From positions 186,001 through 250,000 of the forward strand of contig NZ_JAGJEC010000001.1 of the NCBI RefSeq assembly GCF_018100785.1: a DNA stretch of 64,000 nt, written 5' to 3'. The notes under the pieces are model-generated. The model saw nothing but the letters and a program-made list of their open reading frames with translations, did not search any database and had not been told where the DNA came from. The translations under genes and the position numbers were made by a program. This DNA is from Maribacter sp. MMG018 (GTDB taxonomy: Bacteria; Bacteroidota; Bacteroidia; Flavobacteriales; Flavobacteriaceae). Positions within the stretch are counted from its first letter, which is position 1. Every line of letters starts with the position of its first letter. This document shows, one piece after another, positions 1-64,000 of the stretch.

Positions 1-1
1 G

Positions 2-508
2 TCAGGTAGGGCCAAACAAATGAATATGGGAGCCCAAAAAGCTACGGGTGAAATTCTTTATTTTTTACATGTTGACAGTCTTCCCCCTATGGGTTTTGAC
101 CAAAAGATCGTTCAATCATACAATGAAGGGTATAAAACAGGATGCTTCCGACTAAAATTTGATACCCAAAGCTATTTTTTGGGATTCTTTGCCTGGTTTA
201 CAAAGATCAACCAACCTATATGCCGTGGCGGAGACCAATCATTATTCATATCAAAAGAACTCTTTATACAACTAAAGGGATTTAATGAGGACTATATAAT
301 TTATGAGGACAATGAGTTTATTCGACGTATTTATAAGGCAACCTCTTTTAAGGTTATAGACGATTTCATCGAAACTTCCACTAGAAGATATAAAAAACAC
401 GGAAACGTACGGTTACAGTATCATTTTGCAATGATACACCTAAAGCATTATTTGGGCAGTGGACCACAAACCTTGCTCAATTATTACAAAAAGCACATTG
501 CACTTTAA
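2..508 (+). CDS. TIGR04283-type glycosyltransferase (GT2), 5'-truncated
   Basis: Family 2 glycosyltransferase whose beginning lies outside the window: the frame is open to base 2 and starts in the conserved stretch GRAKQMNMGAQKATG, followed by LYFLHVDSLPP, equivalent to the usual FLHADT metal-binding motif (here HVDS). The acceptor-side part (GGDQSLFISKELF, then EDNEFIRR) is complete. These motifs fit TIGR04283, a family named as arsenosugar-biosynthesis glycosyltransferases because it neighbours the radical SAM protein ArsS. The other members would have to lie to the left of the window. An ATG at base 20 is internal to the conserved motif and is not the real start. The gene converges on the amidase with one base between stops. 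Confidence 0.8.
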   Translation, partial: SGRAKQMNMGAQKATGEILYFLHVDSLPPMGFDQKIVQSYNEGYKTGCFRLKFDTQSYFLGFFAWFTKINQPICRGGDQSLFISKELFIQLKGFNEDYIIYEDNEFIRRIYKATSFKVIDDFIETSTRRYKKHGNVRLQYHFAMIHLKHYLGSGPQTLLNYYKKHIAL

Positions 509-509
509 G

Positions 510-1547
510 CTACCGCTCCTCATAATCCAGGATTAAACCTTCAGAAATCCATTTTGCCAAAGCCTGCCTATTGTCCGGCTCCAAAATTCTACGTTGATCT
601 TTCTTGTTCTGTATGTTTCCTATTTCTATAAAGGCCATGGCAGGGTGCGTTTTTTTAACCAAGTATAAAGATGTGCGATCTTCAAAAGTACCCGAATAAG
701 TACGGTTGGGCTGATACTTTTTATATTTGGTCTGAAAGGTCTTGTGAATATTCTCGGCCAATCGTTTTCCATTTTTACTTTTTTCATGATGGTAGAAAAA
801 CACATCTATATTTTGCCCCTTGCTTCTACTATCTACATGGGTTACGATCAACCGCTGGTAGGCTCCCTTGTTCTTTTTATAGAGATTATTTACAATATCG
901 ACCCTTTGCCTAAGTCTGGCCAGTTGGTTTAACGGAATGGTCTTGTCGGGGTAAGCGACCTCATCGTTATCTATCTCCAAGATTCTTTCTTCACGAATAC
1001 CATCATCTTCATCCCTTATAATGATGTACACCTTAGCTCCATGGGCCAACAATTCTTTTGCCAAACGCAATGTTATATCATAGGCGTACTCATCTTCTGC
1101 AATGGGTTTACCTTTATATACCGCCATAGCACCGGGATCGGGACCTCCATGACCCGAAACCAGATAATAAACGGCTCCTTTTAATCGTTCGCTTTTTGGC
1201 AAGACTATCTTGTGGTCCTCACCAAAAATATCATAGGCCTTACCTTCTATTTTCTTTACTTTCTTGGATTGTTCTTGCAACGAACTTTCAATAGGCACGT
1301 TAGCCAATGCCACTTTCGGAATCGCATAGGTTTGCCCTTCATAAAGATGAACGCTATCTCTAAGATTATCTATATTAACACTTACAAACTCATCATAATA
1401 TTCGTAAGGGTCCACCCCATGCTTTCTTAACAACGATAAAATACCGTCGCCCTTTTCTGCGGTTATCGTTGCCAAAGTATCTTGAGAGCACACCACATGG
1501 ATCTGCCCTAAACATAAAAAACAAGTAATTATAAGTTTATACATCAC
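510..1547 (-). CDS. N-acetylmuramoyl-L-alanine amidase (Amidase_3) with LysM-like N-terminus
   Basis: Secreted peptidoglycan amidase of 345 residues. A signal peptide covers about residues 1-22, a LysM-like segment (EKGDGILSLLRKHGVDP, then GQTYAIP) about 24-77, and the catalytic domain about 120-340. The zinc-site and catalytic residues expected for Amidase_3 are present: His133 in SGHGGPDPGA, Glu153, His237 in VTHVDS and Glu308 in FIEIGN. It would cleave the MurNAc-L-Ala bond in the periplasm, in cell separation or wall turnover. A diverged paralogue lies immediately upstream on the same strand, 48 bases away, so the two may be co-transcribed. Confidence 0.85.
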   Translation of the reverse strand: MMYKLIITCFLCLGQIHVVCSQDTLATITAEKGDGILSLLRKHGVDPYEYYDEFVSVNIDNLRDSVHLYEGQTYAIPKVALANVPIESSLQEQSKKVKKIEGKAYDIFGEDHKIVLPKSERLKGAVYYLVSGHGGPDPGAMAVYKGKPIAEDEYAYDITLRLAKELLAHGAKVYIIIRDEDDGIREERILEIDNDEVAYPDKTIPLNQLARLRQRVDIVNNLYKKNKGAYQRLIVTHVDSRSKGQNIDVFFYHHEKSKNGKRLAENIHKTFQTKYKKYQPNRTYSGTFEDRTSLYLVKKTHPAMAFIEIGNIQNKKDQRRILEPDNRQALAKWISEGLILDYEER

Positions 1548-1595
1548 AAAAAATTGAAAACAAAGTTCATGCCGAACAAAAAAGCTAAAAATATA

Positions 1596-2543
1596 TTATT
1601 TTTCAAAAGTCAAATTCGCATGGTCTTGCAGAATACCATCCTTTAAAATATTTACCAACAACTTCTTATCTGTCTTTACCTTGATTCCTTTTTCAGACGG
1701 ATCAGATGTTTCCTTAAAGTCCAAGGTTATGACCGGGGGCAGTACATTCTTCGCAAAGAAAACACGCACCCCATCATCAAATGAAGAAATACCGTCTTTA
1801 GCGGCCGTACTTTTTAGAGCATTCTTTCTTATCACCTTTTGAAGGTTCTTTGCGAGTTTCTCGCCTTGTTGGCTTTCATTAAAATAGTGGACCGAAACGG
1901 TCATGTTCTTTTCATTTTCAAGCTGGTCCTCGAACAACAATAGCCGTTGGTAACTACCATTATGTTTTATATACTTTTTATTTACAATGCTGGAATACTC
2001 CCCATAAATGGTTTTTTTTCCCGTCAGACCATTACTATCTCTTTCAATATTCTCTTCCAAAGAATCGCTCTGTAACACATACACTCTTGCCCCTCTCTCT
2101 AACAGATCCTTAGAGAGATGCTGCACCATATCGCCAAAGTTATTCTTATCCTTTCCATAACCTGAGTTTACCAGATAATACACGGTGTTTTTTAAGCTAC
2201 TATCCTTAGCTTTCATCAACATCAATCTGTTTTTATCGAATATTGGCTCTTCTTGCAAAGTACCTACCGATATTTTTATGCCCATATTTTTGAACGAGTC
2301 GGGGGCCAAGGGCAAAATGTATTTTTTTCCGATAATCAATTCACTACCGTTTTTAATATTGCCTTCGTTCAGCAACAAGAACTTTTCGTAATATTTTACG
2401 GGATCCATGCCCGATTTTCTCAGTATCGAAAAAATACCGTCTCCCTTTTCCGCAACAATAGTGTCGTTTGAATATTGGGCAGAAATGGAGCTTAAAACAA
2501 AGAAAAAAACCAAAAAAGGGTAGCGAATTACGTTAATGTACAT
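1596..2543 (-). CDS. Degenerate paralogue of the neighbouring amidase, probably non-catalytic
   Basis: A 315-residue secreted protein clearly duplicated from the adjacent amidase. It shares the signal peptide layout, the N-terminal segment (EKGDGIFSILRKSGMDP) and the block VYYLV, followed by LERGARVYVLQSD. In the catalytic domain the zinc site is lost: SGHGGPD reads SGYGKD (His to Tyr129), the His in VTHVDS has become LLFEDQL, and FIEIGN reads TLDFKE. It may bind peptidoglycan or regulate its partner; that is inference. I chose the ATG at 2543. The upstream in-frame TTG at 2564 would only add seven residues before a normal signal peptide. Confidence 0.75.
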   Translation of the reverse strand: MYINVIRYPFLVFFFVLSSISAQYSNDTIVAEKGDGIFSILRKSGMDPVKYYEKFLLLNEGNIKNGSELIIGKKYILPLAPDSFKNMGIKISVGTLQEEPIFDKNRLMLMKAKDSSLKNTVYYLVNSGYGKDKNNFGDMVQHLSKDLLERGARVYVLQSDSLEENIERDSNGLTGKKTIYGEYSSIVNKKYIKHNGSYQRLLLFEDQLENEKNMTVSVHYFNESQQGEKLAKNLQKVIRKNALKSTAAKDGISSFDDGVRVFFAKNVLPPVITLDFKETSDPSEKGIKVKTDKKLLVNILKDGILQDHANLTFEK

Positions 2544-2649
2544 AGTATAGTGTTCCTTATACAAATATTACCAAAAATTATATCGGCGACAAAAAAGAAA
2601 TCGCACTTTACATAAATGACACCGAGCAGATACGACGCAAAGAGACCCT

Positions 2650-3657
2650 TTAGTTCATGTAAGAACCGTAATGCTCCTGTATTACTTGTTGGGCCGGTTT
2701 GTTCTGCGGTGTAAACCTATTATCGGAAGCTCCCCCAGATTTTTCGTGTTTTATGAACCATTTCCATACATAACCGCCAGCAAACCAATCTTCTCCCCAA
2801 AACTCTTCAAAAATCGCTCTTTTAGCATTGGTCTGCCCCTCTAGGTTAACCCCCTCCTCGGTGCGATCTACAAGCCAAGGTTTTTTTGCCGTATAATCCA
2901 TACTACGGTATCCATATTCGGTAAACAAAATAGGCCTTTCATTCGCTTTCGAAATTTCCGCTATCTTATTCTTCCATGGTTGCCAACCTTCTTTTAGCTC
3001 GTTAACAGAAGGTGTTTTAGATTCTGATAAAGGAAAATAGGCATCGATACCTATATAGTCCAATTCTTTCCAAAACGGTGTTTTGCCAAACTCGTCCCAG
3101 TTAGAGGCATAGGTCAATTTTCCGTTATATATTTTTCGAATCTTCTTAATTAAAGATTGCCAATATTCAGGTCTGTTGGCAATAAAGGTTTCCAACTCGG
3201 TGCCAATACAAAAAATTGGCGCTTCTGTTTCTTCCGCAAGTTCAGCATAGCTTATTATGAATTTTTCATACGAAGATTCCAATAGCTTCCAACTTTCTTC
3301 TGATTCTATTTTTATGGCTCCTGTAAATTGACCGTGACCGATCCATATTTGGGGTTTTACCATCACCTTTATGCCATTTTTACGAAGCATTTCTATATAC
3401 TGTTTGGCTCCTTTTCTAGTCTCACCAAACCACTGGCGCTCTGTATCGAAAATAATTTTTGGAGAATTGACATCCCTGATAAAACCAAAGGGCATGACCG
3501 CAGCACTATTGGCATTTATTTTTAAAAGCTCATCCACATGCGACTGCGCCACTTCTTCCCTAGATGCCACAAAACTTACTCCGTTTATTTTTTTCTGGGC
3601 CTTTCCCGAGCAACAAAATTGCATGCAGCACAAAAAAAGAAGTCCTAATCTTTTCAT
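2650..3657 (-). CDS. GH113-like glycoside hydrolase, secreted
   Basis: A 335-residue TIM-barrel hydrolase resembling glycoside hydrolase family 113 (beta-1,4-mannanases of clan GH-A). The candidate acid/base is Glu154 in IGTELE and the candidate nucleophile Glu247 in FTEYGYRS, separated as expected for clan A. The aromatic-rich blocks MVKPQIWIG and IGIDAYFP also fit. The N-terminus is hydrophobic with several cysteines (FLCCMQFCCSGKAQ). It could be a lipoprotein signal or a cleaved signal ending at Ala-Gln, and I cannot decide which. There is no SusC/SusD pair nearby, so this is not an obvious polysaccharide utilisation locus. Substrate is not shown by sequence. Confidence 0.7.
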   Translation of the reverse strand: MKRLGLLFLCCMQFCCSGKAQKKINGVSFVASREEVAQSHVDELLKINANSAAVMPFGFIRDVNSPKIIFDTERQWFGETRKGAKQYIEMLRKNGIKVMVKPQIWIGHGQFTGAIKIESEESWKLLESSYEKFIISYAELAEETEAPIFCIGTELETFIANRPEYWQSLIKKIRKIYNGKLTYASNWDEFGKTPFWKELDYIGIDAYFPLSESKTPSVNELKEGWQPWKNKIAEISKANERPILFTEYGYRSMDYTAKKPWLVDRTEEGVNLEGQTNAKRAIFEEFWGEDWFAGGYVWKWFIKHEKSGGASDNRFTPQNKPAQQVIQEHYGSYMN

Positions 3658-3754
3658 AGTTGAACATTATGACTTCTAAAATAGTTTTTTTTAGAATGGC
3701 TTTTCACCCCATTGTAGCGAATACTATGTTAAACTTACCACAAAACAAAAAGGG

Positions 3755-4477
3755 TCAATGTTTATCGTTAAGGCTCCAATCGTATGGGTAATAAGACAAT
3801 ATTGCTTTTTCTGGCAGCTTTTCTTTCCTATACCGATTTATAAAATCTTTTAAAGAAAGGTCGTTTTTAACAAAATCACCATGGTACCATTCAAAAATCT
3901 GCGACACTTCTACTTTATTCTTATCTACTTTTATAAAATTAGGATCGTTAAGCGCCTTTACCGTTTGCTCTTGCAGTTGTTCTTTTAACAATAATGGCCT
4001 GTATGCCCCATCCTTTATCGACGGGCAACCTAACCCGGCACATACGAGTACAAAATGAAACCTTGGTTCGTTCGGAAAATTTGCCCTAAGCAGCTTGTTT
4101 TCAATATCGTTTAAGGTAAGGTCTATACCTTCTGCCCTAAATGTTTTCTTATCAAAAAAGTCTGGAACGTCCAATGGGGAGCCTATGGGGTAATTTTCTA
4201 TAACACCCTTAATGACCAAGAGATTATAAGTATTGATCCAAAAAGCCTGATAATTTGAGCTATCCGATTTAGAGACAGAAATTGTCCGGGCCATTTGCAA
4301 TGCATCCCATAACCCCTTTGGGTCTTTTTTAATGTCGGCATATTTGACCCTACCATTCTCCACATGGGTATTCAAGAATTTATCCGTATGGTCTATATAG
4401 TTCGATAGTTCTTGTCCACTGACAACAAAACCGATCATAAACGCACAAACACTGCCCCATAAAAATTTCTTCATCAT
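3755..4477 (-). CDS. DUF547 domain protein, secreted
   Basis: A 240-residue protein with a signal peptide (about residues 1-21, ending VVSG-QE) followed by a DUF547 domain. Recognisable blocks are QAFWINTYNLLVIKGVI and FVLVCAGLGCPSI, with the characteristic Gly-Cys-Pro. The biochemical function of DUF547 is unknown. Members frequently occur in Bacteroidota near radical SAM/arsenosugar-type glycosyltransferase genes, matching the TIGR04283 gene 3 kb away, but the two genes are not contiguous here. It is divergently arranged with the flavoprotein gene at 4642. Confidence 0.75.
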   Translation of the reverse strand: MMKKFLWGSVCAFMIGFVVSGQELSNYIDHTDKFLNTHVENGRVKYADIKKDPKGLWDALQMARTISVSKSDSSNYQAFWINTYNLLVIKGVIENYPIGSPLDVPDFFDKKTFRAEGIDLTLNDIENKLLRANFPNEPRFHFVLVCAGLGCPSIKDGAYRPLLLKEQLQEQTVKALNDPNFIKVDKNKVEVSQIFEWYHGDFVKNDLSLKDFINRYRKEKLPEKAILSYYPYDWSLNDKH

Positions 4478-4525
4478 ATCAAGTTAAGAAACAACCATTT
4501 TAATTCTGAGTCGCAAATAACCTTG

Positions 4526-4533
4526 CAAACCTA
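4526..4533 (-). promoter_or_regulatory. Candidate Bacteroidota -7 box for the DUF547 gene
   Basis: On the minus strand these bases read TAGGTTTG, an exact match to the TAnnTTTG -7 consensus of Bacteroidota, 48 bases upstream of the ATG at 4477. I found no TTG at the ideal 19-base spacing, so the call rests on the -7 element and position alone. Confidence 0.35.
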
Positions 4534-4641
4534 CGCTATGAATAAAAATTTAACCCCTCTATATTTAAATTCATTCTAAATAACCCTTCATTGTTAAGTA
4601 ATTACCTTTATCATCGACACATCATGTAATAAAACTAACCT

Positions 4642-5988
4642 ATGGAGCATGTTCTCATAATCGGAAATGGTATATCTGGTATCACTTTGGCTAGACACAT
4701 CAGAAAATTATCCGATAAACAAATTACGGTAGTATCCTCGGAAACCGATTATTTTTTCTCACGTACGGCCCTCATGTATGTCTACATGGGCCACATGAAA
4801 TTTGAACATACCCAACCTTACGAAAACTGGTTTTGGAAAAAAAACAGGATCGATCTAGTAAAGGGGTATGTGCAAAAGGTACATACTTCGGATAAAAAGG
4901 TGGAGCTATCCAACGGAGCGTTCATTACCTATGATAAATTAGTGATCGCAACAGGATCTAAACCCAATAAATTTGGTTGGCCCGGTCAAGACCTAAAAGG
5001 GGTGCAAGGTCTATATTCCAAACAAGACCTCGATAATTTAGAGAAATACGCCCCTAACAAAAAACAATGCAAAAGAGCGGTTATCGTTGGCGGGGGCCTC
5101 ATCGGCATAGAAATGGCCGAAATGTTGAGAAGCCGAGAAATTCCTGTTACTTTTTTAGTACGGGAAACAAGTTTTTGGAACGGTGTTTTACCCGCTGGTG
5201 AATCACAAATGATCAACGAACATATCGCCGAACACCATATAGACCTTCGCCTAAACACCAATTTAAAAGAAATATTAGCAGATGAAAATGGGCAGGCCAA
5301 AGCCGTTGTTACCGATAAGGGAGATACTATACCATGTAGTTTAGTAGGGTTGACCGCGGGTGTAACCCCAAATATTGACTTTCTAAAAGATTCGAAAATT
5401 GAGATAGGCAGAGGCGTCAAGGTCAATAGATTTTTAGAAACCAATATCTCCGATGTATACGCCATTGGCGATTGTGCGGAACAACACGAGGCAATAGGCA
5501 ATCGTAGACCCATAGAAGCAGTATGGTATACCGGCAGAATGATGGGAGAGACCTTGGCACAGACCATTTGCGGAAACCCAATGGAGTATAGACCAGGCCA
5601 TTGGTTCAACTCTGCAAAGTTTCTCGATATTGAATATCAAACCTATGGCTGGGTCTTTAGTGAACGTAACAAAAAAGACCATGAAGAACATTTTCATTGG
5701 CGTCACCCAAAAGAAAATATCTGCATTACCGTAGCCTATCACAAAGACACCAAAAAGTTTCTTGGCATCAATACCTTCGGTATTCGCATGCGACATATCA
5801 TGTTTGATCGTTGGCTAACGGAAGAACGAGACATAGATTATGTAATGCAACATCTAAAAGATGCCAATTTTGACCCAGAATTTTATTCACATTACGAAGA
5901 ACAGATCATTTTAAAATACAACTCGGTTATGCACACCAGCTTATCCGTAAAGAAAAAAAGTTGGAAACGAATTTTTAGCAAAGCTTAA
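4642..5988 (+). CDS. FAD-dependent NAD(P)H oxidoreductase
   Basis: A 448-residue flavoprotein of the pyridine nucleotide-disulfide oxidoreductase class 2 fold. It has an N-terminal FAD-binding motif IIGNGISGITLARHI, an internal nucleotide-binding motif VIVGGGLIGIEMAEML near residues 150-170, and a second FAD contact VYAIGDCAE near 275. It has no redox-active CxxC of thioredoxin or lipoamide reductases. No signal peptide is visible, so it is cytoplasmic. The next gene, 11 bases downstream, encodes a membrane polyferredoxin, suggesting that the two pass electrons between NAD(P)H and membrane Fe-S centres. The C-terminal 90 residues do not resemble a domain I recognise. Confidence 0.8.
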   Translation: MEHVLIIGNGISGITLARHIRKLSDKQITVVSSETDYFFSRTALMYVYMGHMKFEHTQPYENWFWKKNRIDLVKGYVQKVHTSDKKVELSNGAFITYDKLVIATGSKPNKFGWPGQDLKGVQGLYSKQDLDNLEKYAPNKKQCKRAVIVGGGLIGIEMAEMLRSREIPVTFLVRETSFWNGVLPAGESQMINEHIAEHHIDLRLNTNLKEILADENGQAKAVVTDKGDTIPCSLVGLTAGVTPNIDFLKDSKIEIGRGVKVNRFLETNISDVYAIGDCAEQHEAIGNRRPIEAVWYTGRMMGETLAQTICGNPMEYRPGHWFNSAKFLDIEYQTYGWVFSERNKKDHEEHFHWRHPKENICITVAYHKDTKKFLGINTFGIRMRHIMFDRWLTEERDIDYVMQHLKDANFDPEFYSHYEEQIILKYNSVMHTSLSVKKKSWKRIFSKA

Positions 5989-5999
5989 CCAAACACGAA

Positions 6000-7580
6000 A
6001 TGAAAGCAATTAAGAATATAGGACTGGTTATCTTTTTAGTAGGACTGGCCACTTTTACGGTACTACCGATTATAGGTACTTACAGGTTAGACCAAAACAC
6101 CTTTGAAGAAATCATTAAGGACAAAAACATTAAAAGCGATGTTTTTATCCAGTCTATAAACCAAAATGTGATAGGTAAAGAATTCAATGGCATGTTGAAT
6201 TTATCTCCAGCTATTACCACTGCCTTGGAAGATGCCAATACACAGCATCGAAAGAACAAGGAATATAAAAAAGTAATCTATACCAGTGGTCATGATATGG
6301 CCGCCTTGGTAGGAAAGAAATCAGGAACAGGCTTTATAACCGAAAACAAAGGTCTTATGTGGTTTTTTACCTTTGGCCTAGGTATTATTGGAGCATTAAT
6401 GTTTATTCTGCCCAATATTATACTCTTGGGCAAAAAAGGAATCAAGAATGATGGCATCTACCACCAGAGTGCCACAAACAGAGGATGGATCGCTTGGATG
6501 GTATTCATATTTCTGGTTTCGTTTTATTTGGTACTGTATTTTCGTCCGGAATATGCCGTAAACTGGACATTTTTAGTTGACCCAATTAGTGAAAGTCTCA
6601 GCGGCAACCCTGCCGGCCATTGGTTTGTATATGGCTTCATGTATTGTGTAGTGATGACCGTTATGGCCGTACGCATGTATATTAAATACCGTCATAACGT
6701 TTACCAAATGGTACGTACCACATCTGTACTGTTCTTTCAAATCGTTTTTGCTTTCTTGATACCAGAAATCATGGTGCGCTTACAGATGCCATACTACGAT
6801 TTTAAGAACGCATTTCCCTTAGACTACGATTTCTTTTTTCAATGGAATTTAAAATCATTGCTCAATAGTGGTGGAATAGGATTATTTATTCTAGTATGGG
6901 GTATTGTACTGACCTTGGTTATTGTACCGGTCATGGTCTACTTCTTTGGAAAAAGATGGTATTGCTCTTGGGTCTGTGGTTGTGGAGGACTGGCAGAAAC
7001 ATTGGGTGACCCCTACCGCCAACATTCAAGCAAATCATTATTTTCTTGGAAAGTAGAACGTTGGTTAATACACGGGGTCTTGCTTTTTGCCCTGATCATG
7101 ACAGGTATGACCCTATATAGTTTCTTCGCCGAATCTGGCACTGTATTGGGCATTAAGACCCAAAGTGTTCAAAATGCGTATAGTTTATTGATCGGCGCCA
7201 TCTTTGCCGGGGTTATCGGAACCGGGTTCTACCCTATTTTCGGTAATCGCGTGTGGTGTAGGTTCGGGTGTCCGCTAGCTGCATATCTGGGCTTTGTACA
7301 ACGTTTTAAATCGCGCTTTAGAATAACCACCAATGGTGGACAATGTATTTCTTGCGGCAACTGTTCTACCTATTGCGAGCAAGGTATTGATGTACGTGCG
7401 TATGCACAAAAAGGAGAGAACATAATACGATCTAGTTGTGTGGGTTGCGGCATTTGTTCAGCGGTATGCCCAAGAGGAGTTCTTAAACTAGAGAACGGCC
7501 CTGAGAAAGGAAGAATAAACCCCACCGAGGTATTACTAGGAAACGATGTGGACCTTATGCAATTGGTGAACAAAAAATAG
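6000..7580 (+). CDS. Membrane polyferredoxin (NapH/CcoG/NosR-like 4Fe-4S protein)
   Basis: A 526-residue integral membrane electron-transfer protein. One N-terminal TM segment (about residues 8-28) is followed by a hydrophilic loop to about 115, probably extracytoplasmic, and then six or more TM segments. The conserved cysteine motifs CSWVCGCGG and CRFGCPLA are typical of the NapH/NosR/CcoG polyferredoxin group. Two 4Fe-4S clusters are predicted near the C-terminus from CISCGNCSTYC and CVGCGICSAVC (both C-x2-C-x2-C-x3-C), followed by Glu or Pro. Its pairing with the upstream flavoprotein suggests a two-gene redox module. The electron acceptor is unknown: no nap, nos or cco genes are in the window. 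Confidence 0.8.
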   Translation: MKAIKNIGLVIFLVGLATFTVLPIIGTYRLDQNTFEEIIKDKNIKSDVFIQSINQNVIGKEFNGMLNLSPAITTALEDANTQHRKNKEYKKVIYTSGHDMAALVGKKSGTGFITENKGLMWFFTFGLGIIGALMFILPNIILLGKKGIKNDGIYHQSATNRGWIAWMVFIFLVSFYLVLYFRPEYAVNWTFLVDPISESLSGNPAGHWFVYGFMYCVVMTVMAVRMYIKYRHNVYQMVRTTSVLFFQIVFAFLIPEIMVRLQMPYYDFKNAFPLDYDFFFQWNLKSLLNSGGIGLFILVWGIVLTLVIVPVMVYFFGKRWYCSWVCGCGGLAETLGDPYRQHSSKSLFSWKVERWLIHGVLLFALIMTGMTLYSFFAESGTVLGIKTQSVQNAYSLLIGAIFAGVIGTGFYPIFGNRVWCRFGCPLAAYLGFVQRFKSRFRITTNGGQCISCGNCSTYCEQGIDVRAYAQKGENIIRSSCVGCGICSAVCPRGVLKLENGPEKGRINPTEVLLGNDVDLMQLVNKK

Positions 7581-7685
7581 ATTGTTTTACAAACAGAGAC
7601 AGGTTCTCATTTAAATTCATAAACTTTGTCCACGATTTTACTATGGGTACCCTCATGGTAAAAAGATATTACCCTTAGTAGTATT

Positions 7686-8375
7686 ATGGTAAATATTAAA
7701 GTTATTATTCCCGCTTTTAACGAGGCAGATTCTATTGCCAGCGTCATAAACGAACTTCCTAAAACGGTTTCGGAGACCATTGTCGTAAACAATAATTCTT
7801 CTGATGAAACGGTAAAAAATGCCGAATCGGCAGGTGCAACCGTATTGACAGAGAAAAGAAAAGGGTATGGCTATGCCTGCCTTTGCGGAATGGATTATGT
7901 TGCCAAACAGTCTAAAAAACCAGATATTATCGTATTTATCGACGGTGACTATTCCGATTATCCGGAAGAATTAGACAAAATAGTGGCCCCCATTATAGAA
8001 AATGACCTTGATTTTGTGGTTGGGGCCAGAAAAAAAAGTTTGAGAGAAGAAGGATCCATGACCCCACAACAAGTTTTTGGCAACTGGTTGGCCACTTTTC
8101 TAATGCAATTGTTTTTTAGGGCAAAATTTACGGATTTAGGACCTTTTAGAGCCATAAAATATGAAAAGCTCAAAGAATTGGAAATGGAAGACAAAACTTA
8201 TGGGTGGACAGTAGAAATGCAATTGAAAATTTTACGAAAAAAAATGACATATACCGAAGTACCAGTACGTTACAAAAAAAGAATTGGAGTCTCTAAAGTG
8301 TCTGGTACAGTAAAAGGTAGTATCTTTGCTGGCATCAAAATATTGGGTTGGATCTTTAAATACAGTATAAAATAA
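7686..8375 (+). CDS. Family 2 glycosyltransferase, polyprenol-phosphate sugar synthase-like
   Basis: A 229-residue soluble GT2 enzyme similar to dolichol/undecaprenol-phosphate mannosyl- or glucosyltransferases. It has VIIPAFNEADSI at the N-terminus, the DxD-type site IVFIDGDYSDYPE near residue 88, and the acceptor-side LGPFRAIKYE, then YGWTVEMQLK, ending in a basic RYKKRIGVSKVSG. It lacks the C-terminal TM pair of the longer forms. The next gene starts one base after its stop, so they are translationally coupled, and a GT-C membrane transferase follows. This enzyme may load a lipid carrier used by them. Donor and acceptor cannot be read from sequence. Confidence 0.8.
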   Translation: MVNIKVIIPAFNEADSIASVINELPKTVSETIVVNNNSSDETVKNAESAGATVLTEKRKGYGYACLCGMDYVAKQSKKPDIIVFIDGDYSDYPEELDKIVAPIIENDLDFVVGARKKSLREEGSMTPQQVFGNWLATFLMQLFFRAKFTDLGPFRAIKYEKLKELEMEDKTYGWTVEMQLKILRKKMTYTEVPVRYKKRIGVSKVSGTVKGSIFAGIKILGWIFKYSIK

Positions 8376-8376
8376 T

Positions 8377-9861
8377 ATGACATTAATAATATCTTACATC
8401 ATTATTGCCATTTACAGTATTTCCCTATTGTTGATTTTCTTTTACAGTTTGGCCCAATTGAATCTATTGATCAATTACCTAAGCCAAAAGAGAAAAAACC
8501 AAACTGCTCCAAAATTCAATTTATTGGACCCAAAGGAGATTCCGTTCGTTACCATTCAGCTACCTGTATACAACGAAGAATATGTAATGGAACGTCTTTT
8601 GGACAATATTGCCAAAATAGAATACCCTAAAAGTAAACTGGAAATCCAAGTTTTGGACGATTCTACGGATGATTCAGTAGCATTGACGGCAAAACGTATC
8701 GCCGAACTTCAGAAAACCGGTTTAGACATACAACATATTAGAAGAACGGACAGAACCGGCTTTAAGGCAGGAGCTTTAAAAGAAGGCCTCAAAATAGCCA
8801 AAGGGGAGTTTATCGCTATTTTTGATGCGGATTTTATGCCTGCATCGGACTGGTTGAAAAAAACGGTTATCTATTTTAAAGACGAAGAGATCGGTGTGGT
8901 CCAAACCCGTTGGGGACACCTAAACCGTGATTATTCTACCCTTACCAAAATACAGGCCTTTGCCTTGGATGCCCACTTTACCCTAGAACAGGTGGGTAGA
9001 AACAGTAAAGGACATTTTATCAACTTTAACGGTACAGCAGGTATCTGGCGTAAAGAATGTATTATAGACGCAGGTAACTGGGAAGGCGATACATTGACCG
9101 AAGATTTGGACCTTAGCTACAGGGCCCAATTAAAAAATTGGAAGTTTAAGTACCTAGAAGATGTAGAAACGCCTGCAGAACTACCTGTTGTAATTAGTGC
9201 TGCTCGCTCACAACAATTTAGATGGAACAAAGGAGGGGCCGAAAACTTTAGAAAAACCGTTTGGAGCGTTATTACCGCAAAGAACATTCCGTTTAGAACA
9301 AAATTTCATGGCGTAATGCACTTGTTGAACAGTTCTATGTTCCTATGTGTGTTCTTGGTTGCACTACTAAGTATCCCATCGTTATACATAAAGAATACAT
9401 ATGGCCACTTAGACTGGGTCTTTTCTTTACTGAGCCTCTTTACGATCAGTACTGTTATTCTTTTCATTTGTTACTGGTTTACCTATAAGAGCATTCAAGG
9501 CAGTAGCTTTGATAATTTTGTAGACTACATAAAACTCTTTTTTACCTTCTTCTCAGTGGCCCTAGGATTTTCATTACATAATTCTATTGCCGTACTGGAA
9601 GGACATATGGGAAAAAGAAGTGAGTTTGTGCGTACCCCAAAATTCAACATCAACAATTTGACCGAAAGTTGGAAAGGAAACAAATACCTAGCAAAGAAAC
9701 TGTCACCGAACATGATACTTGAATTTGCATTAATGCTGTATTTCTTATTTGGTATGTACAGTGCCGTACCCTTAAACGATTTTGGATTGTTCCCATTTCA
9801 CTTTATGTTGTTCTTGGGCTTTAGTTTCGTTTTCTTTAAATCGTTAACCTCTAGGGCATAA
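8377..9861 (+). CDS. Processive-type membrane family 2 glycosyltransferase
   Basis: A 494-residue cellulose-synthase-like GT2 protein. A TM segment (about residues 5-28) precedes the catalytic domain, with VTIQLPVYNEEYV, LDDSTD, IFDADF (DxD), TLTEDLDLSYRAQ (TED) and the Q-x-x-R-W motif as QQFRW. Four or more C-terminal TM helices follow from about residue 310. This D, DxD, D, QxxRW set is the signature of inverting membrane glycosyltransferases making glycans or glycolipids at the cytoplasmic face. It is coupled to the small GT2 gene upstream, and a good terminator follows it. There is no PilZ domain or bcs partner, so cellulose synthesis is unlikely. Confidence 0.85.
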   Translation: MTLIISYIIIAIYSISLLLIFFYSLAQLNLLINYLSQKRKNQTAPKFNLLDPKEIPFVTIQLPVYNEEYVMERLLDNIAKIEYPKSKLEIQVLDDSTDDSVALTAKRIAELQKTGLDIQHIRRTDRTGFKAGALKEGLKIAKGEFIAIFDADFMPASDWLKKTVIYFKDEEIGVVQTRWGHLNRDYSTLTKIQAFALDAHFTLEQVGRNSKGHFINFNGTAGIWRKECIIDAGNWEGDTLTEDLDLSYRAQLKNWKFKYLEDVETPAELPVVISAARSQQFRWNKGGAENFRKTVWSVITAKNIPFRTKFHGVMHLLNSSMFLCVFLVALLSIPSLYIKNTYGHLDWVFSLLSLFTISTVILFICYWFTYKSIQGSSFDNFVDYIKLFFTFFSVALGFSLHNSIAVLEGHMGKRSEFVRTPKFNINNLTESWKGNKYLAKKLSPNMILEFALMLYFLFGMYSAVPLNDFGLFPFHFMLFLGFSFVFFKSLTSRA

Positions 9862-9882
9862 ACGATCTTTACAAAAGATAAA

Positions 9883-9918
9883 AAAAACGGATGGCAATGA
9901 TGTCATCCGTTTTTCTTT
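9883..9918 (+). terminator. Rho-independent terminator after the glycosyltransferase pair
   Basis: An 11-bp perfect stem, AAAAACGGATG paired with CATCCGTTTTT, can be extended inward by a G-U and a C-G pair to a loop of about six bases. It runs into a T-rich tract (TTTTTCTTTT). It begins 21 bases after the stop at 9861. The A-run on the left arm means it could also terminate transcription from the other strand. Confidence 0.8.
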
Positions 9919-10064
9919 TAATCTATATGGCCCGCTTAACTTTCAATAACCTCGGGCGAGCCTAAGGAAAAGTGTACCCTCTTTAAGACCAATAAAAACA
10001 CACCTTCAAATCAATACCGTAAAAAATCGCTTAAATTCGTACGTTCTTATATGTAAATCAAAAA

Positions 10065-11408
10065 ATGTCGACAAGACTAACAACGTACTTTAAACTACAT
10101 AAGTTTTCCATACTGTTTGTATTCTTCTCGCTAGTGTTCTATTACACGCTGGCATACCAACTGGAGCGTATAGATTTTATAAAACTACTGACCCTATTTC
10201 TTGCCCTTTTCTTCTTTTACCTAAAATTGATTCAGTTCGAAAAATGGAATTATAGGTTTCTCTTGGCTGCGGGCATTTTAGCCAGAGTGGTTTTCTTGCC
10301 TATGGAACCTCACCTGTCACAAGATTTTTATCGTTTTATTTGGGACGGTGAGCTGGTAAGTAATTTCATGAACCCTTATGTAGAAGTCCCTAATATATTG
10401 ATCAAACAACCTGACCTTATAATAGCCAATGCCCAAGAGCTATATATGGGCATGGGCGATCTAAGTGCCAGACATTATAGCAACTACCCGCCCTTGAATC
10501 AATTACTTTTTGCGCTTGCCGCCCTGTTGGGAGGTAAAACGGTTTTAGGTTCCATTATTGCCATGAGAAGTATTATAATACTCGCAGATATCGGGATTTT
10601 CTATTTTGGAAGAAAGCTCTTAAAAAAACTAAACTGCTCACCCCATCTTATTTTCTGGTACTTTCTTAACCCCTTGGTTATAGTAGAGCTAACAGGCAAC
10701 CTTCATTTTGAAGGGGCCATGTTGTTCTTTTTTGTGTGGTCCATGTATTTATTATCCATAAAAAAATGGCAATGGGCCGCCGTAGTATTTGGCTGCTCCA
10801 TTTCTATCAAGTTGGTGCCTTTGTTGTTTTTACCCCTCTTTCTAAACTACTTGGGAGTTAAAAGAAGTATTCTTTTTTATATAATAGTATTAAGCACCCT
10901 TATATTATCTTTTGCCCCATTTTATACTTTCGAATTTGTTTCAAACTATTCACAGACCCTCAGTTTATGGTTTTCTAATTTTGAATTCAACGCAGGCATC
11001 TACAACCTCATAAAGCAAATAGCGGTTCATTTTGACCAAAAACCTTGGGAATTCATTAAAACCTATGGTAAAATAACACCCCTCATTACCGTTTCTGTGG
11101 TATTATTACTAACCTTTTTTGGCAAAAACAGGAACCTTTTAGGATTAATGACCTCTATGATGTGGGCCCTAACCATCTATTACCTGATTTCCACTACGGT
11201 TCACCCATGGTATATAGTTTTCTTGGTTTTGCTAGCTTCTTTTACCTCGTATAGATACGCACTCATATGGTCGGCGGCCATTATTTTAAGTTACTTTGCT
11301 TATTCTCAAGTAGATTTTAAAGAGAATCTCTTACTACTAGCAATTGAATATATTTCAGTATTAGGTTTTATCTGTTACGAATTTTTTGCACATCCTAACA
11401 AAAAATGA
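10065..11408 (+). CDS. GT-C type membrane mannosyltransferase-like protein
   Basis: A 447-residue polytopic membrane protein with about eleven predicted TM helices. The first extracytoplasmic loop carries QDFYRFIWDGELV followed by NPY, matching the D-x-Y-R-(Y/F)-x-W-D-G motif of MptA/MptB-like and GT87-type transferases that use polyprenyl-phosphate sugars. The Asp of that motif is the expected catalytic base. It likely attaches a sugar on the outer face of the inner membrane, using a donor that the GT2 enzyme at 7686 could make; the link is inference. It sits alone between the terminator at 9883 and the arginine operon leader. A weak TAAATTCG -7-like element lies at 10032-10039. Confidence 0.75.
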   Translation: MSTRLTTYFKLHKFSILFVFFSLVFYYTLAYQLERIDFIKLLTLFLALFFFYLKLIQFEKWNYRFLLAAGILARVVFLPMEPHLSQDFYRFIWDGELVSNFMNPYVEVPNILIKQPDLIIANAQELYMGMGDLSARHYSNYPPLNQLLFALAALLGGKTVLGSIIAMRSIIILADIGIFYFGRKLLKKLNCSPHLIFWYFLNPLVIVELTGNLHFEGAMLFFFVWSMYLLSIKKWQWAAVVFGCSISIKLVPLLFLPLFLNYLGVKRSILFYIIVLSTLILSFAPFYTFEFVSNYSQTLSLWFSNFEFNAGIYNLIKQIAVHFDQKPWEFIKTYGKITPLITVSVVLLLTFFGKNRNLLGLMTSMMWALTIYYLISTTVHPWYIVFLVLLASFTSYRYALIWSAAIILSYFAYSQVDFKENLLLLAIEYISVLGFICYEFFAHPNKK

Positions 11409-11448
11409 AGTTTTTGTAAAAAAAATTCCATCCATTAGGTGGGCTCAA

Positions 11449-11457
11449 TATAATTTG
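11449..11457 (+). promoter_or_regulatory. Weak candidate -7 region for the arginine operon
   Basis: TATAATTTG resembles the Bacteroidota TAnnTTTG -7 element with one extra base. It lies 16 bases upstream of the leader ATG at 11473. No TTG is found at standard spacing, so this is only the best placed candidate between the previous gene and the leader. Start of transcription would fall at about 11463. Confidence 0.3.
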
Positions 11458-11472
11458 TACTTTTACTCCATA

Positions 11473-11559
11473 ATGAACGAACAAAACTACATATCAACTA
11501 CTATGGGCATTTCTGCTCCCGTACGTCGTCCGTTCGCACTTCGCCGCCGTCGCCCGTAA
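11473..11559 (+). CDS. Arginine-rich leader peptide of the arginine operon (candidate)
   Basis: A 28-codon ORF lies in the 240-base gap before the arginine/proline operon. An internal in-frame ATG at 11503 gives the 18-residue form MGISAPVRRPFALRRRRP. Six of the last twelve residues are Arg, and four are consecutive just before the final Pro and stop. All six are CGT/CGC codons, while the neighbouring genes use mostly AGA for Arg, so decoding may be slow. Position and composition are those of an amino-acid-sensing leader peptide (compare the His, Trp and Leu leaders of other bacteria). I see only weak hairpins between it and the first structural gene at 11649 (CCC-GTAA-GGG at 11554-11563 and ATGGA/TCCAT at 11576-11595) and no clear terminator, so the mechanism is open. 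Confidence 0.65.
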   Translation: MNEQNYISTTMGISAPVRRPFALRRRRP

Positions 11560-11648
11560 GGGTAGGGTATATTTTATGGAATTAGGTGAGTCCATTTCCG
11601 CACAAGCAAAATCAATTATTTCTTTATTTTCTTAAAATCTAAATAGCA

Positions 11649-12260
11649 ATGAAGCTAGTTGTTGCTAACGAATCACATTATAAATACGCACAAATTATTT
11701 GTGATACCATTGGGGAGTCTGCAAAAGTTCGTGGAACAGGCATTGCCAAGCGTACCCCTGAATATATTCAGAAAAAACTATCTAACGGTAATGCAATCAT
11801 TGCCTTGGACGGGGACACCTTTGCCGGCTTTTGCTACATAGAAGTTTGGGGACATGAAAAATTCGTAGCCAATTCGGGCTTAATAGTACATCCAAATTAT
11901 AGAGGACAGGGCTTGGCAAAAAAAATCAAAAAAAGAATTTTTGAACTTAGTAAAGAAAAATTTCCAGGCGCCAAAATATTCGGTATTACCACCGGTCTGC
12001 CCGTAATGAAAATTAATTACGAACTAGGTTACCAACCCGTTACTTTTTCTGAACTTACAGATGACCCAGAGTTTTGGAAAGGCTGCCAAACCTGTAAAAA
12101 TTTCGATATCCTAACTAGAACGGAACGTAAAATGTGCCTTTGTACCGGTATGTTACATGACCCCGAGAGAGAGAAAAAGGAAAAAAAGAGTATTGACAAG
12201 AAGTCGTTTAGAAGATTGAAAAGCATTAAAGAATCTTTGTTTTTAAAAAAGAAAAAATAG
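11649..12260 (+). CDS. GNAT acyltransferase, candidate glutamate N-acyltransferase of the operon
   Basis: A 203-residue GNAT enzyme: acyl-CoA pyrophosphate loop VHPNYRGQGLAKKI near residues 80-93 (R-x-x-G-x-A type), preceded by the strand FAGFCYIEVWG. An unusual C-terminal extension has a cysteine cluster (CQTCKNF, then MCLCTGM), possibly a metal site, and ends in a Lys/Arg-rich tail. It is the first structural gene of the arginine operon. The operon has no argA or argJ, so this gene is the natural candidate for acylating glutamate (with acetyl or succinyl groups) in the first step. That function is inferred from position; protein acetylation is an alternative. Confidence 0.7.
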   Translation: MKLVVANESHYKYAQIICDTIGESAKVRGTGIAKRTPEYIQKKLSNGNAIIALDGDTFAGFCYIEVWGHEKFVANSGLIVHPNYRGQGLAKKIKKRIFELSKEKFPGAKIFGITTGLPVMKINYELGYQPVTFSELTDDPEFWKGCQTCKNFDILTRTERKMCLCTGMLHDPEREKKEKKSIDKKSFRRLKSIKESLFLKKKK

Positions 12261-12337
12261 AAAAATCATCATTCTAAAGGGTAGAACAACTCGCCCTATA
12301 AACAATATTCCGATAAGGAAAACAAAATAACAACATC

Positions 12338-13525
12338 ATGAAATTAGTATTAGCATACAGTGGAGGATTGGACACCTCATATTGCGCCAAATATTTATCA
12401 AAAGAAAAAGGATTTGAAGTACATGCGGTAAGTGTAAATACAGGTGGTTTTTCTCCAGAAGAAATTAAGACCATCGAAGAAAAAGCACTAGAATTAGGAG
12501 CTTCCTCATACACGTCTATAGATGCTGTACAGACTTTTTACGACAAGGTGGTAAAATACCTGATTTTTGGAAATGTACTAAAAAACAACACCTACCCCCT
12601 TTCGGTGAGTGCCGAAAGAATCGTACAGGCCATTGAAATCGTAAACTACGCGAAAAAGATTGGCGCTAAATACATTGCTCATGGTAGTACCGGAGCAGGA
12701 AACGACCAAGTGCGGTTCGATATGATCTTTCAAATCATAGCTCCAGAAATAGAAATAATAACTCCCATAAGGGACAACAAACTCGCAAGGGAAACAGAAA
12801 TAGAATACCTAAAACAGAACGGTATAGAATACTCTTGGGAAAAAGCAAAATACTCCATTAACAGGGGACTTTGGGGAACATCCGTTGGTGGTGATGAAAC
12901 ACTGACTTCCGACAAAGCGTTACCGGACAGTGCCTACCCGAGCCAGTTAGAAGAAAAAAATCCAACAGATGTAAAGCTTACTTTTAACAAAGGAGAGTTG
13001 ATTGCCATAGACGGTATAAAAGATACGCCGGTGAACAATATTGAAAAATTGGAAGCCATCGCTTCTAAATATGCCATAGGTAGAGATATTCACGTAGGCG
13101 ACACCATTATCGGAATAAAGGGCCGGGTCGGTTTTGAAGCCTCTGCAGCACTCATCATTATAAAAGCGCACCATTTGTTAGAAAAACACACTTTGACCAA
13201 ATGGCAACAGTTCCAAAAAGAACAACAGGCAAATTTCTATGGTATGCTTTTACACGAAGGCAATTATCTAGATGCCGTGATGAGAAATATAGAAGCATTT
13301 TTGACCGATACCCAAAAAACTGTTTCCGGTGATGTATTCGTTACCCTGTACCCATTCCAGTTTAGGTTGAACGGCATATCGTCTCCACATGATTTAATGA
13401 ACGCAGCCTTCGGAAGTTACGGCGAAATGAACAAAGGCTGGACGGCCGATGAAGCTAAAGGTTTTATAAAAATACAGTCCAATGCGGGTAAAATATATAA
13501 CCACGTAAACAATAGTGATGATTAA
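12338..13525 (+). CDS. argG: Argininosuccinate synthase
   Basis: A 395-residue ATP-dependent ligase joining citrulline and aspartate to form argininosuccinate in the cytoplasm. The PP-loop ATP site LAYSGGLDTSYCAKYL is at residues 4-19. The blocks AHGSTGAGNDQVRFD and KYSINRGLWGTSVGG are diagnostic of ArgG. Length is normal for the family. It is the second gene of the operon, 77 bases after the GNAT gene, and its last bases overlap argC by eight, which implies coupled translation. Confidence 0.95.
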   Translation: MKLVLAYSGGLDTSYCAKYLSKEKGFEVHAVSVNTGGFSPEEIKTIEEKALELGASSYTSIDAVQTFYDKVVKYLIFGNVLKNNTYPLSVSAERIVQAIEIVNYAKKIGAKYIAHGSTGAGNDQVRFDMIFQIIAPEIEIITPIRDNKLARETEIEYLKQNGIEYSWEKAKYSINRGLWGTSVGGDETLTSDKALPDSAYPSQLEEKNPTDVKLTFNKGELIAIDGIKDTPVNNIEKLEAIASKYAIGRDIHVGDTIIGIKGRVGFEASAALIIIKAHHLLEKHTLTKWQQFQKEQQANFYGMLLHEGNYLDAVMRNIEAFLTDTQKTVSGDVFVTLYPFQFRLNGISSPHDLMNAAFGSYGEMNKGWTADEAKGFIKIQSNAGKIYNHVNNSDD

Positions 13526-14492
13526 AGCAGGAATTATCGGAGGTTCTGGATATACCGGGGGAGAACTTATCAGAATTCTTTTGAACCACCCTGGTATGGA
13601 AATCGATTTTGTGTATTCCACCACTAGGGCCGGCAAGCCCTTGTCCTCTGCACACCCTGACCTATTGGGCATTACCGACCTACAGTTTACGGGCGAGGTA
13701 CATTTAAATGTGGACATTGTTTTTTTATGTCTGGGACATGGCAACTCCTCTAAATTCTTAAAAGAACATGATTTTTCATCGAACACTAAAATTATAGACC
13801 TCAGCAATGATTTTAGACTACAGGCCGATGCTAATTTCAACGGTAAAGAATTTGTTTATGGATTGCCCGAACTTAATAGACCACAAATTGAAAATGCCGA
13901 ATTTATAGCTAACCCGGGTTGTTTTGCCACTGCCATACAATTGGCACTGTTACCATTGGCCAAAGCGGGTCAACTTAATTCGGCCGTACATATCAACGCT
14001 GTCACCGGAAGTACCGGGGCCGGTGTCAGTCCGTCCGCTACCTCTCATTTTAGTTGGAGAAACAACAATGTAAGCTGGTATAAACCATTTACCCATCAAC
14101 ATTTATGGGAGATAAACGAGAGCTTACACACATTACAACCAGATACGGGAGAACTCTTTTTTCTTCCTAACAGGGGAAATTTTACTAGAGGTATTTTAGC
14201 CACGGCCTATACCAATTTTGAAGGCAGTTTAGAAAATGCACAAAAATTGTACAACGATTTTTATGCCGACGCCCTTTTTACACATATTACCCAAGACCCT
14301 ATTAATTTAAAACAAGTGGTAAACACCAACCAGTGTCATGTTCATTTACACAAACACGAGGATACTCTTTTAATAACATCCGTGATCGATAATTTATTAA
14401 AGGGTGCGTCTGGACAAGCAGTACAAAACATGAATTTGATTTTTGGTTTCGAAGAAGATCTTGGGTTAAATCTAAAGGCAAGTGTATTTTAA
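13518..14492 (+). CDS. argC: N-acyl-gamma-glutamyl-phosphate reductase
   Basis: A 324-residue NADPH-dependent reductase that converts N-acylglutamyl phosphate to the semialdehyde. The Rossmann motif GIIGGSGYTGGELIR opens the protein and the catalytic cysteine lies in ANPGCFATA near residue 133. I chose the ATG at 13518, which lies within the last codons of argG (8-base overlap). A GTG one codon earlier is possible but unnecessary. In this lineage the acyl group is likely succinyl (see argF'), so the usual name N-acetyl may not reflect the true substrate. Confidence 0.95.
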   Translation: MIKAGIIGGSGYTGGELIRILLNHPGMEIDFVYSTTRAGKPLSSAHPDLLGITDLQFTGEVHLNVDIVFLCLGHGNSSKFLKEHDFSSNTKIIDLSNDFRLQADANFNGKEFVYGLPELNRPQIENAEFIANPGCFATAIQLALLPLAKAGQLNSAVHINAVTGSTGAGVSPSATSHFSWRNNNVSWYKPFTHQHLWEINESLHTLQPDTGELFFLPNRGNFTRGILATAYTNFEGSLENAQKLYNDFYADALFTHITQDPINLKQVVNTNQCHVHLHKHEDTLLITSVIDNLLKGASGQAVQNMNLIFGFEEDLGLNLKASVF

Positions 14493-14524
14493 TAAATGAC
14501 CATTATTAACCAATAATATAAAAA

Positions 14525-15319
14525 ATGAAAATCGCAATAATAGGAGCTGGTAATTTAGGGCTTTCCATTGCCAAAGGTATTTTAAATACCGATGGGGCCA
14601 AAAACATGTACCTTACCAAAAGAAATACAGAAGCTATCTCCGAGTTCGGAAAATATGGCAATGTTACCATTACTTCCGACAATCGTGAAGCAGTCTCCAA
14701 CTCAGACATTCTAATCTTTGCGGTACAACCAGGCCATTTTGCGAAAATTTTAGAGGATGTTAAAGACTTGCTGACTGACAACCATGTGATTATTTCGACC
14801 ATTACAGGATTTGAGATTTATAAAATCGAAGACATCATAGGGGCCAACAACTATATTATTAGAAGTATGCCCAATACCGCTATATCGGTAGAAGCATCTA
14901 TGACCTGTTTATGCAGTAACGAAAAAGGAAAAAAAAGAATCGAATTGGCCAAATCCATTTTTAACAGAATGGGGCATTCCATGGAAATACCCGAAACTCA
15001 AATGCAGGCCGCAACAGTAATCTGCGCAAGTGGTATTGCTTTTTGGATGCGACTTATAAGAGCTACCACACAAGGGGCCATACAGTTAGGTTTTGATGCC
15101 AAAGAAGCCCAAGAATTGGCCATGCACACCTGTAATGGTGCCGCTAAACTATTGATTCAATCCGGCAATCACCCTGAAGAGGAAATTGATAGGGTTACTA
15201 CTCCCATGGGTTGCACTATACAGGGTTTAAATGAAATGGAACACCAAGGACTAAGTTCTTCCCTTATTCAAGGTATAGTGGCTTCGTTCGATAAAATAAC
15301 AGAATTTAAGAAGAAATGA
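14525..15319 (+). CDS. proC: Pyrroline-5-carboxylate reductase
   Basis: A 264-residue enzyme for the last step of proline synthesis: NAD(P)H reduction of pyrroline-5-carboxylate. It has the N-terminal nucleotide-binding motif IIGAGNLGLSIAKGI, the central MPNTAISVEASMT, and the C-terminal signature block RVTTPMGCTIQGLNEME. It lies between argC and argD, and its stop overlaps the argD start as ATGA, so it is firmly part of the operon. Its presence indicates joint expression of proline and arginine synthesis from glutamate. Confidence 0.92.
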   Translation: MKIAIIGAGNLGLSIAKGILNTDGAKNMYLTKRNTEAISEFGKYGNVTITSDNREAVSNSDILIFAVQPGHFAKILEDVKDLLTDNHVIISTITGFEIYKIEDIIGANNYIIRSMPNTAISVEASMTCLCSNEKGKKRIELAKSIFNRMGHSMEIPETQMQAATVICASGIAFWMRLIRATTQGAIQLGFDAKEAQELAMHTCNGAAKLLIQSGNHPEEEIDRVTTPMGCTIQGLNEMEHQGLSSSLIQGIVASFDKITEFKKK

Positions 15320-16443
15320 AATTATTTGACGTATACCCCTTATATAATGTAACACCCGTTTCCGCCAAAGGAATAAAGGTAATCGACGATAAAGGCCAAG
15401 AGTATCTTGATTTTTATGGAGGCCATGCCGTTATATCCATTGGTCACTCCCATCCACATTATATTAAACGGATCTCGGATCAGTTGAACAAAATAGGTTT
15501 TTATAGTAATGCGGTTCAAAACCCCTTACAAAAAGAACTGGCCACAAAATTAGGTACTCTTTCTGGGTGTGACAATTACAATCTTTTTCTGTGTAACTCA
15601 GGTGCCGAGGCCAATGAAAACGCCTTAAAAATGGCTTCATTTGTAACGGGTAAATCTAGGGTGATCGCTTTTAAGAACAGCTTTCACGGGAGAACTTCGG
15701 CCGCTGTGGCCGCAACGGACAATGCCGCCATTGTTGCCCCAATAAACAAACAACAAGCAGTTACTTTCTTAGAGTTCAACGACGCCAAAAGTCTTCAAGA
15801 AGAACTGGAAAAAGGCGATGTTTGCGCAGTAATTTTAGAGGCTATACAAGGTGTAGGAGGCTTGGATGAACCGACGATGGACTTCTTTAAAGAAACAGAA
15901 GCTCTTTGCAAACAAAATAATGCACTTCTTATAGCCGACGAAGTACAATCCGGTTTTGGAAGAAGTGGCAAGTTCTTTGCTTTTCAACACCATAACATTC
16001 AACCAGATATTATAAGTGTCGCTAAAGGAATGGGAAATGGTTTTCCCATTGGTGGCATTTTAATTCATGAAGATATAAAAGCAAGTTACGGTCTCTTAGG
16101 AACTACCTTTGGAGGAAACCACTTAGCTTGCGCAGCCTCATTGGCCGTCTTAGAAGTACTGGAAAAAGAAAATCTTATCGAGAACGCTGCAAAAATAGGA
16201 GCCTATTTTAAAGAAAAAGCCAAAGAAATTCCACAGGTAAAAAAAGTAAAAGGCCAAGGGTTAATGCTTGGTCTAGAATTTGATTTTGAAGTAGGTGAAC
16301 TTAGAAAAAAACTAATATACGACCAGCACTTGTTTACTGGTGGGGCAAAAAACAAACAGTTATTAAGAATACTACCCGCCCTTACTATTACCGAAAAGGA
16401 CATCGATATTTTTTTTAATGCACTAAAAGCACAACTACCTTGA
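15316..16443 (+). CDS. argD: N-acylornithine aminotransferase
   Basis: A 375-residue class III PLP aminotransferase that converts N-acylglutamate semialdehyde to N-acylornithine with glutamate as amino donor. Motifs are SGAEANENALKMA (cofactor phosphate site), LIADEVQSGFGRSGK (the Asp pairing with the pyridine nitrogen) and the PLP lysine in SVAKGMGNGFPIGG. It starts within the proC stop (ATGA) and its own TGA overlaps the TTG start of proA. In Bacteroidota the acyl group is probably succinyl. A role on unmodified ornithine (OAT) is the other possibility, because the gene is flanked by proline genes. Confidence 0.88.
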   Translation: MKLFDVYPLYNVTPVSAKGIKVIDDKGQEYLDFYGGHAVISIGHSHPHYIKRISDQLNKIGFYSNAVQNPLQKELATKLGTLSGCDNYNLFLCNSGAEANENALKMASFVTGKSRVIAFKNSFHGRTSAAVAATDNAAIVAPINKQQAVTFLEFNDAKSLQEELEKGDVCAVILEAIQGVGGLDEPTMDFFKETEALCKQNNALLIADEVQSGFGRSGKFFAFQHHNIQPDIISVAKGMGNGFPIGGILIHEDIKASYGLLGTTFGGNHLACAASLAVLEVLEKENLIENAAKIGAYFKEKAKEIPQVKKVKGQGLMLGLEFDFEVGELRKKLIYDQHLFTGGAKNKQLLRILPALTITEKDIDIFFNALKAQLP

Positions 16444-17639
16444 ACAAACAACTCAACATAAAAGTGCGAAATGCTGTTTTAATGACCATGGCCGAACTGA
16501 TTGCCGATGAAAAACAGGCATTACTAGCGGCAAACAATACAGACCTTGAAAAGTACGACGGGGATGACTTGGCCATGAAAGACCGCTTAAAAATTGACCA
16601 AGCAAAAATAAACGGTATGATCTTGAGCCTACAACAACTTGCGGCACAAGAAGACCCGTTGGGAGTGGAACGTTTTAGCTTTACACACGATAATGGCATA
16701 CAGGTAAGTAATAAGACGGCACCGTTCGGAACCATCCTAATCATATACGAATCTAGACCCGATGTTACCATCGAAGCGGCCGGAATTGCCTTTAAATCCG
16801 GTAACAGAATACTTTTAAAAGGAGGCAAGGAATCATTGAACAGTAACTTATTCTTGGTCAATTTATGGCATAAGGCCCTGGAGGCCAACCAAGCCGATAC
16901 CGATTGGGTCACCTACTTACAATTTAATAGAACAGAAACACAGGCCTTTCTTGAAAAGCCCACCCAGAAAATAGATCTAATCGTACCTAGGGGAGGCGAA
17001 AAACTGATCGCCTTTGTAAAACAACATGCCACCTGCCCTGTAATTGTTAGTGGCCGGGGAAACAATTTTTTATATATAGACGAAGAGGCCGATCTAGAAA
17101 TGGCCACAGATATCATTATTAATGGCAAAACCTCAAAAATATCGGCGTGTAATGCCTTGGACAAAGTACTTGTTTCAAAAAATCTGCCTCGAAAACAAGA
17201 GTTTTTGCAACATCTTGTAAAAGCATTGAAAAAGCATAATGTTGAAATTTTAACAGATGCAAAATTGGAAGGGCTAGAAGGCACCTCACCTATGGACAGC
17301 AATGCTGTTTGGTTCGAAGAATTCTTAGATTATAAAATACTATTAGGACAAGTGTCAGGTTTAAGCGAGGCCATACAACTGATAAACACCTATGGAGGAG
17401 GGCATTCTGCGGCTATCATTACCAACAATAATGAAAAAGCTGACGAATTTATGACCTCTGTAGACGCGGCGGCCGTATATCATAATGCCTCAACACGTTT
17501 TACCGATGGAGGCCAATTTGGTCTAGGCGGAGAATTGGCCATAAGTACCGATAAATTGCACCAACGAGGCCCTATAGGCTTACAACATTTAGTATCCAAT
17601 AAATGGTACGTAAAAGGAAAAGGGCAAGTAAGAAACTAA
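16440..17639 (+). CDS. proA: Gamma-glutamyl phosphate reductase
   Basis: A 399-residue NADPH-dependent reductase of proline synthesis, making glutamate-5-semialdehyde from glutamyl phosphate. It belongs to the aldehyde dehydrogenase superfamily: APFGTILIIYESRPDVT, GGKES, the region PRGGEKLI and a catalytic cysteine in SACNALDKVLV are seen. The start is TTG at 16440, overlapping the argD stop as TTGA. No ATG is available near the N-terminus (the first internal Met removes 15 residues), and the overlap supports re-initiation. It partners with proB downstream. Confidence 0.93.
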   Translation: MNKQLNIKVRNAVLMTMAELIADEKQALLAANNTDLEKYDGDDLAMKDRLKIDQAKINGMILSLQQLAAQEDPLGVERFSFTHDNGIQVSNKTAPFGTILIIYESRPDVTIEAAGIAFKSGNRILLKGGKESLNSNLFLVNLWHKALEANQADTDWVTYLQFNRTETQAFLEKPTQKIDLIVPRGGEKLIAFVKQHATCPVIVSGRGNNFLYIDEEADLEMATDIIINGKTSKISACNALDKVLVSKNLPRKQEFLQHLVKALKKHNVEILTDAKLEGLEGTSPMDSNAVWFEEFLDYKILLGQVSGLSEAIQLINTYGGGHSAAIITNNNEKADEFMTSVDAAAVYHNASTRFTDGGQFGLGGELAISTDKLHQRGPIGLQHLVSNKWYVKGKGQVRN

Positions 17640-17667
17640 ACCCTTCTTTTACCTAGATCAAAATACT

Positions 17668-18459
17668 ATGTCTAAAAAAAGAATATTATTAAAAATTGGC
17701 TCAAATACCCTTACCAAGGAAACCGATCAGATTTCTCGGGGAAAGATAGAGGATATCGGAAGGCAGATTGCCGCCCTTAAGAACGACTATGAGTTTATCA
17801 TTGTAAGCTCTGGTGCCATCGCAGCAGCCAAACAGTTTGTAAAATTAGAACACAACGGAGAAGATATTAATGTAAAACAGGCATTGGCCGCCATTGGGCA
17901 GCCGCATTTGATGCGAATGTTTCAAGAGAGTTTTAGAGAACTTGGCCTTTTTGCCGCCCAATGCCTTTTGTCATACTCCGATTTTGAAAATCAAAAATCA
18001 AAAGCGAACATAAAAAACACGATAGATATTCTGATCAGCAATAACTTTATTCCTGTCATCAACGAAAATGATACCGTTGCAGCCGATGAGATCCAATTTG
18101 GGGACAATGATAAATTGGCTGCATTAACTGCTTCATTGCTCAACGCCGATTTATTAATGATCGCCACCAATACCAATGGTATCTACACGAAGATTTCCAT
18201 TGAAAAGGGTCAACCGGAAACTATTTTTGAAGTACTGGGGGTAAAAGACCTTCAGCACCAGATCAGCACACAAAAATCTTCGCACGGTACCGGGGGCATG
18301 CGATCAAAAGTTGAAGCGGCGACCATTGCCCAGCATGCGGATATCGAAACATGGATCGTAAACGGTCTTAACGATAACTTTATCACCGATGCTTTTAAAG
18401 GATTGGGAGAACACACTAAGATCAAAACAAAAGACGGTCACTTTCTAGAAGACCTATAA
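17668..18459 (+). CDS. proB: Glutamate 5-kinase, short form without PUA domain
   Basis: A 263-residue amino-acid kinase that phosphorylates glutamate as the first step of proline synthesis. Motifs: LLKIGSNTLTKE at the N-terminus, IIVSSGAIAAAKQF, FIPVINENDTVAADEIQFGDND and the glycine block HGTGGMRSKVEAA. Many bacterial ProB proteins carry a C-terminal PUA domain and are about 370 residues; this one ends after the kinase domain, as in other Bacteroidota. It follows proA by 28 bases. Confidence 0.92.
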   Translation: MSKKRILLKIGSNTLTKETDQISRGKIEDIGRQIAALKNDYEFIIVSSGAIAAAKQFVKLEHNGEDINVKQALAAIGQPHLMRMFQESFRELGLFAAQCLLSYSDFENQKSKANIKNTIDILISNNFIPVINENDTVAADEIQFGDNDKLAALTASLLNADLLMIATNTNGIYTKISIEKGQPETIFEVLGVKDLQHQISTQKSSHGTGGMRSKVEAATIAQHADIETWIVNGLNDNFITDAFKGLGEHTKIKTKDGHFLEDL

Positions 18460-18492
18460 AAAAATAAAAACAGCCAGAGAAATAGAACACCA

Positions 18493-19431
18493 ATGAAACA
18501 TTACCTTTCCGTACAAGACATAGATTCGTTACCCGACTGGGTAGACGAAGCCAGAAACCTGAAAAAGGACCCAAAAAAATACAAAACCCTTGGCACCGAC
18601 AAAACCATCGGGCTATTGTTCTTCAACAACAGTCTCCGTACCCGATTAAGTACCCAAAAAGCAGCTATGAACCTTGGCCTGGAAGTTATCGTCATGAATT
18701 TTGGCAGTGAAGGATGGGCCTTGGAGTACGCGGACGGAACCGTTATGGATCAAGGCACCTCGGAACATATTAAAGAGGCAGCACAGGTCATTTCTCAATA
18801 CTGTGATATTATCGCCATTAGGGCTTTCGCCGGATTGAAGGACAAAAAGGAGGACGAGGCGGAAAAAGTACTCAACGGCTTTAAAAAATATGCGTCCGTA
18901 CCTATCGTAAACATGGAGAGTTCTGTAGGCCATCCTTTGCAGGCCCTTGCAGATGCCATTACCTTGGCCGAACAGAACACTAAAAAAAGACCTAAAGTGG
19001 TGCTTTCTTGGGCCCCGCACCCGAAGGCCCTTCCCCACGCAGTAGCAAATTCATTTGTTGAAATGATGCATTTACAAGACGCAGATTTTGTGATCACCCA
19101 TCCCCAAGGCTATGAACTAAATGCCGAGATTACCAAAGGAACAACCATAGAATACGACCAAAAAAAGGCCTGCGAAAATGCAGATTTCATCTATGTAAAA
19201 AACTGGAGCAGTTATAACGATTACGGTAAAGTACTGAATCAAGATAAAAGTTGGACCATGACGCCAGAGAAAGTCGGCAAGGCCAAATTTATGCACTGCC
19301 TTCCCGTACGAAGAAACGTTGTGGTTTCCGATGATGTTTTAGACAGCGACCAATCTCTGGTCATAGAGCAGGCCAACAACCGAACCTATGCGGCCCAGGT
19401 GGTACTGAAGAAAATTTTGGAGAACAATTAA
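18493..19431 (+). CDS. argF': N-succinylornithine carbamoyltransferase (argF')
   Basis: A 312-residue transcarbamylase acting on N-acylated ornithine, producing N-acylcitrulline. The carbamoyl-phosphate motif is SLRTRLST (residues 47-54), with HPLQALAD, WAPHPKALPHAVANSF and FMHCLPVRRN further on. Residue 90, in GTSEHIKEA, is Ser. In the family, Glu at this site (Xanthomonas) gives acetylornithine specificity, Pro (Bacteroides fragilis) gives succinylornithine specificity, and changing the Xanthomonas Glu to Ser confers succinylornithine activity. Ser90 therefore predicts the succinyl substrate, which is inference from published mutants. It is not a standard ornithine transcarbamylase. Confidence 0.88.
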   Translation: MKHYLSVQDIDSLPDWVDEARNLKKDPKKYKTLGTDKTIGLLFFNNSLRTRLSTQKAAMNLGLEVIVMNFGSEGWALEYADGTVMDQGTSEHIKEAAQVISQYCDIIAIRAFAGLKDKKEDEAEKVLNGFKKYASVPIVNMESSVGHPLQALADAITLAEQNTKKRPKVVLSWAPHPKALPHAVANSFVEMMHLQDADFVITHPQGYELNAEITKGTTIEYDQKKACENADFIYVKNWSSYNDYGKVLNQDKSWTMTPEKVGKAKFMHCLPVRRNVVVSDDVLDSDQSLVIEQANNRTYAAQVVLKKILENN

Positions 19432-19435
19432 AATT

Positions 19436-20188
19436 ATTGCCATCAAAAAATTAGAAAACAAAGTATGCATTATCACAGGAGCCACTAGCGGAATGGGCAA
19501 GGCGACAGCCGAACTTTTTTCTGCCGAAGGGGCCAAACTGGTGCTTTCGGGTCGAAATCAAGAACGGGGTACCAAACTGTCCGATCAATTGCCCCACTCC
19601 ATATTCGTGGCCGGCGATGTTAAGGACACAGATTACAACAAAGCCTTGGTGTCGGCCGCAATAGAAAATTTTGGCAAAATCGATGTGATATGCCTTAATG
19701 CAGGCATGCTCGGATTAGGGAATGTAGTTGACCTGTCGGATGTACTTTGGAACGAAACCCTGGCCACCAATTTGACGAGTATTTTTTCGCTCTCAAAGTT
19801 TGCCATTCCCCATTTACAAAAAGAAAAAGGAAATATATTGATCAACGCCTCCATAGCGGCCTTTAAGAGCTTTCCCAACCATCCGGCCTACTGTGCCTCC
19901 AAAGCAGGTGCTGTAGCCTTAATGAAACAAATGGCCGTAGAGTACGCGCCCGACATAAGGGTGAATGCTATATGTCCTGGCCCCGTGGATACCCCTTTGC
20001 TGTATAATTCGGCCCAAGCATTCAAAAATCCCGAAAGTGCGGTTGAAAATGCGGCCAAAGCCACCTTGTTAAATCGGTTGGGCACGCCCGAAGACATTGC
20101 AAAGCTGGCTCTTTTTCTTGTGTCCGATGACTCGTCATGGATTACCGGAACGGCTATGACCATTGACGGGGGAATTATAAATTCGTAA
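19436..20188 (+). CDS. SDR family oxidoreductase with apparent ATT start
   Basis: A short-chain dehydrogenase/reductase of about 250 residues: cofactor motif TGATSGMG, NAG in CLNAGMLG, catalytic Ser in INASIAA, Tyr and Lys in AYCASKAG, and the C-terminal SSWITGTAMTIDGG. The frame upstream of the cofactor motif is open only back to a TGA at 19406 and has no ATG, GTG or TTG. The first ATG (19493) lies inside the cofactor motif and would delete the first beta strand. ATT at 19436, giving MAIKKLENKVCIITG, is the most natural start and lies 4 bases after the argF' stop. Substrate is unknown; its role in an arginine operon is unexplained. Confidence 0.75.
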   Translation: MAIKKLENKVCIITGATSGMGKATAELFSAEGAKLVLSGRNQERGTKLSDQLPHSIFVAGDVKDTDYNKALVSAAIENFGKIDVICLNAGMLGLGNVVDLSDVLWNETLATNLTSIFSLSKFAIPHLQKEKGNILINASIAAFKSFPNHPAYCASKAGAVALMKQMAVEYAPDIRVNAICPGPVDTPLLYNSAQAFKNPESAVENAAKATLLNRLGTPEDIAKLALFLVSDDSSWITGTAMTIDGGIINS

Positions 20189-20189
20189 C

Positions 20190-20969
20190 ATGAAACAAAA
20201 ATTATCCATCATAAAAATCGGTGGTAACGTCATCGAAAATAAGGAGGAACTTTCTAAGTTCTTAAAGGCTTTTTCTGAATTGGATGGCCCAAAAATATTG
20301 GTCCACGGAGGCGGAAAACTGGCCACCCAATTAGGTAAAAAACTTGGAATAGAATCAAAACTTGTCGGGGGACGGAGAATTACCGATGCCCAAAGTCTTG
20401 AACTTATTACCATGGTCTATGGCGGACTCGTAAACAAGAATATCGTGGCCCAGCTACAATCGCAGAACTGTAATGCCCTCGGACTCAGCGGTGCTGACGG
20501 CAATACCATTCAGGCCCATAAGCGGCCGGTAAAAGATATCGATTACGGCTTTGCCGGGGATGTCGACGGTGTTGACGCCACTACCATAACCCGACTTTTA
20601 AAAGCGGGTCTTACTCCCGTTTTCTGTGCCATGACTCATGATGGAAAGGGACAATTATTAAATACAAATGCCGACACCATTGCTTCGGAAATCGCCATTG
20701 GCATGAGCGAAAAGTACGAGACCACCCTATACTATTGCTTTGAAAAAAAAGGAGTCTTGATGGATATAAACGATGATGAATCGGTAGTAAAACATATCGA
20801 CAGCACGTCGTACCAAAAATTATTGCAGCAAAAAATCATCGCCGATGGCATGCTTCCCAAAATGGAAAATTGCTTTCATGCCTTACATAAAAAGGTACAC
20901 CAAGTACGTATTGGAGATATTGGCATGTTAGACCCTAAAACTACTTTATTCACGACTCTTACCCTCTAA
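20190..20969 (+). CDS. argB: N-acylglutamate kinase
   Basis: A 259-residue amino-acid kinase that phosphorylates N-acylglutamate. It shows LSIIKIGGNVIEN at the N-terminus, KILVHGGGKLATQLGKKLG, LGLSGADGN and LLNTNADTIASEIA. It starts one base after the SDR stop, and argE starts two bases after its stop, so all are co-translated. By analogy with argF' the substrate may be N-succinylglutamate. The N-terminal helix of arginine-sensitive kinases is absent, so feedback inhibition by arginine is not predicted from length. Confidence 0.9.
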   Translation: MKQKLSIIKIGGNVIENKEELSKFLKAFSELDGPKILVHGGGKLATQLGKKLGIESKLVGGRRITDAQSLELITMVYGGLVNKNIVAQLQSQNCNALGLSGADGNTIQAHKRPVKDIDYGFAGDVDGVDATTITRLLKAGLTPVFCAMTHDGKGQLLNTNADTIASEIAIGMSEKYETTLYYCFEKKGVLMDINDDESVVKHIDSTSYQKLLQQKIIADGMLPKMENCFHALHKKVHQVRIGDIGMLDPKTTLFTTLTL

Positions 20970-20971
20970 AA

Positions 20972-22036
20972 ATGGAACAAACAGCATTGACACATAAAGC
21001 GATAGAATTATTAAAAAAATTGATTTCCATACCCTCATTTTCAAGGGAGGAAGATGAAACGGCCGAAGCTATTGAAAATTGGTTTCAAGAATTCGACATT
21101 CCTTTTCAAAGAGACCATAACAATGTATTTGCCAAGAACAAATTTTGGGACGATAGTAAACCTACCCTATTATTGAATTCGCACCACGACACCGTAAAAC
21201 CCAATCAGGCATATACAAAAGACCCTTTTCATCCACATATCGAAGATGGAAAATTATATGGCCTAGGTAGTAATGATGCAGGGGGATGTTTGGTTTCTTT
21301 ACTAGCAACATTTACCTACTTCTACAATCAAAAAGACCTTAATCATAATATTTTAATGGTTGCTTCCGCTGAAGAGGAAAACGCTGGCGAAAATAGCCTA
21401 AGGGGATTATTACCCAACCTACCTAAAATTGATGTTGCCATTGTTGGAGAACCGACCTTACTGGATTTGGCCATTGCCGAAAAAGGTCTCATTGTTTTTG
21501 ATGCGGTAGTAAAAGGTACTCCTTCACACGCCGCACACCCGAACGACGACAATTCCATTTACAACAGTATTGAGGTACTGGAGTGGTTCAAAAACTATAA
21601 GTTTCCAAAAACATCGGAAGCTTTGGGCCCCGTAAAAATGACCGTTACCCAAATCAATGCCGGCACACAGCACAATGTAGTACCTGCAAAAGTAGATCTG
21701 GTCATCGACGTACGGGTAAACGACAAATACACCAATACCGAAATAGCCGAGTTACTCAAGAAAGAAGCACCCTGCGAACTCAAGGAACGCTCCCTACGGT
21801 TAAACTCCTCGGCCATATCCAAAGACCACCCCCTCGTGCAATCGGGAATCGCATTGGGAAGAAAAACATACGGCTCGCCTACACTTTCGGACCAAGCGGC
21901 CTTAAGCTGCCAATCGTTGAAGTTGGGCCCTGGCGATAGTACCCGTTCGCATTCTGCGGATGAATTTATCTATGTAAAGGAAATTGAAGACGGTATAGAT
22001 TTGTATATTAAATTATTAAAAGGATTTTTACAATAA
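20972..22036 (+). CDS. argE: M20 family N-acylcitrulline (or N-acylornithine) deacylase
   Basis: A 354-residue M20 zinc peptidase-like deacylase. Metal-site motifs: LLNSHHDTVKP (His, Asp) near residue 72, GLGSNDAGGCLVS near 97, ASAEEENAGE with the catalytic Glu near 133, and VGEPTLL. It should remove the acyl group from N-acylcitrulline after the argF' step, as in other Bacteroidota, rather than act on acetylornithine. That assignment follows from the pathway type, not from this protein's own sequence. A 42-base palindrome begins 4 bases after its stop. Confidence 0.85.
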   Translation: MEQTALTHKAIELLKKLISIPSFSREEDETAEAIENWFQEFDIPFQRDHNNVFAKNKFWDDSKPTLLLNSHHDTVKPNQAYTKDPFHPHIEDGKLYGLGSNDAGGCLVSLLATFTYFYNQKDLNHNILMVASAEEENAGENSLRGLLPNLPKIDVAIVGEPTLLDLAIAEKGLIVFDAVVKGTPSHAAHPNDDNSIYNSIEVLEWFKNYKFPKTSEALGPVKMTVTQINAGTQHNVVPAKVDLVIDVRVNDKYTNTEIAELLKKEAPCELKERSLRLNSSAISKDHPLVQSGIALGRKTYGSPTLSDQAALSCQSLKLGPGDSTRSHSADEFIYVKEIEDGIDLYIKLLKGFLQ

Positions 22037-22040
22037 ACAA

Positions 22041-22082
22041 TGACCGGTAAACAATAATCAATTGATAATTGTTTACCGGTCA
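22041..22082. repeat. 42-base near-perfect inverted repeat between argE and argH
   Basis: Two 21-base arms pair at 20 of 21 positions; the single mismatch is an A-A at 22056/22067. The outer arms are TGACCGGTAAACAAT and ATTGTTTACCGGTCA, and the centre is the palindrome ATCAATTGAT. It fills most of the 62-base gap before argH and has no T-run after it, so it is not a classic terminator. It could be an mRNA processing or stabilising hairpin, an operator, or a small palindromic repeat element. I saw no second copy in the window. Confidence 0.85.
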
Positions 22083-22098
22083 ATGCAAACTGACAATT

Positions 22099-23379
22099 AT
22101 GAAACTCTGGGACAAAGGCTTTAGCACCGATAAAAAAATAGATCATTTTACCGTAGGTAACGACCGCGAACTCGACCTACACTTGGCCAAGTACGACGTA
22201 ATCGCCTCGCAGGCGCATGCCAAAATGCTGGGCAAAATAGGATTGTTGACCGATGAGGAAACCTCGGACTTGGTCAAAGAATTGGACACTATTGCCGAAA
22301 CCATTGAAAAAGGGGAATTTACTATCGAGGATTCCTTTGAGGACATGCACTCGAAGATCGAGTATGTTCTCACCGAAAAATTAGGCGATACCGGTAAAAA
22401 AATACACACCGCACGGTCAAGAAACGACCAGGTTTTGGTGGCCATGCACCTTTACCTAAAACACGAGCTTTCGGAAATAAAATCGGGCACAAAAGAGCTT
22501 TTTGATTTGTTATTGCAGCTGGCCGAAAAATACAAAGACGTTTTGTTACCAGGTTATACGCACCTGCAAATTGCCATGCCGTCATCATTCGGCCTCTGGT
22601 TATCGGCCTATGCCGAAAGTTTGATAGACGACCTATACTTTGTCGATGCCGCCTTTAAAGTGGCCGACCAGAATCCGTTGGGGAGTGCCGCGGGTTACGG
22701 AAGTTCTTTTCCCATAGACCGTAGTTTTACGACCAAAAAAATGGGCTTTGAGACCTTAAAATACAATGTTGTAGCCGCACAAATGGGCCGGGGCAAGGTA
22801 GAAAAAGCCACTGCATTTGGTATGGCGAACATAGCTGCGACCTTATCCAAACTAGCCATGGATATCTGCCTGTACATGAGCCAGAATTTCAACTTTGTAT
22901 CATTTCCCGACGAGCTGACCACCGGTAGCAGCATTATGCCCCACAAAAAGAACCCGGATGTGTTTGAACTAGTACGGGGCAAATGCAATAAGCTACAGAG
23001 TATCCCCAATCAGTTGACCTTGGTCATCAACAACCTGCCCAGTGGCTACCACCGCGACCTACAATTGGTAAAGGAAATTATCGTTCCGGCCATTCAAGAC
23101 ATGAAGGCCTGTATAGAGATACTTACCTTTAGCTTAAAAGAAATGCAGGTAAACAAAGATATTCTTGAAGATCCCAAATACGACTACCTCTTTAGTGTAG
23201 ATACGCTGAACGAACTGGTACAAAGTGGTATGCCCTTTAGGGATGCCTATAAAAAAATGGGAATGGAAATTCAAGCAGGCACCTTTACCCCTAAACGCGA
23301 TATCAATCATACACACGAAGGCAGTTTAGGTAATTTGTGTTTGGAGGAAATAAGGGCCAAGATGGAGAAGATTTCATAA
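22099..23379 (+). CDS. argH: Argininosuccinate lyase
   Basis: A 426-residue enzyme that splits argininosuccinate to arginine and fumarate, the last step of the pathway. The fumarase/aspartase superfamily signature TTGSSIMPHKKNPD lies near residues 277-290, and KIHTARSRNDQVLV and AMPSSFGLW also fit. I chose the ATG at 22099 (MKLWDKGF, the usual ArgH start). An upstream in-frame TTG at 22069 lies inside the palindrome and would add ten residues of no similarity. Last gene of the operon; the hairpin before it may set its expression apart. Confidence 0.93.
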   Translation: MKLWDKGFSTDKKIDHFTVGNDRELDLHLAKYDVIASQAHAKMLGKIGLLTDEETSDLVKELDTIAETIEKGEFTIEDSFEDMHSKIEYVLTEKLGDTGKKIHTARSRNDQVLVAMHLYLKHELSEIKSGTKELFDLLLQLAEKYKDVLLPGYTHLQIAMPSSFGLWLSAYAESLIDDLYFVDAAFKVADQNPLGSAAGYGSSFPIDRSFTTKKMGFETLKYNVVAAQMGRGKVEKATAFGMANIAATLSKLAMDICLYMSQNFNFVSFPDELTTGSSIMPHKKNPDVFELVRGKCNKLQSIPNQLTLVINNLPSGYHRDLQLVKEIIVPAIQDMKACIEILTFSLKEMQVNKDILEDPKYDYLFSVDTLNELVQSGMPFRDAYKKMGMEIQAGTFTPKRDINHTHEGSLGNLCLEEIRAKMEKIS

Positions 23380-23410
23380 ATTAGCACGCATACCACCCAA
23401 AAAACGATTC

Positions 23411-25006
23411 ATGAAAAAACAAGCGCATTACCAAAGTTTCATTTTTTTTATTTTTTTAACAATAGGGTTGTGCGCAAAGGCCCAAGACACCTATCAACGA
23501 AATACGTCCGCCGATGTACAAGGCTATGTCTTTGGTCTAACACTAAACGATGAATCAAACACAATTAAGGGCGAGGCAGAAATTACGGTCGACTTTAAAA
23601 AGGAGGTAACCCCATTTGCTCTGGACCTCATTGCCAAGTCGGGAGCTTACGGCATGAGTGTTTCTGGTGTTTTTGAAGGGAACCAACCTGCCAACTATAG
23701 CTACAAGGACAACAAAATAAAAATTGTACCTACGCCATCGAAAGAAAAGACAAGAACCTATAAAGTGATCTATGAAGGTATTCCCGAAAGGGGACTTGTT
23801 ATCGACACTACCAAATTTGGGCAACGGTCTTTCTTTGGCGACAACTGGCCCAACCTGGCAAGACATTGGCTTCCGTCTGTAGACCACCCATACGACAAGG
23901 CATCTATAGAATTCCGAATTACCGCACCCGCCCATTACGATGTAGTGGCCACGGGCGAAAAAATAGAGGAAAGTTATTTGGACGATGGTTTAAAGCTGAC
24001 CTCGTATAAAGAGCCGGCCCCCGTAGCCATGAAGGTGGTGACCATCGGTGTTACCAAATTCGCAAGTAAACTTCTGGAAGATGTCTACGATATTCCCGTT
24101 TCGGCCTGGGTATACCCCGAAAATCGCCTCGAGGGCTTTTCCGATTACGGAGTGGCTACCAAAGTATTAAAATATTTTATCGATAATATTGGTCCGTATT
24201 CGTACGCCAAACTGGCCAATATGCAGGCCAAGACCCAATGGGGTGGCCTAGAAAATGCAGGAACCATTGCCTATTTTGAAAATTCCGTCAACGGAAAAAA
24301 CGAGGTAGAAGGTCTGATCGCCCACGAAATCGCCCACCAATGGTTTGGAAACTCGGCCAGTGAAAAAGACTGGAACCACGTTTGGCTCAGTGAGGGCTTT
24401 GCCACTTATTTTGCCATCTTGTACCAAGAAAGCGTTTACGGCAATGACAAGCGAAAAGAAGAACTGGAACTGGACCGCAAGCAGATTATCGATTATTATC
24501 TACAACATCCGGCTCCGATCGTAGACCCGACCATTACCGACCCGATGAATGTCTTAAGTATCAATACCTACCAAAAAGGCGGGTGGGTCTTAAATATGCT
24601 GCGCCATAAAATAGGTGATGAAAAATTTTGGGAGGGCATAAGGGCCTACTACAAGGCTTTTAGAAACTCAAATGCCCTTACATCCGATTTTCAAAAAATT
24701 ATGGAGGAAGTTTCCGGTAAAGACTTAGAGAGCTTCTTCGAACAATGGATATTTACCAAAGGGCATCCGGAAATTAAATGGAACTGGAGCTACAATAAAA
24801 AGAAACTACAGATCAACCTAGAGCAGCTTCAAAAACACCACATTTTTAAATTTCCCATGGAAATAGGAGTTAAAAAAGACGGAAAGGTCACCATCTACAA
24901 AACAGAAATGGATTCTGCCTTAAAAAACTTTACGATCAAGCTAAACGATAAACCCGATGATGTGATACTAGATCCTGAATCTTGGTTATTGTTCGAAGAA
25001 AAATAA
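23411..25006 (+). CDS. Secreted M1 family aminopeptidase
   Basis: A 531-residue zinc aminopeptidase of the M1 (gluzincin) family. A signal peptide covers residues 1-24 (ending CAKAQ), an N-terminal beta-rich domain follows, then the catalytic domain with GGLENAGT (the GxMEN exopeptidase motif, 278-285), HEIAHQWFGN with zinc ligands His305 and His309 and catalytic Glu306, and the third ligand Glu328 in LSEGFATYFA. It is shorter than PepN (about 870), lacking the large C-terminal helical domain. It begins 31 bases after argH on the same strand, so it might read through from the operon, though nothing else links it to arginine. Confidence 0.88.
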   Translation: MKKQAHYQSFIFFIFLTIGLCAKAQDTYQRNTSADVQGYVFGLTLNDESNTIKGEAEITVDFKKEVTPFALDLIAKSGAYGMSVSGVFEGNQPANYSYKDNKIKIVPTPSKEKTRTYKVIYEGIPERGLVIDTTKFGQRSFFGDNWPNLARHWLPSVDHPYDKASIEFRITAPAHYDVVATGEKIEESYLDDGLKLTSYKEPAPVAMKVVTIGVTKFASKLLEDVYDIPVSAWVYPENRLEGFSDYGVATKVLKYFIDNIGPYSYAKLANMQAKTQWGGLENAGTIAYFENSVNGKNEVEGLIAHEIAHQWFGNSASEKDWNHVWLSEGFATYFAILYQESVYGNDKRKEELELDRKQIIDYYLQHPAPIVDPTITDPMNVLSINTYQKGGWVLNMLRHKIGDEKFWEGIRAYYKAFRNSNALTSDFQKIMEEVSGKDLESFFEQWIFTKGHPEIKWNWSYNKKKLQINLEQLQKHHIFKFPMEIGVKKDGKVTIYKTEMDSALKNFTIKLNDKPDDVILDPESWLLFEEK

Positions 25007-25023
25007 GATGCTAAGTTCACATT

Positions 25024-25046
25024 TGGCATATAAAATTTATGTGCCA
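25024..25046. terminator. Hairpin between convergent genes, possible bidirectional terminator
   Basis: TGGCATATAA pairs with TTATGTGCCA (one G-U pair), giving a 10-bp stem with a 3-base loop, midway between the converging stops at 25006 and 25068. No T-tract follows on either strand, so it is a weak terminator call. Confidence 0.4.
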
Positions 25047-25067
25047 TTCCGCAATGCCCGCCCTTAT

Positions 25068-25910
25068 TTACTTGATCATTTTAAAATTGATGATTTCTTG
25101 CTCCGTTAAATAACGCCAATGACCTCTGGGTAAATCTTTTTTTGTGAGTCCACCGTACACAACACGGTCTAACTTTACGACTTTATAGCCCAAATGCTCA
25201 AACAACCGTTGTACAATTTTATTTCTTGAACTATAGATCTCAATGCCTACTTCCCTTTTCGGTGCATTATCTATATAACTGATATCGTGTACCCTTACCA
25301 CCTTTTCATCAACGATGACCCCTTCTTGTATTTTTTTAAGGTCGGCACTGCTCAAATCTTGGTCCAATACCAGATGATATATCTTTCGCAATCCGTTTAT
25401 AGGACTTTTAAGACGCTTGGTCAAATCACCATCATTGGTAAAAACAAGCAATCCGGTATCTTCCTTATCAAGCTTATCTACCGGTAACAGTTTTGACTTG
25501 GATGCATTGGAAATTAACCCAGAAACATGGCGTTTTCCCTTTTCATCCCTAATGGTGGTCGTAAAATCTTTTGGTTTATTAAGTACTACATATTCCTTCT
25601 TGACAGGATTCAGTAATTGTCCATCAAACTTAACCTCATCGGTCAATTTTACCTTGTACCCCATTTCGGTAACAGGTTTGCCGTTTACGGTAACACTACC
25701 TGCTGCAATATATATATCTGCATCTCGCCTAGAGCATACCCCTGAGTTTGCCACATATTTGTTCAAGCGAATTGAGTTGGGGTCGCTAGGTTGCTTTGGA
25801 GCAGTATTCTTCTTTATGGGAGCATTGCCCCGTGCATAACTTTTCTTTTTAAAATTACCTCCCTGCCTCCCTGAGGCTCTCTTATCATTTTTGGAATCTG
25901 ATTTGCCCAT
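25068..25910 (-). CDS. RsuA/RluB-type rRNA pseudouridine synthase with basic N-terminal extension
   Basis: A 280-residue RNA-modifying enzyme that isomerises a uridine in ribosomal RNA. Residues 1-45 are a basic, low-complexity extension (rich in Lys, Arg, Asn, Gly). An S4 RNA-binding domain follows (SIRLNKYVANSGVCSRRDAD) at about 46-105, then the synthase domain with the catalytic Asp in PVDKLDKEDTGLLVFTNDG near residue 146 and the closing HWRYLTEQE. RluB (23S) and RsuA (16S) cannot be separated by eye. The flexible basic extension is common in Bacteroidota homologues. Confidence 0.87.
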   Translation of the reverse strand: MGKSDSKNDKRASGRQGGNFKKKSYARGNAPIKKNTAPKQPSDPNSIRLNKYVANSGVCSRRDADIYIAAGSVTVNGKPVTEMGYKVKLTDEVKFDGQLLNPVKKEYVVLNKPKDFTTTIRDEKGKRHVSGLISNASKSKLLPVDKLDKEDTGLLVFTNDGDLTKRLKSPINGLRKIYHLVLDQDLSSADLKKIQEGVIVDEKVVRVHDISYIDNAPKREVGIEIYSSRNKIVQRLFEHLGYKVVKLDRVVYGGLTKKDLPRGHWRYLTEQEIINFKMIK

Positions 25911-25924
25911 ATCTCTAATTTATG

Positions 25925-25932
25925 CAAAGGTA
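25925..25932 (-). promoter_or_regulatory. Candidate -7 box for the pseudouridine synthase gene
   Basis: The minus strand reads TACCTTTG, an exact TAnnTTTG match, 14 bases before the ATG at 25910. No TTG is found at 19-base spacing; the upstream part would lie inside the nitrilase gene. Confidence 0.4.
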
Positions 25933-25935
25933 GCT

Positions 25936-26886
25936 TTAATCTTTGAACTCTACGGTAGATTGCCGCTCTCGATTTATGGTTAACTTGGTAACATCAGGTC
26001 TTGAATAGTGGCCTACTGGGTCAAAGTTTTGACGTTCTTCATACACCCTGTTAAAATCAAGGCTATGGTAGAGCAAGCCTTCCTTATCTATCACAGGCTC
26101 AACCAACCACTCCCCGTCCGGACCCGCTATACAGGATCCGCCATTAGCCAGTACTTCTGGTGCTTTTTTTAATATTTCGGCCAAATGGGGAGTCGTTTCC
26201 GGAAAATCACCCCTCTTCATCAAAGAAGAAACCGAGATAACAAAACTCCTAGACTCGCGTGCTATAAAACGTGTAATATCTTTTGTGTTGAAATCGCTTC
26301 CAGGCCAAACGGCAATATGTAAATTCTCTCCTTGTCCGTAAAGGGCTGTTCTAGGCAAAGGCATCCAGTTTTCCCAACAATTGAGTCCGCCAACGGTAAA
26401 TTTTTTAAGGCTATGCACTTGAAGTCCGTTCCCGTCACCAGGCGCCCATGTTAAACGTTCATCGTAAGTGGGCTGTAATTTACGGTGTACCGACTTTATT
26501 TCCCCATCAGCATCGATGTAAACCAAAGAACAGTACAAACTGTGACCTCCCCTGTTTTGGGCCCTTTCTATAACTCCTAAATAAATAGCAATTTTGTTCT
26601 CTTTTGCAAGCTTACATACCGCATCTAGCTCGCCCATTTCTATCTGTACGGCATTGCGGGCGTAGTGGGCGTGTAATTCTTTATTTACCTTGGTGTTCCA
26701 AGCAGCGCCATCTGTCAATGCCAACCAAAATGGATAACCCGGCAACAGGGCCTCGCCAAAAACTAAAAGCTCCGCATTTTCTTGACCCGCTTCTTGAATA
26801 CTTGACTCTATCTTTTTTAACGTAGCCTCTTTGTTCAACCATACCGGTGAAATTTGGGCCAAGGCCACTTTCAGTATATTCTCCAT
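25936..26886 (-). CDS. Nitrilase (carbon-nitrogen hydrolase superfamily, branch 1-like)
   Basis: A 316-residue hydrolase with the nitrilase Glu-Lys-Cys triad: Glu45 in VFGEALLPGYPFW, Lys136 in HRKLQPTYDERLTW and Cys170 in GGLNCWENWMPL. The CWENxMPL context is typical of true nitrilases, which hydrolyse R-CN to acid and ammonia, rather than amidases or ureidopropionases. No signal peptide is visible, so it is cytoplasmic. Its ATG overlaps the stop of the upstream prenyltransferase gene by one base (TAATG), so the two are translationally coupled, though no metabolic link is evident. Substrate is unknown. Confidence 0.85.
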   Translation of the reverse strand: MENILKVALAQISPVWLNKEATLKKIESSIQEAGQENAELLVFGEALLPGYPFWLALTDGAAWNTKVNKELHAHYARNAVQIEMGELDAVCKLAKENKIAIYLGVIERAQNRGGHSLYCSLVYIDADGEIKSVHRKLQPTYDERLTWAPGDGNGLQVHSLKKFTVGGLNCWENWMPLPRTALYGQGENLHIAVWPGSDFNTKDITRFIARESRSFVISVSSLMKRGDFPETTPHLAEILKKAPEVLANGGSCIAGPDGEWLVEPVIDKEGLLYHSLDFNRVYEERQNFDPVGHYSRPDVTKLTINRERQSTVEFKD

Positions 26887-27791
26887 TATAAAATTCTATT
26901 CAACACTAAATTTACATTAATCAGTAAAATACTAAAGACACCTACTACAATAATCAATTTTATAATATTGTGTAACCAAACATATTGCTTCTTGGTATTG
27001 GACCTAAACAATATAAACAAGAACAAAATCAGCAAAACAATGCAACCTGCAAAATAGTAGTGCATATACCCCACATCGAACTTAAAAATCAACAACAAAG
27101 AAGGTATTAGCGTCAATAATATCAAAATAGTTATAAGCATTTTTGACACCCCAACTCCATATATAATGGGAATTGTTCTATAATTCTGTGCCATATCACC
27201 GGACATATTTTCCAAATCCTTTATTATTTCCCTAGATAAAATAAGCAGGAAGAGAAATATAGCATGAACAAATATTACGGTCTCAAAATTTTTATAATAA
27301 ACGAAAACAGCAAAAAAGGGGGTAATGGCCAAAGTTGCGGAGACAAAATTACCAACAAAGGGTATTTTCTTTAGTTTATGGGAATAAAACCAAATACCGA
27401 ATATATAGGCCGAAAAAAACAATACCGCCTTAAAGGACACATAACTGGCGGCAAAAACGGCAAAAAAGTTCAACACAAAATAGGTGGTCAACTTAAAGCG
27501 TTGGCTTACCAACCGATCCAACATACTTTTTGTAGGTTTATTGATCAGGTCTTTTTCGGCATCGTAGAAGTTATTTATTATATAACCCCCGGCAATGACC
27601 AATATAGAGGCCAACACAATAACAAAAAGGTCTATATCGAAAATAACCTTTCTTAACGGTAAATGGGGTGCAAGAATATAAATGGACGCCAAATATTGCG
27701 CCAAAACGATAATTAAAAGATTGTAACCTCTTACTACAGAAAACAGACTCAATACCTTTAATAGTAAGAGTTTGTTTTTTCTATTAAGCAT
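26886..27791 (-). CDS. UbiA-family prenyltransferase, possibly ether-lipid (DGGGP synthase-like)
   Basis: A 301-residue membrane prenyltransferase with about eight TM helices. The first Asp-rich motif reads INNFYDAEKDLINKP and the second KDLENMSGDMAQNYRTIP, as expected for Mg-dependent UbiA enzymes. It lies directly downstream of mevalonate kinase and diphosphomevalonate decarboxylase genes. Bacteroidota homologues in this context are often named geranylgeranylglycerol-phosphate geranylgeranyltransferase, the enzyme adding the second isoprenoid chain in archaeal-type lipids. Quinone or heme prenylation is the alternative. Which prenyl acceptor it uses cannot be read here. Confidence 0.75.
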   Translation of the reverse strand: MLNRKNKLLLLKVLSLFSVVRGYNLLIIVLAQYLASIYILAPHLPLRKVIFDIDLFVIVLASILVIAGGYIINNFYDAEKDLINKPTKSMLDRLVSQRFKLTTYFVLNFFAVFAASYVSFKAVLFFSAYIFGIWFYSHKLKKIPFVGNFVSATLAITPFFAVFVYYKNFETVIFVHAIFLFLLILSREIIKDLENMSGDMAQNYRTIPIIYGVGVSKMLITILILLTLIPSLLLIFKFDVGYMHYYFAGCIVLLILFLFILFRSNTKKQYVWLHNIIKLIIVVGVFSILLINVNLVLNRIL

Positions 27792-27803
27792 TGTTGAAAT
27801 CTA

Positions 27804-28742
27804 CTAGAAGTTATACACCACCTCTAATTTATAATCTTTAAGCGCTTCTTTTGCTTTTTCAAAATCTTCGGTAAACCCTAAAAAATAGCCACCACCACCA
27901 GAACCACATAATTTAAGGTAATAGTCGTTGGTCTCAATACCTTTTTTCCATAGATCATGGAACTTTACGGGTATCATAGGCTTAAAATTATCCAGTACCA
28001 CATGCGATAATTGTTTCAGATTACCGAACAATGATTTTACATTACCATTGACAAAATCTTCTACACAAGCATCTGTATGTTTAACAAACTGGTCTTTTAT
28101 CATTTTTCTGAACCCTTCATTCTTCATTTGATCCATAAAAATCTGTACCATAGGTGCAGTTTCTCCTGTAGAACCACTATCCAATAAAAACACGGCACCT
28201 TTTCCTTCCGTATTTTGAGAAGGGATACTGGTAGACTCTATATTATCTTTTGAATTGATCAGAATGGGCAGGCTCAAATAACTGTTCAAGGGATCCAAAC
28301 CGGAAGATTTGCCATGAAAAAAGGATTCCATCTTACCAAAAATAGCCTTAAGCTTCAATAACTTTTCTCGGGTAAGGTTCTCTAAAACCGTAATCTTATC
28401 TTCGGCGTACTTATCGTATATGGCAGCTACCAAGGCACCACTACTACCTACGCCATAGCCTTGTGGTATAGAACTGTCAAAATACATACCATCGGCAACA
28501 TCTTTCTTTAAACGTTCTAAATCAAAAGAAACCAAAGTAGGTTCCTTCTCTGTTAATTCTTCTAAATATTCTGCAAAGCCCGCCAATGCACTATTAGACT
28601 CTTTTGCTACCGAAGAGTTGTTTTTATTGCGCTTCAGCGCACCCTTAAAAAAATTATAAGGTATAGAAAGCCCTTTGGAATCTTTAATGATACCATATTC
28701 TCCAAATAGAAGAATTTTAGAGTAAAATAATGGTCCTTTCAT
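27804..28742 (-). CDS. mvk: Mevalonate kinase (GHMP kinase)
   Basis: A 312-residue GHMP kinase. It opens SKILLFGEYGIIKDSKGLSI (substrate-binding strand), carries the ATP loop PQGYGVGSSGALVAAIYD near residue 100 (compare PxGxGLGSSAA), the block FHGKSSGLDPLNSY, and the C-terminal glycine motif KLCGSGGGGYFLGF. The sequence and its neighbour MvaD point to mevalonate kinase. I chose the ATG at 28742; a TTG two codons earlier is unnecessary. Upstream of it lie 144 bases without a gene, holding only A/T-rich sequence. Confidence 0.8.
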   Translation of the reverse strand: MKGPLFYSKILLFGEYGIIKDSKGLSIPYNFFKGALKRNKNNSSVAKESNSALAGFAEYLEELTEKEPTLVSFDLERLKKDVADGMYFDSSIPQGYGVGSSGALVAAIYDKYAEDKITVLENLTREKLLKLKAIFGKMESFFHGKSSGLDPLNSYLSLPILINSKDNIESTSIPSQNTEGKGAVFLLDSGSTGETAPMVQIFMDQMKNEGFRKMIKDQFVKHTDACVEDFVNGNVKSLFGNLKQLSHVVLDNFKPMIPVKFHDLWKKGIETNDYYLKLCGSGGGGYFLGFTEDFEKAKEALKDYKLEVVYNF

Positions 28743-28886
28743 CTGCAAATATCAATGGATAATGGTGTTTAGTGTTTTAAAGATAATCAACAAAAGTGCA
28801 AATTTTATAATTTTTACCCTAAATAGTTGCGCTTTTTGACTAAAAGATTACTTCAAAAACGTAATATACAAGCCTTAAGTATATAA

Positions 28887-29975
28887 TTATACCGTTAACT
28901 TTCTTGCTCCAAATCCAATTCGGTCACAAATATACTGCTGGTTTTGACAGTATGCAACCAACTCATCCTTAATAAATTGATGAATTATTTCCTTTTCATT
29001 TTCCGGATATAGAACGTGCACGTTGGCCCCTGCATCCAATGTAAAGCACACATGGGTCTTGGACGCTTCCCTAAAAGCCCATATTTTGTTGATAATCTCT
29101 AGGGTATTCGGCTTCATCAATATAAAATAGGGCATGCTCGTCATCATCATGGCATGTAAGGTCAACGCTTCACTTTCTACGATCTTGACAAACCCATCTA
29201 AGTCCCCTTTTTTAAAGACCGTCATTAATTGACTTAAATTACGATGCGCCTGCTCAAAACGCTGTGTCGCAAATGGATGGTCGTGCATTAAATTATGCCC
29301 TACCGTACTACTCACCTGTTTTTCCCCTTTATCTACCAGTAAAATAGTGTCGTGATAGTTATCGAAAACAGAATGTACCTCATCTGAATATTTTACACCA
29401 TACAAATCGGTGCTATCTGAAATAGCATCGTGTTTTCCCCATTGCACTATACTGCCTTCTATACTTCTGCAAGCACTACCAGATCCTAAACGGGCCAAAA
29501 AGGAGGCTTTTTTCAAGAAAAAATCATCGTCCATTGTTGGTTGATGCCCTCTTTCTATTTCCATTAAACATAAAGCCAAAGCAGACATTCCACTAGCGGA
29601 AGATGCTATACCGCTGCTATGGGGAAATGAATTACCGGTATTGATTACAAAATGATATTCTTTTAGAAAAGGTATATACGGGGATATTCTTTTAAAAAAA
29701 GTTTCGATTTTCGGTTTAAAGTCCGGTTTAGGTTCACCTTCAAAATATAGTTCGAACGAGAAATTTTCGGCCGGTTTTGCAAGCCGTTCAAACGACATGG
29801 TCGTTTTTGTGGCACACGCATCCAATGTAAAACTGAGCGAGGGATTGGCCGGAATCTGATTTGCGCGTTTTCCCCAATATTTTATCAAAGCAATGTTACT
29901 AGGGGATTTATAACCTACCTTTCCTTCTTTCTTTAAATTTTGATATCCTGAAAGGATAAAATCTTTCTCGGTCAT
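28887..29975 (-). CDS. mvaD: Diphosphomevalonate decarboxylase
   Basis: A 362-residue GHMP-fold enzyme that phosphorylates and decarboxylates diphosphomevalonate to isopentenyl diphosphate. Characteristic blocks: SNIALIKYWGKR and NPSLSFTLDACATKTTM at the N-terminus, the ATP loop PHSSGIASSASGMSALALC, GSGSACRSIEGSIVQWG, and VCFTLDAGANVHVLY near the end with the catalytic Asp. I chose the ATG at 29975 (MTEKDFILSGYQ). The longer frame would begin at 30017 with 14 residues of no similarity, upstream of a good -7 box. No phosphomevalonate kinase lies in the window. Confidence 0.9.
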   Translation of the reverse strand: MTEKDFILSGYQNLKKEGKVGYKSPSNIALIKYWGKRANQIPANPSLSFTLDACATKTTMSFERLAKPAENFSFELYFEGEPKPDFKPKIETFFKRISPYIPFLKEYHFVINTGNSFPHSSGIASSASGMSALALCLMEIERGHQPTMDDDFFLKKASFLARLGSGSACRSIEGSIVQWGKHDAISDSTDLYGVKYSDEVHSVFDNYHDTILLVDKGEKQVSSTVGHNLMHDHPFATQRFEQAHRNLSQLMTVFKKGDLDGFVKIVESEALTLHAMMMTSMPYFILMKPNTLEIINKIWAFREASKTHVCFTLDAGANVHVLYPENEKEIIHQFIKDELVAYCQNQQYICDRIGFGARKLTV

Positions 29976-29992
29976 TAATACATTGTTTGACA

Positions 29993-30000
29993 CAAAGATA
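29993..30000 (-). promoter_or_regulatory. Candidate -7 box for mvaD
   Basis: The minus strand reads TATCTTTG, an exact TAnnTTTG match, 17 bases before the mvaD ATG. It supports the shorter start. No matching TTG at 19 bases was found. Confidence 0.45.
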
Positions 30001-30057
30001 GTTTTTAGCAACACCAATTAAAATAAATCGTTATTTTAGGGGATAAACAACAAAGCT

Positions 30058-30531
30058 TTGAAAAAGAAAATAACCTATGTTGCCGTATGTGTTATTATCT
30101 GCCTAATTATTGGCTTTCTCTCCAGTATCGTTACCCAAAGCTCTGTCAACGATTGGTTCCTAACCTTGAACAAACCCAGCTTTAACCCTCCAAACTGGCT
30201 TTTTGCCCCGGTATGGACCGCACTATATATTCTTATGGGTATTTCTGCAGGTTTGGTATGGGCAAAAGGATTTCACCATAAATGGGTAAAAACCGCTCTC
30301 TACCATTTTGGATTTCAACTTCTTCTAAATGCTCTTTGGAGCATTGTTTTCTTTGGTCTTAAATCTCCTTTCTGGGCATTATTGGTCATACTTGGGCTGT
30401 TGACCATGCTTTTATTGACCATAAAATGGTTTAAAGTAGTAAGCAAACCAGCAGCCGTTCTTTTAATTCCTTATTTAATTTGGGTCTGCTTTGCCACACT
30501 GCTCAACTATAAAATTTGGGAATTAAATTAA
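30058..30531 (+). CDS. tspO: TspO/MBR family membrane protein
   Basis: A 157-residue protein of five TM helices in the TspO/peripheral benzodiazepine receptor family, which binds porphyrins and other hydrophobic ligands and has been linked to stress and tetrapyrrole regulation. The family block WFLTLNKPSFNPPNWLFAPV followed by WTALYILMGISAG is clear, and the last TM ends in LNYKIWELN. The start is TTG at 30058 (MKKKITYVAV); no ATG precedes the first TM helix. It is divergent from mvaD and converges on the DUF1697 gene. Confidence 0.88.
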   Translation: MKKKITYVAVCVIICLIIGFLSSIVTQSSVNDWFLTLNKPSFNPPNWLFAPVWTALYILMGISAGLVWAKGFHHKWVKTALYHFGFQLLLNALWSIVFFGLKSPFWALLVILGLLTMLLLTIKWFKVVSKPAAVLLIPYLIWVCFATLLNYKIWELN

Positions 30532-30533
30532 TA

Positions 30534-31073
30534 CTATACAGCTAGGTCCACCATTTTTTTCATGGTCCTATAATTTCTTGTAGTAGCCTCTACCTGTAGC
30601 TTTCTTTCCACTAGGTTGTTATTTAATTTTGCTTTTCCATATCCCTGCCCACAACACAGATAAACACAGTCTTTTGCTATCTTAAATTTTTCGTTGACGT
30701 ACTCTTCTTGTTCTAAGACGATTACGGATTCTTTTGTAGGCTTCGTAAAAAGAAGCACAAAATAGACCTTATTGGCGTCTAAATCCTCTTGATCGCCATA
30801 AGGGTTCTTATCCAAGATATCCACAACCTCTATAACCGATTTTAAGAGTACCGGAACCTTAAACCCGAACCTGCCAAATATAGATTTGCCAATTAAAACA
30901 TTCAGATCCTCAACAGAGCCAACATTACTATCAAAAATAATATTACCGCTCTGAATGTACGTTTTTACATTAAGCAGCCCAATATCCATTAGCAGTGATC
31001 GCAACTCGGACATTGGAACTTTTTTCTGCCCTCCGACATTTATTCCCCTCAAAAAACCGATATATCTTTTCAT
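30534..31073 (-). CDS. DUF1697 family protein
   Basis: A 179-residue cytoplasmic protein with the DUF1697 opening RYIGFLRGINVGGQKKVPM and the following TYIQSGNIIFDS, ending ATTRNYRTMKKM. The family has structures but no established function. Its ATG directly abuts the stop of the flavoprotein gene upstream (no intervening base), so it is the last member of the minus-strand run that starts with beta-phosphoglucomutase. Confidence 0.85.
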   Translation of the reverse strand: MKRYIGFLRGINVGGQKKVPMSELRSLLMDIGLLNVKTYIQSGNIIFDSNVGSVEDLNVLIGKSIFGRFGFKVPVLLKSVIEVVDILDKNPYGDQEDLDANKVYFVLLFTKPTKESVIVLEQEEYVNEKFKIAKDCVYLCCGQGYGKAKLNNNLVERKLQVEATTRNYRTMKKMVDLAV

Positions 31074-32354
31074 CTAAGACGGAGTATTGTTCAAACTATC
31101 TACAATACCCCTAGCCGACAGGTAGCCACTGGTCCATGCATTTTGAAAATTGAACCCCCCGGTTACGGCATCCACATTCATGATTTCACCCGCTAAATAG
31201 AGTCCGTCCAAAATTTTGCTTTCAAAGGTCTTAAAATTGATTTCCTTTAGATCAACACCGCCTGCAGTAACAAATTCTTCTTTAAAGGTGCTTTTTCCGT
31301 TTACTTGAAAAACACAATTGGTCAACTGGCCCGCCAACCTTAACAGCTGATCTTTGTTTGCTTCTGGCCAGGTAAGGGCATCGTCTATATCCGCCGCCCT
31401 TACTAAATTGCTCCACAACCTTTTAGGAATATCTACCACCTTTGTTCTTAAAATGGTTTTTTTCTCCTCTTGTTTTATTTTTAATAACAATTGTAAAAGT
31501 CCATCTTGATGATACTCCGGCACCCAATTCACTTTAATTTTAAACTGATAATTATAAGACTCCAACAACCTGGCCCCCCATGCCGACAACTTTAATATGG
31601 CGGGTCCGCTCATACCCCAATGGGTTATTAAAAGTGGCCCATCGGAAAAAAGAACTCCTTGTCCATTTGGCCCGTTCTTAAAATTTCTTCGGGACTTGTT
31701 CTTGTCAAGGATAGAAACTTCGGCGTAGGTACTTACCCCTGGAATCTTATCGATTCTTTGGTCTTTTATATTAAAAGTAAACAACGATGGCACCGGAGGT
31801 ACGATCGTGTGCCCCAATTGGCCCAACATTTCCCATATTTTAGGGTTACTGCCGGTTGCTATCAATATTTTCTTGGCTTTAAAAACACTTTTCGTTGTCT
31901 TTATCTGCCAAACATTGTTGCCATTATTGTTTGAAAGTGCTATTCCGGTGACCGAACACAACTTAAAAACCTGCACCCCCAAACGCTCGGCCTCACCAGT
32001 AAAACAATCAATAATCGTTTGTGAAGAATCGGTAACCGGAAACATTCTACCATCTTCTTCAATTTTAAGGGTCACTCCCTTTTTTTCAAAGAAATCAACC
32101 GTATCGCCACTACAAAACTGATGAAACGGCCCCAAGAGCTCCTTTTCTCCACGGGGATAATTGGACACCAATTCCTTTGGATCGAATTCGGCATGGGTCA
32201 CATTACATCTTCCGCCTCCGGAGACCTTTACTTTCGTAAGAACTTCTTTGCCCCTTTCTAGAATTGCAATTTTTGACGATGGTCTTTGGGCCGCAATTTG
32301 AATGGCCGAGAAAAAACCTGCAGCACCCCCACCAACAACGATAACATCGTACAT
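31074..32354 (-). CDS. HI0933/YhiN family flavoprotein
   Basis: A 426-residue FAD-binding oxidoreductase-like protein. It has an N-terminal Rossmann motif VIVVGGGAAGFFSAIQIA, the family block KVKVSGGGRCNVTHAEF, ILIATGSNPKIWEMLGQLG and the C-terminal GLYLAGEIMNVDAVTGGFN with FQNAWTSG. The family (HI0933, YhiN) is structurally known but has no firm biochemical role. Its ATG overlaps the stop of the GDPD gene by one base (TAATG). Confidence 0.87.
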   Translation of the reverse strand: MYDVIVVGGGAAGFFSAIQIAAQRPSSKIAILERGKEVLTKVKVSGGGRCNVTHAEFDPKELVSNYPRGEKELLGPFHQFCSGDTVDFFEKKGVTLKIEEDGRMFPVTDSSQTIIDCFTGEAERLGVQVFKLCSVTGIALSNNNGNNVWQIKTTKSVFKAKKILIATGSNPKIWEMLGQLGHTIVPPVPSLFTFNIKDQRIDKIPGVSTYAEVSILDKNKSRRNFKNGPNGQGVLFSDGPLLITHWGMSGPAILKLSAWGARLLESYNYQFKIKVNWVPEYHQDGLLQLLLKIKQEEKKTILRTKVVDIPKRLWSNLVRAADIDDALTWPEANKDQLLRLAGQLTNCVFQVNGKSTFKEEFVTAGGVDLKEINFKTFESKILDGLYLAGEIMNVDAVTGGFNFQNAWTSGYLSARGIVDSLNNTPS

Positions 32355-33097
32355 TAATTTACTCTTTCAGGATAATTGGTAATAATACCATCTACCCCAA
32401 TATCTTTCATCGCTTTAATGTCTTCAGGGTCATTTACCGTCCAAACGTAAATTTTTAAGCCTTCTTTTCTTATTTGATCGGCCGTTTCCAAATCAAGTTT
32501 TTTAAAATAAGGGTTAATGGCCACGGCGTTCAATTCTTTTGCTATAGGTATAGCTTCTATTGGGTCGTCTTCTGTAAGAATGGCTATTTTAACATCGGGG
32601 TTGATTTTTCTCATTTCTTTGAGCTCATCCCAGTCAAAGCTCGATATCACAAAATTATCTTTTGACCATCCCTTCTTTTCTATATAATAATTCATGGCAT
32701 GGTTCACCTTGTCGGCCGTACCGGCACCCTTTAATTCTATATTTAGGGCCACCTTGTTATCTATAAGCTTTAAGACTTCTTGGAGCATAGGTATTTTATG
32801 CCCTCCGTCAAGAGTCAAATTTAACAAGTCTATATAATTGTACTCTTCGACCTTTCCTGGGCCATTGGTCAATCGATCAACGGTTTCATCATGAAACACG
32901 ACTATTTCTCCACTTTTCACCCTAAAAACATCAATTTCTATCATATCCACACCTAAATCCATGGCTTTTTGGATTGATGCCAATGTATTTTCTGTTTCGT
33001 GCCCCATCGCACCCCGGTGCCCTATAACTAGTGGTCTGTTCATATTACATGATATTAACAATACGGTGATACCCAATACTAATAAAGTTTTTTTCAT
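32354..33097 (-). CDS. Glycerophosphodiester phosphodiesterase, lipoprotein
   Basis: A 247-residue phosphodiesterase that releases glycerol-3-phosphate from glycerophosphodiesters. Motifs: VIGHRGAMGHETENT with the catalytic His, MIEIDVF with two metal acids, VVFHDETVDRLTNG with the second His, and LNIELKG. The N-terminus KKTLLVLGITVLLISC is a lipoprotein signal with the lipid-anchored Cys at about residue 17, so it is membrane-anchored outside the cytoplasm. I chose the ATG at 33097, two bases after the GH13 stop; an upstream TTG would overlap that stop. Confidence 0.88.
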   Translation of the reverse strand: MKKTLLVLGITVLLISCNMNRPLVIGHRGAMGHETENTLASIQKAMDLGVDMIEIDVFRVKSGEIVVFHDETVDRLTNGPGKVEEYNYIDLLNLTLDGGHKIPMLQEVLKLIDNKVALNIELKGAGTADKVNHAMNYYIEKKGWSKDNFVISSFDWDELKEMRKINPDVKIAILTEDDPIEAIPIAKELNAVAINPYFKKLDLETADQIRKEGLKIYVWTVNDPEDIKAMKDIGVDGIITNYPERVN

Positions 33098-33099
33098 AT

Positions 33100-34869
33100 T
33101 CAATAAATTTCAAAAATATACGATTGTAACGGGACGAGATCAATAGCCACATGCCCTTCCCTATTTATTATTTTCAACTCGTTTTCTTTACCATAAAGAG
33201 CATCCATCAATTTATACTGTTCTTCCTTCATTCCCCATTCTTCTATTAGGTCTATAGGTAATTTTAGATCAAAAGAGAAAGATTCATTAACATCAAAATT
33301 AACGACAATTATTAGTTTTTGATCTTTAGACCAACGTACGAACGACAGTACCCTATGGTTATAGTTCTCAGTGAGCTCTTTATTATAAAAATGAATTTCT
33401 CTATAATGGCCGATCAAAGCTTTACTGCTAATGGTAAAGTTCAACAATCTTTTGTAAAAATCCCTTAAGGCAGTCTCTTCTTTACTTAATTGCCCCCCGT
33501 CATATTTTTTATCATTTACCCATCTTTGAAAATGGGGCACACCTATATAATCAAAAATAGAGGTTCTTGAAGCACTTCCGAATCCTGCATTTTCGGCCGC
33601 GGGCTCCCCTACTTCCTGACCAAAATAGATCATGGTTGGAGACGTACTTATGGTCGCCGACACTACCATTGCGGGTTTTCCGATTTCGGCATTGCCGACA
33701 AACTCAGGACTCGCAATACGTTGCTCGTCATGATTTTCTAAAAAATGGAGCATATGATGCTCTATATCACGTACCCCTTTTTGTACTACCGGGATATGAT
33801 CGGACCACCCATAACCCTTCATTATGTGCTTTAACCCATCGTAAAAATCCACTTTATCATAAAGATAATCCATCTTACCCTTGTGAATATAGGTCCGGTA
33901 TAAATCCGGGTTATACACCTCGGCCATTAGAAAGGCATCCTTATTTTTCATTTTGATGGACGAGTTCATAAAACTCCAAAACTCTACAGGCACCATCTCC
34001 GCCATATCATACCTAAATCCATCAACTCCAAAATCTAACCAGTACAGGGCAATGTTCTTAAACTTGACCCAAGAATCCGGCACATCTTTATGTTTCCAAA
34101 ATTTAAAATGTTCTTCGTAATCCCTTTCTCCAAAATCATGCGGAAGCAAGTCAAAATCAAGACTACCATCGGGTCTTACCCCATAATTTACACGTACGGT
34201 CTCGTACCAATCGTTCATGTCCGGCTTAGGGCTTCTAACCCCATTACCGGTCCACTTTGCTGGTTTTTCCACAAAAGTGCCAATATTACTATTCTCTTCT
34301 CCCCCTAAAGGCCTATACCCATCTTTCCAGTCCGGCACTTCAAAAGTGGATCCAGGTATATAATAAAAGTTATTGTTTTTTTTATAGGTAAGGGTAACAT
34401 CATCATCGACCCCGAAACTTTTGACACCTTTTGGGTTTGTAATGCCCTCATAGGCCCTTGACACATGATTGGGAACAATATCTATAATAACTTTCATGCC
34501 TTGTTCATGAGTTCTATCTATCAAGGCCTTGAACTCTTCCAACCTGTTGGCCGGATCGATGGCCAAATCAGGATTTACGTTGTAATAATCTTTAACGGCA
34601 TAGGGAGAACCCGCCCTGCCCTTCACTATATTTGGATCGTCATTAGAAATACCATATGCCGTATAATCCCTTATTACCGCATGATGGAGTACCCCTGTAT
34701 ACCAAATATGGGTTACTCCCAAATCCTTAATTTCCGACAAAGCCCTTTCAGAAAAATCGGCAAATTTACCTACTCCGTTTTCCTCAATGGTTCCCCAAGG
34801 TCTATTGGTGGTATTCGTGTTACCAAAAAGTCTTGTAAAGACATGGTAAACAACTATTTTACTGTTCAT
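33100..34869 (-). CDS. Cytoplasmic GH13 alpha-amylase family enzyme
   Basis: A 589-residue alpha-glucan active enzyme. The GH13 regions are visible: region I VIIDIVPNHVSR, region II GFRYDMAEMVP with the nucleophile Asp, region III FLMAEVYNP with the acid/base Glu, and region IV HFLENHDEQR with the third Asp. It has no signal peptide, so it acts on imported malto-oligosaccharides. It lies 47 bases downstream of a GH65 phosphorylase, with beta-phosphoglucomutase beyond. A hydrolase or transglycosylase role cannot be distinguished here. Confidence 0.87.
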   Translation of the reverse strand: MNSKIVVYHVFTRLFGNTNTTNRPWGTIEENGVGKFADFSERALSEIKDLGVTHIWYTGVLHHAVIRDYTAYGISNDDPNIVKGRAGSPYAVKDYYNVNPDLAIDPANRLEEFKALIDRTHEQGMKVIIDIVPNHVSRAYEGITNPKGVKSFGVDDDVTLTYKKNNNFYYIPGSTFEVPDWKDGYRPLGGEENSNIGTFVEKPAKWTGNGVRSPKPDMNDWYETVRVNYGVRPDGSLDFDLLPHDFGERDYEEHFKFWKHKDVPDSWVKFKNIALYWLDFGVDGFRYDMAEMVPVEFWSFMNSSIKMKNKDAFLMAEVYNPDLYRTYIHKGKMDYLYDKVDFYDGLKHIMKGYGWSDHIPVVQKGVRDIEHHMLHFLENHDEQRIASPEFVGNAEIGKPAMVVSATISTSPTMIYFGQEVGEPAAENAGFGSASRTSIFDYIGVPHFQRWVNDKKYDGGQLSKEETALRDFYKRLLNFTISSKALIGHYREIHFYNKELTENYNHRVLSFVRWSKDQKLIIVVNFDVNESFSFDLKLPIDLIEEWGMKEEQYKLMDALYGKENELKIINREGHVAIDLVPLQSYIFEIY

Positions 34870-34916
34870 ATTCCATTAATCCTAATTCGTGAAAAACACG
34901 ATTATCTTTTGTTATT

Positions 34917-37232
34917 TTAATGTTTTACCTCTATACTCACCGGCCTATTCGGTATCAATTTTACCTCTTTGCCTACTACCTTAATATCGATTTTCTCTTT
35001 TCCGGTCAACTCGAACATTAGTTTATTGGATGACACCGTAACCTTAATTATCCTGTTTCTGAAGTTTACCTTAAATGAATATAGCTCCCATTGTTTAGGG
35101 ATACGCGGATCAAATGACAATGTACCCCCAATGACCCGCATACCTCCAAAACCTTCGACAATGCTCATCCAAGTGCCGGCCATAGAAGTAATATGCAACC
35201 CTTCTTCCACTTCTTTATTGTAGTCGTCGAGATCCAATCTTGATGTTCTTAAATAGAACTGGTAAGCTTGTTCCATCCTACCCAATTTTGCCGCCAAAAT
35301 ACTATGCACACAGGGTGACAATGAAGATTCGTGCACCGTAAAAGGCTCATAAAAATCAAAGTGTTTTTCTAAATCTTCAGAAGAAAAATTTTCTTCGAAG
35401 AAATAAAACCCTTGCAGAACATCGGCCTGTTTAATGTAGGGCGATCGTAATATGCGGTCCCAGCTCCATTTTTGGTTTATGGGACGTTGGTCTTTTTTCA
35501 GGTCACTGACACGAACCAGCTCCTTATCCAAGAATCCGTCTTGTTGCAAAAAGACGCCGTGTTCCTTTGAATAAGGGAAATACATATTGTCCGCTACTTT
35601 TTCCCATTCTTCACATTCATTAGGGGTAAGATTTGTTTTCCCCAATACCCTGTTATAATCTTTTGGATACCCTTCTTTAACTTTTTTAATCTGTTCTATC
35701 GTAAAATGAATACACCATTGGGCCAAATAATTAGTGTACCAATTATTGTTTACATTGTTCTCGTATTCATTGGGGCCGGTAACGCCCAATATTACATATT
35801 TACATTTACTGGTAGAGAAATTGGCTCGTTGGTGCCAAAATCTTGCTATACCGATCAGTACTTCCAATCCCATCTCGGGTATATAGCTATAATCACCTGT
35901 ATATCTGTAATAATTATAGATAGCAAAAGCAATGGCCCCGTTTCTATGAATTTCCTCAAAGGTAATTTCCCACTCATTATGGCACTCCTCCCCGTTCATG
36001 GTTACCATAGGATATAATGCCGCACCATTTGAAAATCCTAATTTTTCAGCATTTTCAATAGCCTTTTCCAAATGGTTATACCTATACTTTAACAGATTTC
36101 TGGCAACTTTTTCGTCTTTGGTCGCCATGTAAAAAGGAATACAATAGGCCTCTGTATCCCAATAGGTACTACCGCCATATTTTTCTCCCGTAAAACCTTT
36201 GGGACCAATATTTAATCGAGAATCGGTACCCAAATAGGTCTGATTAAGTTGAAAAATATTAAATCGGATACCTTGCTGGGCCTTTATATCGCCTTCAATT
36301 ACAATATCGCTCATTTTCCATATAGCCGCCCATGCTTCTATTTGCTTCTGTAGTAATTGGGAAAAGCCTAATGTGGAAGCTTTGTCCAATGCTCTATGTG
36401 CCGCATCTATCAACTGGTTGTCGGCATGGTTTCTAGATACTGTATAACCGCCAAATTTCGTCAATGTAAGCTGTTCTCCGGCCTTGACCTTTTGAGAAAA
36501 GCTCATTGAGACATATGTTTCAGAACCTGTACCGAAAGTACCTTTTATATCTTGTCCTTTATAATCTAACGAAGCCTGCATGAAGGTACATGTGCTAAAA
36601 TTGGTCTTCATGGTATGGGCCTCTATAAAAGCACGGTTTTCTGCCGTAGCCATATGGGTCGTATTCCAAAATTTATCGTCCCAATTACTATCCTCATTGG
36701 TAATACCACTATCCAGATAAGGCTCAAAAACCACCGTAGCATCCGTATTTAATACATCTACTTTATAAGAAATGGCCCCAACCTCGTCTAAATATAAGCT
36801 CAAGAACCTTACTACTTCTACAGATATTTCGACATTATTTTGAAGTATGGCATTAAAACTACGTTTATACCAGCCTTCTTTCATATCGAGTTCACGCCTA
36901 AAATCAGATACCTTTTTACAAGTAGCTAAGTCTAACTCGGTATCGTTCACAAAAAGCTTTATACCTATCCAATTAGGTGCATTCAAGACTTTGGCAAAGT
37001 ACTCGGGGTATCCGTTTTTCCACCACCCTACCCGGGTTTTATCGGGATAGTAGACCCCTGCGATATAACTACCTTGAAACGACGGCCCCGTATACGTTTC
37101 CTCAAAATTGGCACGCTGCCCCATTGCACCGTTACCAAGACTAAAGAGACTTTCGGACGATTTTACCCTATCGGCATCAAAACCCTCTTCTATTATGGAC
37201 CATTTGTTCGCTTTTATGTAGTCTTGATTCAT
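34917..37232 (-). CDS. GH65 family phosphorylase (maltose phosphorylase-like)
   Basis: A 771-residue cytoplasmic enzyme of glycoside hydrolase family 65, with N-terminal beta-sandwich, linker, (alpha/alpha)6 barrel and C-terminal beta domain. The opening NKWSIIEEGFDADRVKSSES and SLGNGAMGQRANFEE are typical. The region GEECHNEWEITFEEIHRN holds the presumed catalytic acid Glu. Such enzymes cleave maltose or related disaccharides with phosphate to give beta-glucose-1-phosphate, which the adjacent beta-phosphoglucomutase would convert to glucose-6-phosphate. Maltose is the best guess given the neighbouring GH13; kojibiose, nigerose or trehalose are alternatives. Confidence 0.88.
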   Translation of the reverse strand: MNQDYIKANKWSIIEEGFDADRVKSSESLFSLGNGAMGQRANFEETYTGPSFQGSYIAGVYYPDKTRVGWWKNGYPEYFAKVLNAPNWIGIKLFVNDTELDLATCKKVSDFRRELDMKEGWYKRSFNAILQNNVEISVEVVRFLSLYLDEVGAISYKVDVLNTDATVVFEPYLDSGITNEDSNWDDKFWNTTHMATAENRAFIEAHTMKTNFSTCTFMQASLDYKGQDIKGTFGTGSETYVSMSFSQKVKAGEQLTLTKFGGYTVSRNHADNQLIDAAHRALDKASTLGFSQLLQKQIEAWAAIWKMSDIVIEGDIKAQQGIRFNIFQLNQTYLGTDSRLNIGPKGFTGEKYGGSTYWDTEAYCIPFYMATKDEKVARNLLKYRYNHLEKAIENAEKLGFSNGAALYPMVTMNGEECHNEWEITFEEIHRNGAIAFAIYNYYRYTGDYSYIPEMGLEVLIGIARFWHQRANFSTSKCKYVILGVTGPNEYENNVNNNWYTNYLAQWCIHFTIEQIKKVKEGYPKDYNRVLGKTNLTPNECEEWEKVADNMYFPYSKEHGVFLQQDGFLDKELVRVSDLKKDQRPINQKWSWDRILRSPYIKQADVLQGFYFFEENFSSEDLEKHFDFYEPFTVHESSLSPCVHSILAAKLGRMEQAYQFYLRTSRLDLDDYNKEVEEGLHITSMAGTWMSIVEGFGGMRVIGGTLSFDPRIPKQWELYSFKVNFRNRIIKVTVSSNKLMFELTGKEKIDIKVVGKEVKLIPNRPVSIEVKH

Positions 37233-37247
37233 TTATTATTTGATATT

Positions 37248-37255
37248 CAAATTTA
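37248..37255 (-). promoter_or_regulatory. Candidate -7 box for the GH65 gene
   Basis: The minus strand reads TAAATTTG, an exact TAnnTTTG match, 15 bases before the ATG at 37232. It would allow GH65 to be transcribed separately from the phosphoglucomutase gene 59 bases upstream. Confidence 0.4.
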
Positions 37256-37291
37256 ATCGGCCCATTAAAGTAACGTCTTTCTTTGGCATTA

Positions 37292-37942
37292 CTAAAGAAG
37301 TGATTCTAAAAAATCATCTCCAATTTCGGTAAAACCATTGAAATTATAGTTGGCTTCGTTAAGAATATTGGCATCTCCGATCCCTATACTTATCATTCCG
37401 GCATTATTGGCCGCTTGAATACCGGCCACAGCATCCTCAAAAACCACACAATTCACCGGATCCACATGTAAGTTCTTGGCCGCTATCAAAAATACTTGGG
37501 GGTCGGGCTTTGCCTTTGAAACATCGTTGCCATCAACAATGCTGTCAAAATAAGGGAGCAACTCTACTTTTTTTAGGATTGCCCGGGCATTTTTACTGGC
37601 AGAACCTAAAGCGATCGGAACATTCTTTTGCTTTAGAAACCCAAGTACCCTAGGCACATCGGGCAAAATTTCCGATGCATCCATCTTTTCTATATAGGCC
37701 AAATAATCTTCATTTTTCTCTACCATCCACTTATTAAATTGTTCTTGGGTAGCTTCTATATTACCGATCTTCAACAAAATTTCAAGACATCTCTTTCTAC
37801 TTACGCCCTTGAACAACTCATTTTGCGCTTTGGTAAACTCAAACCCCAATTCGCCCGCCAATTTTTTCCAAGCCAGATAATGGTACTTGGCGGTATCTAC
37901 TATTACCCCATCTAAATCAAAAATAAACCCTTTCTTACCCAT
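37292..37942 (-). CDS. pgmB: Beta-phosphoglucomutase (HAD superfamily)
   Basis: A 216-residue HAD enzyme converting beta-glucose-1-phosphate to glucose-6-phosphate. It shows FIFDLDGVIVDTAKYHYLAW (nucleophile Asp9 and acid/base Asp11, plus the cap), IALGSASKNA (Ser), KAKPDPQVF (Lys) and VFEDAVAGIQAA (the metal acids). It is first in the minus-strand run with GH65 and GH13. A 251-base gap separates it from the divergent haloperoxidase gene, holding the promoter at 38134-38163 and A/T-rich sequence. No transporter or regulator of the maltose system is in the window. Confidence 0.9.
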   Translation of the reverse strand: MGKKGFIFDLDGVIVDTAKYHYLAWKKLAGELGFEFTKAQNELFKGVSRKRCLEILLKIGNIEATQEQFNKWMVEKNEDYLAYIEKMDASEILPDVPRVLGFLKQKNVPIALGSASKNARAILKKVELLPYFDSIVDGNDVSKAKPDPQVFLIAAKNLHVDPVNCVVFEDAVAGIQAANNAGMISIGIGDANILNEANYNFNGFTEIGDDFLESLL

Positions 37943-37947
37943 ACCAA

Positions 37948-37955
37948 CAAAAGTA
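37948..37955 (-). promoter_or_regulatory. Possible -7 box for pgmB
   Basis: The minus strand reads TACTTTTG, an exact TAnnTTTG match, but only 5 bases before the ATG at 37942. If used it would give a leaderless or nearly leaderless mRNA. It may be chance. Confidence 0.25.
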
Positions 37956-38133
37956 CTAATTGATCATGGATCCATACGTAACCCTAATAGCTGAAATACT
38001 TAGAATACCTTCTACCTCAACGTTCTTTTCTGTTCCCAGCTCACCAAACGCCCAAAATCACTCAAGAAAACATTAATAAAGCTTAACGAAAGTTTAATAT
38101 ACTTAAGTTACTTCCATATTTAACGGTAAAGGC

Positions 38134-38163
38134 TTGAATCGCAGTTAAAATAATGTAATTTTG
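38134..38163 (+). promoter_or_regulatory. Complete Bacteroidota promoter before the haloperoxidase gene
   Basis: TTG at 38134-38136, exactly 19 bases, then TAATTTTG at 38156-38163: a complete match to the TTG-N19-TAnnTTTG sigma-ABfr consensus of Bacteroidota. Transcription should start near 38170, giving a 5' UTR of 24 to 45 bases depending on the start codon used. Confidence 0.8.
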
Positions 38164-38193
38164 TTTCTTCTGTTATAGTTCTTATTAGCTAAG

Positions 38194-39573
38194 ATGGAAA
38201 TAAAACCACCAAATATGTTCAAACGAATTTCAGTTTTATCACTTCTATTTATTGCGTTTTCTTGTTCAGAAACTCCAAAAAACGAAGAACCTATAGTTGT
38301 AACGCCCGATGACCTTCATACCTCCATTGATAAGGTTGTGGATATTATGATCCACGATATATTCTCTCCGCCTGTGGCAAGTAGAATATTTGCCTATCCG
38401 AATATTGCGGCTTACGAAATTGTGGCACAGGTGAATCCTGAATACAAATCTTTGGCCGGACAAGTGAATGAGCTTACGCCGATCCCCAAACTAGATTCGA
38501 TTCCTGATGTAAATCCAAATTTGGCGGCTATTATAGCCCACATGAACATTAGCAAACAACTTATTTTCTCAGAGGATAAGTTTGATGTATTTCAAGACAG
38601 CTTGTTCAATAAGTGGAAATCTACCAACGAAAAAGAATTTGAAGCATCTATGGCTTACGGCACAAAGGTGGCCGAACATATAAAAAAATGGATGAACAAT
38701 GATAAATATAACGAGACCCGTACAATGCCCAAGTTTACGGTGGACACCAACGACCCAGCTAGATGGCAACCCACGCCACCGGCCTACATGGATGGTATAG
38801 AACCTCATTGGGACAAGATCAGGCCTTTTTTCTTGGATTCCGCATCTCAATTTAAACCTGTTCCTCCTCCTCCCTTTTCTATGGAAGAAGGTTCCGATTT
38901 TTACAAAGAGGTTAAAGAAATCTATGACATCAGCAACAAAATTACAGAGAACGGCGACGAATCGGAAGAAGTGGCAATGGCCAAATTCTGGGACTGTAAC
39001 CCCTACGTATCCGTTACAAGGGGACATTTAATGTTCGCTACCAAAAAAATTACACCGGGTGCCCATTGGATCGGTATTACAAAAATAGCGTGCAAAAAAA
39101 CGAATAGCGATTTTGCGAAGACCATATTTGCCTACACAAAAACATCGATGGCCATCGCAGATGCTTTTATCAGCTGTTGGGACGAAAAATATAGAAGCAA
39201 CCTTATTAGACCCGAAACCTTGATCAATTTACATATTGATGAAGACTGGGTACCTATCTTGCAAACCCCTCCATTTCCAGAATATACAAGTGGCCATAGT
39301 GTTGTATCCGGTGCCGCCAGTACCGCATTGACCGATATTTTTGGTGATGGGTTTGCCTTTGATGACGACACCGAATTACCATATGGTCTTCCGGTAAGAT
39401 CGTTCCCTTCTTTTAATGAAGCTGCCAAAGAAGCCGCCTTTAGTAGAATGTATGGAGGAATCCATTACCGATCAGCAGTAGAAGTAGGTGTTGACCAAGG
39501 AAAAAATGTTGGGAACTACCTAAACCAAAAAATTAAAATGTTGAACGATGACCAAGTAGTTTCGGCCAAATAG
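38194..39573 (+). CDS. Vanadium-dependent haloperoxidase-type lipoprotein (PAP2 superfamily)
   Basis: A 459-residue exported protein: lipoprotein signal with lipobox FIAFSC (Cys24), then an all-helical domain with the vanadate/phosphate site. Lys332 and Arg339 form the K-x6-R-P motif KYRSNLIRP, Ser366-Gly367-His368 the SGH motif in YTSGHSVV, and Arg418 and His424 the last motif RMYGGIHYR. All six expected residues are present. The family includes vanadium chloro-, bromo- and iodoperoxidases and acid phosphatases, and which halide or phosphate this one uses cannot be decided by eye. Marine flavobacteria are known to carry iodoperoxidases. The start could also be Met8 at 38215, which gives a more usual signal peptide. 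Confidence 0.82.
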   Translation: MEIKPPNMFKRISVLSLLFIAFSCSETPKNEEPIVVTPDDLHTSIDKVVDIMIHDIFSPPVASRIFAYPNIAAYEIVAQVNPEYKSLAGQVNELTPIPKLDSIPDVNPNLAAIIAHMNISKQLIFSEDKFDVFQDSLFNKWKSTNEKEFEASMAYGTKVAEHIKKWMNNDKYNETRTMPKFTVDTNDPARWQPTPPAYMDGIEPHWDKIRPFFLDSASQFKPVPPPPFSMEEGSDFYKEVKEIYDISNKITENGDESEEVAMAKFWDCNPYVSVTRGHLMFATKKITPGAHWIGITKIACKKTNSDFAKTIFAYTKTSMAIADAFISCWDEKYRSNLIRPETLINLHIDEDWVPILQTPPFPEYTSGHSVVSGAASTALTDIFGDGFAFDDDTELPYGLPVRSFPSFNEAAKEAAFSRMYGGIHYRSAVEVGVDQGKNVGNYLNQKIKMLNDDQVVSAK

Positions 39574-39616
39574 AGGTTACTTTCTTGAGCGGTATCACTA
39601 CGTACTTTGTATTTGT

Positions 39617-40492
39617 ATGATCTTAAAAACCAAATTATGGATCAAAGCATATTTGGCCCTATTTATTACGATTACAACATCCTGTAACAACTACGGGCAA
39701 CTTAACGTAATTACAGACCTACCAAAGAGCTTAAAGGAGAATTCTGGTATGGTTAGCCTAAGGGACTCTACCGTTTGGCTTATTGAAGATAGCGGAAACA
39801 AAGAAGAAATCTACAATGTTGATTTCCACGGAAAAATCATTAAGACCTTGGAGGTCAAACATGCAAAAAATGAAGATTGGGAAGATTTAGCGAAAGACGA
39901 TGAAGGCAATGTTTATATAGGTGATATAGGAAACAATGATAATGAACGGAAGCATCTAACCATTTATAAGATTCCCGACCCAGAAATTGAACCCGGAGAT
40001 AAAATAGATGCAGAGAAGATAACCTTCAACTATCCGGAACAAAAAAAGTTTCCTCCACATAAATCTAAAAGATTTTATGACGCAGAAGCTCTTTTTCATC
40101 ATGGTAAACAGCTTTATATAATCACAAAAAACCGTTCGAATCCCTTTACGGGCGAAGCATTGGTATACACCGTACCTGATTCGAAAGGATCATATGAAGC
40201 TAAATTGGTATCTCGCCTAAAACTATGTACCACATGGAAAACATGCCAGATTACGGGTATGGACATTTCGCCAAAAGGAGATAAAATTGCAGCTCTCAGC
40301 TACGGAAAAATCTTTATTTTTTCAGACTTTTCATGGGACGATTTCACCAAAGGAAAAATTGAGGAAATTGATCTAGGTACCAGAACACAGCTAGAATCGA
40401 TATTCTTTATGGACGAAAACACCCTGTTATTGTCCGATGAACGCTCGCATGGCACAGGCGGCAACCTATATTATTTTCACCTGCCGCAATAA
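39617..40492 (+). CDS. Exported beta-propeller-like lipoprotein of unknown function
   Basis: A 291-residue protein with a lipoprotein signal (LALFITITTSC, Cys at about residue 23). The rest contains repeating strand pairs of the kind seen in beta-propellers: STVWLIEDSGNKEEIYNV, NVYIGDIGNNDNERKHLTIY, QLYIITKNR, DKIAALSYGKIFIFS and NTLLLSDERSHG. It resembles SdiA-regulated or esterase-like propeller proteins in general layout. I do not recognise a catalytic site. It starts 43 bases after the haloperoxidase gene on the same strand, so they may be co-expressed, and its stop lies two bases from the convergent phosphoesterase gene. Confidence 0.65.
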   Translation: MILKTKLWIKAYLALFITITTSCNNYGQLNVITDLPKSLKENSGMVSLRDSTVWLIEDSGNKEEIYNVDFHGKIIKTLEVKHAKNEDWEDLAKDDEGNVYIGDIGNNDNERKHLTIYKIPDPEIEPGDKIDAEKITFNYPEQKKFPPHKSKRFYDAEALFHHGKQLYIITKNRSNPFTGEALVYTVPDSKGSYEAKLVSRLKLCTTWKTCQITGMDISPKGDKIAALSYGKIFIFSDFSWDDFTKGKIEEIDLGTRTQLESIFFMDENTLLLSDERSHGTGGNLYYFHLPQ

Positions 40493-40494
40493 AA

Positions 40495-43400
40495 TTAAAA
40501 GGCAAAGCCCAGGCCAAAAGTAAATCTTGCCCCATCTACACTGTTGAACAAGGCGAGGTTAACGGATATAATATCGGAACCATTTACAAAAAATCCTCCC
40601 CCATAGGAGGTATGCCATTGATTAGATTCGATAGCCGGCGACCACACCTTACCATAATCGAAGCCGGCAAAAAGCCCCATTGATGTTGGCAGGATCCTAG
40701 TTTTCATTCTTCGTAGGCTATATCTTATATCAGTGTTCTGATAGTAAGCAGATTTACCGGTAAACCTTTGGTTTCTATATCCTCGTAATCCATCTATGCC
40801 CCCTATACTTGCAGCCTGATAAAATTCATACCCATTTCCAATGTTCAAATGCCCTTTCCATTTGGTAGCCAACACCAAACGTCCGTTAGGTACCAACTTA
40901 TAATCAAAAGAAATACTGGGAACAAAGTAACCGAAACTATTACCCTCACCATTGGTATTACTTTTATAACCAACTTCTATGGACGTTGCCATCCCCAAGG
41001 TCGGAAAGCCGGTATTATCGTAGTTCTTATAGGTATATCCACCATGTACACCGACAAAACTATTTACCGTTTCCGCCCCATTTTCTTGATAAAAAATATT
41101 TACGAACCTATTGTCCGTTTCTTCCACCTCTATGGTCTCATACGAAATTCCTGTCCTGAATTTCGCCCCCATTGGACTTCTCCAAACCAATGAAGGGGAT
41201 ACTTCAAAATTTTGAATACGAACCCTATTGTAATCCATACCCAATTCATCATCATTGTTTTCGGTACTATTTCCGTATCCGAAAAAATTGATCGCAAAGT
41301 TAGGCGTGGTAAACCTACTTTTAAATTCTAGGTTCCAATTTTCGAACAGATTGGCAAACTCCCCTTTATACTCAAGTTCTACACCACTGGTGGCAAAATA
41401 ATAAGCTGCCTTCAATGTATGTTGTTGGGTAAAGGGGTTTTGTCTAAAACCATTGTACGTGTAGGTATTCAAAAAACCTATCTTAATACCATCATCGGGG
41501 TTAAACCCTATGGTGGGCAAGGCCTGGTTCACACTACTTCTAACATTTAGCGGATCGTACGTGTTTACACTATAGTCATCTGTTAACCGAACCTTGGCAC
41601 GATCAACTTTGTTAAAAGTGTTCTTCTTGCTCTTATAATCATATACAACCACTCCCTTACCATTTTCAATGGTATACACATCGTTGTTTTGCCCTCCTAT
41701 GATCCGCACTTTCATCCCCTTATAGCCTTCATCATTATTAACTTCGAAAACATCATCATCGTCCAAACCGTAGATCCAGATTTCTTTTGTGTTCGATGTA
41801 TAAAAGACCTTATTGAAAAACTGTCTCTTCTTTTCTCCTTTTATAATCCTATAAGCCTTTACCTCTGTCCTTTGATTATCTAACCTGGTAACCTCGAACC
41901 AATCATCTTTATCGGTACCGATTACCGTGGCAAATTTGTTCAGAATATCAAAGTACTCGTTTGCGGTCTCCTCTATATGGCTGGCCCTGGCAAGTAAAAT
42001 TCTTTTTATTTCCCCTACACTTTCGTCCCTTACTTCCTCCGGAAACATTTTTAAGGCCTCATCTATGGCCTGTTCGTTCAAATTTTCCCTTAAGAAAGAA
42101 GCTTGTTCCATCCATTCTTCTTTTGTAGTCTGTGAAAGCAATGCCAAATCTAATGCATATGTCTTTGGCGAAGAATTAAACCCCTTTACACTTCTTATCT
42201 CCTCTTTAAAACCTTCCATTAAACGCAGGCCGGGAATTATTCTAGTAGCTACCCCCATGAGTAGGCCATCTCCCATTTTAGAAAACACCTGATCGCGATC
42301 TCTTGGTACCGGTCTATATATAACTTTTTTATTTTCTTTAAACTCCGCCCAACGCCATTGATCCACATGGCGATCCCAATCACCAATTATCATATCGAAC
42401 AACCTGGCTCTTATATAGGCTTGGGCGTCTACACCATATTTTTCATCGTCCCTTAAATTTTCTAGCATGGCATTGGAACTCTTCAATTCATTGGAATAGC
42501 CAAAACTCTCTAGATCTCCATGGCCATCACCGGCATGTTCCTCTATCATATATAACTCATCTCCAAAAACATCGTTATAATTGCCCAAGGCTTTTTGTTT
42601 AGGAACATAATAAAGAATAGGGTTGGTATGGTATATTCCGACAGCATCGGAAAGCTTGCCCACGGTAAACGGGGCATACGGATGAGACCCTGTATAAAAA
42701 TCCTCCAACAACTCTTGCGTATAGGTCTCCTTAAGGTCCTCTAGAACATACTGATCCTTAAAGGCCATTGACTGTAAATAGAGTTCTGCACTCTTTTTTA
42801 GCGCCCTCATCACATACTCCTTACCACTGGCATCTCGCAACCTTAACGATTTTGATTGATGCCCTCCCCCTTTCTTTACCGGTTTAAGGCCTCCGTACAA
42901 CGTATCTAACAATACTACTGGTGCCATTACCTCCGTTCCATAATATTTTCTATAACGGTCTCCCCAAACAGCCTTAAAAAAACCTGTTTTATCCACTTCT
43001 TCCTTAGAGTAAACCGATGCCTTTACTTTATCAGGAAAATGGTCGGGGTAAACCCTATCGCTTTCTTGTGTATCTGGCGGCAAAACTTCGGACGTAAAAA
43101 GAAAAACCTCTTCCCCTTTTTCGTTTATGCCATAGAACCGTACTCTTGATGACCCGTCTTTGTATACTTCTAAAATGGCGTATCCCCTTTTGCCTGTAGA
43201 AAAACGGGAACCGTTCAATAACCTAGTACTACCTTCTTTTGATCCGGCCCCACTGACAATTTGAGGTATGTTGTTCTCTACTATATACTGCAACGTATGT
43301 TCATGACCCGAAGCAAAAACAATCTTTTCAGAAGATTGAGCCAAGGTGGTCACCCTCTTTATCAGTTCTAAATATCTTTTATTCTGTAAATCTTCGGTCG

Positions 43401-44205
43401 ATGCCCCCGAAGTTTTTCTAAGAATATTTATAAACGTTCCCAACACCGGCACCGGCACCGGCAACTCTTTCGGATAAAATTGTTTTCTTAATGAATATTG
43501 CCCCCCATGAATACCATAGCTGCTCATAGGGTGATGCATTGCTATAATGGTGGTTTTTTCGCGATGGTCCTTTATGGCATCTTCCAGTTCCAAAAAAAAT
43601 CTTTCCCTACTCTTAATATCACATTTATCGTTTATACCCGGTTTTTTGTTCCAATTGGTCAAATACCATTCTGTATCCAACACAATAATAGCTACATCGT
43701 CATTAACCTCCACCACATCAATGGGACAACCGTTTTTGGGCAAAAAGGCATCTTTATCGTCCAGTATTTTTTGCACATACTTTTGTTCTCTCTTAAGGCC
43801 TTCCAAACCATCGGTATACCAATCGTGATTACCAGGAATAAACAATTTTGCCCCCTTAAAATCGGTCAATGTATTCAATTGCGCATCTAAATGGTTCTTG
43901 GCGGTCAGATAGGCCACCGTAGAATCTTTGGGGTCTGGAAAACCGGCCGGGTAAATATTATCCCCAAGAAATATAACCGTACTGTTTTTGGCCGCCCTAT
44001 CAAGTCTTTTCTTAAAACTCTTTAAAACGGGGTTCATATCGCCCATAGGGGAAAGTCCTGCATCCCCGATAAGATAAAAGGTATGCGACACTTCTTTTTC
44101 ACTAACGACGTCACTGGCATCGTTCATATCCGCGTATTTACTTTTGTACGTCGCACATCCAGTAAAAAACAAGATTAACAAAATATAGGCATAATATTTT
44201 TTCAT
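40495..44205 (-). CDS. Metallophosphoesterase/outer-membrane barrel fusion with a kinase-like middle
   Basis: A 1236-residue lipoprotein (signal LILFFTGC, Cys17) of at least three parts. Residues 40-330 are a calcineurin-like phosphoesterase with all metal motifs: GDAG, LGDNIY, GNHDWY, MHHPMSS and SGHEHT. Residues about 445-660 contain an order of motifs resembling an atypical kinase (Gly-rich stretch, Lys470 in VMRALKK, hinge-like LYMIEEHAG, IIGDWDRHVDQW at 606-617 and PRDRDQVF at 634-641). About 870-1236 are repeated amphipathic strands with long loops ending in RFTFGLGFAF, as in BamA/D15-type barrels with a terminal Phe. The phosphoesterase and barrel are confident; the kinase part is inference. 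Confidence 0.75.
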   Translation of the reverse strand: MKKYYAYILLILFFTGCATYKSKYADMNDASDVVSEKEVSHTFYLIGDAGLSPMGDMNPVLKSFKKRLDRAAKNSTVIFLGDNIYPAGFPDPKDSTVAYLTAKNHLDAQLNTLTDFKGAKLFIPGNHDWYTDGLEGLKREQKYVQKILDDKDAFLPKNGCPIDVVEVNDDVAIIVLDTEWYLTNWNKKPGINDKCDIKSRERFFLELEDAIKDHREKTTIIAMHHPMSSYGIHGGQYSLRKQFYPKELPVPVPVLGTFINILRKTSGASTEDLQNKRYLELIKRVTTLAQSSEKIVFASGHEHTLQYIVENNIPQIVSGAGSKEGSTRLLNGSRFSTGKRGYAILEVYKDGSSRVRFYGINEKGEEVFLFTSEVLPPDTQESDRVYPDHFPDKVKASVYSKEEVDKTGFFKAVWGDRYRKYYGTEVMAPVVLLDTLYGGLKPVKKGGGHQSKSLRLRDASGKEYVMRALKKSAELYLQSMAFKDQYVLEDLKETYTQELLEDFYTGSHPYAPFTVGKLSDAVGIYHTNPILYYVPKQKALGNYNDVFGDELYMIEEHAGDGHGDLESFGYSNELKSSNAMLENLRDDEKYGVDAQAYIRARLFDMIIGDWDRHVDQWRWAEFKENKKVIYRPVPRDRDQVFSKMGDGLLMGVATRIIPGLRLMEGFKEEIRSVKGFNSSPKTYALDLALLSQTTKEEWMEQASFLRENLNEQAIDEALKMFPEEVRDESVGEIKRILLARASHIEETANEYFDILNKFATVIGTDKDDWFEVTRLDNQRTEVKAYRIIKGEKKRQFFNKVFYTSNTKEIWIYGLDDDDVFEVNNDEGYKGMKVRIIGGQNNDVYTIENGKGVVVYDYKSKKNTFNKVDRAKVRLTDDYSVNTYDPLNVRSSVNQALPTIGFNPDDGIKIGFLNTYTYNGFRQNPFTQQHTLKAAYYFATSGVELEYKGEFANLFENWNLEFKSRFTTPNFAINFFGYGNSTENNDDELGMDYNRVRIQNFEVSPSLVWRSPMGAKFRTGISYETIEVEETDNRFVNIFYQENGAETVNSFVGVHGGYTYKNYDNTGFPTLGMATSIEVGYKSNTNGEGNSFGYFVPSISFDYKLVPNGRLVLATKWKGHLNIGNGYEFYQAASIGGIDGLRGYRNQRFTGKSAYYQNTDIRYSLRRMKTRILPTSMGLFAGFDYGKVWSPAIESNQWHTSYGGGFFVNGSDIISVNLALFNSVDGARFTFGLGFAF

Positions 44206-44260
44206 GTAAATGTCCTAGTATTCAAAATTTCGTAATTTGGTCTTTCTAACCCATTTTCCC

Positions 44261-45481
44261 ATGCCTGATATTCTTCAGAATACCGAAAACTATGTAGTAG
44301 AACTTCTATCGGAAAGACTTAGTCCCGACTATTTATACCACAATCTGAGGCATACTCAGCGAGTCGTCAAAAGTACTAAAGAATTATCTAATGCATACGA
44401 GTTGTCGGAACAGGAATCGGAAGCCTTACAATTGGCCGCTTGGCTGCACGATACCGGTTATATCAAGGGACCTAAAAACCATGAAAAAAACAGTTGTGAA
44501 ATTGCCACTTCGTTTTTAACGGAACAGGAATACGACCCTAAGTTGATCGCCAAGGTAAACGAATGTATTATGGCAACGGCCAAAGATGCCCAACCAGATA
44601 CACTACATGAAAAAATACTTAGAGATGCGGACGCCTCGCACTTTGCCCAAAAAAGTTATTTAGAAACCTCCGATTTCTTACGCGAAGAACTGCGTTTATT
44701 AAATATAGCCGATTACAGCCAAAAAGAATGGATCAACATTAATATTAAAGTGTTGGGAACCCAACATAGATATTATACGGATTATGCGAAAGAAAATTGG
44801 CAAAAGGAGAAGGAAAAGAATATAAAAAGACTGATCAAAGAGAAAAAGAACATTAAACAAATAGAAAAAAAGGAGGCCTTAAAGGCTAAATATAAAAGTG
44901 AAAGTCCGGACCGGGGCATTCAGACCTTGTTCAGGGTCACCCTTAAAAACCATATTACCTTAAGTGATATTGCCGATACCAAGGCGAACATTCTTTTATC
45001 CGTTAATGCCATTATCATCTCTTTGGCACTGTCCAACCTTATTCCAAAATTGGACAACCCATCAAACGACTATCTGATCTACCCTACGGTAATTTTTGTA
45101 ATGTTCAGTGTAATATCAATGGTCTTGGCCGTACTAGCGACCAGACCCAATGTAACTAGTGGAGAGTTTACAAAAGAGGATGTAAAACAGAAAAAGGTCA
45201 ACCTGCTCTTTTTTGGCAATTTTCATAAAATGAGCTTATCGGATTACCAATGGGCGATAGACGAGTTAATTTCCGATAAAGATTATATATATACCTCGTT
45301 AACCAAAGACCTATATTATCTAGGACTTGTACTGAACAGAAAATATAGATTGTTACGATGGACTTACACCATATTCATGATCGGAATGGTGATTTCGGTA
45401 ATCGCTTTCGCCGTATCCTTTAAACTGTACGGTGCCGACAGACAAGTGGAATCGCTAATATCTCAGCTATTATTCTTTTAA
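44261..45481 (+). CDS. HD-domain phosphohydrolase fused to a PycTM (Pycsar effector-type) membrane domain
   Basis: A 406-residue protein. The N-terminal HD domain (about 1-165) has the metal residues His31 in YHNLRHTQRV, His63-Asp64 in AWLHDTGY, and Asp122/124 in LRDADASHF. A charged coiled linker (about 170-215, Lys/Glu-rich) leads to a membrane domain with two TM hairpin segments (about 245-290) and one near the end (about 370-395). It contains LSDIADTKANILLSVNAIII, a block typical of PycTM (DUF5706) effectors, which in Pycsar defence disrupt the membrane on sensing cCMP or cUMP. No pyrimidine cyclase gene is adjacent. I chose the ATG at 44261; a TTG at 44237 is the other option. Confidence 0.75.
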   Translation: MPDILQNTENYVVELLSERLSPDYLYHNLRHTQRVVKSTKELSNAYELSEQESEALQLAAWLHDTGYIKGPKNHEKNSCEIATSFLTEQEYDPKLIAKVNECIMATAKDAQPDTLHEKILRDADASHFAQKSYLETSDFLREELRLLNIADYSQKEWININIKVLGTQHRYYTDYAKENWQKEKEKNIKRLIKEKKNIKQIEKKEALKAKYKSESPDRGIQTLFRVTLKNHITLSDIADTKANILLSVNAIIISLALSNLIPKLDNPSNDYLIYPTVIFVMFSVISMVLAVLATRPNVTSGEFTKEDVKQKKVNLLFFGNFHKMSLSDYQWAIDELISDKDYIYTSLTKDLYYLGLVLNRKYRLLRWTYTIFMIGMVISVIAFAVSFKLYGADRQVESLISQLLFF

Positions 45482-47845
45482 GGTTTCCATAAGGTCTTCA
45501 AAGGTATAGGTCTTTTCCTCTGCCCGATCAACCTTTTTATACAGAATATCGGCACGTATAGCCTTAAGACCAGACACACCCTGTAAGCCCTCGAGCTCAA
45601 CAATTTCTACCTTGCCAGTAAAATATCCTTTTGATTTTAAGAACTTGATATAACGCAGATACTCTAACTCATCCTTTTTCTGAGAATATACAATGGCCAT
45701 TTTACCTGGTTGGGTTAGCCGTTCGTTTGTACCTTTGATATATGATTTATCGATTCTTTTTTTGATAACCTCGTAACGGGCATTATAGGTGCCGTCCACA
45801 TCGAACCGTTTCTCATCCATTCGAAAACGAATCGATAGCGAAGTATTATAGACCAGTATCAATGAGGCCACATCTAGAGGCACCAGCAGTTCAGGTTTCA
45901 GTTTATAATGTGCATTTTCCATTTCGCACATTACCTGTAATTGCCATAAACGCAGATTGTTCAAGTAAATAGGGTCAAACCCCAGGTCACCCGCTATTGA
46001 GTTTCCTATATACATATTATGTTCTACGCCATCGGTCTTATATCGCTCAAAATAATGTGGAAACATGGCTTGCGCATCTCGCTGCTTTCTATCTATAAGT
46101 GCTGCCAACCGTTTATTGATCCTCATTACACTCTCATCATAATTTCTTCGGTGATCGTAATATGAATCCGTACCCTTATCTATAGAAGATTCATACTCCA
46201 TTACCAGATTTCTCAAATCAGGATCCATCTTTTTCAAATGTGAAAATATCGGATGGATCTCATCGGCTATAAAATCAAAAATGGATTGCTCGCTATTTGC
46301 GTGAAGAATGTCTTTAATATCTTCTATATGGTTATTGACCCTGAACATCAACTCTTCGTAAATGGGCAACTTCCTCTTTTGCCATGCATGGTCCAGCACC
46401 TTGTTGGCCGCAGAAAGCTGAATCATCAAATCTCGTTGAATGGCAGCGTTTCGGGCATTGGAAGAATTTTTTATATCTATCTGACCATATAAAGGATACA
46501 CATCTTCAAAAACAATTTCCCTAAAAGTTGGTTGTACCCCCTCAAGTTCATCCTTTATAAAACGTTTTGCCTCTTCTTGAAAACGCCAGTATACCGATTC
46601 ATGTACCGAAGTACATTCGTTTTGTATTATGGCATCAATAAGATTTTCTTCCTCTGTTTTTGAACGCAGAACGGCAGATACGATATAAGGCATTATATCT
46701 TCTAGCTTATTGGCATTGACACTGTTAAGTGCATTCTTTTCAGTGGACACCAGTTCTAATATACCCAGCAACTCATCGTTCTGGGCAATGGGGGCAAAAA
46801 TAGCGCTTTTGATACCCTGTTCTTTCAACCTCTTGTATAAAACGGTATCACATTTTTTTGTGTAATGTTCTACATCAGATATGGTAAAGTAATTATTATT
46901 CTTGAGCAATTTCTCGTAAGAATATCCACAAAGAATCTTTTTACAGCTTGCTGTTTCCTTATCCTTAAGGATAAAACTGTCCATACCTTCACCATAAACA
47001 GGCTCAAAACTATCGTTCTTTTCATTATAGGTCATAAAACCAGCTCTAAGATTGGCTTGGTTGAAAAAAGACCTAAAAGTATCTTGAAGACCTTCCATAA
47101 ACCCTTCATCGGCCCTTTTGTTACTGGCGATCAGGCTTGATTTTATTTCGGAAATCGAATGTTCTGTAGAAACATCGAACATATTAGAAATCACAAAACC
47201 TTTTGAGATAAAACTATTTGGCGGAATCTTCTCTTTCCACAAATCGATATTATCGAAATTGGCCAACAGTTCGTCCAAATCATCGGAGGTCAGTTCTTTT
47301 GCCTTATCGGTAGGTACAAGCTCTATAAAATCGGCGTTATATAAAATGCGATAATGTCTTATTACACCATTGGCGTCAGGTATATCGTAAAAAATGGGCC
47401 GTTTAAAATCTAAAGGAAAGCCATAATAGAAATTGAGTATCACGGCACAGGCCATTACATACATCTCATCATGCGGCATACTTCGCATTTCAGGAATAAA
47501 ATCTTTACCTCCGGCCTGCTCTAAAATTTTTTTAAACCGTCTCGATGAGTTAAAGATAACGTCGTTGTAAGGAAGCGAAGCCGCCTTAATTTCATTATCC
47601 GTAAGTACTTCCGAGAAAACATCCTGTAAAATAATCTGAATTACATCCTTGTGCTTCTCTAATAAAGAAGTGTCGGTAAACCCCTCACGAAGTTCTGGAT
47701 ATGGTGCTTGTGCAGCCAAAATACGACGGGCTTTACGGGCCAAGAACTCATCGTCACTTTTGGCCATAACCTCATACTTCTGCAACAACTTGTTAAAGCT
47801 AATAAGTTGCATCAATGGAAGCTCTTTACCTTTCTCTACTATCAT
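45470..47845 (-). CDS. Large GAF-domain protein of unknown function
   Basis: A 791-residue cytoplasmic protein with no signal or TM segments. A GAF-like sensor segment lies in about 265-400 (SFFNQANLRAGFMTYNE, IKSAIFAPIAQNDELLGILE, LVSTEKNALNSVNANKLED). The preceding 260 residues and the following 390 are helical and do not match domains I recognise. The C-terminal part has FDPIYLNNLRLWQLQVMCEM and a final small alpha/beta segment ending LMETLKE. Its end overlaps that of the HD-PycTM gene by 12 bases, convergent. I chose the ATG at 47845; a TTG two codons earlier adds nothing. A sensor or signalling role is only suggested by GAF. Confidence 0.65.
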   Translation of the reverse strand: MIVEKGKELPLMQLISFNKLLQKYEVMAKSDDEFLARKARRILAAQAPYPELREGFTDTSLLEKHKDVIQIILQDVFSEVLTDNEIKAASLPYNDVIFNSSRRFKKILEQAGGKDFIPEMRSMPHDEMYVMACAVILNFYYGFPLDFKRPIFYDIPDANGVIRHYRILYNADFIELVPTDKAKELTSDDLDELLANFDNIDLWKEKIPPNSFISKGFVISNMFDVSTEHSISEIKSSLIASNKRADEGFMEGLQDTFRSFFNQANLRAGFMTYNEKNDSFEPVYGEGMDSFILKDKETASCKKILCGYSYEKLLKNNNYFTISDVEHYTKKCDTVLYKRLKEQGIKSAIFAPIAQNDELLGILELVSTEKNALNSVNANKLEDIMPYIVSAVLRSKTEEENLIDAIIQNECTSVHESVYWRFQEEAKRFIKDELEGVQPTFREIVFEDVYPLYGQIDIKNSSNARNAAIQRDLMIQLSAANKVLDHAWQKRKLPIYEELMFRVNNHIEDIKDILHANSEQSIFDFIADEIHPIFSHLKKMDPDLRNLVMEYESSIDKGTDSYYDHRRNYDESVMRINKRLAALIDRKQRDAQAMFPHYFERYKTDGVEHNMYIGNSIAGDLGFDPIYLNNLRLWQLQVMCEMENAHYKLKPELLVPLDVASLILVYNTSLSIRFRMDEKRFDVDGTYNARYEVIKKRIDKSYIKGTNERLTQPGKMAIVYSQKKDELEYLRYIKFLKSKGYFTGKVEIVELEGLQGVSGLKAIRADILYKKVDRAEEKTYTFEDLMETLKE

Positions 47846-48059
47846 ACCCAATCTTGGTCGCGTTCTTGGGGGTAAAATTACAAAATAAATACGCTACGGG
47901 TAGTATAACACCTCTTTATACACCCTAGTTAATGCTCCTCTTACCGAATTGTTTCATACTGAGACTCTTTTAATATCGTATTGCAAAACCCATCAGAACG
48001 TATTTCTTTCAGGGTTGCGAATAACTGTTTAAATTAGCGTACACGTTTCAATCAAAAAT

Positions 48060-48959
48060 ATGTCATCGTCCCAAAGGTTATCTAGAGCATACAAAAATGC
48101 CAAAAAAGTTATGTTCGACGACCACTCAAAGTTTATACTATTCAGTGATTGTCATAGGGGCGATAATAGTTTTGCCGATGAATTCGCCAACAACAGAAAC
48201 ATCTATTTTCATGCCCTGAACTATTACTACAACGAAGGTTTTGATTATTGTGAACTAGGTGACGGTGATGAATTATGGGAGAACATGAACTTTGAATCCA
48301 TATTCGAGGCCCACAAAAACATTTACCAATTGTTGCGCAAGTTTCATCTAGAGAAACGACTTCATATGATTTGGGGCAATCATGATATGGTATATAAAGA
48401 CAAGGCATATGTAGAAAAAAACCTGTCCAGTTATTTCGAACCTATAGACAATACCGATAAAGAACTTTTTGAGGACATCACCTACACAGAAGCTATTATA
48501 TTAAAGCATGCACATACCCAACAAGAAATTTTTCTGACCCATGGCCACCAGGCCGATTGGTGGAACTACACCTTCTGGCGATTGGGAAGGTTTCTGGTCA
48601 GGGTACTTTGGAAACCGCTACAAGTATGGGGCATTGCAGACCCTACGAGTCCTGCCAAAAATTATAAGGAACTTATAAAAATGGAACGTAGGATCAAAAA
48701 ATGGATACTAAAAAACAACCTGTTGATCACTATCGTAGGGCATACTCACCGACCTCGATTTCCAGAACCTGGAGATATCCCCCTATTTAACGACGGTAGC
48801 TGTGTACACCCTCGAAGCATTACCGGTATTGAAATTGAGAACGGTCAAATCTCCCTTATTAAATGGCATATAGATACTACTACCGATGGCACTTTAAAAG
48901 TGGTAAGGGTATTATTGGAAGGCCCAGAAAAACTATCCGATTATAAGCCAAAACCATAG
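48060..48959 (+). CDS. Cytoplasmic calcineurin-like metallophosphoesterase
   Basis: A 299-residue phosphoesterase with the five expected metal-binding motifs: FSDCHRGDNSFADEF, CELGDGDELWEN, IWGNHDMV, LTHGHQADWWN and VGHTHRPRF. It is related to LpxH-like and YfcE-type enzymes but lacks a signal peptide or known C-terminal domain. Substrate is unknown. It is divergent from the GAF gene; the 214 bases between them contain no feature I could support beyond A/T-rich sequence. Confidence 0.82.
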   Translation: MSSSQRLSRAYKNAKKVMFDDHSKFILFSDCHRGDNSFADEFANNRNIYFHALNYYYNEGFDYCELGDGDELWENMNFESIFEAHKNIYQLLRKFHLEKRLHMIWGNHDMVYKDKAYVEKNLSSYFEPIDNTDKELFEDITYTEAIILKHAHTQQEIFLTHGHQADWWNYTFWRLGRFLVRVLWKPLQVWGIADPTSPAKNYKELIKMERRIKKWILKNNLLITIVGHTHRPRFPEPGDIPLFNDGSCVHPRSITGIEIENGQISLIKWHIDTTTDGTLKVVRVLLEGPEKLSDYKPKP

Positions 48960-49115
48960 CAGGGCTTCGTATTTTAAACAATGGCTACCAAAGCCATGGC
49001 CCTACAAAAGAGCCTATTTTTCTACATTATTAAAATCGTAAAAAATAATTCACGGCGTTACGAATCTGTAAATTATGGTATATTTAAAGTTCTATTTTAA
49101 TACAACCAAAACCAT

Positions 49116-50432
49116 ATGCCACTTTTTATCGTAATCGTAGGAATTCTCCTTTTGTTCCTTTTAGTCGCAAAGTTCAAACTCAATGGCTTTATCGCTTTTA
49201 TTCTTGTTTCCCTTTTTGTTGGAATAGCGGAAGGAATGGAGCCCGTAGCCGTAGTGGAATCCATACAGAAAGGAATCGGGAACATCTTGGGTTTTCTTGT
49301 ACTTATTTTAGGACTTGGGGCCATGTTAGGAAAATTGGTTGCCGAGAGTGGAGCCGCACAAAGAATTACGACCAAACTTGTTGAGAAGTTCGGTAAAAAA
49401 AATATTCAGTGGGCCGTGGTCTTAACAGGCTTTATAGTGGGCATCCCTATGTTCTATTCGGTCGGTTTCGTAATCTTGGTACCTTTGGTCTTCACCATTG
49501 CAGCAGCAACCGGCCTACCGTTACTCTATGTTGGGCTTCCTATGCTGGCCTCACTGTCGGTTACCCACGGTTACCTTCCTCCCCATCCGGCCCCCACGGC
49601 AATTGCCTCTACCTTTAATGCCGACATCAGCAAAACATTGCTCTACGGAATCATCGTAGCCATCCCTGCCATTATCGTAGCCGGACCGTTATTGTCCAGA
49701 ACCATGAAAAACATAAAGGCATCCCCCTTAAAAGAATTTCTAAATCCTAAAATTTTAAAAGATGAGGAAATGCCAGGAACGAGCATTAGCATTTTTACCG
49801 CCCTGTTACCGGTAATTCTTATGGCCATTGCCGCAGCAGCAGAGCTGTTTCTACCCGAAGGTTCTTTGATAAAAACAATTTTGGTCTTTGCAGGTAATCC
49901 TGTTATGGCCATGCTCATATCTGTACTGGTAGCCATTTATACGTTAGGGCTGGCACGCGGAAAAAAAATGAAAGAAGTTATGGATACGGTTGCCGGTGCC
50001 GTTACCGGTATCACCATGGTACTTCTTATAATAGCCGGTGCCGGTGCCTTAAAACAGGTATTAATAGACAGCGGTGTAAGCATCTACATAGGTGAAGCCT
50101 TAAAAGATTCCTCTATTTCACCTCTTGTATTGGCATGGTTGATCGCTACCATTATAAGGGTTTGCGTTGGATCTGCCACAGTTGCGGGCCTTACCGCTGC
50201 CGGTATTGTGCTTCCCCTTATAGAGGGTACAGGTGCCAGTGCAGAATTAATGGTACTCGCCATTGGTTCTGGCAGTTTAATGCTCTCACATGTAAACGAT
50301 AGTGGTTTTTGGTTATTTAAAGAGTACTTTAACCTATCTATAAAAGACACGCTGAAATCTTGGACCGTTATGGAAACTACAGTCGGTATTATGGGTTTAC
50401 TGGGTGTATTGGTATTGAATCAATTTATATAA
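49116..50432 (+). CDS. GntP-family gluconate/organic acid permease
   Basis: A 438-residue transporter with about twelve to fourteen TM helices. The GntP/GntT family blocks FNADISKTLLYGIIVAIPAI, LGLGAMLGKLVAESGAAQRI and GSGSLMLSHVNDSGFWLFKEY are present. Such proteins are proton symporters for gluconate, D-serine or related hydroxy and amino acids. The next three genes (RidA, D-threonine aldolase/D-serine dehydratase family, M19 dipeptidase) are within ten bases of each other, so the likely substrate here is a D-amino acid or dipeptide rather than gluconate. That is inference from context. Confidence 0.85.
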   Translation: MPLFIVIVGILLLFLLVAKFKLNGFIAFILVSLFVGIAEGMEPVAVVESIQKGIGNILGFLVLILGLGAMLGKLVAESGAAQRITTKLVEKFGKKNIQWAVVLTGFIVGIPMFYSVGFVILVPLVFTIAAATGLPLLYVGLPMLASLSVTHGYLPPHPAPTAIASTFNADISKTLLYGIIVAIPAIIVAGPLLSRTMKNIKASPLKEFLNPKILKDEEMPGTSISIFTALLPVILMAIAAAAELFLPEGSLIKTILVFAGNPVMAMLISVLVAIYTLGLARGKKMKEVMDTVAGAVTGITMVLLIIAGAGALKQVLIDSGVSIYIGEALKDSSISPLVLAWLIATIIRVCVGSATVAGLTAAGIVLPLIEGTGASAELMVLAIGSGSLMLSHVNDSGFWLFKEYFNLSIKDTLKSWTVMETTVGIMGLLGVLVLNQFI

Positions 50433-50441
50433 AAACATTAC

Positions 50442-50903
50442 ATGAAAGCTTCTGAAAAAATAAAGGAACTGGGCCTACAATTACCTCCCGCCCCTCCTCC
50501 TGCTGGTTTGTACCGGCCCATTCTAGTCATAGACAATTTTTTGTATGTTTCTGGTCAAGGCCCTGTACTAAAAGATGGATCTCTATATACGGGCCGGGTC
50601 GGGGACGATTTGGATTTATCTCAAGGAAAAACGGGTGCAAGACATGTAGCACTCACCATGTTGGCCACCATTACTACCCATTTTGGGGATGTGGACCGTA
50701 TAAAGCGATTGGTCAAAACATTGGGCATGGTAAATTGCACACCAGATTTTAAAGATCACCCATTGGTAATCAATGGTTTTAGCGAATTAATGTCCGATGT
50801 CTTCGGACCTGAAAACGGTGTAGGTGTAAGAAGCGCAGTGGGTATGATGCTTCCTGGAAATATTGCCGTAGAAATAGAGGCCATGTTTGAACTTCACAAA
50901 TAA
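50442..50903 (+). CDS. RidA family protein
   Basis: A 153-residue protein of the YjgF/YER057c/UK114 (RidA) family: LYVSGQGPV near residue 34 and the closing RSAVGMMLPGNIAVEIEAMF, where the Arg (near residue 129) is the catalytic residue expected in imine deaminases. RidA hydrolyses 2-aminoacrylate and related enamines released by PLP dehydratases. Its position between a transporter and a D-serine dehydratase-like gene fits clean-up of intermediates from D-amino-acid breakdown. It starts 9 bases after the permease stop. Confidence 0.87.
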   Translation: MKASEKIKELGLQLPPAPPPAGLYRPILVIDNFLYVSGQGPVLKDGSLYTGRVGDDLDLSQGKTGARHVALTMLATITTHFGDVDRIKRLVKTLGMVNCTPDFKDHPLVINGFSELMSDVFGPENGVGVRSAVGMMLPGNIAVEIEAMFELHK

Positions 50904-50908
50904 AAGAT

Positions 50909-52021
50909 ATGAATCATACGAACTGGTATCTATTAAACAATACCGAAGAAATAATCTCTCCCTCTCTATTGATCTATAAGGACAGGGTTATACATAATAT
51001 TGATACCATGGTGCGTATGGCCAACGGACCCGACAATTTAAGGCCGCATATTAAAACCCATAAAACCGCAGAGATCATACGCCTACAAATGGACCAAGGT
51101 ATTGACAAGTTTAAATGTGCCACCATAGCCGAGGCCGAACTTTTGGCCGTTTGCAAAGCTCCCGATGTTTTATTGGCCATGCAGCCCGTAGGGGCTAACA
51201 TGAACAGGTTTGTATCATTGATCAAAAAATTTCCAGACGTTCACTTTTCGGCTTTAACGGATAATATAGAAACCGCTGATCTGCTGGGCGACCTAGGCAC
51301 GCAGAACCGTCTAAAGTTACATTTGTACATCGATTTAAACGTGGGTATGAACAGAACTGGAATACCTGCAAACGATGAAGCCCTAAACTTATACAAACAC
51401 ATTGCCGACCACCCTTCTCTAGAAATCGAAGGATTGCACGCTTATGACGGACACCTGAGAAACCCAGATCCCGAAGCCAGAAAAAAAGATTGTGACGAGG
51501 CTTTTGAAAAGGTATTGAGTTTAAGGGACCGTATTCTACAAGAAAGTTTACCGACCCCTAAAATAATTGCGGGAGGATCACCTACTTTTCCCTATCACTG
51601 CAAACGCGAGAATGTAATCGCCAGTCCGGGCACTACCCTACTTTGGGATACCGGTTATGGTAATTTATTTCCCGAAATGGATTTTCTTCCTGCGGCAGTT
51701 TTGTTTACCAGGGTCATTAGCAAACCAAAGGCGGGGATTCTATGCTTTGACCTGGGACATAAATCCATAGCCCCTGAAATGCCCTTTCCCCGCGTAGATT
51801 TCCTGAGTTTGGAGCATGGTAAACAGCTTAGCCAATCTGAAGAACATTTGGTCGTAGAATATGACGATCTAAAAGCAGAAAAGGTAGGCGCCGAGCACTA
51901 TGCCATACCTAAACATATTTGTCCTACGGTGGCCAAATATGACGAACTATTGGTCGTAGAAAACGGAAACATTACAGACCATTGGAAAGTAGTGGCCCGT
52001 AGCAACAAAATCACTATTTAA
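50909..52021 (+). CDS. D-threonine aldolase / D-serine dehydratase family PLP enzyme
   Basis: A 370-residue fold-type III PLP enzyme. The PLP lysine is expected at Lys49 in RPHIKTHKTAE, and the C-terminal metal site is expected at His336 and Cys338 in PKHICPTVAKYD, as in metal-dependent D-threonine aldolases and eukaryotic-type D-serine dehydratases. Further family blocks: YIDLNVGMNRTGIP, ASPGTTLLWDTGYG and CFDLGHKSIAPE. It should act on D-beta-hydroxy amino acids such as D-threonine or D-serine. The exact reaction is not decided by these motifs. Confidence 0.85.
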   Translation: MNHTNWYLLNNTEEIISPSLLIYKDRVIHNIDTMVRMANGPDNLRPHIKTHKTAEIIRLQMDQGIDKFKCATIAEAELLAVCKAPDVLLAMQPVGANMNRFVSLIKKFPDVHFSALTDNIETADLLGDLGTQNRLKLHLYIDLNVGMNRTGIPANDEALNLYKHIADHPSLEIEGLHAYDGHLRNPDPEARKKDCDEAFEKVLSLRDRILQESLPTPKIIAGGSPTFPYHCKRENVIASPGTTLLWDTGYGNLFPEMDFLPAAVLFTRVISKPKAGILCFDLGHKSIAPEMPFPRVDFLSLEHGKQLSQSEEHLVVEYDDLKAEKVGAEHYAIPKHICPTVAKYDELLVVENGNITDHWKVVARSNKITI

Positions 52022-52022
52022 G

Positions 52023-53090
52023 ATGTTTATTCTCGATGCCCACCTAGACCTATCCATGAACGCCATGGAATGGAACCGCGACCTTACCTTACCGGTATCC
52101 GAAATCAGAAAAAGAGAAAAAGGCATGGTCGACAAACCTGACCGAGGAAAGAACACCGTTTCTTTAGATGCCATGAGAAAAGGAAATATAGGTCTTTGCG
52201 TCGCCACACAAATAGCGAGATATGTAAAACCCGACAATAAATTACCAGGTTGGCATTCGCCACAACAGGCATGGGCCCAAACCCAAGGCCAATTGGCATG
52301 GTATAAAGCCATGGAAGATGCCGGTGAAATGATTCAGATCACCAATAAAAAAGCATTGACCGCGCATTTGAAAGCATGGGAGAACGATAAAGAAAATACT
52401 CCTATAGGATACATTTTAAGTTTAGAAGGTGCAGATTCCATTATAGACCTATCTTACCTACAAAAGTCGTACGACCAAGGGTTACGAGCTATTGGCCCTG
52501 CACATTACGGTCCGGGAACATATGCCTTTGGAACAGACTCTATAGGCGGTATCGGTAAAAAAGGAAAAGAGCTACTTAAAGAAATACAGCGTCTTCAACT
52601 TATTTTAGATGCCACCCATTTATGTGACCAAAGTTTTTGGGAAACAATGGATATATATGAAGGTGCCATTTGGGCAAGCCATAATAATTGCAGAAAATTT
52701 GTGGATCACAACCGTCAGTTTTCCGATGATCAACTAAAAGAACTTATTAATAGAAATGCGGTCATAGGTATGGCCTTGGATGCTTGGATGATGGTACCCA
52801 ACTGGGTACGCGGCAAATCTACACCAGAAAGTACCGGCGTGTCATTGAACCATATGATACAGAACATAGACCATATATGCCAATTGGCCGGAAACTCGCT
52901 ACATGTTGGCATTGGCACCGATCTAGATGGTGGCTTTGGCCTGGAACAGTCCCCAAAAGATCTGGATACGATCGCCGATCTACAAAAAATTCCCGGGTTA
53001 TTAAAAGATAGGGGGTATCACATGCAGGATATTGAAAACATAATGAGCAAGAACTTTATTCGTTTTCTAGAGGAAAACTTGGCCAACTAA
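52023..53090 (+). CDS. Membrane dipeptidase family M19, cytoplasmic form
   Basis: A 355-residue M19 (renal dipeptidase-like) zinc hydrolase. Metal residues: His7 and Asp9 in FILDAHLDLSMN, Glu in LSLEGADSI near residue 137, and His in LILDATHLCDQS and WASHNNCRKF. The ending GIGTDLDGGFGLEQSP is typical. Unlike the mammalian enzyme it has no signal or GPI signal. M19 enzymes accept dipeptides with a D- or dehydro residue at the C-terminal side, consistent with the D-amino-acid enzymes in this operon. It starts one base after the upstream stop. Confidence 0.87.
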   Translation: MFILDAHLDLSMNAMEWNRDLTLPVSEIRKREKGMVDKPDRGKNTVSLDAMRKGNIGLCVATQIARYVKPDNKLPGWHSPQQAWAQTQGQLAWYKAMEDAGEMIQITNKKALTAHLKAWENDKENTPIGYILSLEGADSIIDLSYLQKSYDQGLRAIGPAHYGPGTYAFGTDSIGGIGKKGKELLKEIQRLQLILDATHLCDQSFWETMDIYEGAIWASHNNCRKFVDHNRQFSDDQLKELINRNAVIGMALDAWMMVPNWVRGKSTPESTGVSLNHMIQNIDHICQLAGNSLHVGIGTDLDGGFGLEQSPKDLDTIADLQKIPGLLKDRGYHMQDIENIMSKNFIRFLEENLAN

Positions 53091-53182
53091 GCGTAAGAGG
53101 CTACATTAATCGATTTTAACAACCTGTTAAGTAGCAGTGGCAGGGTATTTGTTATCTTTATTCTATTAGTACGATTATACCA

Positions 53183-53830
53183 ATGAATAAGCACAACTCT
53201 TTATTTGTCGTTTTTTGTCTTCTTTTTTTTGGATGGGTCAGTGCCCAAGGCGATTTACCTACCCAAAATCCTTTAAAGATAGAAACTGCCAACAAACTGG
53301 ACAGTAAAGGTACATCGACTTCAGGTACCGTATTGAATATACCATCGGTAATCAAAGAGCAGCCAAAATTGGATATGACCAAGGGCAACCCCGTAAAAAT
53401 GCTACCCGATGAAGAATTGGTACAAGCGGGAACGGGGCTAAAGATAGACCCTCGTATTGGACCTGGTGAAAGATACGGCGGTTCGGGCCAATTTTTCGGG
53501 GACCAATATTTAGGCGATATTAAAAGCAACGGAAAATTTATAGGTATTGTTTGTAGGGACCATGAATTCGTAGACGGTGACCGGGTCAAAATTTATGTGA
53601 ACGATGCTGTAGTAGAACCCAATGTATTGCTTACCGGTGCCTTCAAGGGTATTAATGTAGATTTACAACCCGGTTTCAACAAAATAGATTTTGAAGCACT
53701 CAACCACGGTTCTTCGGCACCTAATACCGCGCAAGTGGATGTCTATGATGATAAAGGACAGTTGTTATATTCCAACAAATGGCTTCTTTCCTCTGGATCA
53801 AAGGCCACATTGATAGTTACCAAAGAATAA
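53183..53830 (+). CDS. Secreted protein of unknown function
   Basis: A 215-residue protein with a clear signal peptide (about 1-21, ending GWVSAQ). The mature part is rich in Asp, Gly and Pro with a low-complexity first third and a beta-rich last half containing DGDRVKIYVNDAVVEPNVLL and NKIDFEALNHGS, which suggests an Ig-like or jelly-roll fold. I do not recognise a family. A near-consensus -7 element (TATCTTTA) lies at 53153-53160, 22 bases before the ATG. It converges on the acylase gene. Confidence 0.55.
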   Translation: MNKHNSLFVVFCLLFFGWVSAQGDLPTQNPLKIETANKLDSKGTSTSGTVLNIPSVIKEQPKLDMTKGNPVKMLPDEELVQAGTGLKIDPRIGPGERYGGSGQFFGDQYLGDIKSNGKFIGIVCRDHEFVDGDRVKIYVNDAVVEPNVLLTGAFKGINVDLQPGFNKIDFEALNHGSSAPNTAQVDVYDDKGQLLYSNKWLLSSGSKATLIVTKE

Positions 53831-53836
53831 AATCAT

Positions 53837-56017
53837 CTATTTTCTAGCTCCCGGATTATAAGTTTCTACGGCACGTTTTAAAACATCTTCACGATAATAG
53901 GCCGCATCTTTCCAATCGATATTGATATATTTTTGTGTCTGGTCATTAAAATGGGGCGATTTTGGATCTCCACTTTGTCCCCCTGCCAAAATAGTTTTTG
54001 CCTTTACCTTATCGCCAAACTCAACGGCCGCCACAAAGCTATTGCCCCTTGTGCCGTATATCTTTTTGGCGCCCGGAGCCGTATATCTTGCACCATATGC
54101 CGCCAAAGCCCCCCAAGTACCTGAAGCAAAACCTACCCCTACACTGGGAAGACTATCGTTAAAGGCTTGTTTTATATCGCCATTTAATCTTTGATACCTA
54201 TTGACCTCTCCCCATGGAATTTCCCATGAACCAAAATCAGTTTCTAAATTGCCCACTACTTCTTCGAATAAACCAAGTTTTTCGCTATCGGGCGAATCGC
54301 TTCCCCAAAACTCTATCAACTCCATGCCATTAAGACCCTCTGGCCTCTTTGCCTTTTTATAACTAATAGTGCCATAAAAATGGGCCAAGGTCATGGCTAC
54401 GGACTCTTTGGATGTTTTATAATCCCATTTCCGCAACACATCAATAGCTCCTTTCAAGTTTGGTTTTGGATGAGCGTCACACGCTTTTACCAACCCGGGG
54501 ACCAAGGCTTCAAAAGCAGGCAGATATGGGTCATGTGCCAATTGGATCAAACTATCTAAAGTGTAGCCTTTTCTATCGGTCAATAATGCTATGGCATGCA
54601 CTCCCCTAAAATTCTCTTGATCACGAGACATGTAATACGGGTAGTCCTCTTTTTTAGGGCTAAACTCCGCTGCCGAGGTAAACGGTGTGGAATTACAGTT
54701 TTGGATCCAACCGTTTTCCGGATTTAACACCAAAATATTCTCATCCACGGTATGCAGCCCTTGCCAATCGGTTCTGGGGTCGCTGCCATCTACTGGCTCA
54801 GAATAGTTAAACTGTACATCTCGTTTAGGAACAAAGTTCCCATGAAAGTAGGCAATATTGCCTTCGGCATCGGCATATACCGTATTATTGGAAGAATTTG
54901 TTCTAATGTCCATCATTTTCCTAAAACCTTTATACCCATCTTGTTTGGTTCTGATATAGGATTGTTCCAAGGCCTTTACCGGTTCCCACATCATGGCAGA
55001 AGCCGTCCATTGGCCATCTTCCAAATGGGTAATGGGGCCGTGGTGGGTTCGGTAGGCGGGAAAGGATTTTTCCTTTAGCGAATCCCCATCCTTATACTTT
55101 AAAACAATTTCATATGATTCTACTTCGCGTAATTCCTCCCCATATTGATATAACAGCTTATCCTCCTTTTTTACAATGGTTTCCTTAAACTCGTCCATCA
55201 CATCGGTATAGGTAGAAGTGTGCATCCAGCCGGTCTTTTCATTAAACCCTTGATACACAAAAAACTGTCCCCAAGTAACCGCACCATATGCATTTAGCCC
55301 TTCTTCGCTTACCACATGCACCTCGCCCCTAAAATAAAATGAAGTATGCGGATTTATGAGCAACATGGTATTACCGGACTGCGTTAATTCTCCTGAAATG
55401 GCAATGCCGTTAGAACCCTGGGGCTCTTCCATTTCCTCTTTTTTCTTCATTTCCAAAAGCTCCATTTCCGGCAGCTCCATACCACTTTCGTAAAAAGCCT
55501 TTATTTTTTTTGTAGCTATTCTTTCAATGTCCCCACCAATACTGCCTTCGCTAAAATACATGGGCATCCAAGGCTCAAAACGATCCAGCAATTTTGGTTT
55601 TACTTCTGGGTGGGTGTACAAATAATAATTTATGCCGTCCGCAAAGGCATCACAAAGCTCTTGCAACCATTTGGGACTTTTTTCATAATTGGCTTTCGCC
55701 TCTTCTTCGGTCATAAACAATTTGGCCCTTAGATCACTGTAAATTGCTTCTTCCCCTTCTATCTCTGCCAATCTTCCGGTAGCCCATATATAATTTTGCT
55801 CTACCCTATTAAAATCATCTTCGCATTGGGCGTACAAGAGGCCAAAAACGGCATCGGCATCGGTTTTACCATATATATGGGGCACCCCAAAATCATCCCT
55901 TATAATTTCAACATTAGATGCCCGTGTCTTCCATTTTTCCAATTCTGAAGTATCATTGGTTTCAGACTTACAGGCGAAAATCAGTAAAAAAGCAACAAAA
56001 TATAGAATGCGTTTCAT
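53837..56017 (-). CDS. Ntn-hydrolase acylase of the penicillin amidase/AHL acylase family, lipoprotein
   Basis: A 726-residue S45-type acylase anchored by a lipoprotein signal (FLLIFAC, Cys16). The precursor would cut itself before Ser202 in QGSNGIAISG, giving an alpha chain of about 200 and a beta chain of about 525 residues. The alpha chain opens with IIRDDFGVPHIYGKTDADA, the usual start. Family members deacylate N-acyl homoserine lactones (PvdQ, QuiP), penicillins or other N-acyl amines, and which of these applies cannot be told here. A 20-residue Met/Glu/Lys-rich spacer (about 180-199) precedes the cut site. Confidence 0.83.
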   Translation of the reverse strand: MKRILYFVAFLLIFACKSETNDTSELEKWKTRASNVEIIRDDFGVPHIYGKTDADAVFGLLYAQCEDDFNRVEQNYIWATGRLAEIEGEEAIYSDLRAKLFMTEEEAKANYEKSPKWLQELCDAFADGINYYLYTHPEVKPKLLDRFEPWMPMYFSEGSIGGDIERIATKKIKAFYESGMELPEMELLEMKKKEEMEEPQGSNGIAISGELTQSGNTMLLINPHTSFYFRGEVHVVSEEGLNAYGAVTWGQFFVYQGFNEKTGWMHTSTYTDVMDEFKETIVKKEDKLLYQYGEELREVESYEIVLKYKDGDSLKEKSFPAYRTHHGPITHLEDGQWTASAMMWEPVKALEQSYIRTKQDGYKGFRKMMDIRTNSSNNTVYADAEGNIAYFHGNFVPKRDVQFNYSEPVDGSDPRTDWQGLHTVDENILVLNPENGWIQNCNSTPFTSAAEFSPKKEDYPYYMSRDQENFRGVHAIALLTDRKGYTLDSLIQLAHDPYLPAFEALVPGLVKACDAHPKPNLKGAIDVLRKWDYKTSKESVAMTLAHFYGTISYKKAKRPEGLNGMELIEFWGSDSPDSEKLGLFEEVVGNLETDFGSWEIPWGEVNRYQRLNGDIKQAFNDSLPSVGVGFASGTWGALAAYGARYTAPGAKKIYGTRGNSFVAAVEFGDKVKAKTILAGGQSGDPKSPHFNDQTQKYINIDWKDAAYYREDVLKRAVETYNPGARK

Positions 56018-56062
56018 CGAAATGGTTTTATAAGGTATGAAGTTACACTTTTGATATCAATT

Positions 56063-57121
56063 TTACCAGCTGCCACTAGCTCCACCACCACCAGAACTTC
56101 CACCCCCACCAGAGAACGAGCTAGAACTTCCGCCAGAAGAACCACTACCCGAACTTAGGGCATGGGTTCCCGAAGAAGAGAATGTTCTCCTATAATAGAC
56201 CTCATCATTTTTAATCCACGATATCTTCAAATCTTTCTTGCCTTCCAATTTCAGTTTTATAAGGGCAATACATGCGGCTATTCCATAAAAGGGTACTAAT
56301 CCCCACCATAAATTATACGGATTGTCCAAGACGCCTTCCATAATAGTATCGATATGGTTACTAGAAGTATAGACACTATAGCCAACACCTAACGGAATAA
56401 CAACAAAAGCCAGTGCAAATAAGGATGAGAAAGAACTGGAGATAAGCATAAAAAAACCAGGTATAACCCCTAACTTCCCCATAAAAACACCCCTGAACAC
56501 CTCAACCAGCACCCTATAACCACTATAAAAAAGAAACCCGCCTACCCCTACAAACACCAATACAAATACCCCCATGAAAATAAATCCAATAATTTCTCCC
56601 TTACGTTCGCTTGCCGCGATATCATTTTTAAATTCCTCTATAGCCTCCGGATTGTTTAAAAACTCAATTATTTGATCTACACCGTCATCTATTCCCTCGT
56701 AGTAACGTTCCTTTTTAAAAAGCGGAATCATTGTATTTCTAATAATCCTCGAGGCCACGGCATCTGTAATATAGGGTTCTAAGCCGTAGCCTACTTCAAT
56801 ACGCACTTCCCTGTCCGATTCCGCGAATAAGATTAAGAGCCCATTGTCTTTTCCACTAGCACCTACACCATTTTGGTTAAAAAGACCATTGGCATACCCC
56901 TCTATGGTTTCAAAACCCAACTGCTCTATAGTAACGACCACCACTTGATTTGTGGTTTCCTTTTCAAAATCCTGCAATTTTTGATTTAATCTTCGTGCTT
57001 CTTCGCTAGAGAATATATGGGCACTATCGGTGACAAAATCGCGTAGTTCGTAATACTGTTGTTGTCCACGGGCACACATGAAACTCAGCAAAAAAAGAAT
57101 GATAAAGGTTTTTTTGTACAT
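56063..57121 (-). CDS. TPM-domain membrane protein with Gly/Ser-rich tail
   Basis: A 352-residue exported protein: signal peptide 1-19, TPM domain about 22-165 (VTDSAHIFSSEEARRLNQKL, then DNGLLILFAESDREVRIEVGYGLE and ITDAVASRIIRN), two or three TM segments about 180-285, a short soluble stretch, and a C-terminal tail of Gly and Ser ending GGGGASGSW. TPM domain proteins have been described with phosphatase-like activity in plants, and in bacteria they are often membrane stress proteins; role unknown here. The Gly/Ser tail is typical for the family. Confidence 0.82.
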   Translation of the reverse strand: MYKKTFIILFLLSFMCARGQQQYYELRDFVTDSAHIFSSEEARRLNQKLQDFEKETTNQVVVVTIEQLGFETIEGYANGLFNQNGVGASGKDNGLLILFAESDREVRIEVGYGLEPYITDAVASRIIRNTMIPLFKKERYYEGIDDGVDQIIEFLNNPEAIEEFKNDIAASERKGEIIGFIFMGVFVLVFVGVGGFLFYSGYRVLVEVFRGVFMGKLGVIPGFFMLISSSFSSLFALAFVVIPLGVGYSVYTSSNHIDTIMEGVLDNPYNLWWGLVPFYGIAACIALIKLKLEGKKDLKISWIKNDEVYYRRTFSSSGTHALSSGSGSSGGSSSSFSGGGGSSGGGGASGSW

Positions 57122-57146
57122 GGTCGTATGTTATAATACTGTTCCT

Positions 57147-57154
57147 CAAATATA
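57147..57154 (-). promoter_or_regulatory. Candidate -7 box for the TPM gene
   Basis: The minus strand reads TATATTTG, an exact TAnnTTTG match, 25 bases before the ATG at 57121. No TTG at 19-base spacing. Confidence 0.4.
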
Positions 57155-57255
57155 AAAAACCCTTCATCAGAACATAGAATCAATTTTAAAACTACAGGAA
57201 GAAACTTTTGATTCCTTAGATTTAAAGTAACTTGCACCTTAATATCCAGTACTAT

Positions 57256-58995
57256 ATGTCAGAAAAAAAAGTTAGCATCCTTACCGCGTTCAAAACCATA
57301 ATTTGGCCTAGAAGAAAGCTTGTTTTTATTGGACTTTTATTGATAGTCATTAGCAAGGCGGCCAGTTTTGTGGCCCCCATTTCGTTACGTTATTTTTTGG
57401 ACGACATCGTACCCAACAAAAACTACGATTTACTAAAAGTATTGGTAGGCGTTGTTATATTTTCTTTTTTGGTCCAAGGCATTATGTCTTTTTTATTGAC
57501 GAAAGTACTTAGCATTCAGGCTCAATTTATGATTTCCGAACTTAGGGCCCAAGTACAAAAACAAGTGTTGGCACTGCCCATTCGCTTTTTTGACAACACC
57601 AAATCAGGCGGACTGGTATCTCGTATTATGAGCGATGTTGAAGGCGTACGAAACCTCATCGGCACAGGACTGGTACAATTGGTAGGTGGTTCCATTACCG
57701 CCATCGTCTCTTTAATATTATTATTGCGGATAAGCCCCACCATGACTTTATTGACCTTTATTCCCTTACTCTTGTTTGCCTTTATAGCCCTAAAGGCCTT
57801 TAAGATCATACGCCCCGTATTTAGGGAACGTGGAAAGATCAATGCCGAGGTAAAAGGTCGTTTAACAGAAACCCTGGGAGGCATTCGGGTGATAAAGGGA
57901 TTTAATGCAGAGGAACAAGAAGCAAAGGTTTTTGAAGAAGGGGTACACAAATTATACAGGAACGTAAAAAAGAGCCTGACCGCAACAGCGATTATGACCA
58001 GTTCCTCTACCTTTTTGTTGGGACTTGCCACTACAGGCATAATGATGGGATATGGCGGATACAAAATGATGCAGGGAGAGCTAACGACCGGCGAATATTT
58101 TGAATTTACATTTTTATTGGCCCTAATGGTCGCTCCGATCGTGCAGATGAGCAATGTCGGAAGTCAGCTCACAGAGGCCCTTGCAGGTTTGGACCGTACC
58201 GAAGAGTTAATGAACCAAATCACGGAAGCCGATGAAAAAGACCGCACCATTGTTCTTAAAAATATCAAAGGCGATGTCGTCTTTAAGGACGTTTCTTTTG
58301 CCTATGAGGAAGACAAAGACGTTTTGCACAACATAAGCTTTGAGGCAAAATCTGGCGATGTTATTGCACTTGTCGGAAGTTCTGGTTCTGGAAAATCTAC
58401 GATTGCCGGTTTGGCCGCCAGTTTTTTGAATCCGGATTCAGGCATCATCACTATTGACGGGCATGACCTGACAAAGGTAGACCTTACCAGTTTCCGTCAG
58501 TTTTTAGGGGTGGTTCTTCAAGATGATTTTTTATTCGAAGGCACCATACGCGACAACATCCTTTTCCCTAGGCCCAATGCTTCGGAAGCAGAACTTGATG
58601 CTGCCGTAAAAGCTGCCTATGTAGATGAGTTTACCGATCGCTTCGATGATGGCCTGGACACCTTGATCGGAGAACGGGGCGTAAAACTATCCGGTGGGCA
58701 ACGTCAACGTATCGCCATTGCCCGGGCCGTACTAGCGGATCCCAGAATTTTAATATTGGACGAAGCCACTTCCAATCTCGATACAGAAAGTGAAGCCCTA
58801 ATTCAAAAAAGTTTGGCCGAACTCACAAAGGGAAGAACCACCTTTGTTATTGCACACCGCTTAAGTACCATTAGAAAAGCCAATCAGATTTTGGTTATTG
58901 AGAATGGCCGTATTGCCGAACAAGGCACCCACGAAGAACTGATCGCCAAAGAAGGCAGGTACTACAATCTATTTACCTACCAAGCAAGAATATAA
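57256..58995 (+). CDS. ABC exporter, fused permease and ATPase (MsbA/MDR-like)
   Basis: A 579-residue half-transporter with six TM helices (about 20-300) and a nucleotide-binding domain. The ATPase motifs are Walker A GSSGSGKST, signature LSGGQRQRIAIARA, Walker B ILILDEATSNLD, and the switch His in IAHRLST. As a homodimer it would export a lipid, drug or peptide. I chose the ATG at 57256 (MSEKKVSIL); a TTG at 57232 would add eight residues. It stands alone, divergent from the TPM gene. Confidence 0.9.
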   Translation: MSEKKVSILTAFKTIIWPRRKLVFIGLLLIVISKAASFVAPISLRYFLDDIVPNKNYDLLKVLVGVVIFSFLVQGIMSFLLTKVLSIQAQFMISELRAQVQKQVLALPIRFFDNTKSGGLVSRIMSDVEGVRNLIGTGLVQLVGGSITAIVSLILLLRISPTMTLLTFIPLLLFAFIALKAFKIIRPVFRERGKINAEVKGRLTETLGGIRVIKGFNAEEQEAKVFEEGVHKLYRNVKKSLTATAIMTSSSTFLLGLATTGIMMGYGGYKMMQGELTTGEYFEFTFLLALMVAPIVQMSNVGSQLTEALAGLDRTEELMNQITEADEKDRTIVLKNIKGDVVFKDVSFAYEEDKDVLHNISFEAKSGDVIALVGSSGSGKSTIAGLAASFLNPDSGIITIDGHDLTKVDLTSFRQFLGVVLQDDFLFEGTIRDNILFPRPNASEAELDAAVKAAYVDEFTDRFDDGLDTLIGERGVKLSGGQRQRIAIARAVLADPRILILDEATSNLDTESEALIQKSLAELTKGRTTFVIAHRLSTIRKANQILVIENGRIAEQGTHEELIAKEGRYYNLFTYQARI

Positions 58996-59064
58996 CAGGT
59001 AGCCAATAATAATTGGTGAACGGTCTAAAAAGAACTTACGTACCTAAACCCTTACATACCGACC

Positions 59065-59397
59065 TTAAAGTTCTTCTGGAGCCAGCTCTACTTCGAGTCC
59101 GTCCATTTCTTCCGAGATATGTAACTGACAACCCAAACGGCTATTTTCTTTTACATTAAAAGCCTCGGCAAGCATTGCTTCTTCATCATCCGACTTTTCG
59201 GGAAGCTCATGATCCGATAAAACATAGCATTGGCAAGAGGCACACATGGCCATACCGCCACAGATACCTATAGTACCTTCAGGAGCCAGTTCGTACGACC
59301 GTACTACCTCCATAAGGTTCATGTTCATATCGGTCGGAGCCTCTATTTCATGCATTACGCCATCACGGTCCGTAATCTTTAATTTAATATCGGTCAT
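59065..59397 (-). CDS. [2Fe-2S] ferredoxin
   Basis: A 110-residue ferredoxin of the adrenodoxin/plant type. The cluster ligands are CGGMAMCASC (C-x5-C-x2-C) and a fourth Cys in RLGCQL. The N-terminus ITDRDGVMHEIEAP opens the beta-grasp fold. It lies one base after the stop of the reductase gene, so the two are almost certainly co-transcribed and the reductase is its likely electron donor. Confidence 0.9.
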   Translation of the reverse strand: MTDIKLKITDRDGVMHEIEAPTDMNMNLMEVVRSYELAPEGTIGICGGMAMCASCQCYVLSDHELPEKSDDEEAMLAEAFNVKENSRLGCQLHISEEMDGLEVELAPEEL

Positions 59398-59398
59398 C

Positions 59399-60457
59399 TT
59401 AATCTATCGCTTTAATTACGGCTTTTGGCGCCTCTTTCTTAGTTCCGTCGAAACCACTGACCCCACCTACGGTCGTGTATTTCATCACATATTTTTTATC
59501 GGGGAATATTCGTTGGTAAGCACTTTGGCACATTAAGGTAGCCTCATGAAAACCACATAAGATCAATTTTAATTTTCCTGGATACGTATTTACGTCACCG
59601 ATAGCATAGATGCCCGGTACATTGGTCTGATAATCGAAGGTATCTACCTTAATGGCATTTTTCTCTATTTCCAAGCCCCAGTTGGCAATCGGGCCCAATT
59701 TTGGGGAAAGTCCGAACAATGGGATAAAGTTATCTACCTCCAATGTTATATGCTCTACCTCTGCTGCCGATTTTTTGATCGTTACCGACTCTAATTTACC
59801 TTCACCGTGTAGGCCAACGATTTCTGCCGGGGTAATCAGGTTGATTTTACCTTCGTTCTTTAATTCCTGTACTTTTTCTACGGAATCCAAGGCACCCCTA
59901 AACTCGTTTCTTCTATGTACCAAGGTGACCTCACTGGCAACATCGGTTAAAAAGATACTCCAATCCAGGGCAGAATCACCTCCACCGGCAATGACCACCT
60001 TTTTGTCCCTATAAATTTCAGGGTCTTTTATCATGTAGGCAATACCGTTATCCTCGTACTGGGCAAGATTCTCCAACAATGGTTTTCTCGGCTCAAAACT
60101 ACCCAATCCGCCAGCGATGGCAACAACGGGGGCATTGTGCTTTGTTCCTTTGTTGGTAGTCACCACAAAAGTTCCATCTTCTAACTTATCAATGGTCTCC
60201 GCCCTTTCACCAAGCGTAAAGGTTGGTTGAAAAGGTTTTATCTGCTCCATTAAATTATCTACTAGGTCTCCTGCCAATACTTCAGGAAAACCAGGTATAT
60301 CGTAGATGGGTTTTTTAGGGTATATTTCTGAACATTGCCCGCCCGGTTGCGGCAACGCATCTATAAGATGGCATTTTAACTTTAATAATCCTGCTTCAAA
60401 AACTGCGAAAAGTCCTGTGGGGCCAGCCCCAATAATTAGAATATCTGTCTTAATCAT
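59399..60457 (-). CDS. Thioredoxin-reductase-like ferredoxin-NADP reductase
   Basis: A 352-residue flavoprotein with ILIIGAGPTGLFAVFEAG (FAD), KVVIAGGGDSALDW (NADPH, near 155-168) and GIYAIGDVNTYPGKLK (FAD, near 275). The CxxC redox pair of thioredoxin reductase is missing, as in the homodimeric TrxR-like ferredoxin/flavodoxin-NADP reductases of many Bacteroidota and Firmicutes. The adjacent ferredoxin supports this. I chose the ATG at 60457, one codon after a TTG. The pair lies close to NifU and Mrp genes, an Fe-S theme. Confidence 0.87.
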   Translation of the reverse strand: MIKTDILIIGAGPTGLFAVFEAGLLKLKCHLIDALPQPGGQCSEIYPKKPIYDIPGFPEVLAGDLVDNLMEQIKPFQPTFTLGERAETIDKLEDGTFVVTTNKGTKHNAPVVAIAGGLGSFEPRKPLLENLAQYEDNGIAYMIKDPEIYRDKKVVIAGGGDSALDWSIFLTDVASEVTLVHRRNEFRGALDSVEKVQELKNEGKINLITPAEIVGLHGEGKLESVTIKKSAAEVEHITLEVDNFIPLFGLSPKLGPIANWGLEIEKNAIKVDTFDYQTNVPGIYAIGDVNTYPGKLKLILCGFHEATLMCQSAYQRIFPDKKYVMKYTTVGGVSGFDGTKKEAPKAVIKAID

Positions 60458-60527
60458 CAAAAAGCGCTATTAAATCTGGCTAAATTACTATCGGGTAGAT
60501 TATAATTTTATGATTTTTGTCAAGTTA

Positions 60528-60779
60528 TTATCCTTGAACGTTAATTACCTCTACCACTTGTGGGGCATATTTTTTAATGGTCATTTCCACGCCACTCTTC
60601 AATGTCATCTGATTAACACTGCAACCTACACATGCACCATGAAGCTTTACCTTGACCGAGTTTTCATTATCAATGGATATTAATGATATATCACCGCCAT
60701 CACTCTGTAAAAAAGGACGTATTTCTTCCAACGCCTTTTCTACTTTATCTCTTAGATCACCTGAAGTCATTGTCGTCAT
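60528..60779 (-). CDS. NifU C-terminal domain protein (Fe-S carrier)
   Basis: An 83-residue protein consisting only of the NifU C-terminal domain: KVKLHGACVGCSVNQMTLKSG with the CxxC (Cys-Val-Gly-Cys) that binds a transferable Fe-S cluster, preceded by FLQSDGGDISLISI. It starts two bases after the stop of the Mrp gene, which indicates coupled synthesis. Both act in Fe-S cluster assembly or delivery in the cytoplasm. Confidence 0.9.
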   Translation of the reverse strand: MTTMTSGDLRDKVEKALEEIRPFLQSDGGDISLISIDNENSVKVKLHGACVGCSVNQMTLKSGVEMTIKKYAPQVVEVINVQG

Positions 60780-60781
60780 AG

Positions 60782-61924
60782 TTACTTCTTTTTAACGGCG
60801 GCACAGCCTGCCATTGTTGTTATTTTAATTGCCTCTGTGGGGGGTATGTTCTTATTTCTGTTTACCACCTCTTGCACTACTTTTTTGGTAAGATCTTCAA
60901 AAGCCGCCTCAATAGGTGTCGCTGTTTGCAGCGCTGCAGGCCTACCTACGTCACCAGCTTCCCTTATACTCTGTACCAAAGGAATTTCGCCTAAAAAGGG
61001 AACGTTCAAATCTTCTGACAAATGCTTGGCCCCTTCTTTTCCGAAAATATAATATTTGTTGTCCGGAAGCTCGGCAGGAGTAAAATAGGCCATATTTTCC
61101 ACAATTCCTAGAACTGGAACATTGATGGAGTCTTGTTGGAACATAGCAACTCCCTTTCGGGCATCGGCCAAGGCAACCTCTTGCGGCGTACTCACCACGA
61201 CCGCTCCCGTTACGGGCATTGCCTGCATAATACTTAAATGAATATCTCCCGTACCCGGTGGTAGATCTATCAACATAAAATCCAACTCTTCCCAATGTGC
61301 GTCAAAAATCATCTGGTTCAATGCCTTCGATGCCATAGGCCCTCTCCATATAACCGCTTGGTTGGGCTGGGTAAAAAAGCCTATCGACAATAATTTTACA
61401 CCGTAACTTTCTACGGGCTTCATCTTAGATTTACCATCAACATTGACCGCCAAGGGTTTTTCTTGGGCAACATCGAACATTATGGGCATGGACGGACCAT
61501 AGATGTCGGCATCCAACAAACCGACCTTGAAACCCATTTTGGCCAAGGTAACCGCAATATTTGCCGTAACCGTTGATTTACCCACGCCTCCTTTACCGGA
61601 AGCCACTGCAATTATATTCTGAATTCCTGGAATCGGCTTTCCTTTTATCTCATTCACCTTTGGCTTGGGGGCGGGTGCATCTACTTTGATGTTCACCTTT
61701 ATTTTAGCCTTCTCATAGACTTCTTTGTGAATGACCTTTAAAATTTCAACTTCTGTCTTTTTACGGGCCTGTAAACTAGGATTGCCAATGGTAACGTCTA
61801 TCTCTACCTCATCACCGAAAATCTGAACATTTTTCACCGCTCCGCTCTCTACCATGTTTTGGCCTTCCCCAGGAACCGTAATATACTTTAACGCCTCTAA
61901 AACTTGTTTTCTATCTATCTTCAT
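60782..61924 (-). CDS. Mrp/ApbC-type P-loop ATPase with DUF59 domain
   Basis: A 380-residue protein for Fe-S cluster delivery. Residues 1-80 form a DUF59 (MIP18-like) domain. The ATPase part opens IAVASGKGGVGKSTVTANI near residue 108 (a deviant Walker A) and carries GLLDADIYGPSMPIMF and LIDLPPGTGDIHLSI. The C-terminus ends AGCAAVKKK, and the CxxC found in some ApbC proteins is absent. It is the first gene of the Mrp-NifU pair. Confidence 0.9.
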   Translation of the reverse strand: MKIDRKQVLEALKYITVPGEGQNMVESGAVKNVQIFGDEVEIDVTIGNPSLQARKKTEVEILKVIHKEVYEKAKIKVNIKVDAPAPKPKVNEIKGKPIPGIQNIIAVASGKGGVGKSTVTANIAVTLAKMGFKVGLLDADIYGPSMPIMFDVAQEKPLAVNVDGKSKMKPVESYGVKLLSIGFFTQPNQAVIWRGPMASKALNQMIFDAHWEELDFMLIDLPPGTGDIHLSIMQAMPVTGAVVVSTPQEVALADARKGVAMFQQDSINVPVLGIVENMAYFTPAELPDNKYYIFGKEGAKHLSEDLNVPFLGEIPLVQSIREAGDVGRPAALQTATPIEAAFEDLTKKVVQEVVNRNKNIPPTEAIKITTMAGCAAVKKK

Positions 61925-61946
61925 TATGTATACTCATTCTAAACAA

Positions 61947-61954
61947 CAAAGATA
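61947..61954 (-). promoter_or_regulatory. Candidate -7 box for the Mrp/NifU pair
   Basis: The minus strand reads TATCTTTG, an exact TAnnTTTG match and identical to the box before mvaD, 22 bases before the ATG at 61924. No TTG at 19-base spacing. Confidence 0.4.
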
Positions 61955-62124
61955 GTTCTTAGGCTCGAGAATATGAAGCTATAACATTGAAATTGAACAT
62001 GAATGAATAAACTTAACTTATAAACTACTTTTTCTACAAAGGCTACACTAACTTTTTCCTATAAATCTTAACAAAAAAAGCAGTATTTATAGTAAATTCG
62101 GGCATACCAACTAAACCAAATCAG

Positions 62125-63798
62125 ATGTTCCCAAAACTTAAGACAAAATATCCTGTCTTTACTTTCTTCGTTGTTGTGCTTTTATTGAGTTCATGCGCAG
62201 GAACCAACAAGAAGTTTTCAAAAAAAGATGTAAAGAGCTCCCAGAACCTTATAGGGTTATCCTTTACCGAAAAACAGATTGATACGATCTACCCGTATCT
62301 ATTAAGAAACAGAAAAGGTTTCGACTCGCTTAGAACCTATTCTTTGGATCCCAATGTTTTTCCCGCTGTTAAGTTCGACCCCTTACCGCTCAATTTTACA
62401 CAAAAACCACAAGGAAACATACCGGAATGGGAAATTCCAAACAATATAGAACTACCCAACAATAGATCGGAACTTGCCTTTTATAGCATACCCGAACTTG
62501 CTTCTTTGATCAAGAACAAAAAAATAAGTTGTGTTGAGCTAACAAAATTCTTTATAGATAGGATAAAAAAGCACGATGCCGTTCTACAATCCACTATCAC
62601 CATTACAGAGGAAATGGCATTGGAGCAAGCGCAAAAAATGGATGATGAACTCGCTAATGGAAATTATCGAGGCATATTGCACGGTATACCCTATGGCGTT
62701 AAAGACCTTATGGCCGTAAAAGGATATAAAACCACTTGGGGCGCAGCTCCCTATAAAGACCAAGAATTTGATATAACGGCCACCGCAGTAGAGAAACTAC
62801 AGAACGCAGGAGGCGTGCTCATCGCCAAACTAGTATCCGGATCTCTTGCAAGAGGTGATGTTTGGTTTGGTGGAAAAACAAAAAACCCATGGGACACAGC
62901 ACAAGGGGCCACAGGTTCGTCCGCAGGTTCGGGCGCGGCCACGTCTGCAGGCTTGGTGCCTTTTGCATTAGGAACCGAAACATTGGGCAGTATCACCTCA
63001 CCAAGTAACCGAACAGGCATCACCGGACTCCGCCCCACTTATGGAAGGGTCAGCCGTTATGGGGTAATGAGCCTTAGTTGGTCTATGGACAAAGTAGGTC
63101 CTATGGCACGTTCGGCCCAAGATTGCGCTATTGTTTACAGTGTTATTTCAGGAAAAGACCCCAAAGACCCTACTACAACAGATTTTTCTGTTGGCATTGA
63201 TCTCAATCGGGATATAAAAACCCTTAGGGTGGGGTATTTGAAGGAAGATATTGAAAAAGATTCTTCAAAATCAAAGGACAATTTGGTAAAGGCTTTGGAG
63301 ACATTTAAAAAAATGGGGATTGAGCCTGAAGCATTAAAACTGCCCGAAGACCTCCCCTACAATAGTTTTGATATTATTTTAAGGGCAGAGGCCGGTGCAT
63401 TCTTCGATGACTTGGTACGCTCTGGAGATGTGGATAAAATGGTGGAGCAAGACCAGCGATCAAGAGCCAACTCGTTGCGGCAGGCGCGTTTTATTCCCGC
63501 AGTGGAATATTTACAGGCAAACAGGCACAGGGCAATACTTATTGAAAAAATGAACGAACTCATTAAAGATTACGACGTAATAATTTCGCCTACTTTCGGT
63601 AACCGACAATTGATTATCACCAACCTAACCGGACACCCTGTAATTGCCATACCGACCGGATTGGACAAAGACAAGCATCCTACCAGTATAACATTGGTGG
63701 GCAACCTATACGACGAGGCCAGTATTCTGTTATTGGCAAAGGCTTTTCAAGAACAAACAGAATTTGATGAAATGCACCCTAACGGGTATTTAGATTAA
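62125..63798 (+). CDS. Amidase signature family hydrolase, lipoprotein
   Basis: A 557-residue amidase with a lipoprotein signal (VVLLLSSC, Cys about 25). The Ser-cisSer-Lys triad region is intact: Lys in GIPYGVKDLMAVKG, the Gly/Ser block QGATGSSAGSGAATSAG, and the nucleophile region GTETLGSITSPSNRTG. It resembles GatA-like and peptide amidases, but an exported lipoprotein is not GatA of the transamidation complex. It may deamidate peptides or other amides in the periplasm. A weak TAAATTCG -7-like element lies at 62091-62098. Confidence 0.85.
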   Translation: MFPKLKTKYPVFTFFVVVLLLSSCAGTNKKFSKKDVKSSQNLIGLSFTEKQIDTIYPYLLRNRKGFDSLRTYSLDPNVFPAVKFDPLPLNFTQKPQGNIPEWEIPNNIELPNNRSELAFYSIPELASLIKNKKISCVELTKFFIDRIKKHDAVLQSTITITEEMALEQAQKMDDELANGNYRGILHGIPYGVKDLMAVKGYKTTWGAAPYKDQEFDITATAVEKLQNAGGVLIAKLVSGSLARGDVWFGGKTKNPWDTAQGATGSSAGSGAATSAGLVPFALGTETLGSITSPSNRTGITGLRPTYGRVSRYGVMSLSWSMDKVGPMARSAQDCAIVYSVISGKDPKDPTTTDFSVGIDLNRDIKTLRVGYLKEDIEKDSSKSKDNLVKALETFKKMGIEPEALKLPEDLPYNSFDIILRAEAGAFFDDLVRSGDVDKMVEQDQRSRANSLRQARFIPAVEYLQANRHRAILIEKMNELIKDYDVIISPTFGNRQLIITNLTGHPVIAIPTGLDKDKHPTSITLVGNLYDEASILLLAKAFQEQTEFDEMHPNGYLD

Positions 63799-64000
63799 AC
63801 CTTTCTACCATCTAAAAGATTGATGATCCTAGAGCCGTAGGCAGCGTTCTTCTCTGAATGTGTTACTTGAATAATGGTAACGCCGTTCTCTTTATTCAGT
63901 TTTTTAAAGAGCTCCATAATCTCTTCGCTTTGCTGAGAATTTAAATTTCCGGTGGGCTCATCTGCCAAAATTAATTTGGGACTGGCGATCAAGGCCCTCG
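63795..64000 (-). CDS. LolD/MacB-type ABC transporter ATPase, C-terminal fragment
   Basis: The end of an ABC ATPase whose beginning lies beyond the right edge. The frame is open to base 64000 and reads RALIASPKLILADEPTGNL at the visible start (the end of the signature helix and Walker B), followed by IIQVTHSEKNAAYGSRIINL with the switch His. The ADEPTGNLxxxxxxEIM pattern is typical of LolD/MacB-type lipoprotein or macrolide exporters. Its stop overlaps the end of the amidase gene by four bases. The TTG at 63992 is not a real start. Confidence 0.85.
   Translation of the reverse strand, partial: RALIASPKLILADEPTGNLNSQQSEEIMELFKKLNKENGVTIIQVTHSEKNAAYGSRIINLLDGRKV

Follow-up and report, generated by a model that had tools for sequence, protein, structure and literature searches.

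In the his, trp and leu attenuators, a leader peptide rich in codons for the end product lies directly before the biosynthetic operon, and in TnaC (tryptophan) and SpeFL (ornithine) peptide release is blocked in a metabolite-dependent manner. Arginine synthesis in other bacteria is usually under the repressor ArgR, a form of protein/DNA control. For Salmonella orf34/speF, a published study describes two consecutive Arg codons that sense arginine through ribosome pausing, with translation interfering with Rho-dependent termination (PMC6386406), and passages on the S. aureus leader peptide rbfL describe sensing of arginine limitation via tRNA-specific Arg codons (PMC13009471). A study of Flavobacterium psychrophilum, which concerns the same family as our locus, the Flavobacteriaceae, reports clues to leader-peptide attenuation upstream of amino-acid biosynthesis operons and structured elements before pheA, hisG and others; its main text, supplements lying outside our scope, has no argG and brings in arginine only with cyanophycin (PMC9723704). 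Leader-like sORFs are described in Bacteroides, with arginine absent from the passages covered (PMC7366714), and the covered part of PMC4833913 likewise has no occurrence of arginine. According to passages on Actinobacteria, arginine operons there have no conserved RNA structure, and arginine T-boxes occur in other species (PMC1262725). Searching titles and the starts of abstracts, with most subscription journals outside the search, we found no paper on an arginine leader element in Flavobacteriaceae.

Here we describe such a candidate in Maribacter sp. MMG018, within a window of 64,000 nucleotides (contig NZ_JAGJEC010000001.1, positions 186,001 to 250,000; all coordinates below are those of the window). 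Comparison among relatives establishes, at the level of sequence conservation, a leader ORF, its Arg codons, two RNA hairpins and their tie to the argG operon. We consider it probable that the conserved ORF and hairpins act together as an arginine-responsive attenuator: when charged tRNA-Arg is scarce, the ribosome would halt at the CGT/CGC codons and keep hairpin 1 from closing, and operon expression would rise.

The features of the locus are collected in Table 1. The leader is housed in a 240-nt gap (11409–11648) between an upstream neighbour and the first operon gene, which we take to be a GNAT-family acetyltransferase, a name that comes from an earlier note on this DNA. The short Arg-rich ORF described in that note is confirmed: its six Arg codons read CGT CGT ... 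CGC CGC CGT CGC, and a CCG (Pro) codon stands between the run and the stop. Argininosuccinate synthase and the other arginine and proline genes follow, and argE- and argH-like ORFs, named by eye, come after argB. We also observed an SDR oxidoreductase gene (19493–20188) inside the operon, flanked by the carbamoyltransferase gene and argB. Among named relatives, Maribacter thermophilus is closest (GNAT identity 97%).

Table 1 Features of the arginine leader locus, in window coordinates
Feature	Position	Strand	Remarks
Unnamed membrane-protein-like ORF	10065–11408		Upstream flank of the leader gap; judged by eye
Predicted Bacteroidota promoter, −7 region TTTG-TACTTTTA	11454–11465	+	From an alignment of 88 rows on the leader ATG
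Arginine leader peptide ORF, MNEQNYISTTMGISAPVRRPFALRRRRP and stop	11473–11559	+	28 codons; ATG 11473–11475, TAA 11557–11559
Hairpin 1	~11546–11568	+	Core GCCC-GUAA-GGGU, 11552–11563; UAA in the 4-nt loop
Hairpin 2	~11578–11599	+	GGAAUU, bulged A, GG-UGAGU-CC, AUUUCC; stem covaries, tip nearly invariant
Unstructured G-poor tail, candidate Rho-loading stretch	11600–11648	+	Before GNAT; Rho role putative
GNAT-family acetyltransferase (presumed)	11649–12260	+	First operon gene; no NCBIfam match at 1e-10
argG, argininosuccinate synthase	12338–13525	+	
argC, proC, argD-type transaminase, proA, proB, N-acetylornithine carbamoyltransferase type (argF'), SDR, argB	13515–20969	+	

For the comparison we used GNAT as an anchor, which is present in 39 of 60 Flavobacteriaceae genomes, the window's own included. 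The 110 upstream regions taken (the best 30 of these 39 genomes and, among 505 named loci, the 80 that scored best; 107 distinct, one of them the window's own) are biased to close relatives because the best-scoring loci were chosen. The upstream alignment across Flavobacteriaceae that the earlier note had called for, run on this set, shows the end of the small ORF and its Arg codons to be conserved. A CGCCC anchor fixed the reading frame in 109 of the 110 loci (L010 was dropped); the leader ended in R-P-stop in 107/109, the two others being L020 and L027, and the stop was TAA in 99, TAG in 9 and TGA in one. An ATG lay 15–45 codons ahead of the stop in 89 of 104 unique leaders; the 15 without one in this range were chiefly loci with a second upstream ORF. 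In 77 of 81 unique loci, the first ATG after a promoter-like block opened an uninterrupted frame that runs into the conserved end, where chance would give about one third (24 loci had no block and one had no ATG, and these were left out of the count). As measured across these loci, such conservation of frame makes the leader ORF more than a chance ORF, and by its frame, stop and codon conservation it looks translated. The N-terminal part drifts among loci; nearer the end, Phe at −8 (61/104 unique leaders) and Pro at −6 (50/104) recur via different synonymous codons. Read-through from the leader into GNAT was ruled out by the differing frames and an in-frame TAA at 11640–11642 ahead of GNAT.

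Bacteroidota promoters have the consensus TAnnTTTG at a characteristic distance from the transcription start. The predicted block at our locus reads mostly TTTG-TACATTTG in relatives; an exact TAnnTTTG 6–9 nt before the leader ATG occurs in 48/109 loci and is not exact in the window itself. Block and leader ATG are separated by 7 or 8 nt in 72 of the 81 unique loci. Of the two starts the earlier note had left in play, 11473 and 11503, we therefore keep the first and drop the second, since it is at 11473 that the 7–8 nt gap is conserved. Transcription is predicted to start near 11469, giving a 5' UTR of ~4 nt, and the predicted block ends at 11465, well placed against the objection, raised beforehand, of a transcription start downstream of 11505. 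A sigma-70 scan, which does not cover TAnnTTTG-type promoters, gave no plus-strand site at the leader promoter.

Two conserved RNA hairpins, both omitted from the earlier account, accompany the ORF. The 5' arm of hairpin 1 (consensus CGCCC-NNNN-GGGUG) holds the leader's last Arg and Pro codons, and the stop codon usually sits in its loop. Calling loops from sampled structures at a probability above 0.5, we found the stop within the loop of a hairpin of at least four pairs in 92/109 leaders vs 17/197 GNAT stop codons; it lies outside the loop in L010, L020, L027, L122 and L125. Hairpin 2 (consensus GGAANU-A-GG-UGNGU-CC-ANUUCC) combines a covarying stem of six pairs with a bulged A and the tip AGG-UGNGU-CC; L145, with GA/UC, is the sole row without GG/CC at the tip. 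In an alignment of 86 sequences, all from loci matching model R1 and fitted to that model, which favours the structure, 8 of the 13 pairs of the two hairpins change on both sides, a number reached by 0/500 shuffles, with slid controls lower. The starting alignment of 25 sequences (alignment A1, 37 rows, minus 12, of which several had hairpin 2 misaligned and all were restored in the later alignment) had 5 such pairs, reached by 1/500 shuffles; its further pair types were matched by 73/500. RNAalifold on 88 leaders returned hairpins 1 and 2 only. The fold energy of the window's own leader was no better than that of shuffled sequences (z 0.21 and 1.63).

We examined further roles for the tip of hairpin 2. 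Pairing with the Arg-codon strand was not favoured, the variable loop base seeming, by eye, independent of the codon third base. Positions 11584–11593, AGGUGAGUCC, are a near-complement of the 3' end of 16S rRNA as commonly known, with one extra base; no start codon follows AGGUGAGUCC, and pairing with 16S rRNA was set aside. As a genome-wide signal, GGTGNGTCC was likewise put aside, with 43 matches vs 33 for a control pattern.

The Arg codons of the leader are of one kind. CGY accounts for 418 of 439 (95%) in the 104 unique leaders, counting the last 25 codons where there is no ATG, vs 18/92 (20%) in ten genes of the window, and 81 of the 94 leaders with an ATG use CGY only. Arg stands at −2 in 103 of the 104, at −3 in 99, at −4 in 85 and at −5 in 48. 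The CGY bias may be due in part to pairing within hairpin 1; among the leaders listed, the Arg codons at −3, −4, −5 and −10, which take no part in its core pairs, are CGY as well. The loss of the Arg run in relatives with the same operon, which the earlier note had named as telling against its proposal, was not seen: relatives keep their Arg codons. Its emphasis on the four-Arg run holds in that respect and gives way in another, as the deeply conserved part is the R-P-stop end within its hairpin together with the second hairpin.

These same residues bear on the strongest competing explanation, in which the leader would be an arrest peptide whose nascent chain, together with free arginine or a metabolite related to it, would prevent release at the stop, and the stalled ribosome would alter RNA folding or Rho access. 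The near-invariance of the last two residues, R-P, would suit this, as would the Pro before the stop, a context known for slow release, the recurrence of Phe −8 and Pro −6 through varied synonymous codons, and the many candidate leaders outside the family that end in RR, RV, RI or RA before the stop. R-P is, however, also demanded by the pairing of hairpin 1, L020 and L027 have other ends, and a peptide sensor has no need of CGY. The CGY preference speaks for a leader that senses a single tRNA-Arg and argues against a peptide-only sensor, and we regard the arrest peptide as unlikely.

A stand-alone RNA sensor, either a riboswitch or a protein-binding RNA, would consist of the two hairpins and make the ORF incidental. 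The strong conservation of hairpin 2 with its near-invariant tip, the drift of the ORF's N-terminal part and the loci without an ATG in the usual range would all be expected of it. It would leave unexplained why the frame is kept from promoter block to stop in those 77 of 81 loci, why the stop persists as TAA, TAG or TGA, and why CGY prevails outside the hairpin core too. Nor did any Rfam family match at the gathering score in the whole window and eight relatives; a looser search (E up to 5) yielded one sub-threshold chance match, on the opposite strand. We think this explanation very improbable.

How hairpin 1 would be coupled to output may be hinted at by what follows hairpin 2. As the earlier note had remarked, no standard terminator is present: we found 0 terminator-like sites in 11400–11700, and RNAalifold on the 88 leaders gave no conserved alternative helix with hairpin 1 blocked. 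With no conserved pair of terminator and antiterminator to be seen, the locus does not establish a mechanism of the classical his/trp kind, and the output step, most likely through Rho, is a proposal. The tail after hairpin 2 is unstructured, with a mean MFE of −0.9 kcal/mol and C/G of 2.4 over 101 unique sequences; within L031–L110 only, C/G is 3.0 (75 unique tails) vs 1.19 in 77 unique stretches upstream of argG. Rho is encoded in the genome, and together with this C-over-G, unstructured tail it is suggestive of Rho loading. Translational control, in which the position of the ribosome on the leader would alter how readily ribosomes reach the GNAT start or re-initiate there, has a precedent in passages on S. 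aureus rbfL (PMC13009471) and is the least credible explanation of all, as the GNAT start lies ~49 nt (42–98) past hairpin 2, across that unstructured stretch, and no conserved pairing reaches it.

The tie of the leader to the arginine operon, asserted in the earlier note for this one locus, is borne out by the placement of the element upstream of GNAT and argG. The tip of hairpin 2, GGTGNGTCC, is found near GNAT in 110/110 loci, 57–113 nt upstream where a distance was given. Model R1 matched in 177 of 299 Flavobacteriaceae genomes, 197 of which carry GNAT, and all 120 matches that could be placed, among at least 133 listed, lay 39–95 nt upstream of GNAT on the same strand. Among the listed matches, R1 occurs without GNAT only in G591 and G655 (L224, L225), with argG ~730–860 nt downstream. 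Conversely, 22 of the 197 GNAT genomes are without an R1 match among those listed under strict filters. Inspection of eight R1-negative GNAT loci showed that L145 matches R1 in a smaller search and that others keep diverged forms; in L226–L228 the hairpins are degenerate and an Arg-rich ORF stands upstream, and L148, from genus g61, is without both hairpins. This many-species genus of Flavobacteriaceae gave strong R1 matches in 0/17. By eye, L146–L148 of the genus carry another short ORF in the leader's place, MNKxSLHITSLSRT..P.TSPEVR.., with CGG codons.

The window's genome holds one strong R1 copy. The next match (E 0.003) overlaps a 267-codon SDR-like frame and was rejected as a second element; two further matches are weaker still, and G582 also has a second match. 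Across 296 genomes of the phylum, R1 matched at E 0.1 or better in 30, and the 12 with E below 1e-5 are all Flavobacteriaceae; the weak matches outside the family (17 genomes, E 0.007–0.1) were taken, as a group, as chance.

Some loci carry tandem leaders, with a second Arg-rich ORF of the type MKNLKNKIRCSxPGLPVRNRRRF-stop ~290–360 nt before GNAT (L012–L019, L022, L023, L026, L027, L029, L119, L121–L123, L125 and L145). In many of them an A/U inverted repeat, AAAAUAAAAUACGU ... ACGUAAUUUUAAUUUUU, surrounds this upstream ORF by eye. A loose filter passes such an ORF in 28/116 loci, at least 6 of which have the look of frames open by chance within the gene upstream, and 16 sequences of the region, two of them misaligned chance ORFs, gave no RNAalifold consensus fold.

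We also asked where ArgR occurs. Its C-terminal domain, PF02863, was found in 0/63 Flavobacteriaceae genomes, the window's own included, in which the N-terminal domain gave sub-threshold matches only. In a wider set, PF02863 was found in 7/77 genomes, six of them clear and one (G092) marginal with an internal stop. The six clear genes, all from families f11 and f98, sit just upstream of GNAT, and five of these six loci are without any leader candidate, the sixth (L201) passing a loose leader filter. This pattern suggests that the leader may replace ArgR in the control of arginine synthesis, a reading confounded by descent because clear ArgR is confined to f11 and f98.

Beyond the family, GNAT was present in 76 genomes; we took 74 loci (G363 and G374 were left out), 68 of them without clear ArgR. 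An Arg-ended short ORF occurs in 34 of these 68, against 7 on the reverse strand and a mean of 5.5 (maximum 10) in 100 shuffles, so that some of the 34 are probably chance; by the same filter the other 34 have no Arg-ended leader. The candidates use mixed kinds of Arg codon. A stop within the loop fails as a rule here, with only 10/34 leaders, and we therefore claim it for Flavobacteriaceae only. Within 200 nt of GNAT, 12/68 loci have a hairpin with the tip CC-UNYGY-GG in place of GG-UGNGU-CC (L155, L157, L159, L164, L167, L176, L177, L179, L181, L186, L200 and L206), vs a mean of 0.08 and maximum of 1 in 200 shuffles; the pattern was picked after some loci had been viewed, and the twelve include several close relatives.

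The attenuator we favour would work as follows. Transcription would begin ~4 nt ahead of the leader ATG, and a ribosome would therefore load at once. With ample arginine it would run on to the stop codon, within the hairpin 1 loop, and leave; hairpin 1 would then fold beside hairpin 2, and with hairpin 1 closed RNA polymerase would stop early or the RNA would be destroyed, most likely via Rho on the tail. When arginine is scarce, the stalled ribosome would sit over the 5' arm of hairpin 1, letting the operon be read, so that the leader would do the job of ArgR in other bacteria. The earlier note had already proposed attenuation by stalling; the apparently translated leader, its CGY codons, the tie to the operon and the failure to find ArgR speak for that proposal, whereas stalling itself and the direction of the response we still infer.

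More tentatively, and with doubt prevailing, Flavobacteriaceae, lacking ArgR, could control arginine synthesis by a new class of leader-peptide switch that dispenses with terminator and antiterminator. As the stop lies in the loop of hairpin 1, ribosome arrival, stalling at Arg and release would amount to the hairpin being open or closed, and the hairpin 2 tip AGG-UGNGU-CC would dock a partner (RNA polymerase, Rho, a part of the ribosome or a protein), leading to termination; other orders of Bacteroidia would have rebuilt the layout with other Arg codons and the tip CC-UNYGY-GG.

The leader would probably explain the control of arginine synthesis in a large family with ArgR found in none of 63 genomes, and the covariation-supported element present in 177 of 299 of its genomes is without an Rfam match in the sequences tried. 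If the attenuator reading is true, arginine biosynthesis joins the operons controlled by leader peptides. The leader would also be a compact case of translation controlling expression in a class, the Bacteroidia, whose ribosomes ignore Shine-Dalgarno sequences (PMC9976891).

Among the systems with which we began, the resemblance to the his, trp and leu attenuators lies in an ORF rich in end-product codons, whose translation is suggested by its conservation, with the arginine operon directly downstream. Unlike them, the Maribacter leader has no intrinsic terminator or conserved competing antiterminator that we could find, its stop lies in a hairpin loop, and a second hairpin carries a fixed tip. 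Salmonella orf34/speF shares the short upstream ORF with Arg codons; that system differs in its peptide, in controlling ornithine decarboxylase rather than arginine synthesis, and in involving RNase G and sequestration of a ribosome site, and it has been studied at the bench whereas the Maribacter leader is known from sequence (PMC6386406). The rbfL leader peptide of S. aureus also has Arg codons, but these are AGA/AGG, limitation lowers output, and its target is a biofilm regulator, whose ribosome-binding site it blocks, going by passages of the study (PMC13009471). ArgR differs in kind, being protein/DNA control that was not found here and whose gene takes the place just upstream of GNAT in the six f11 and f98 genomes; the task the two would share is to keep arginine synthesis under control.
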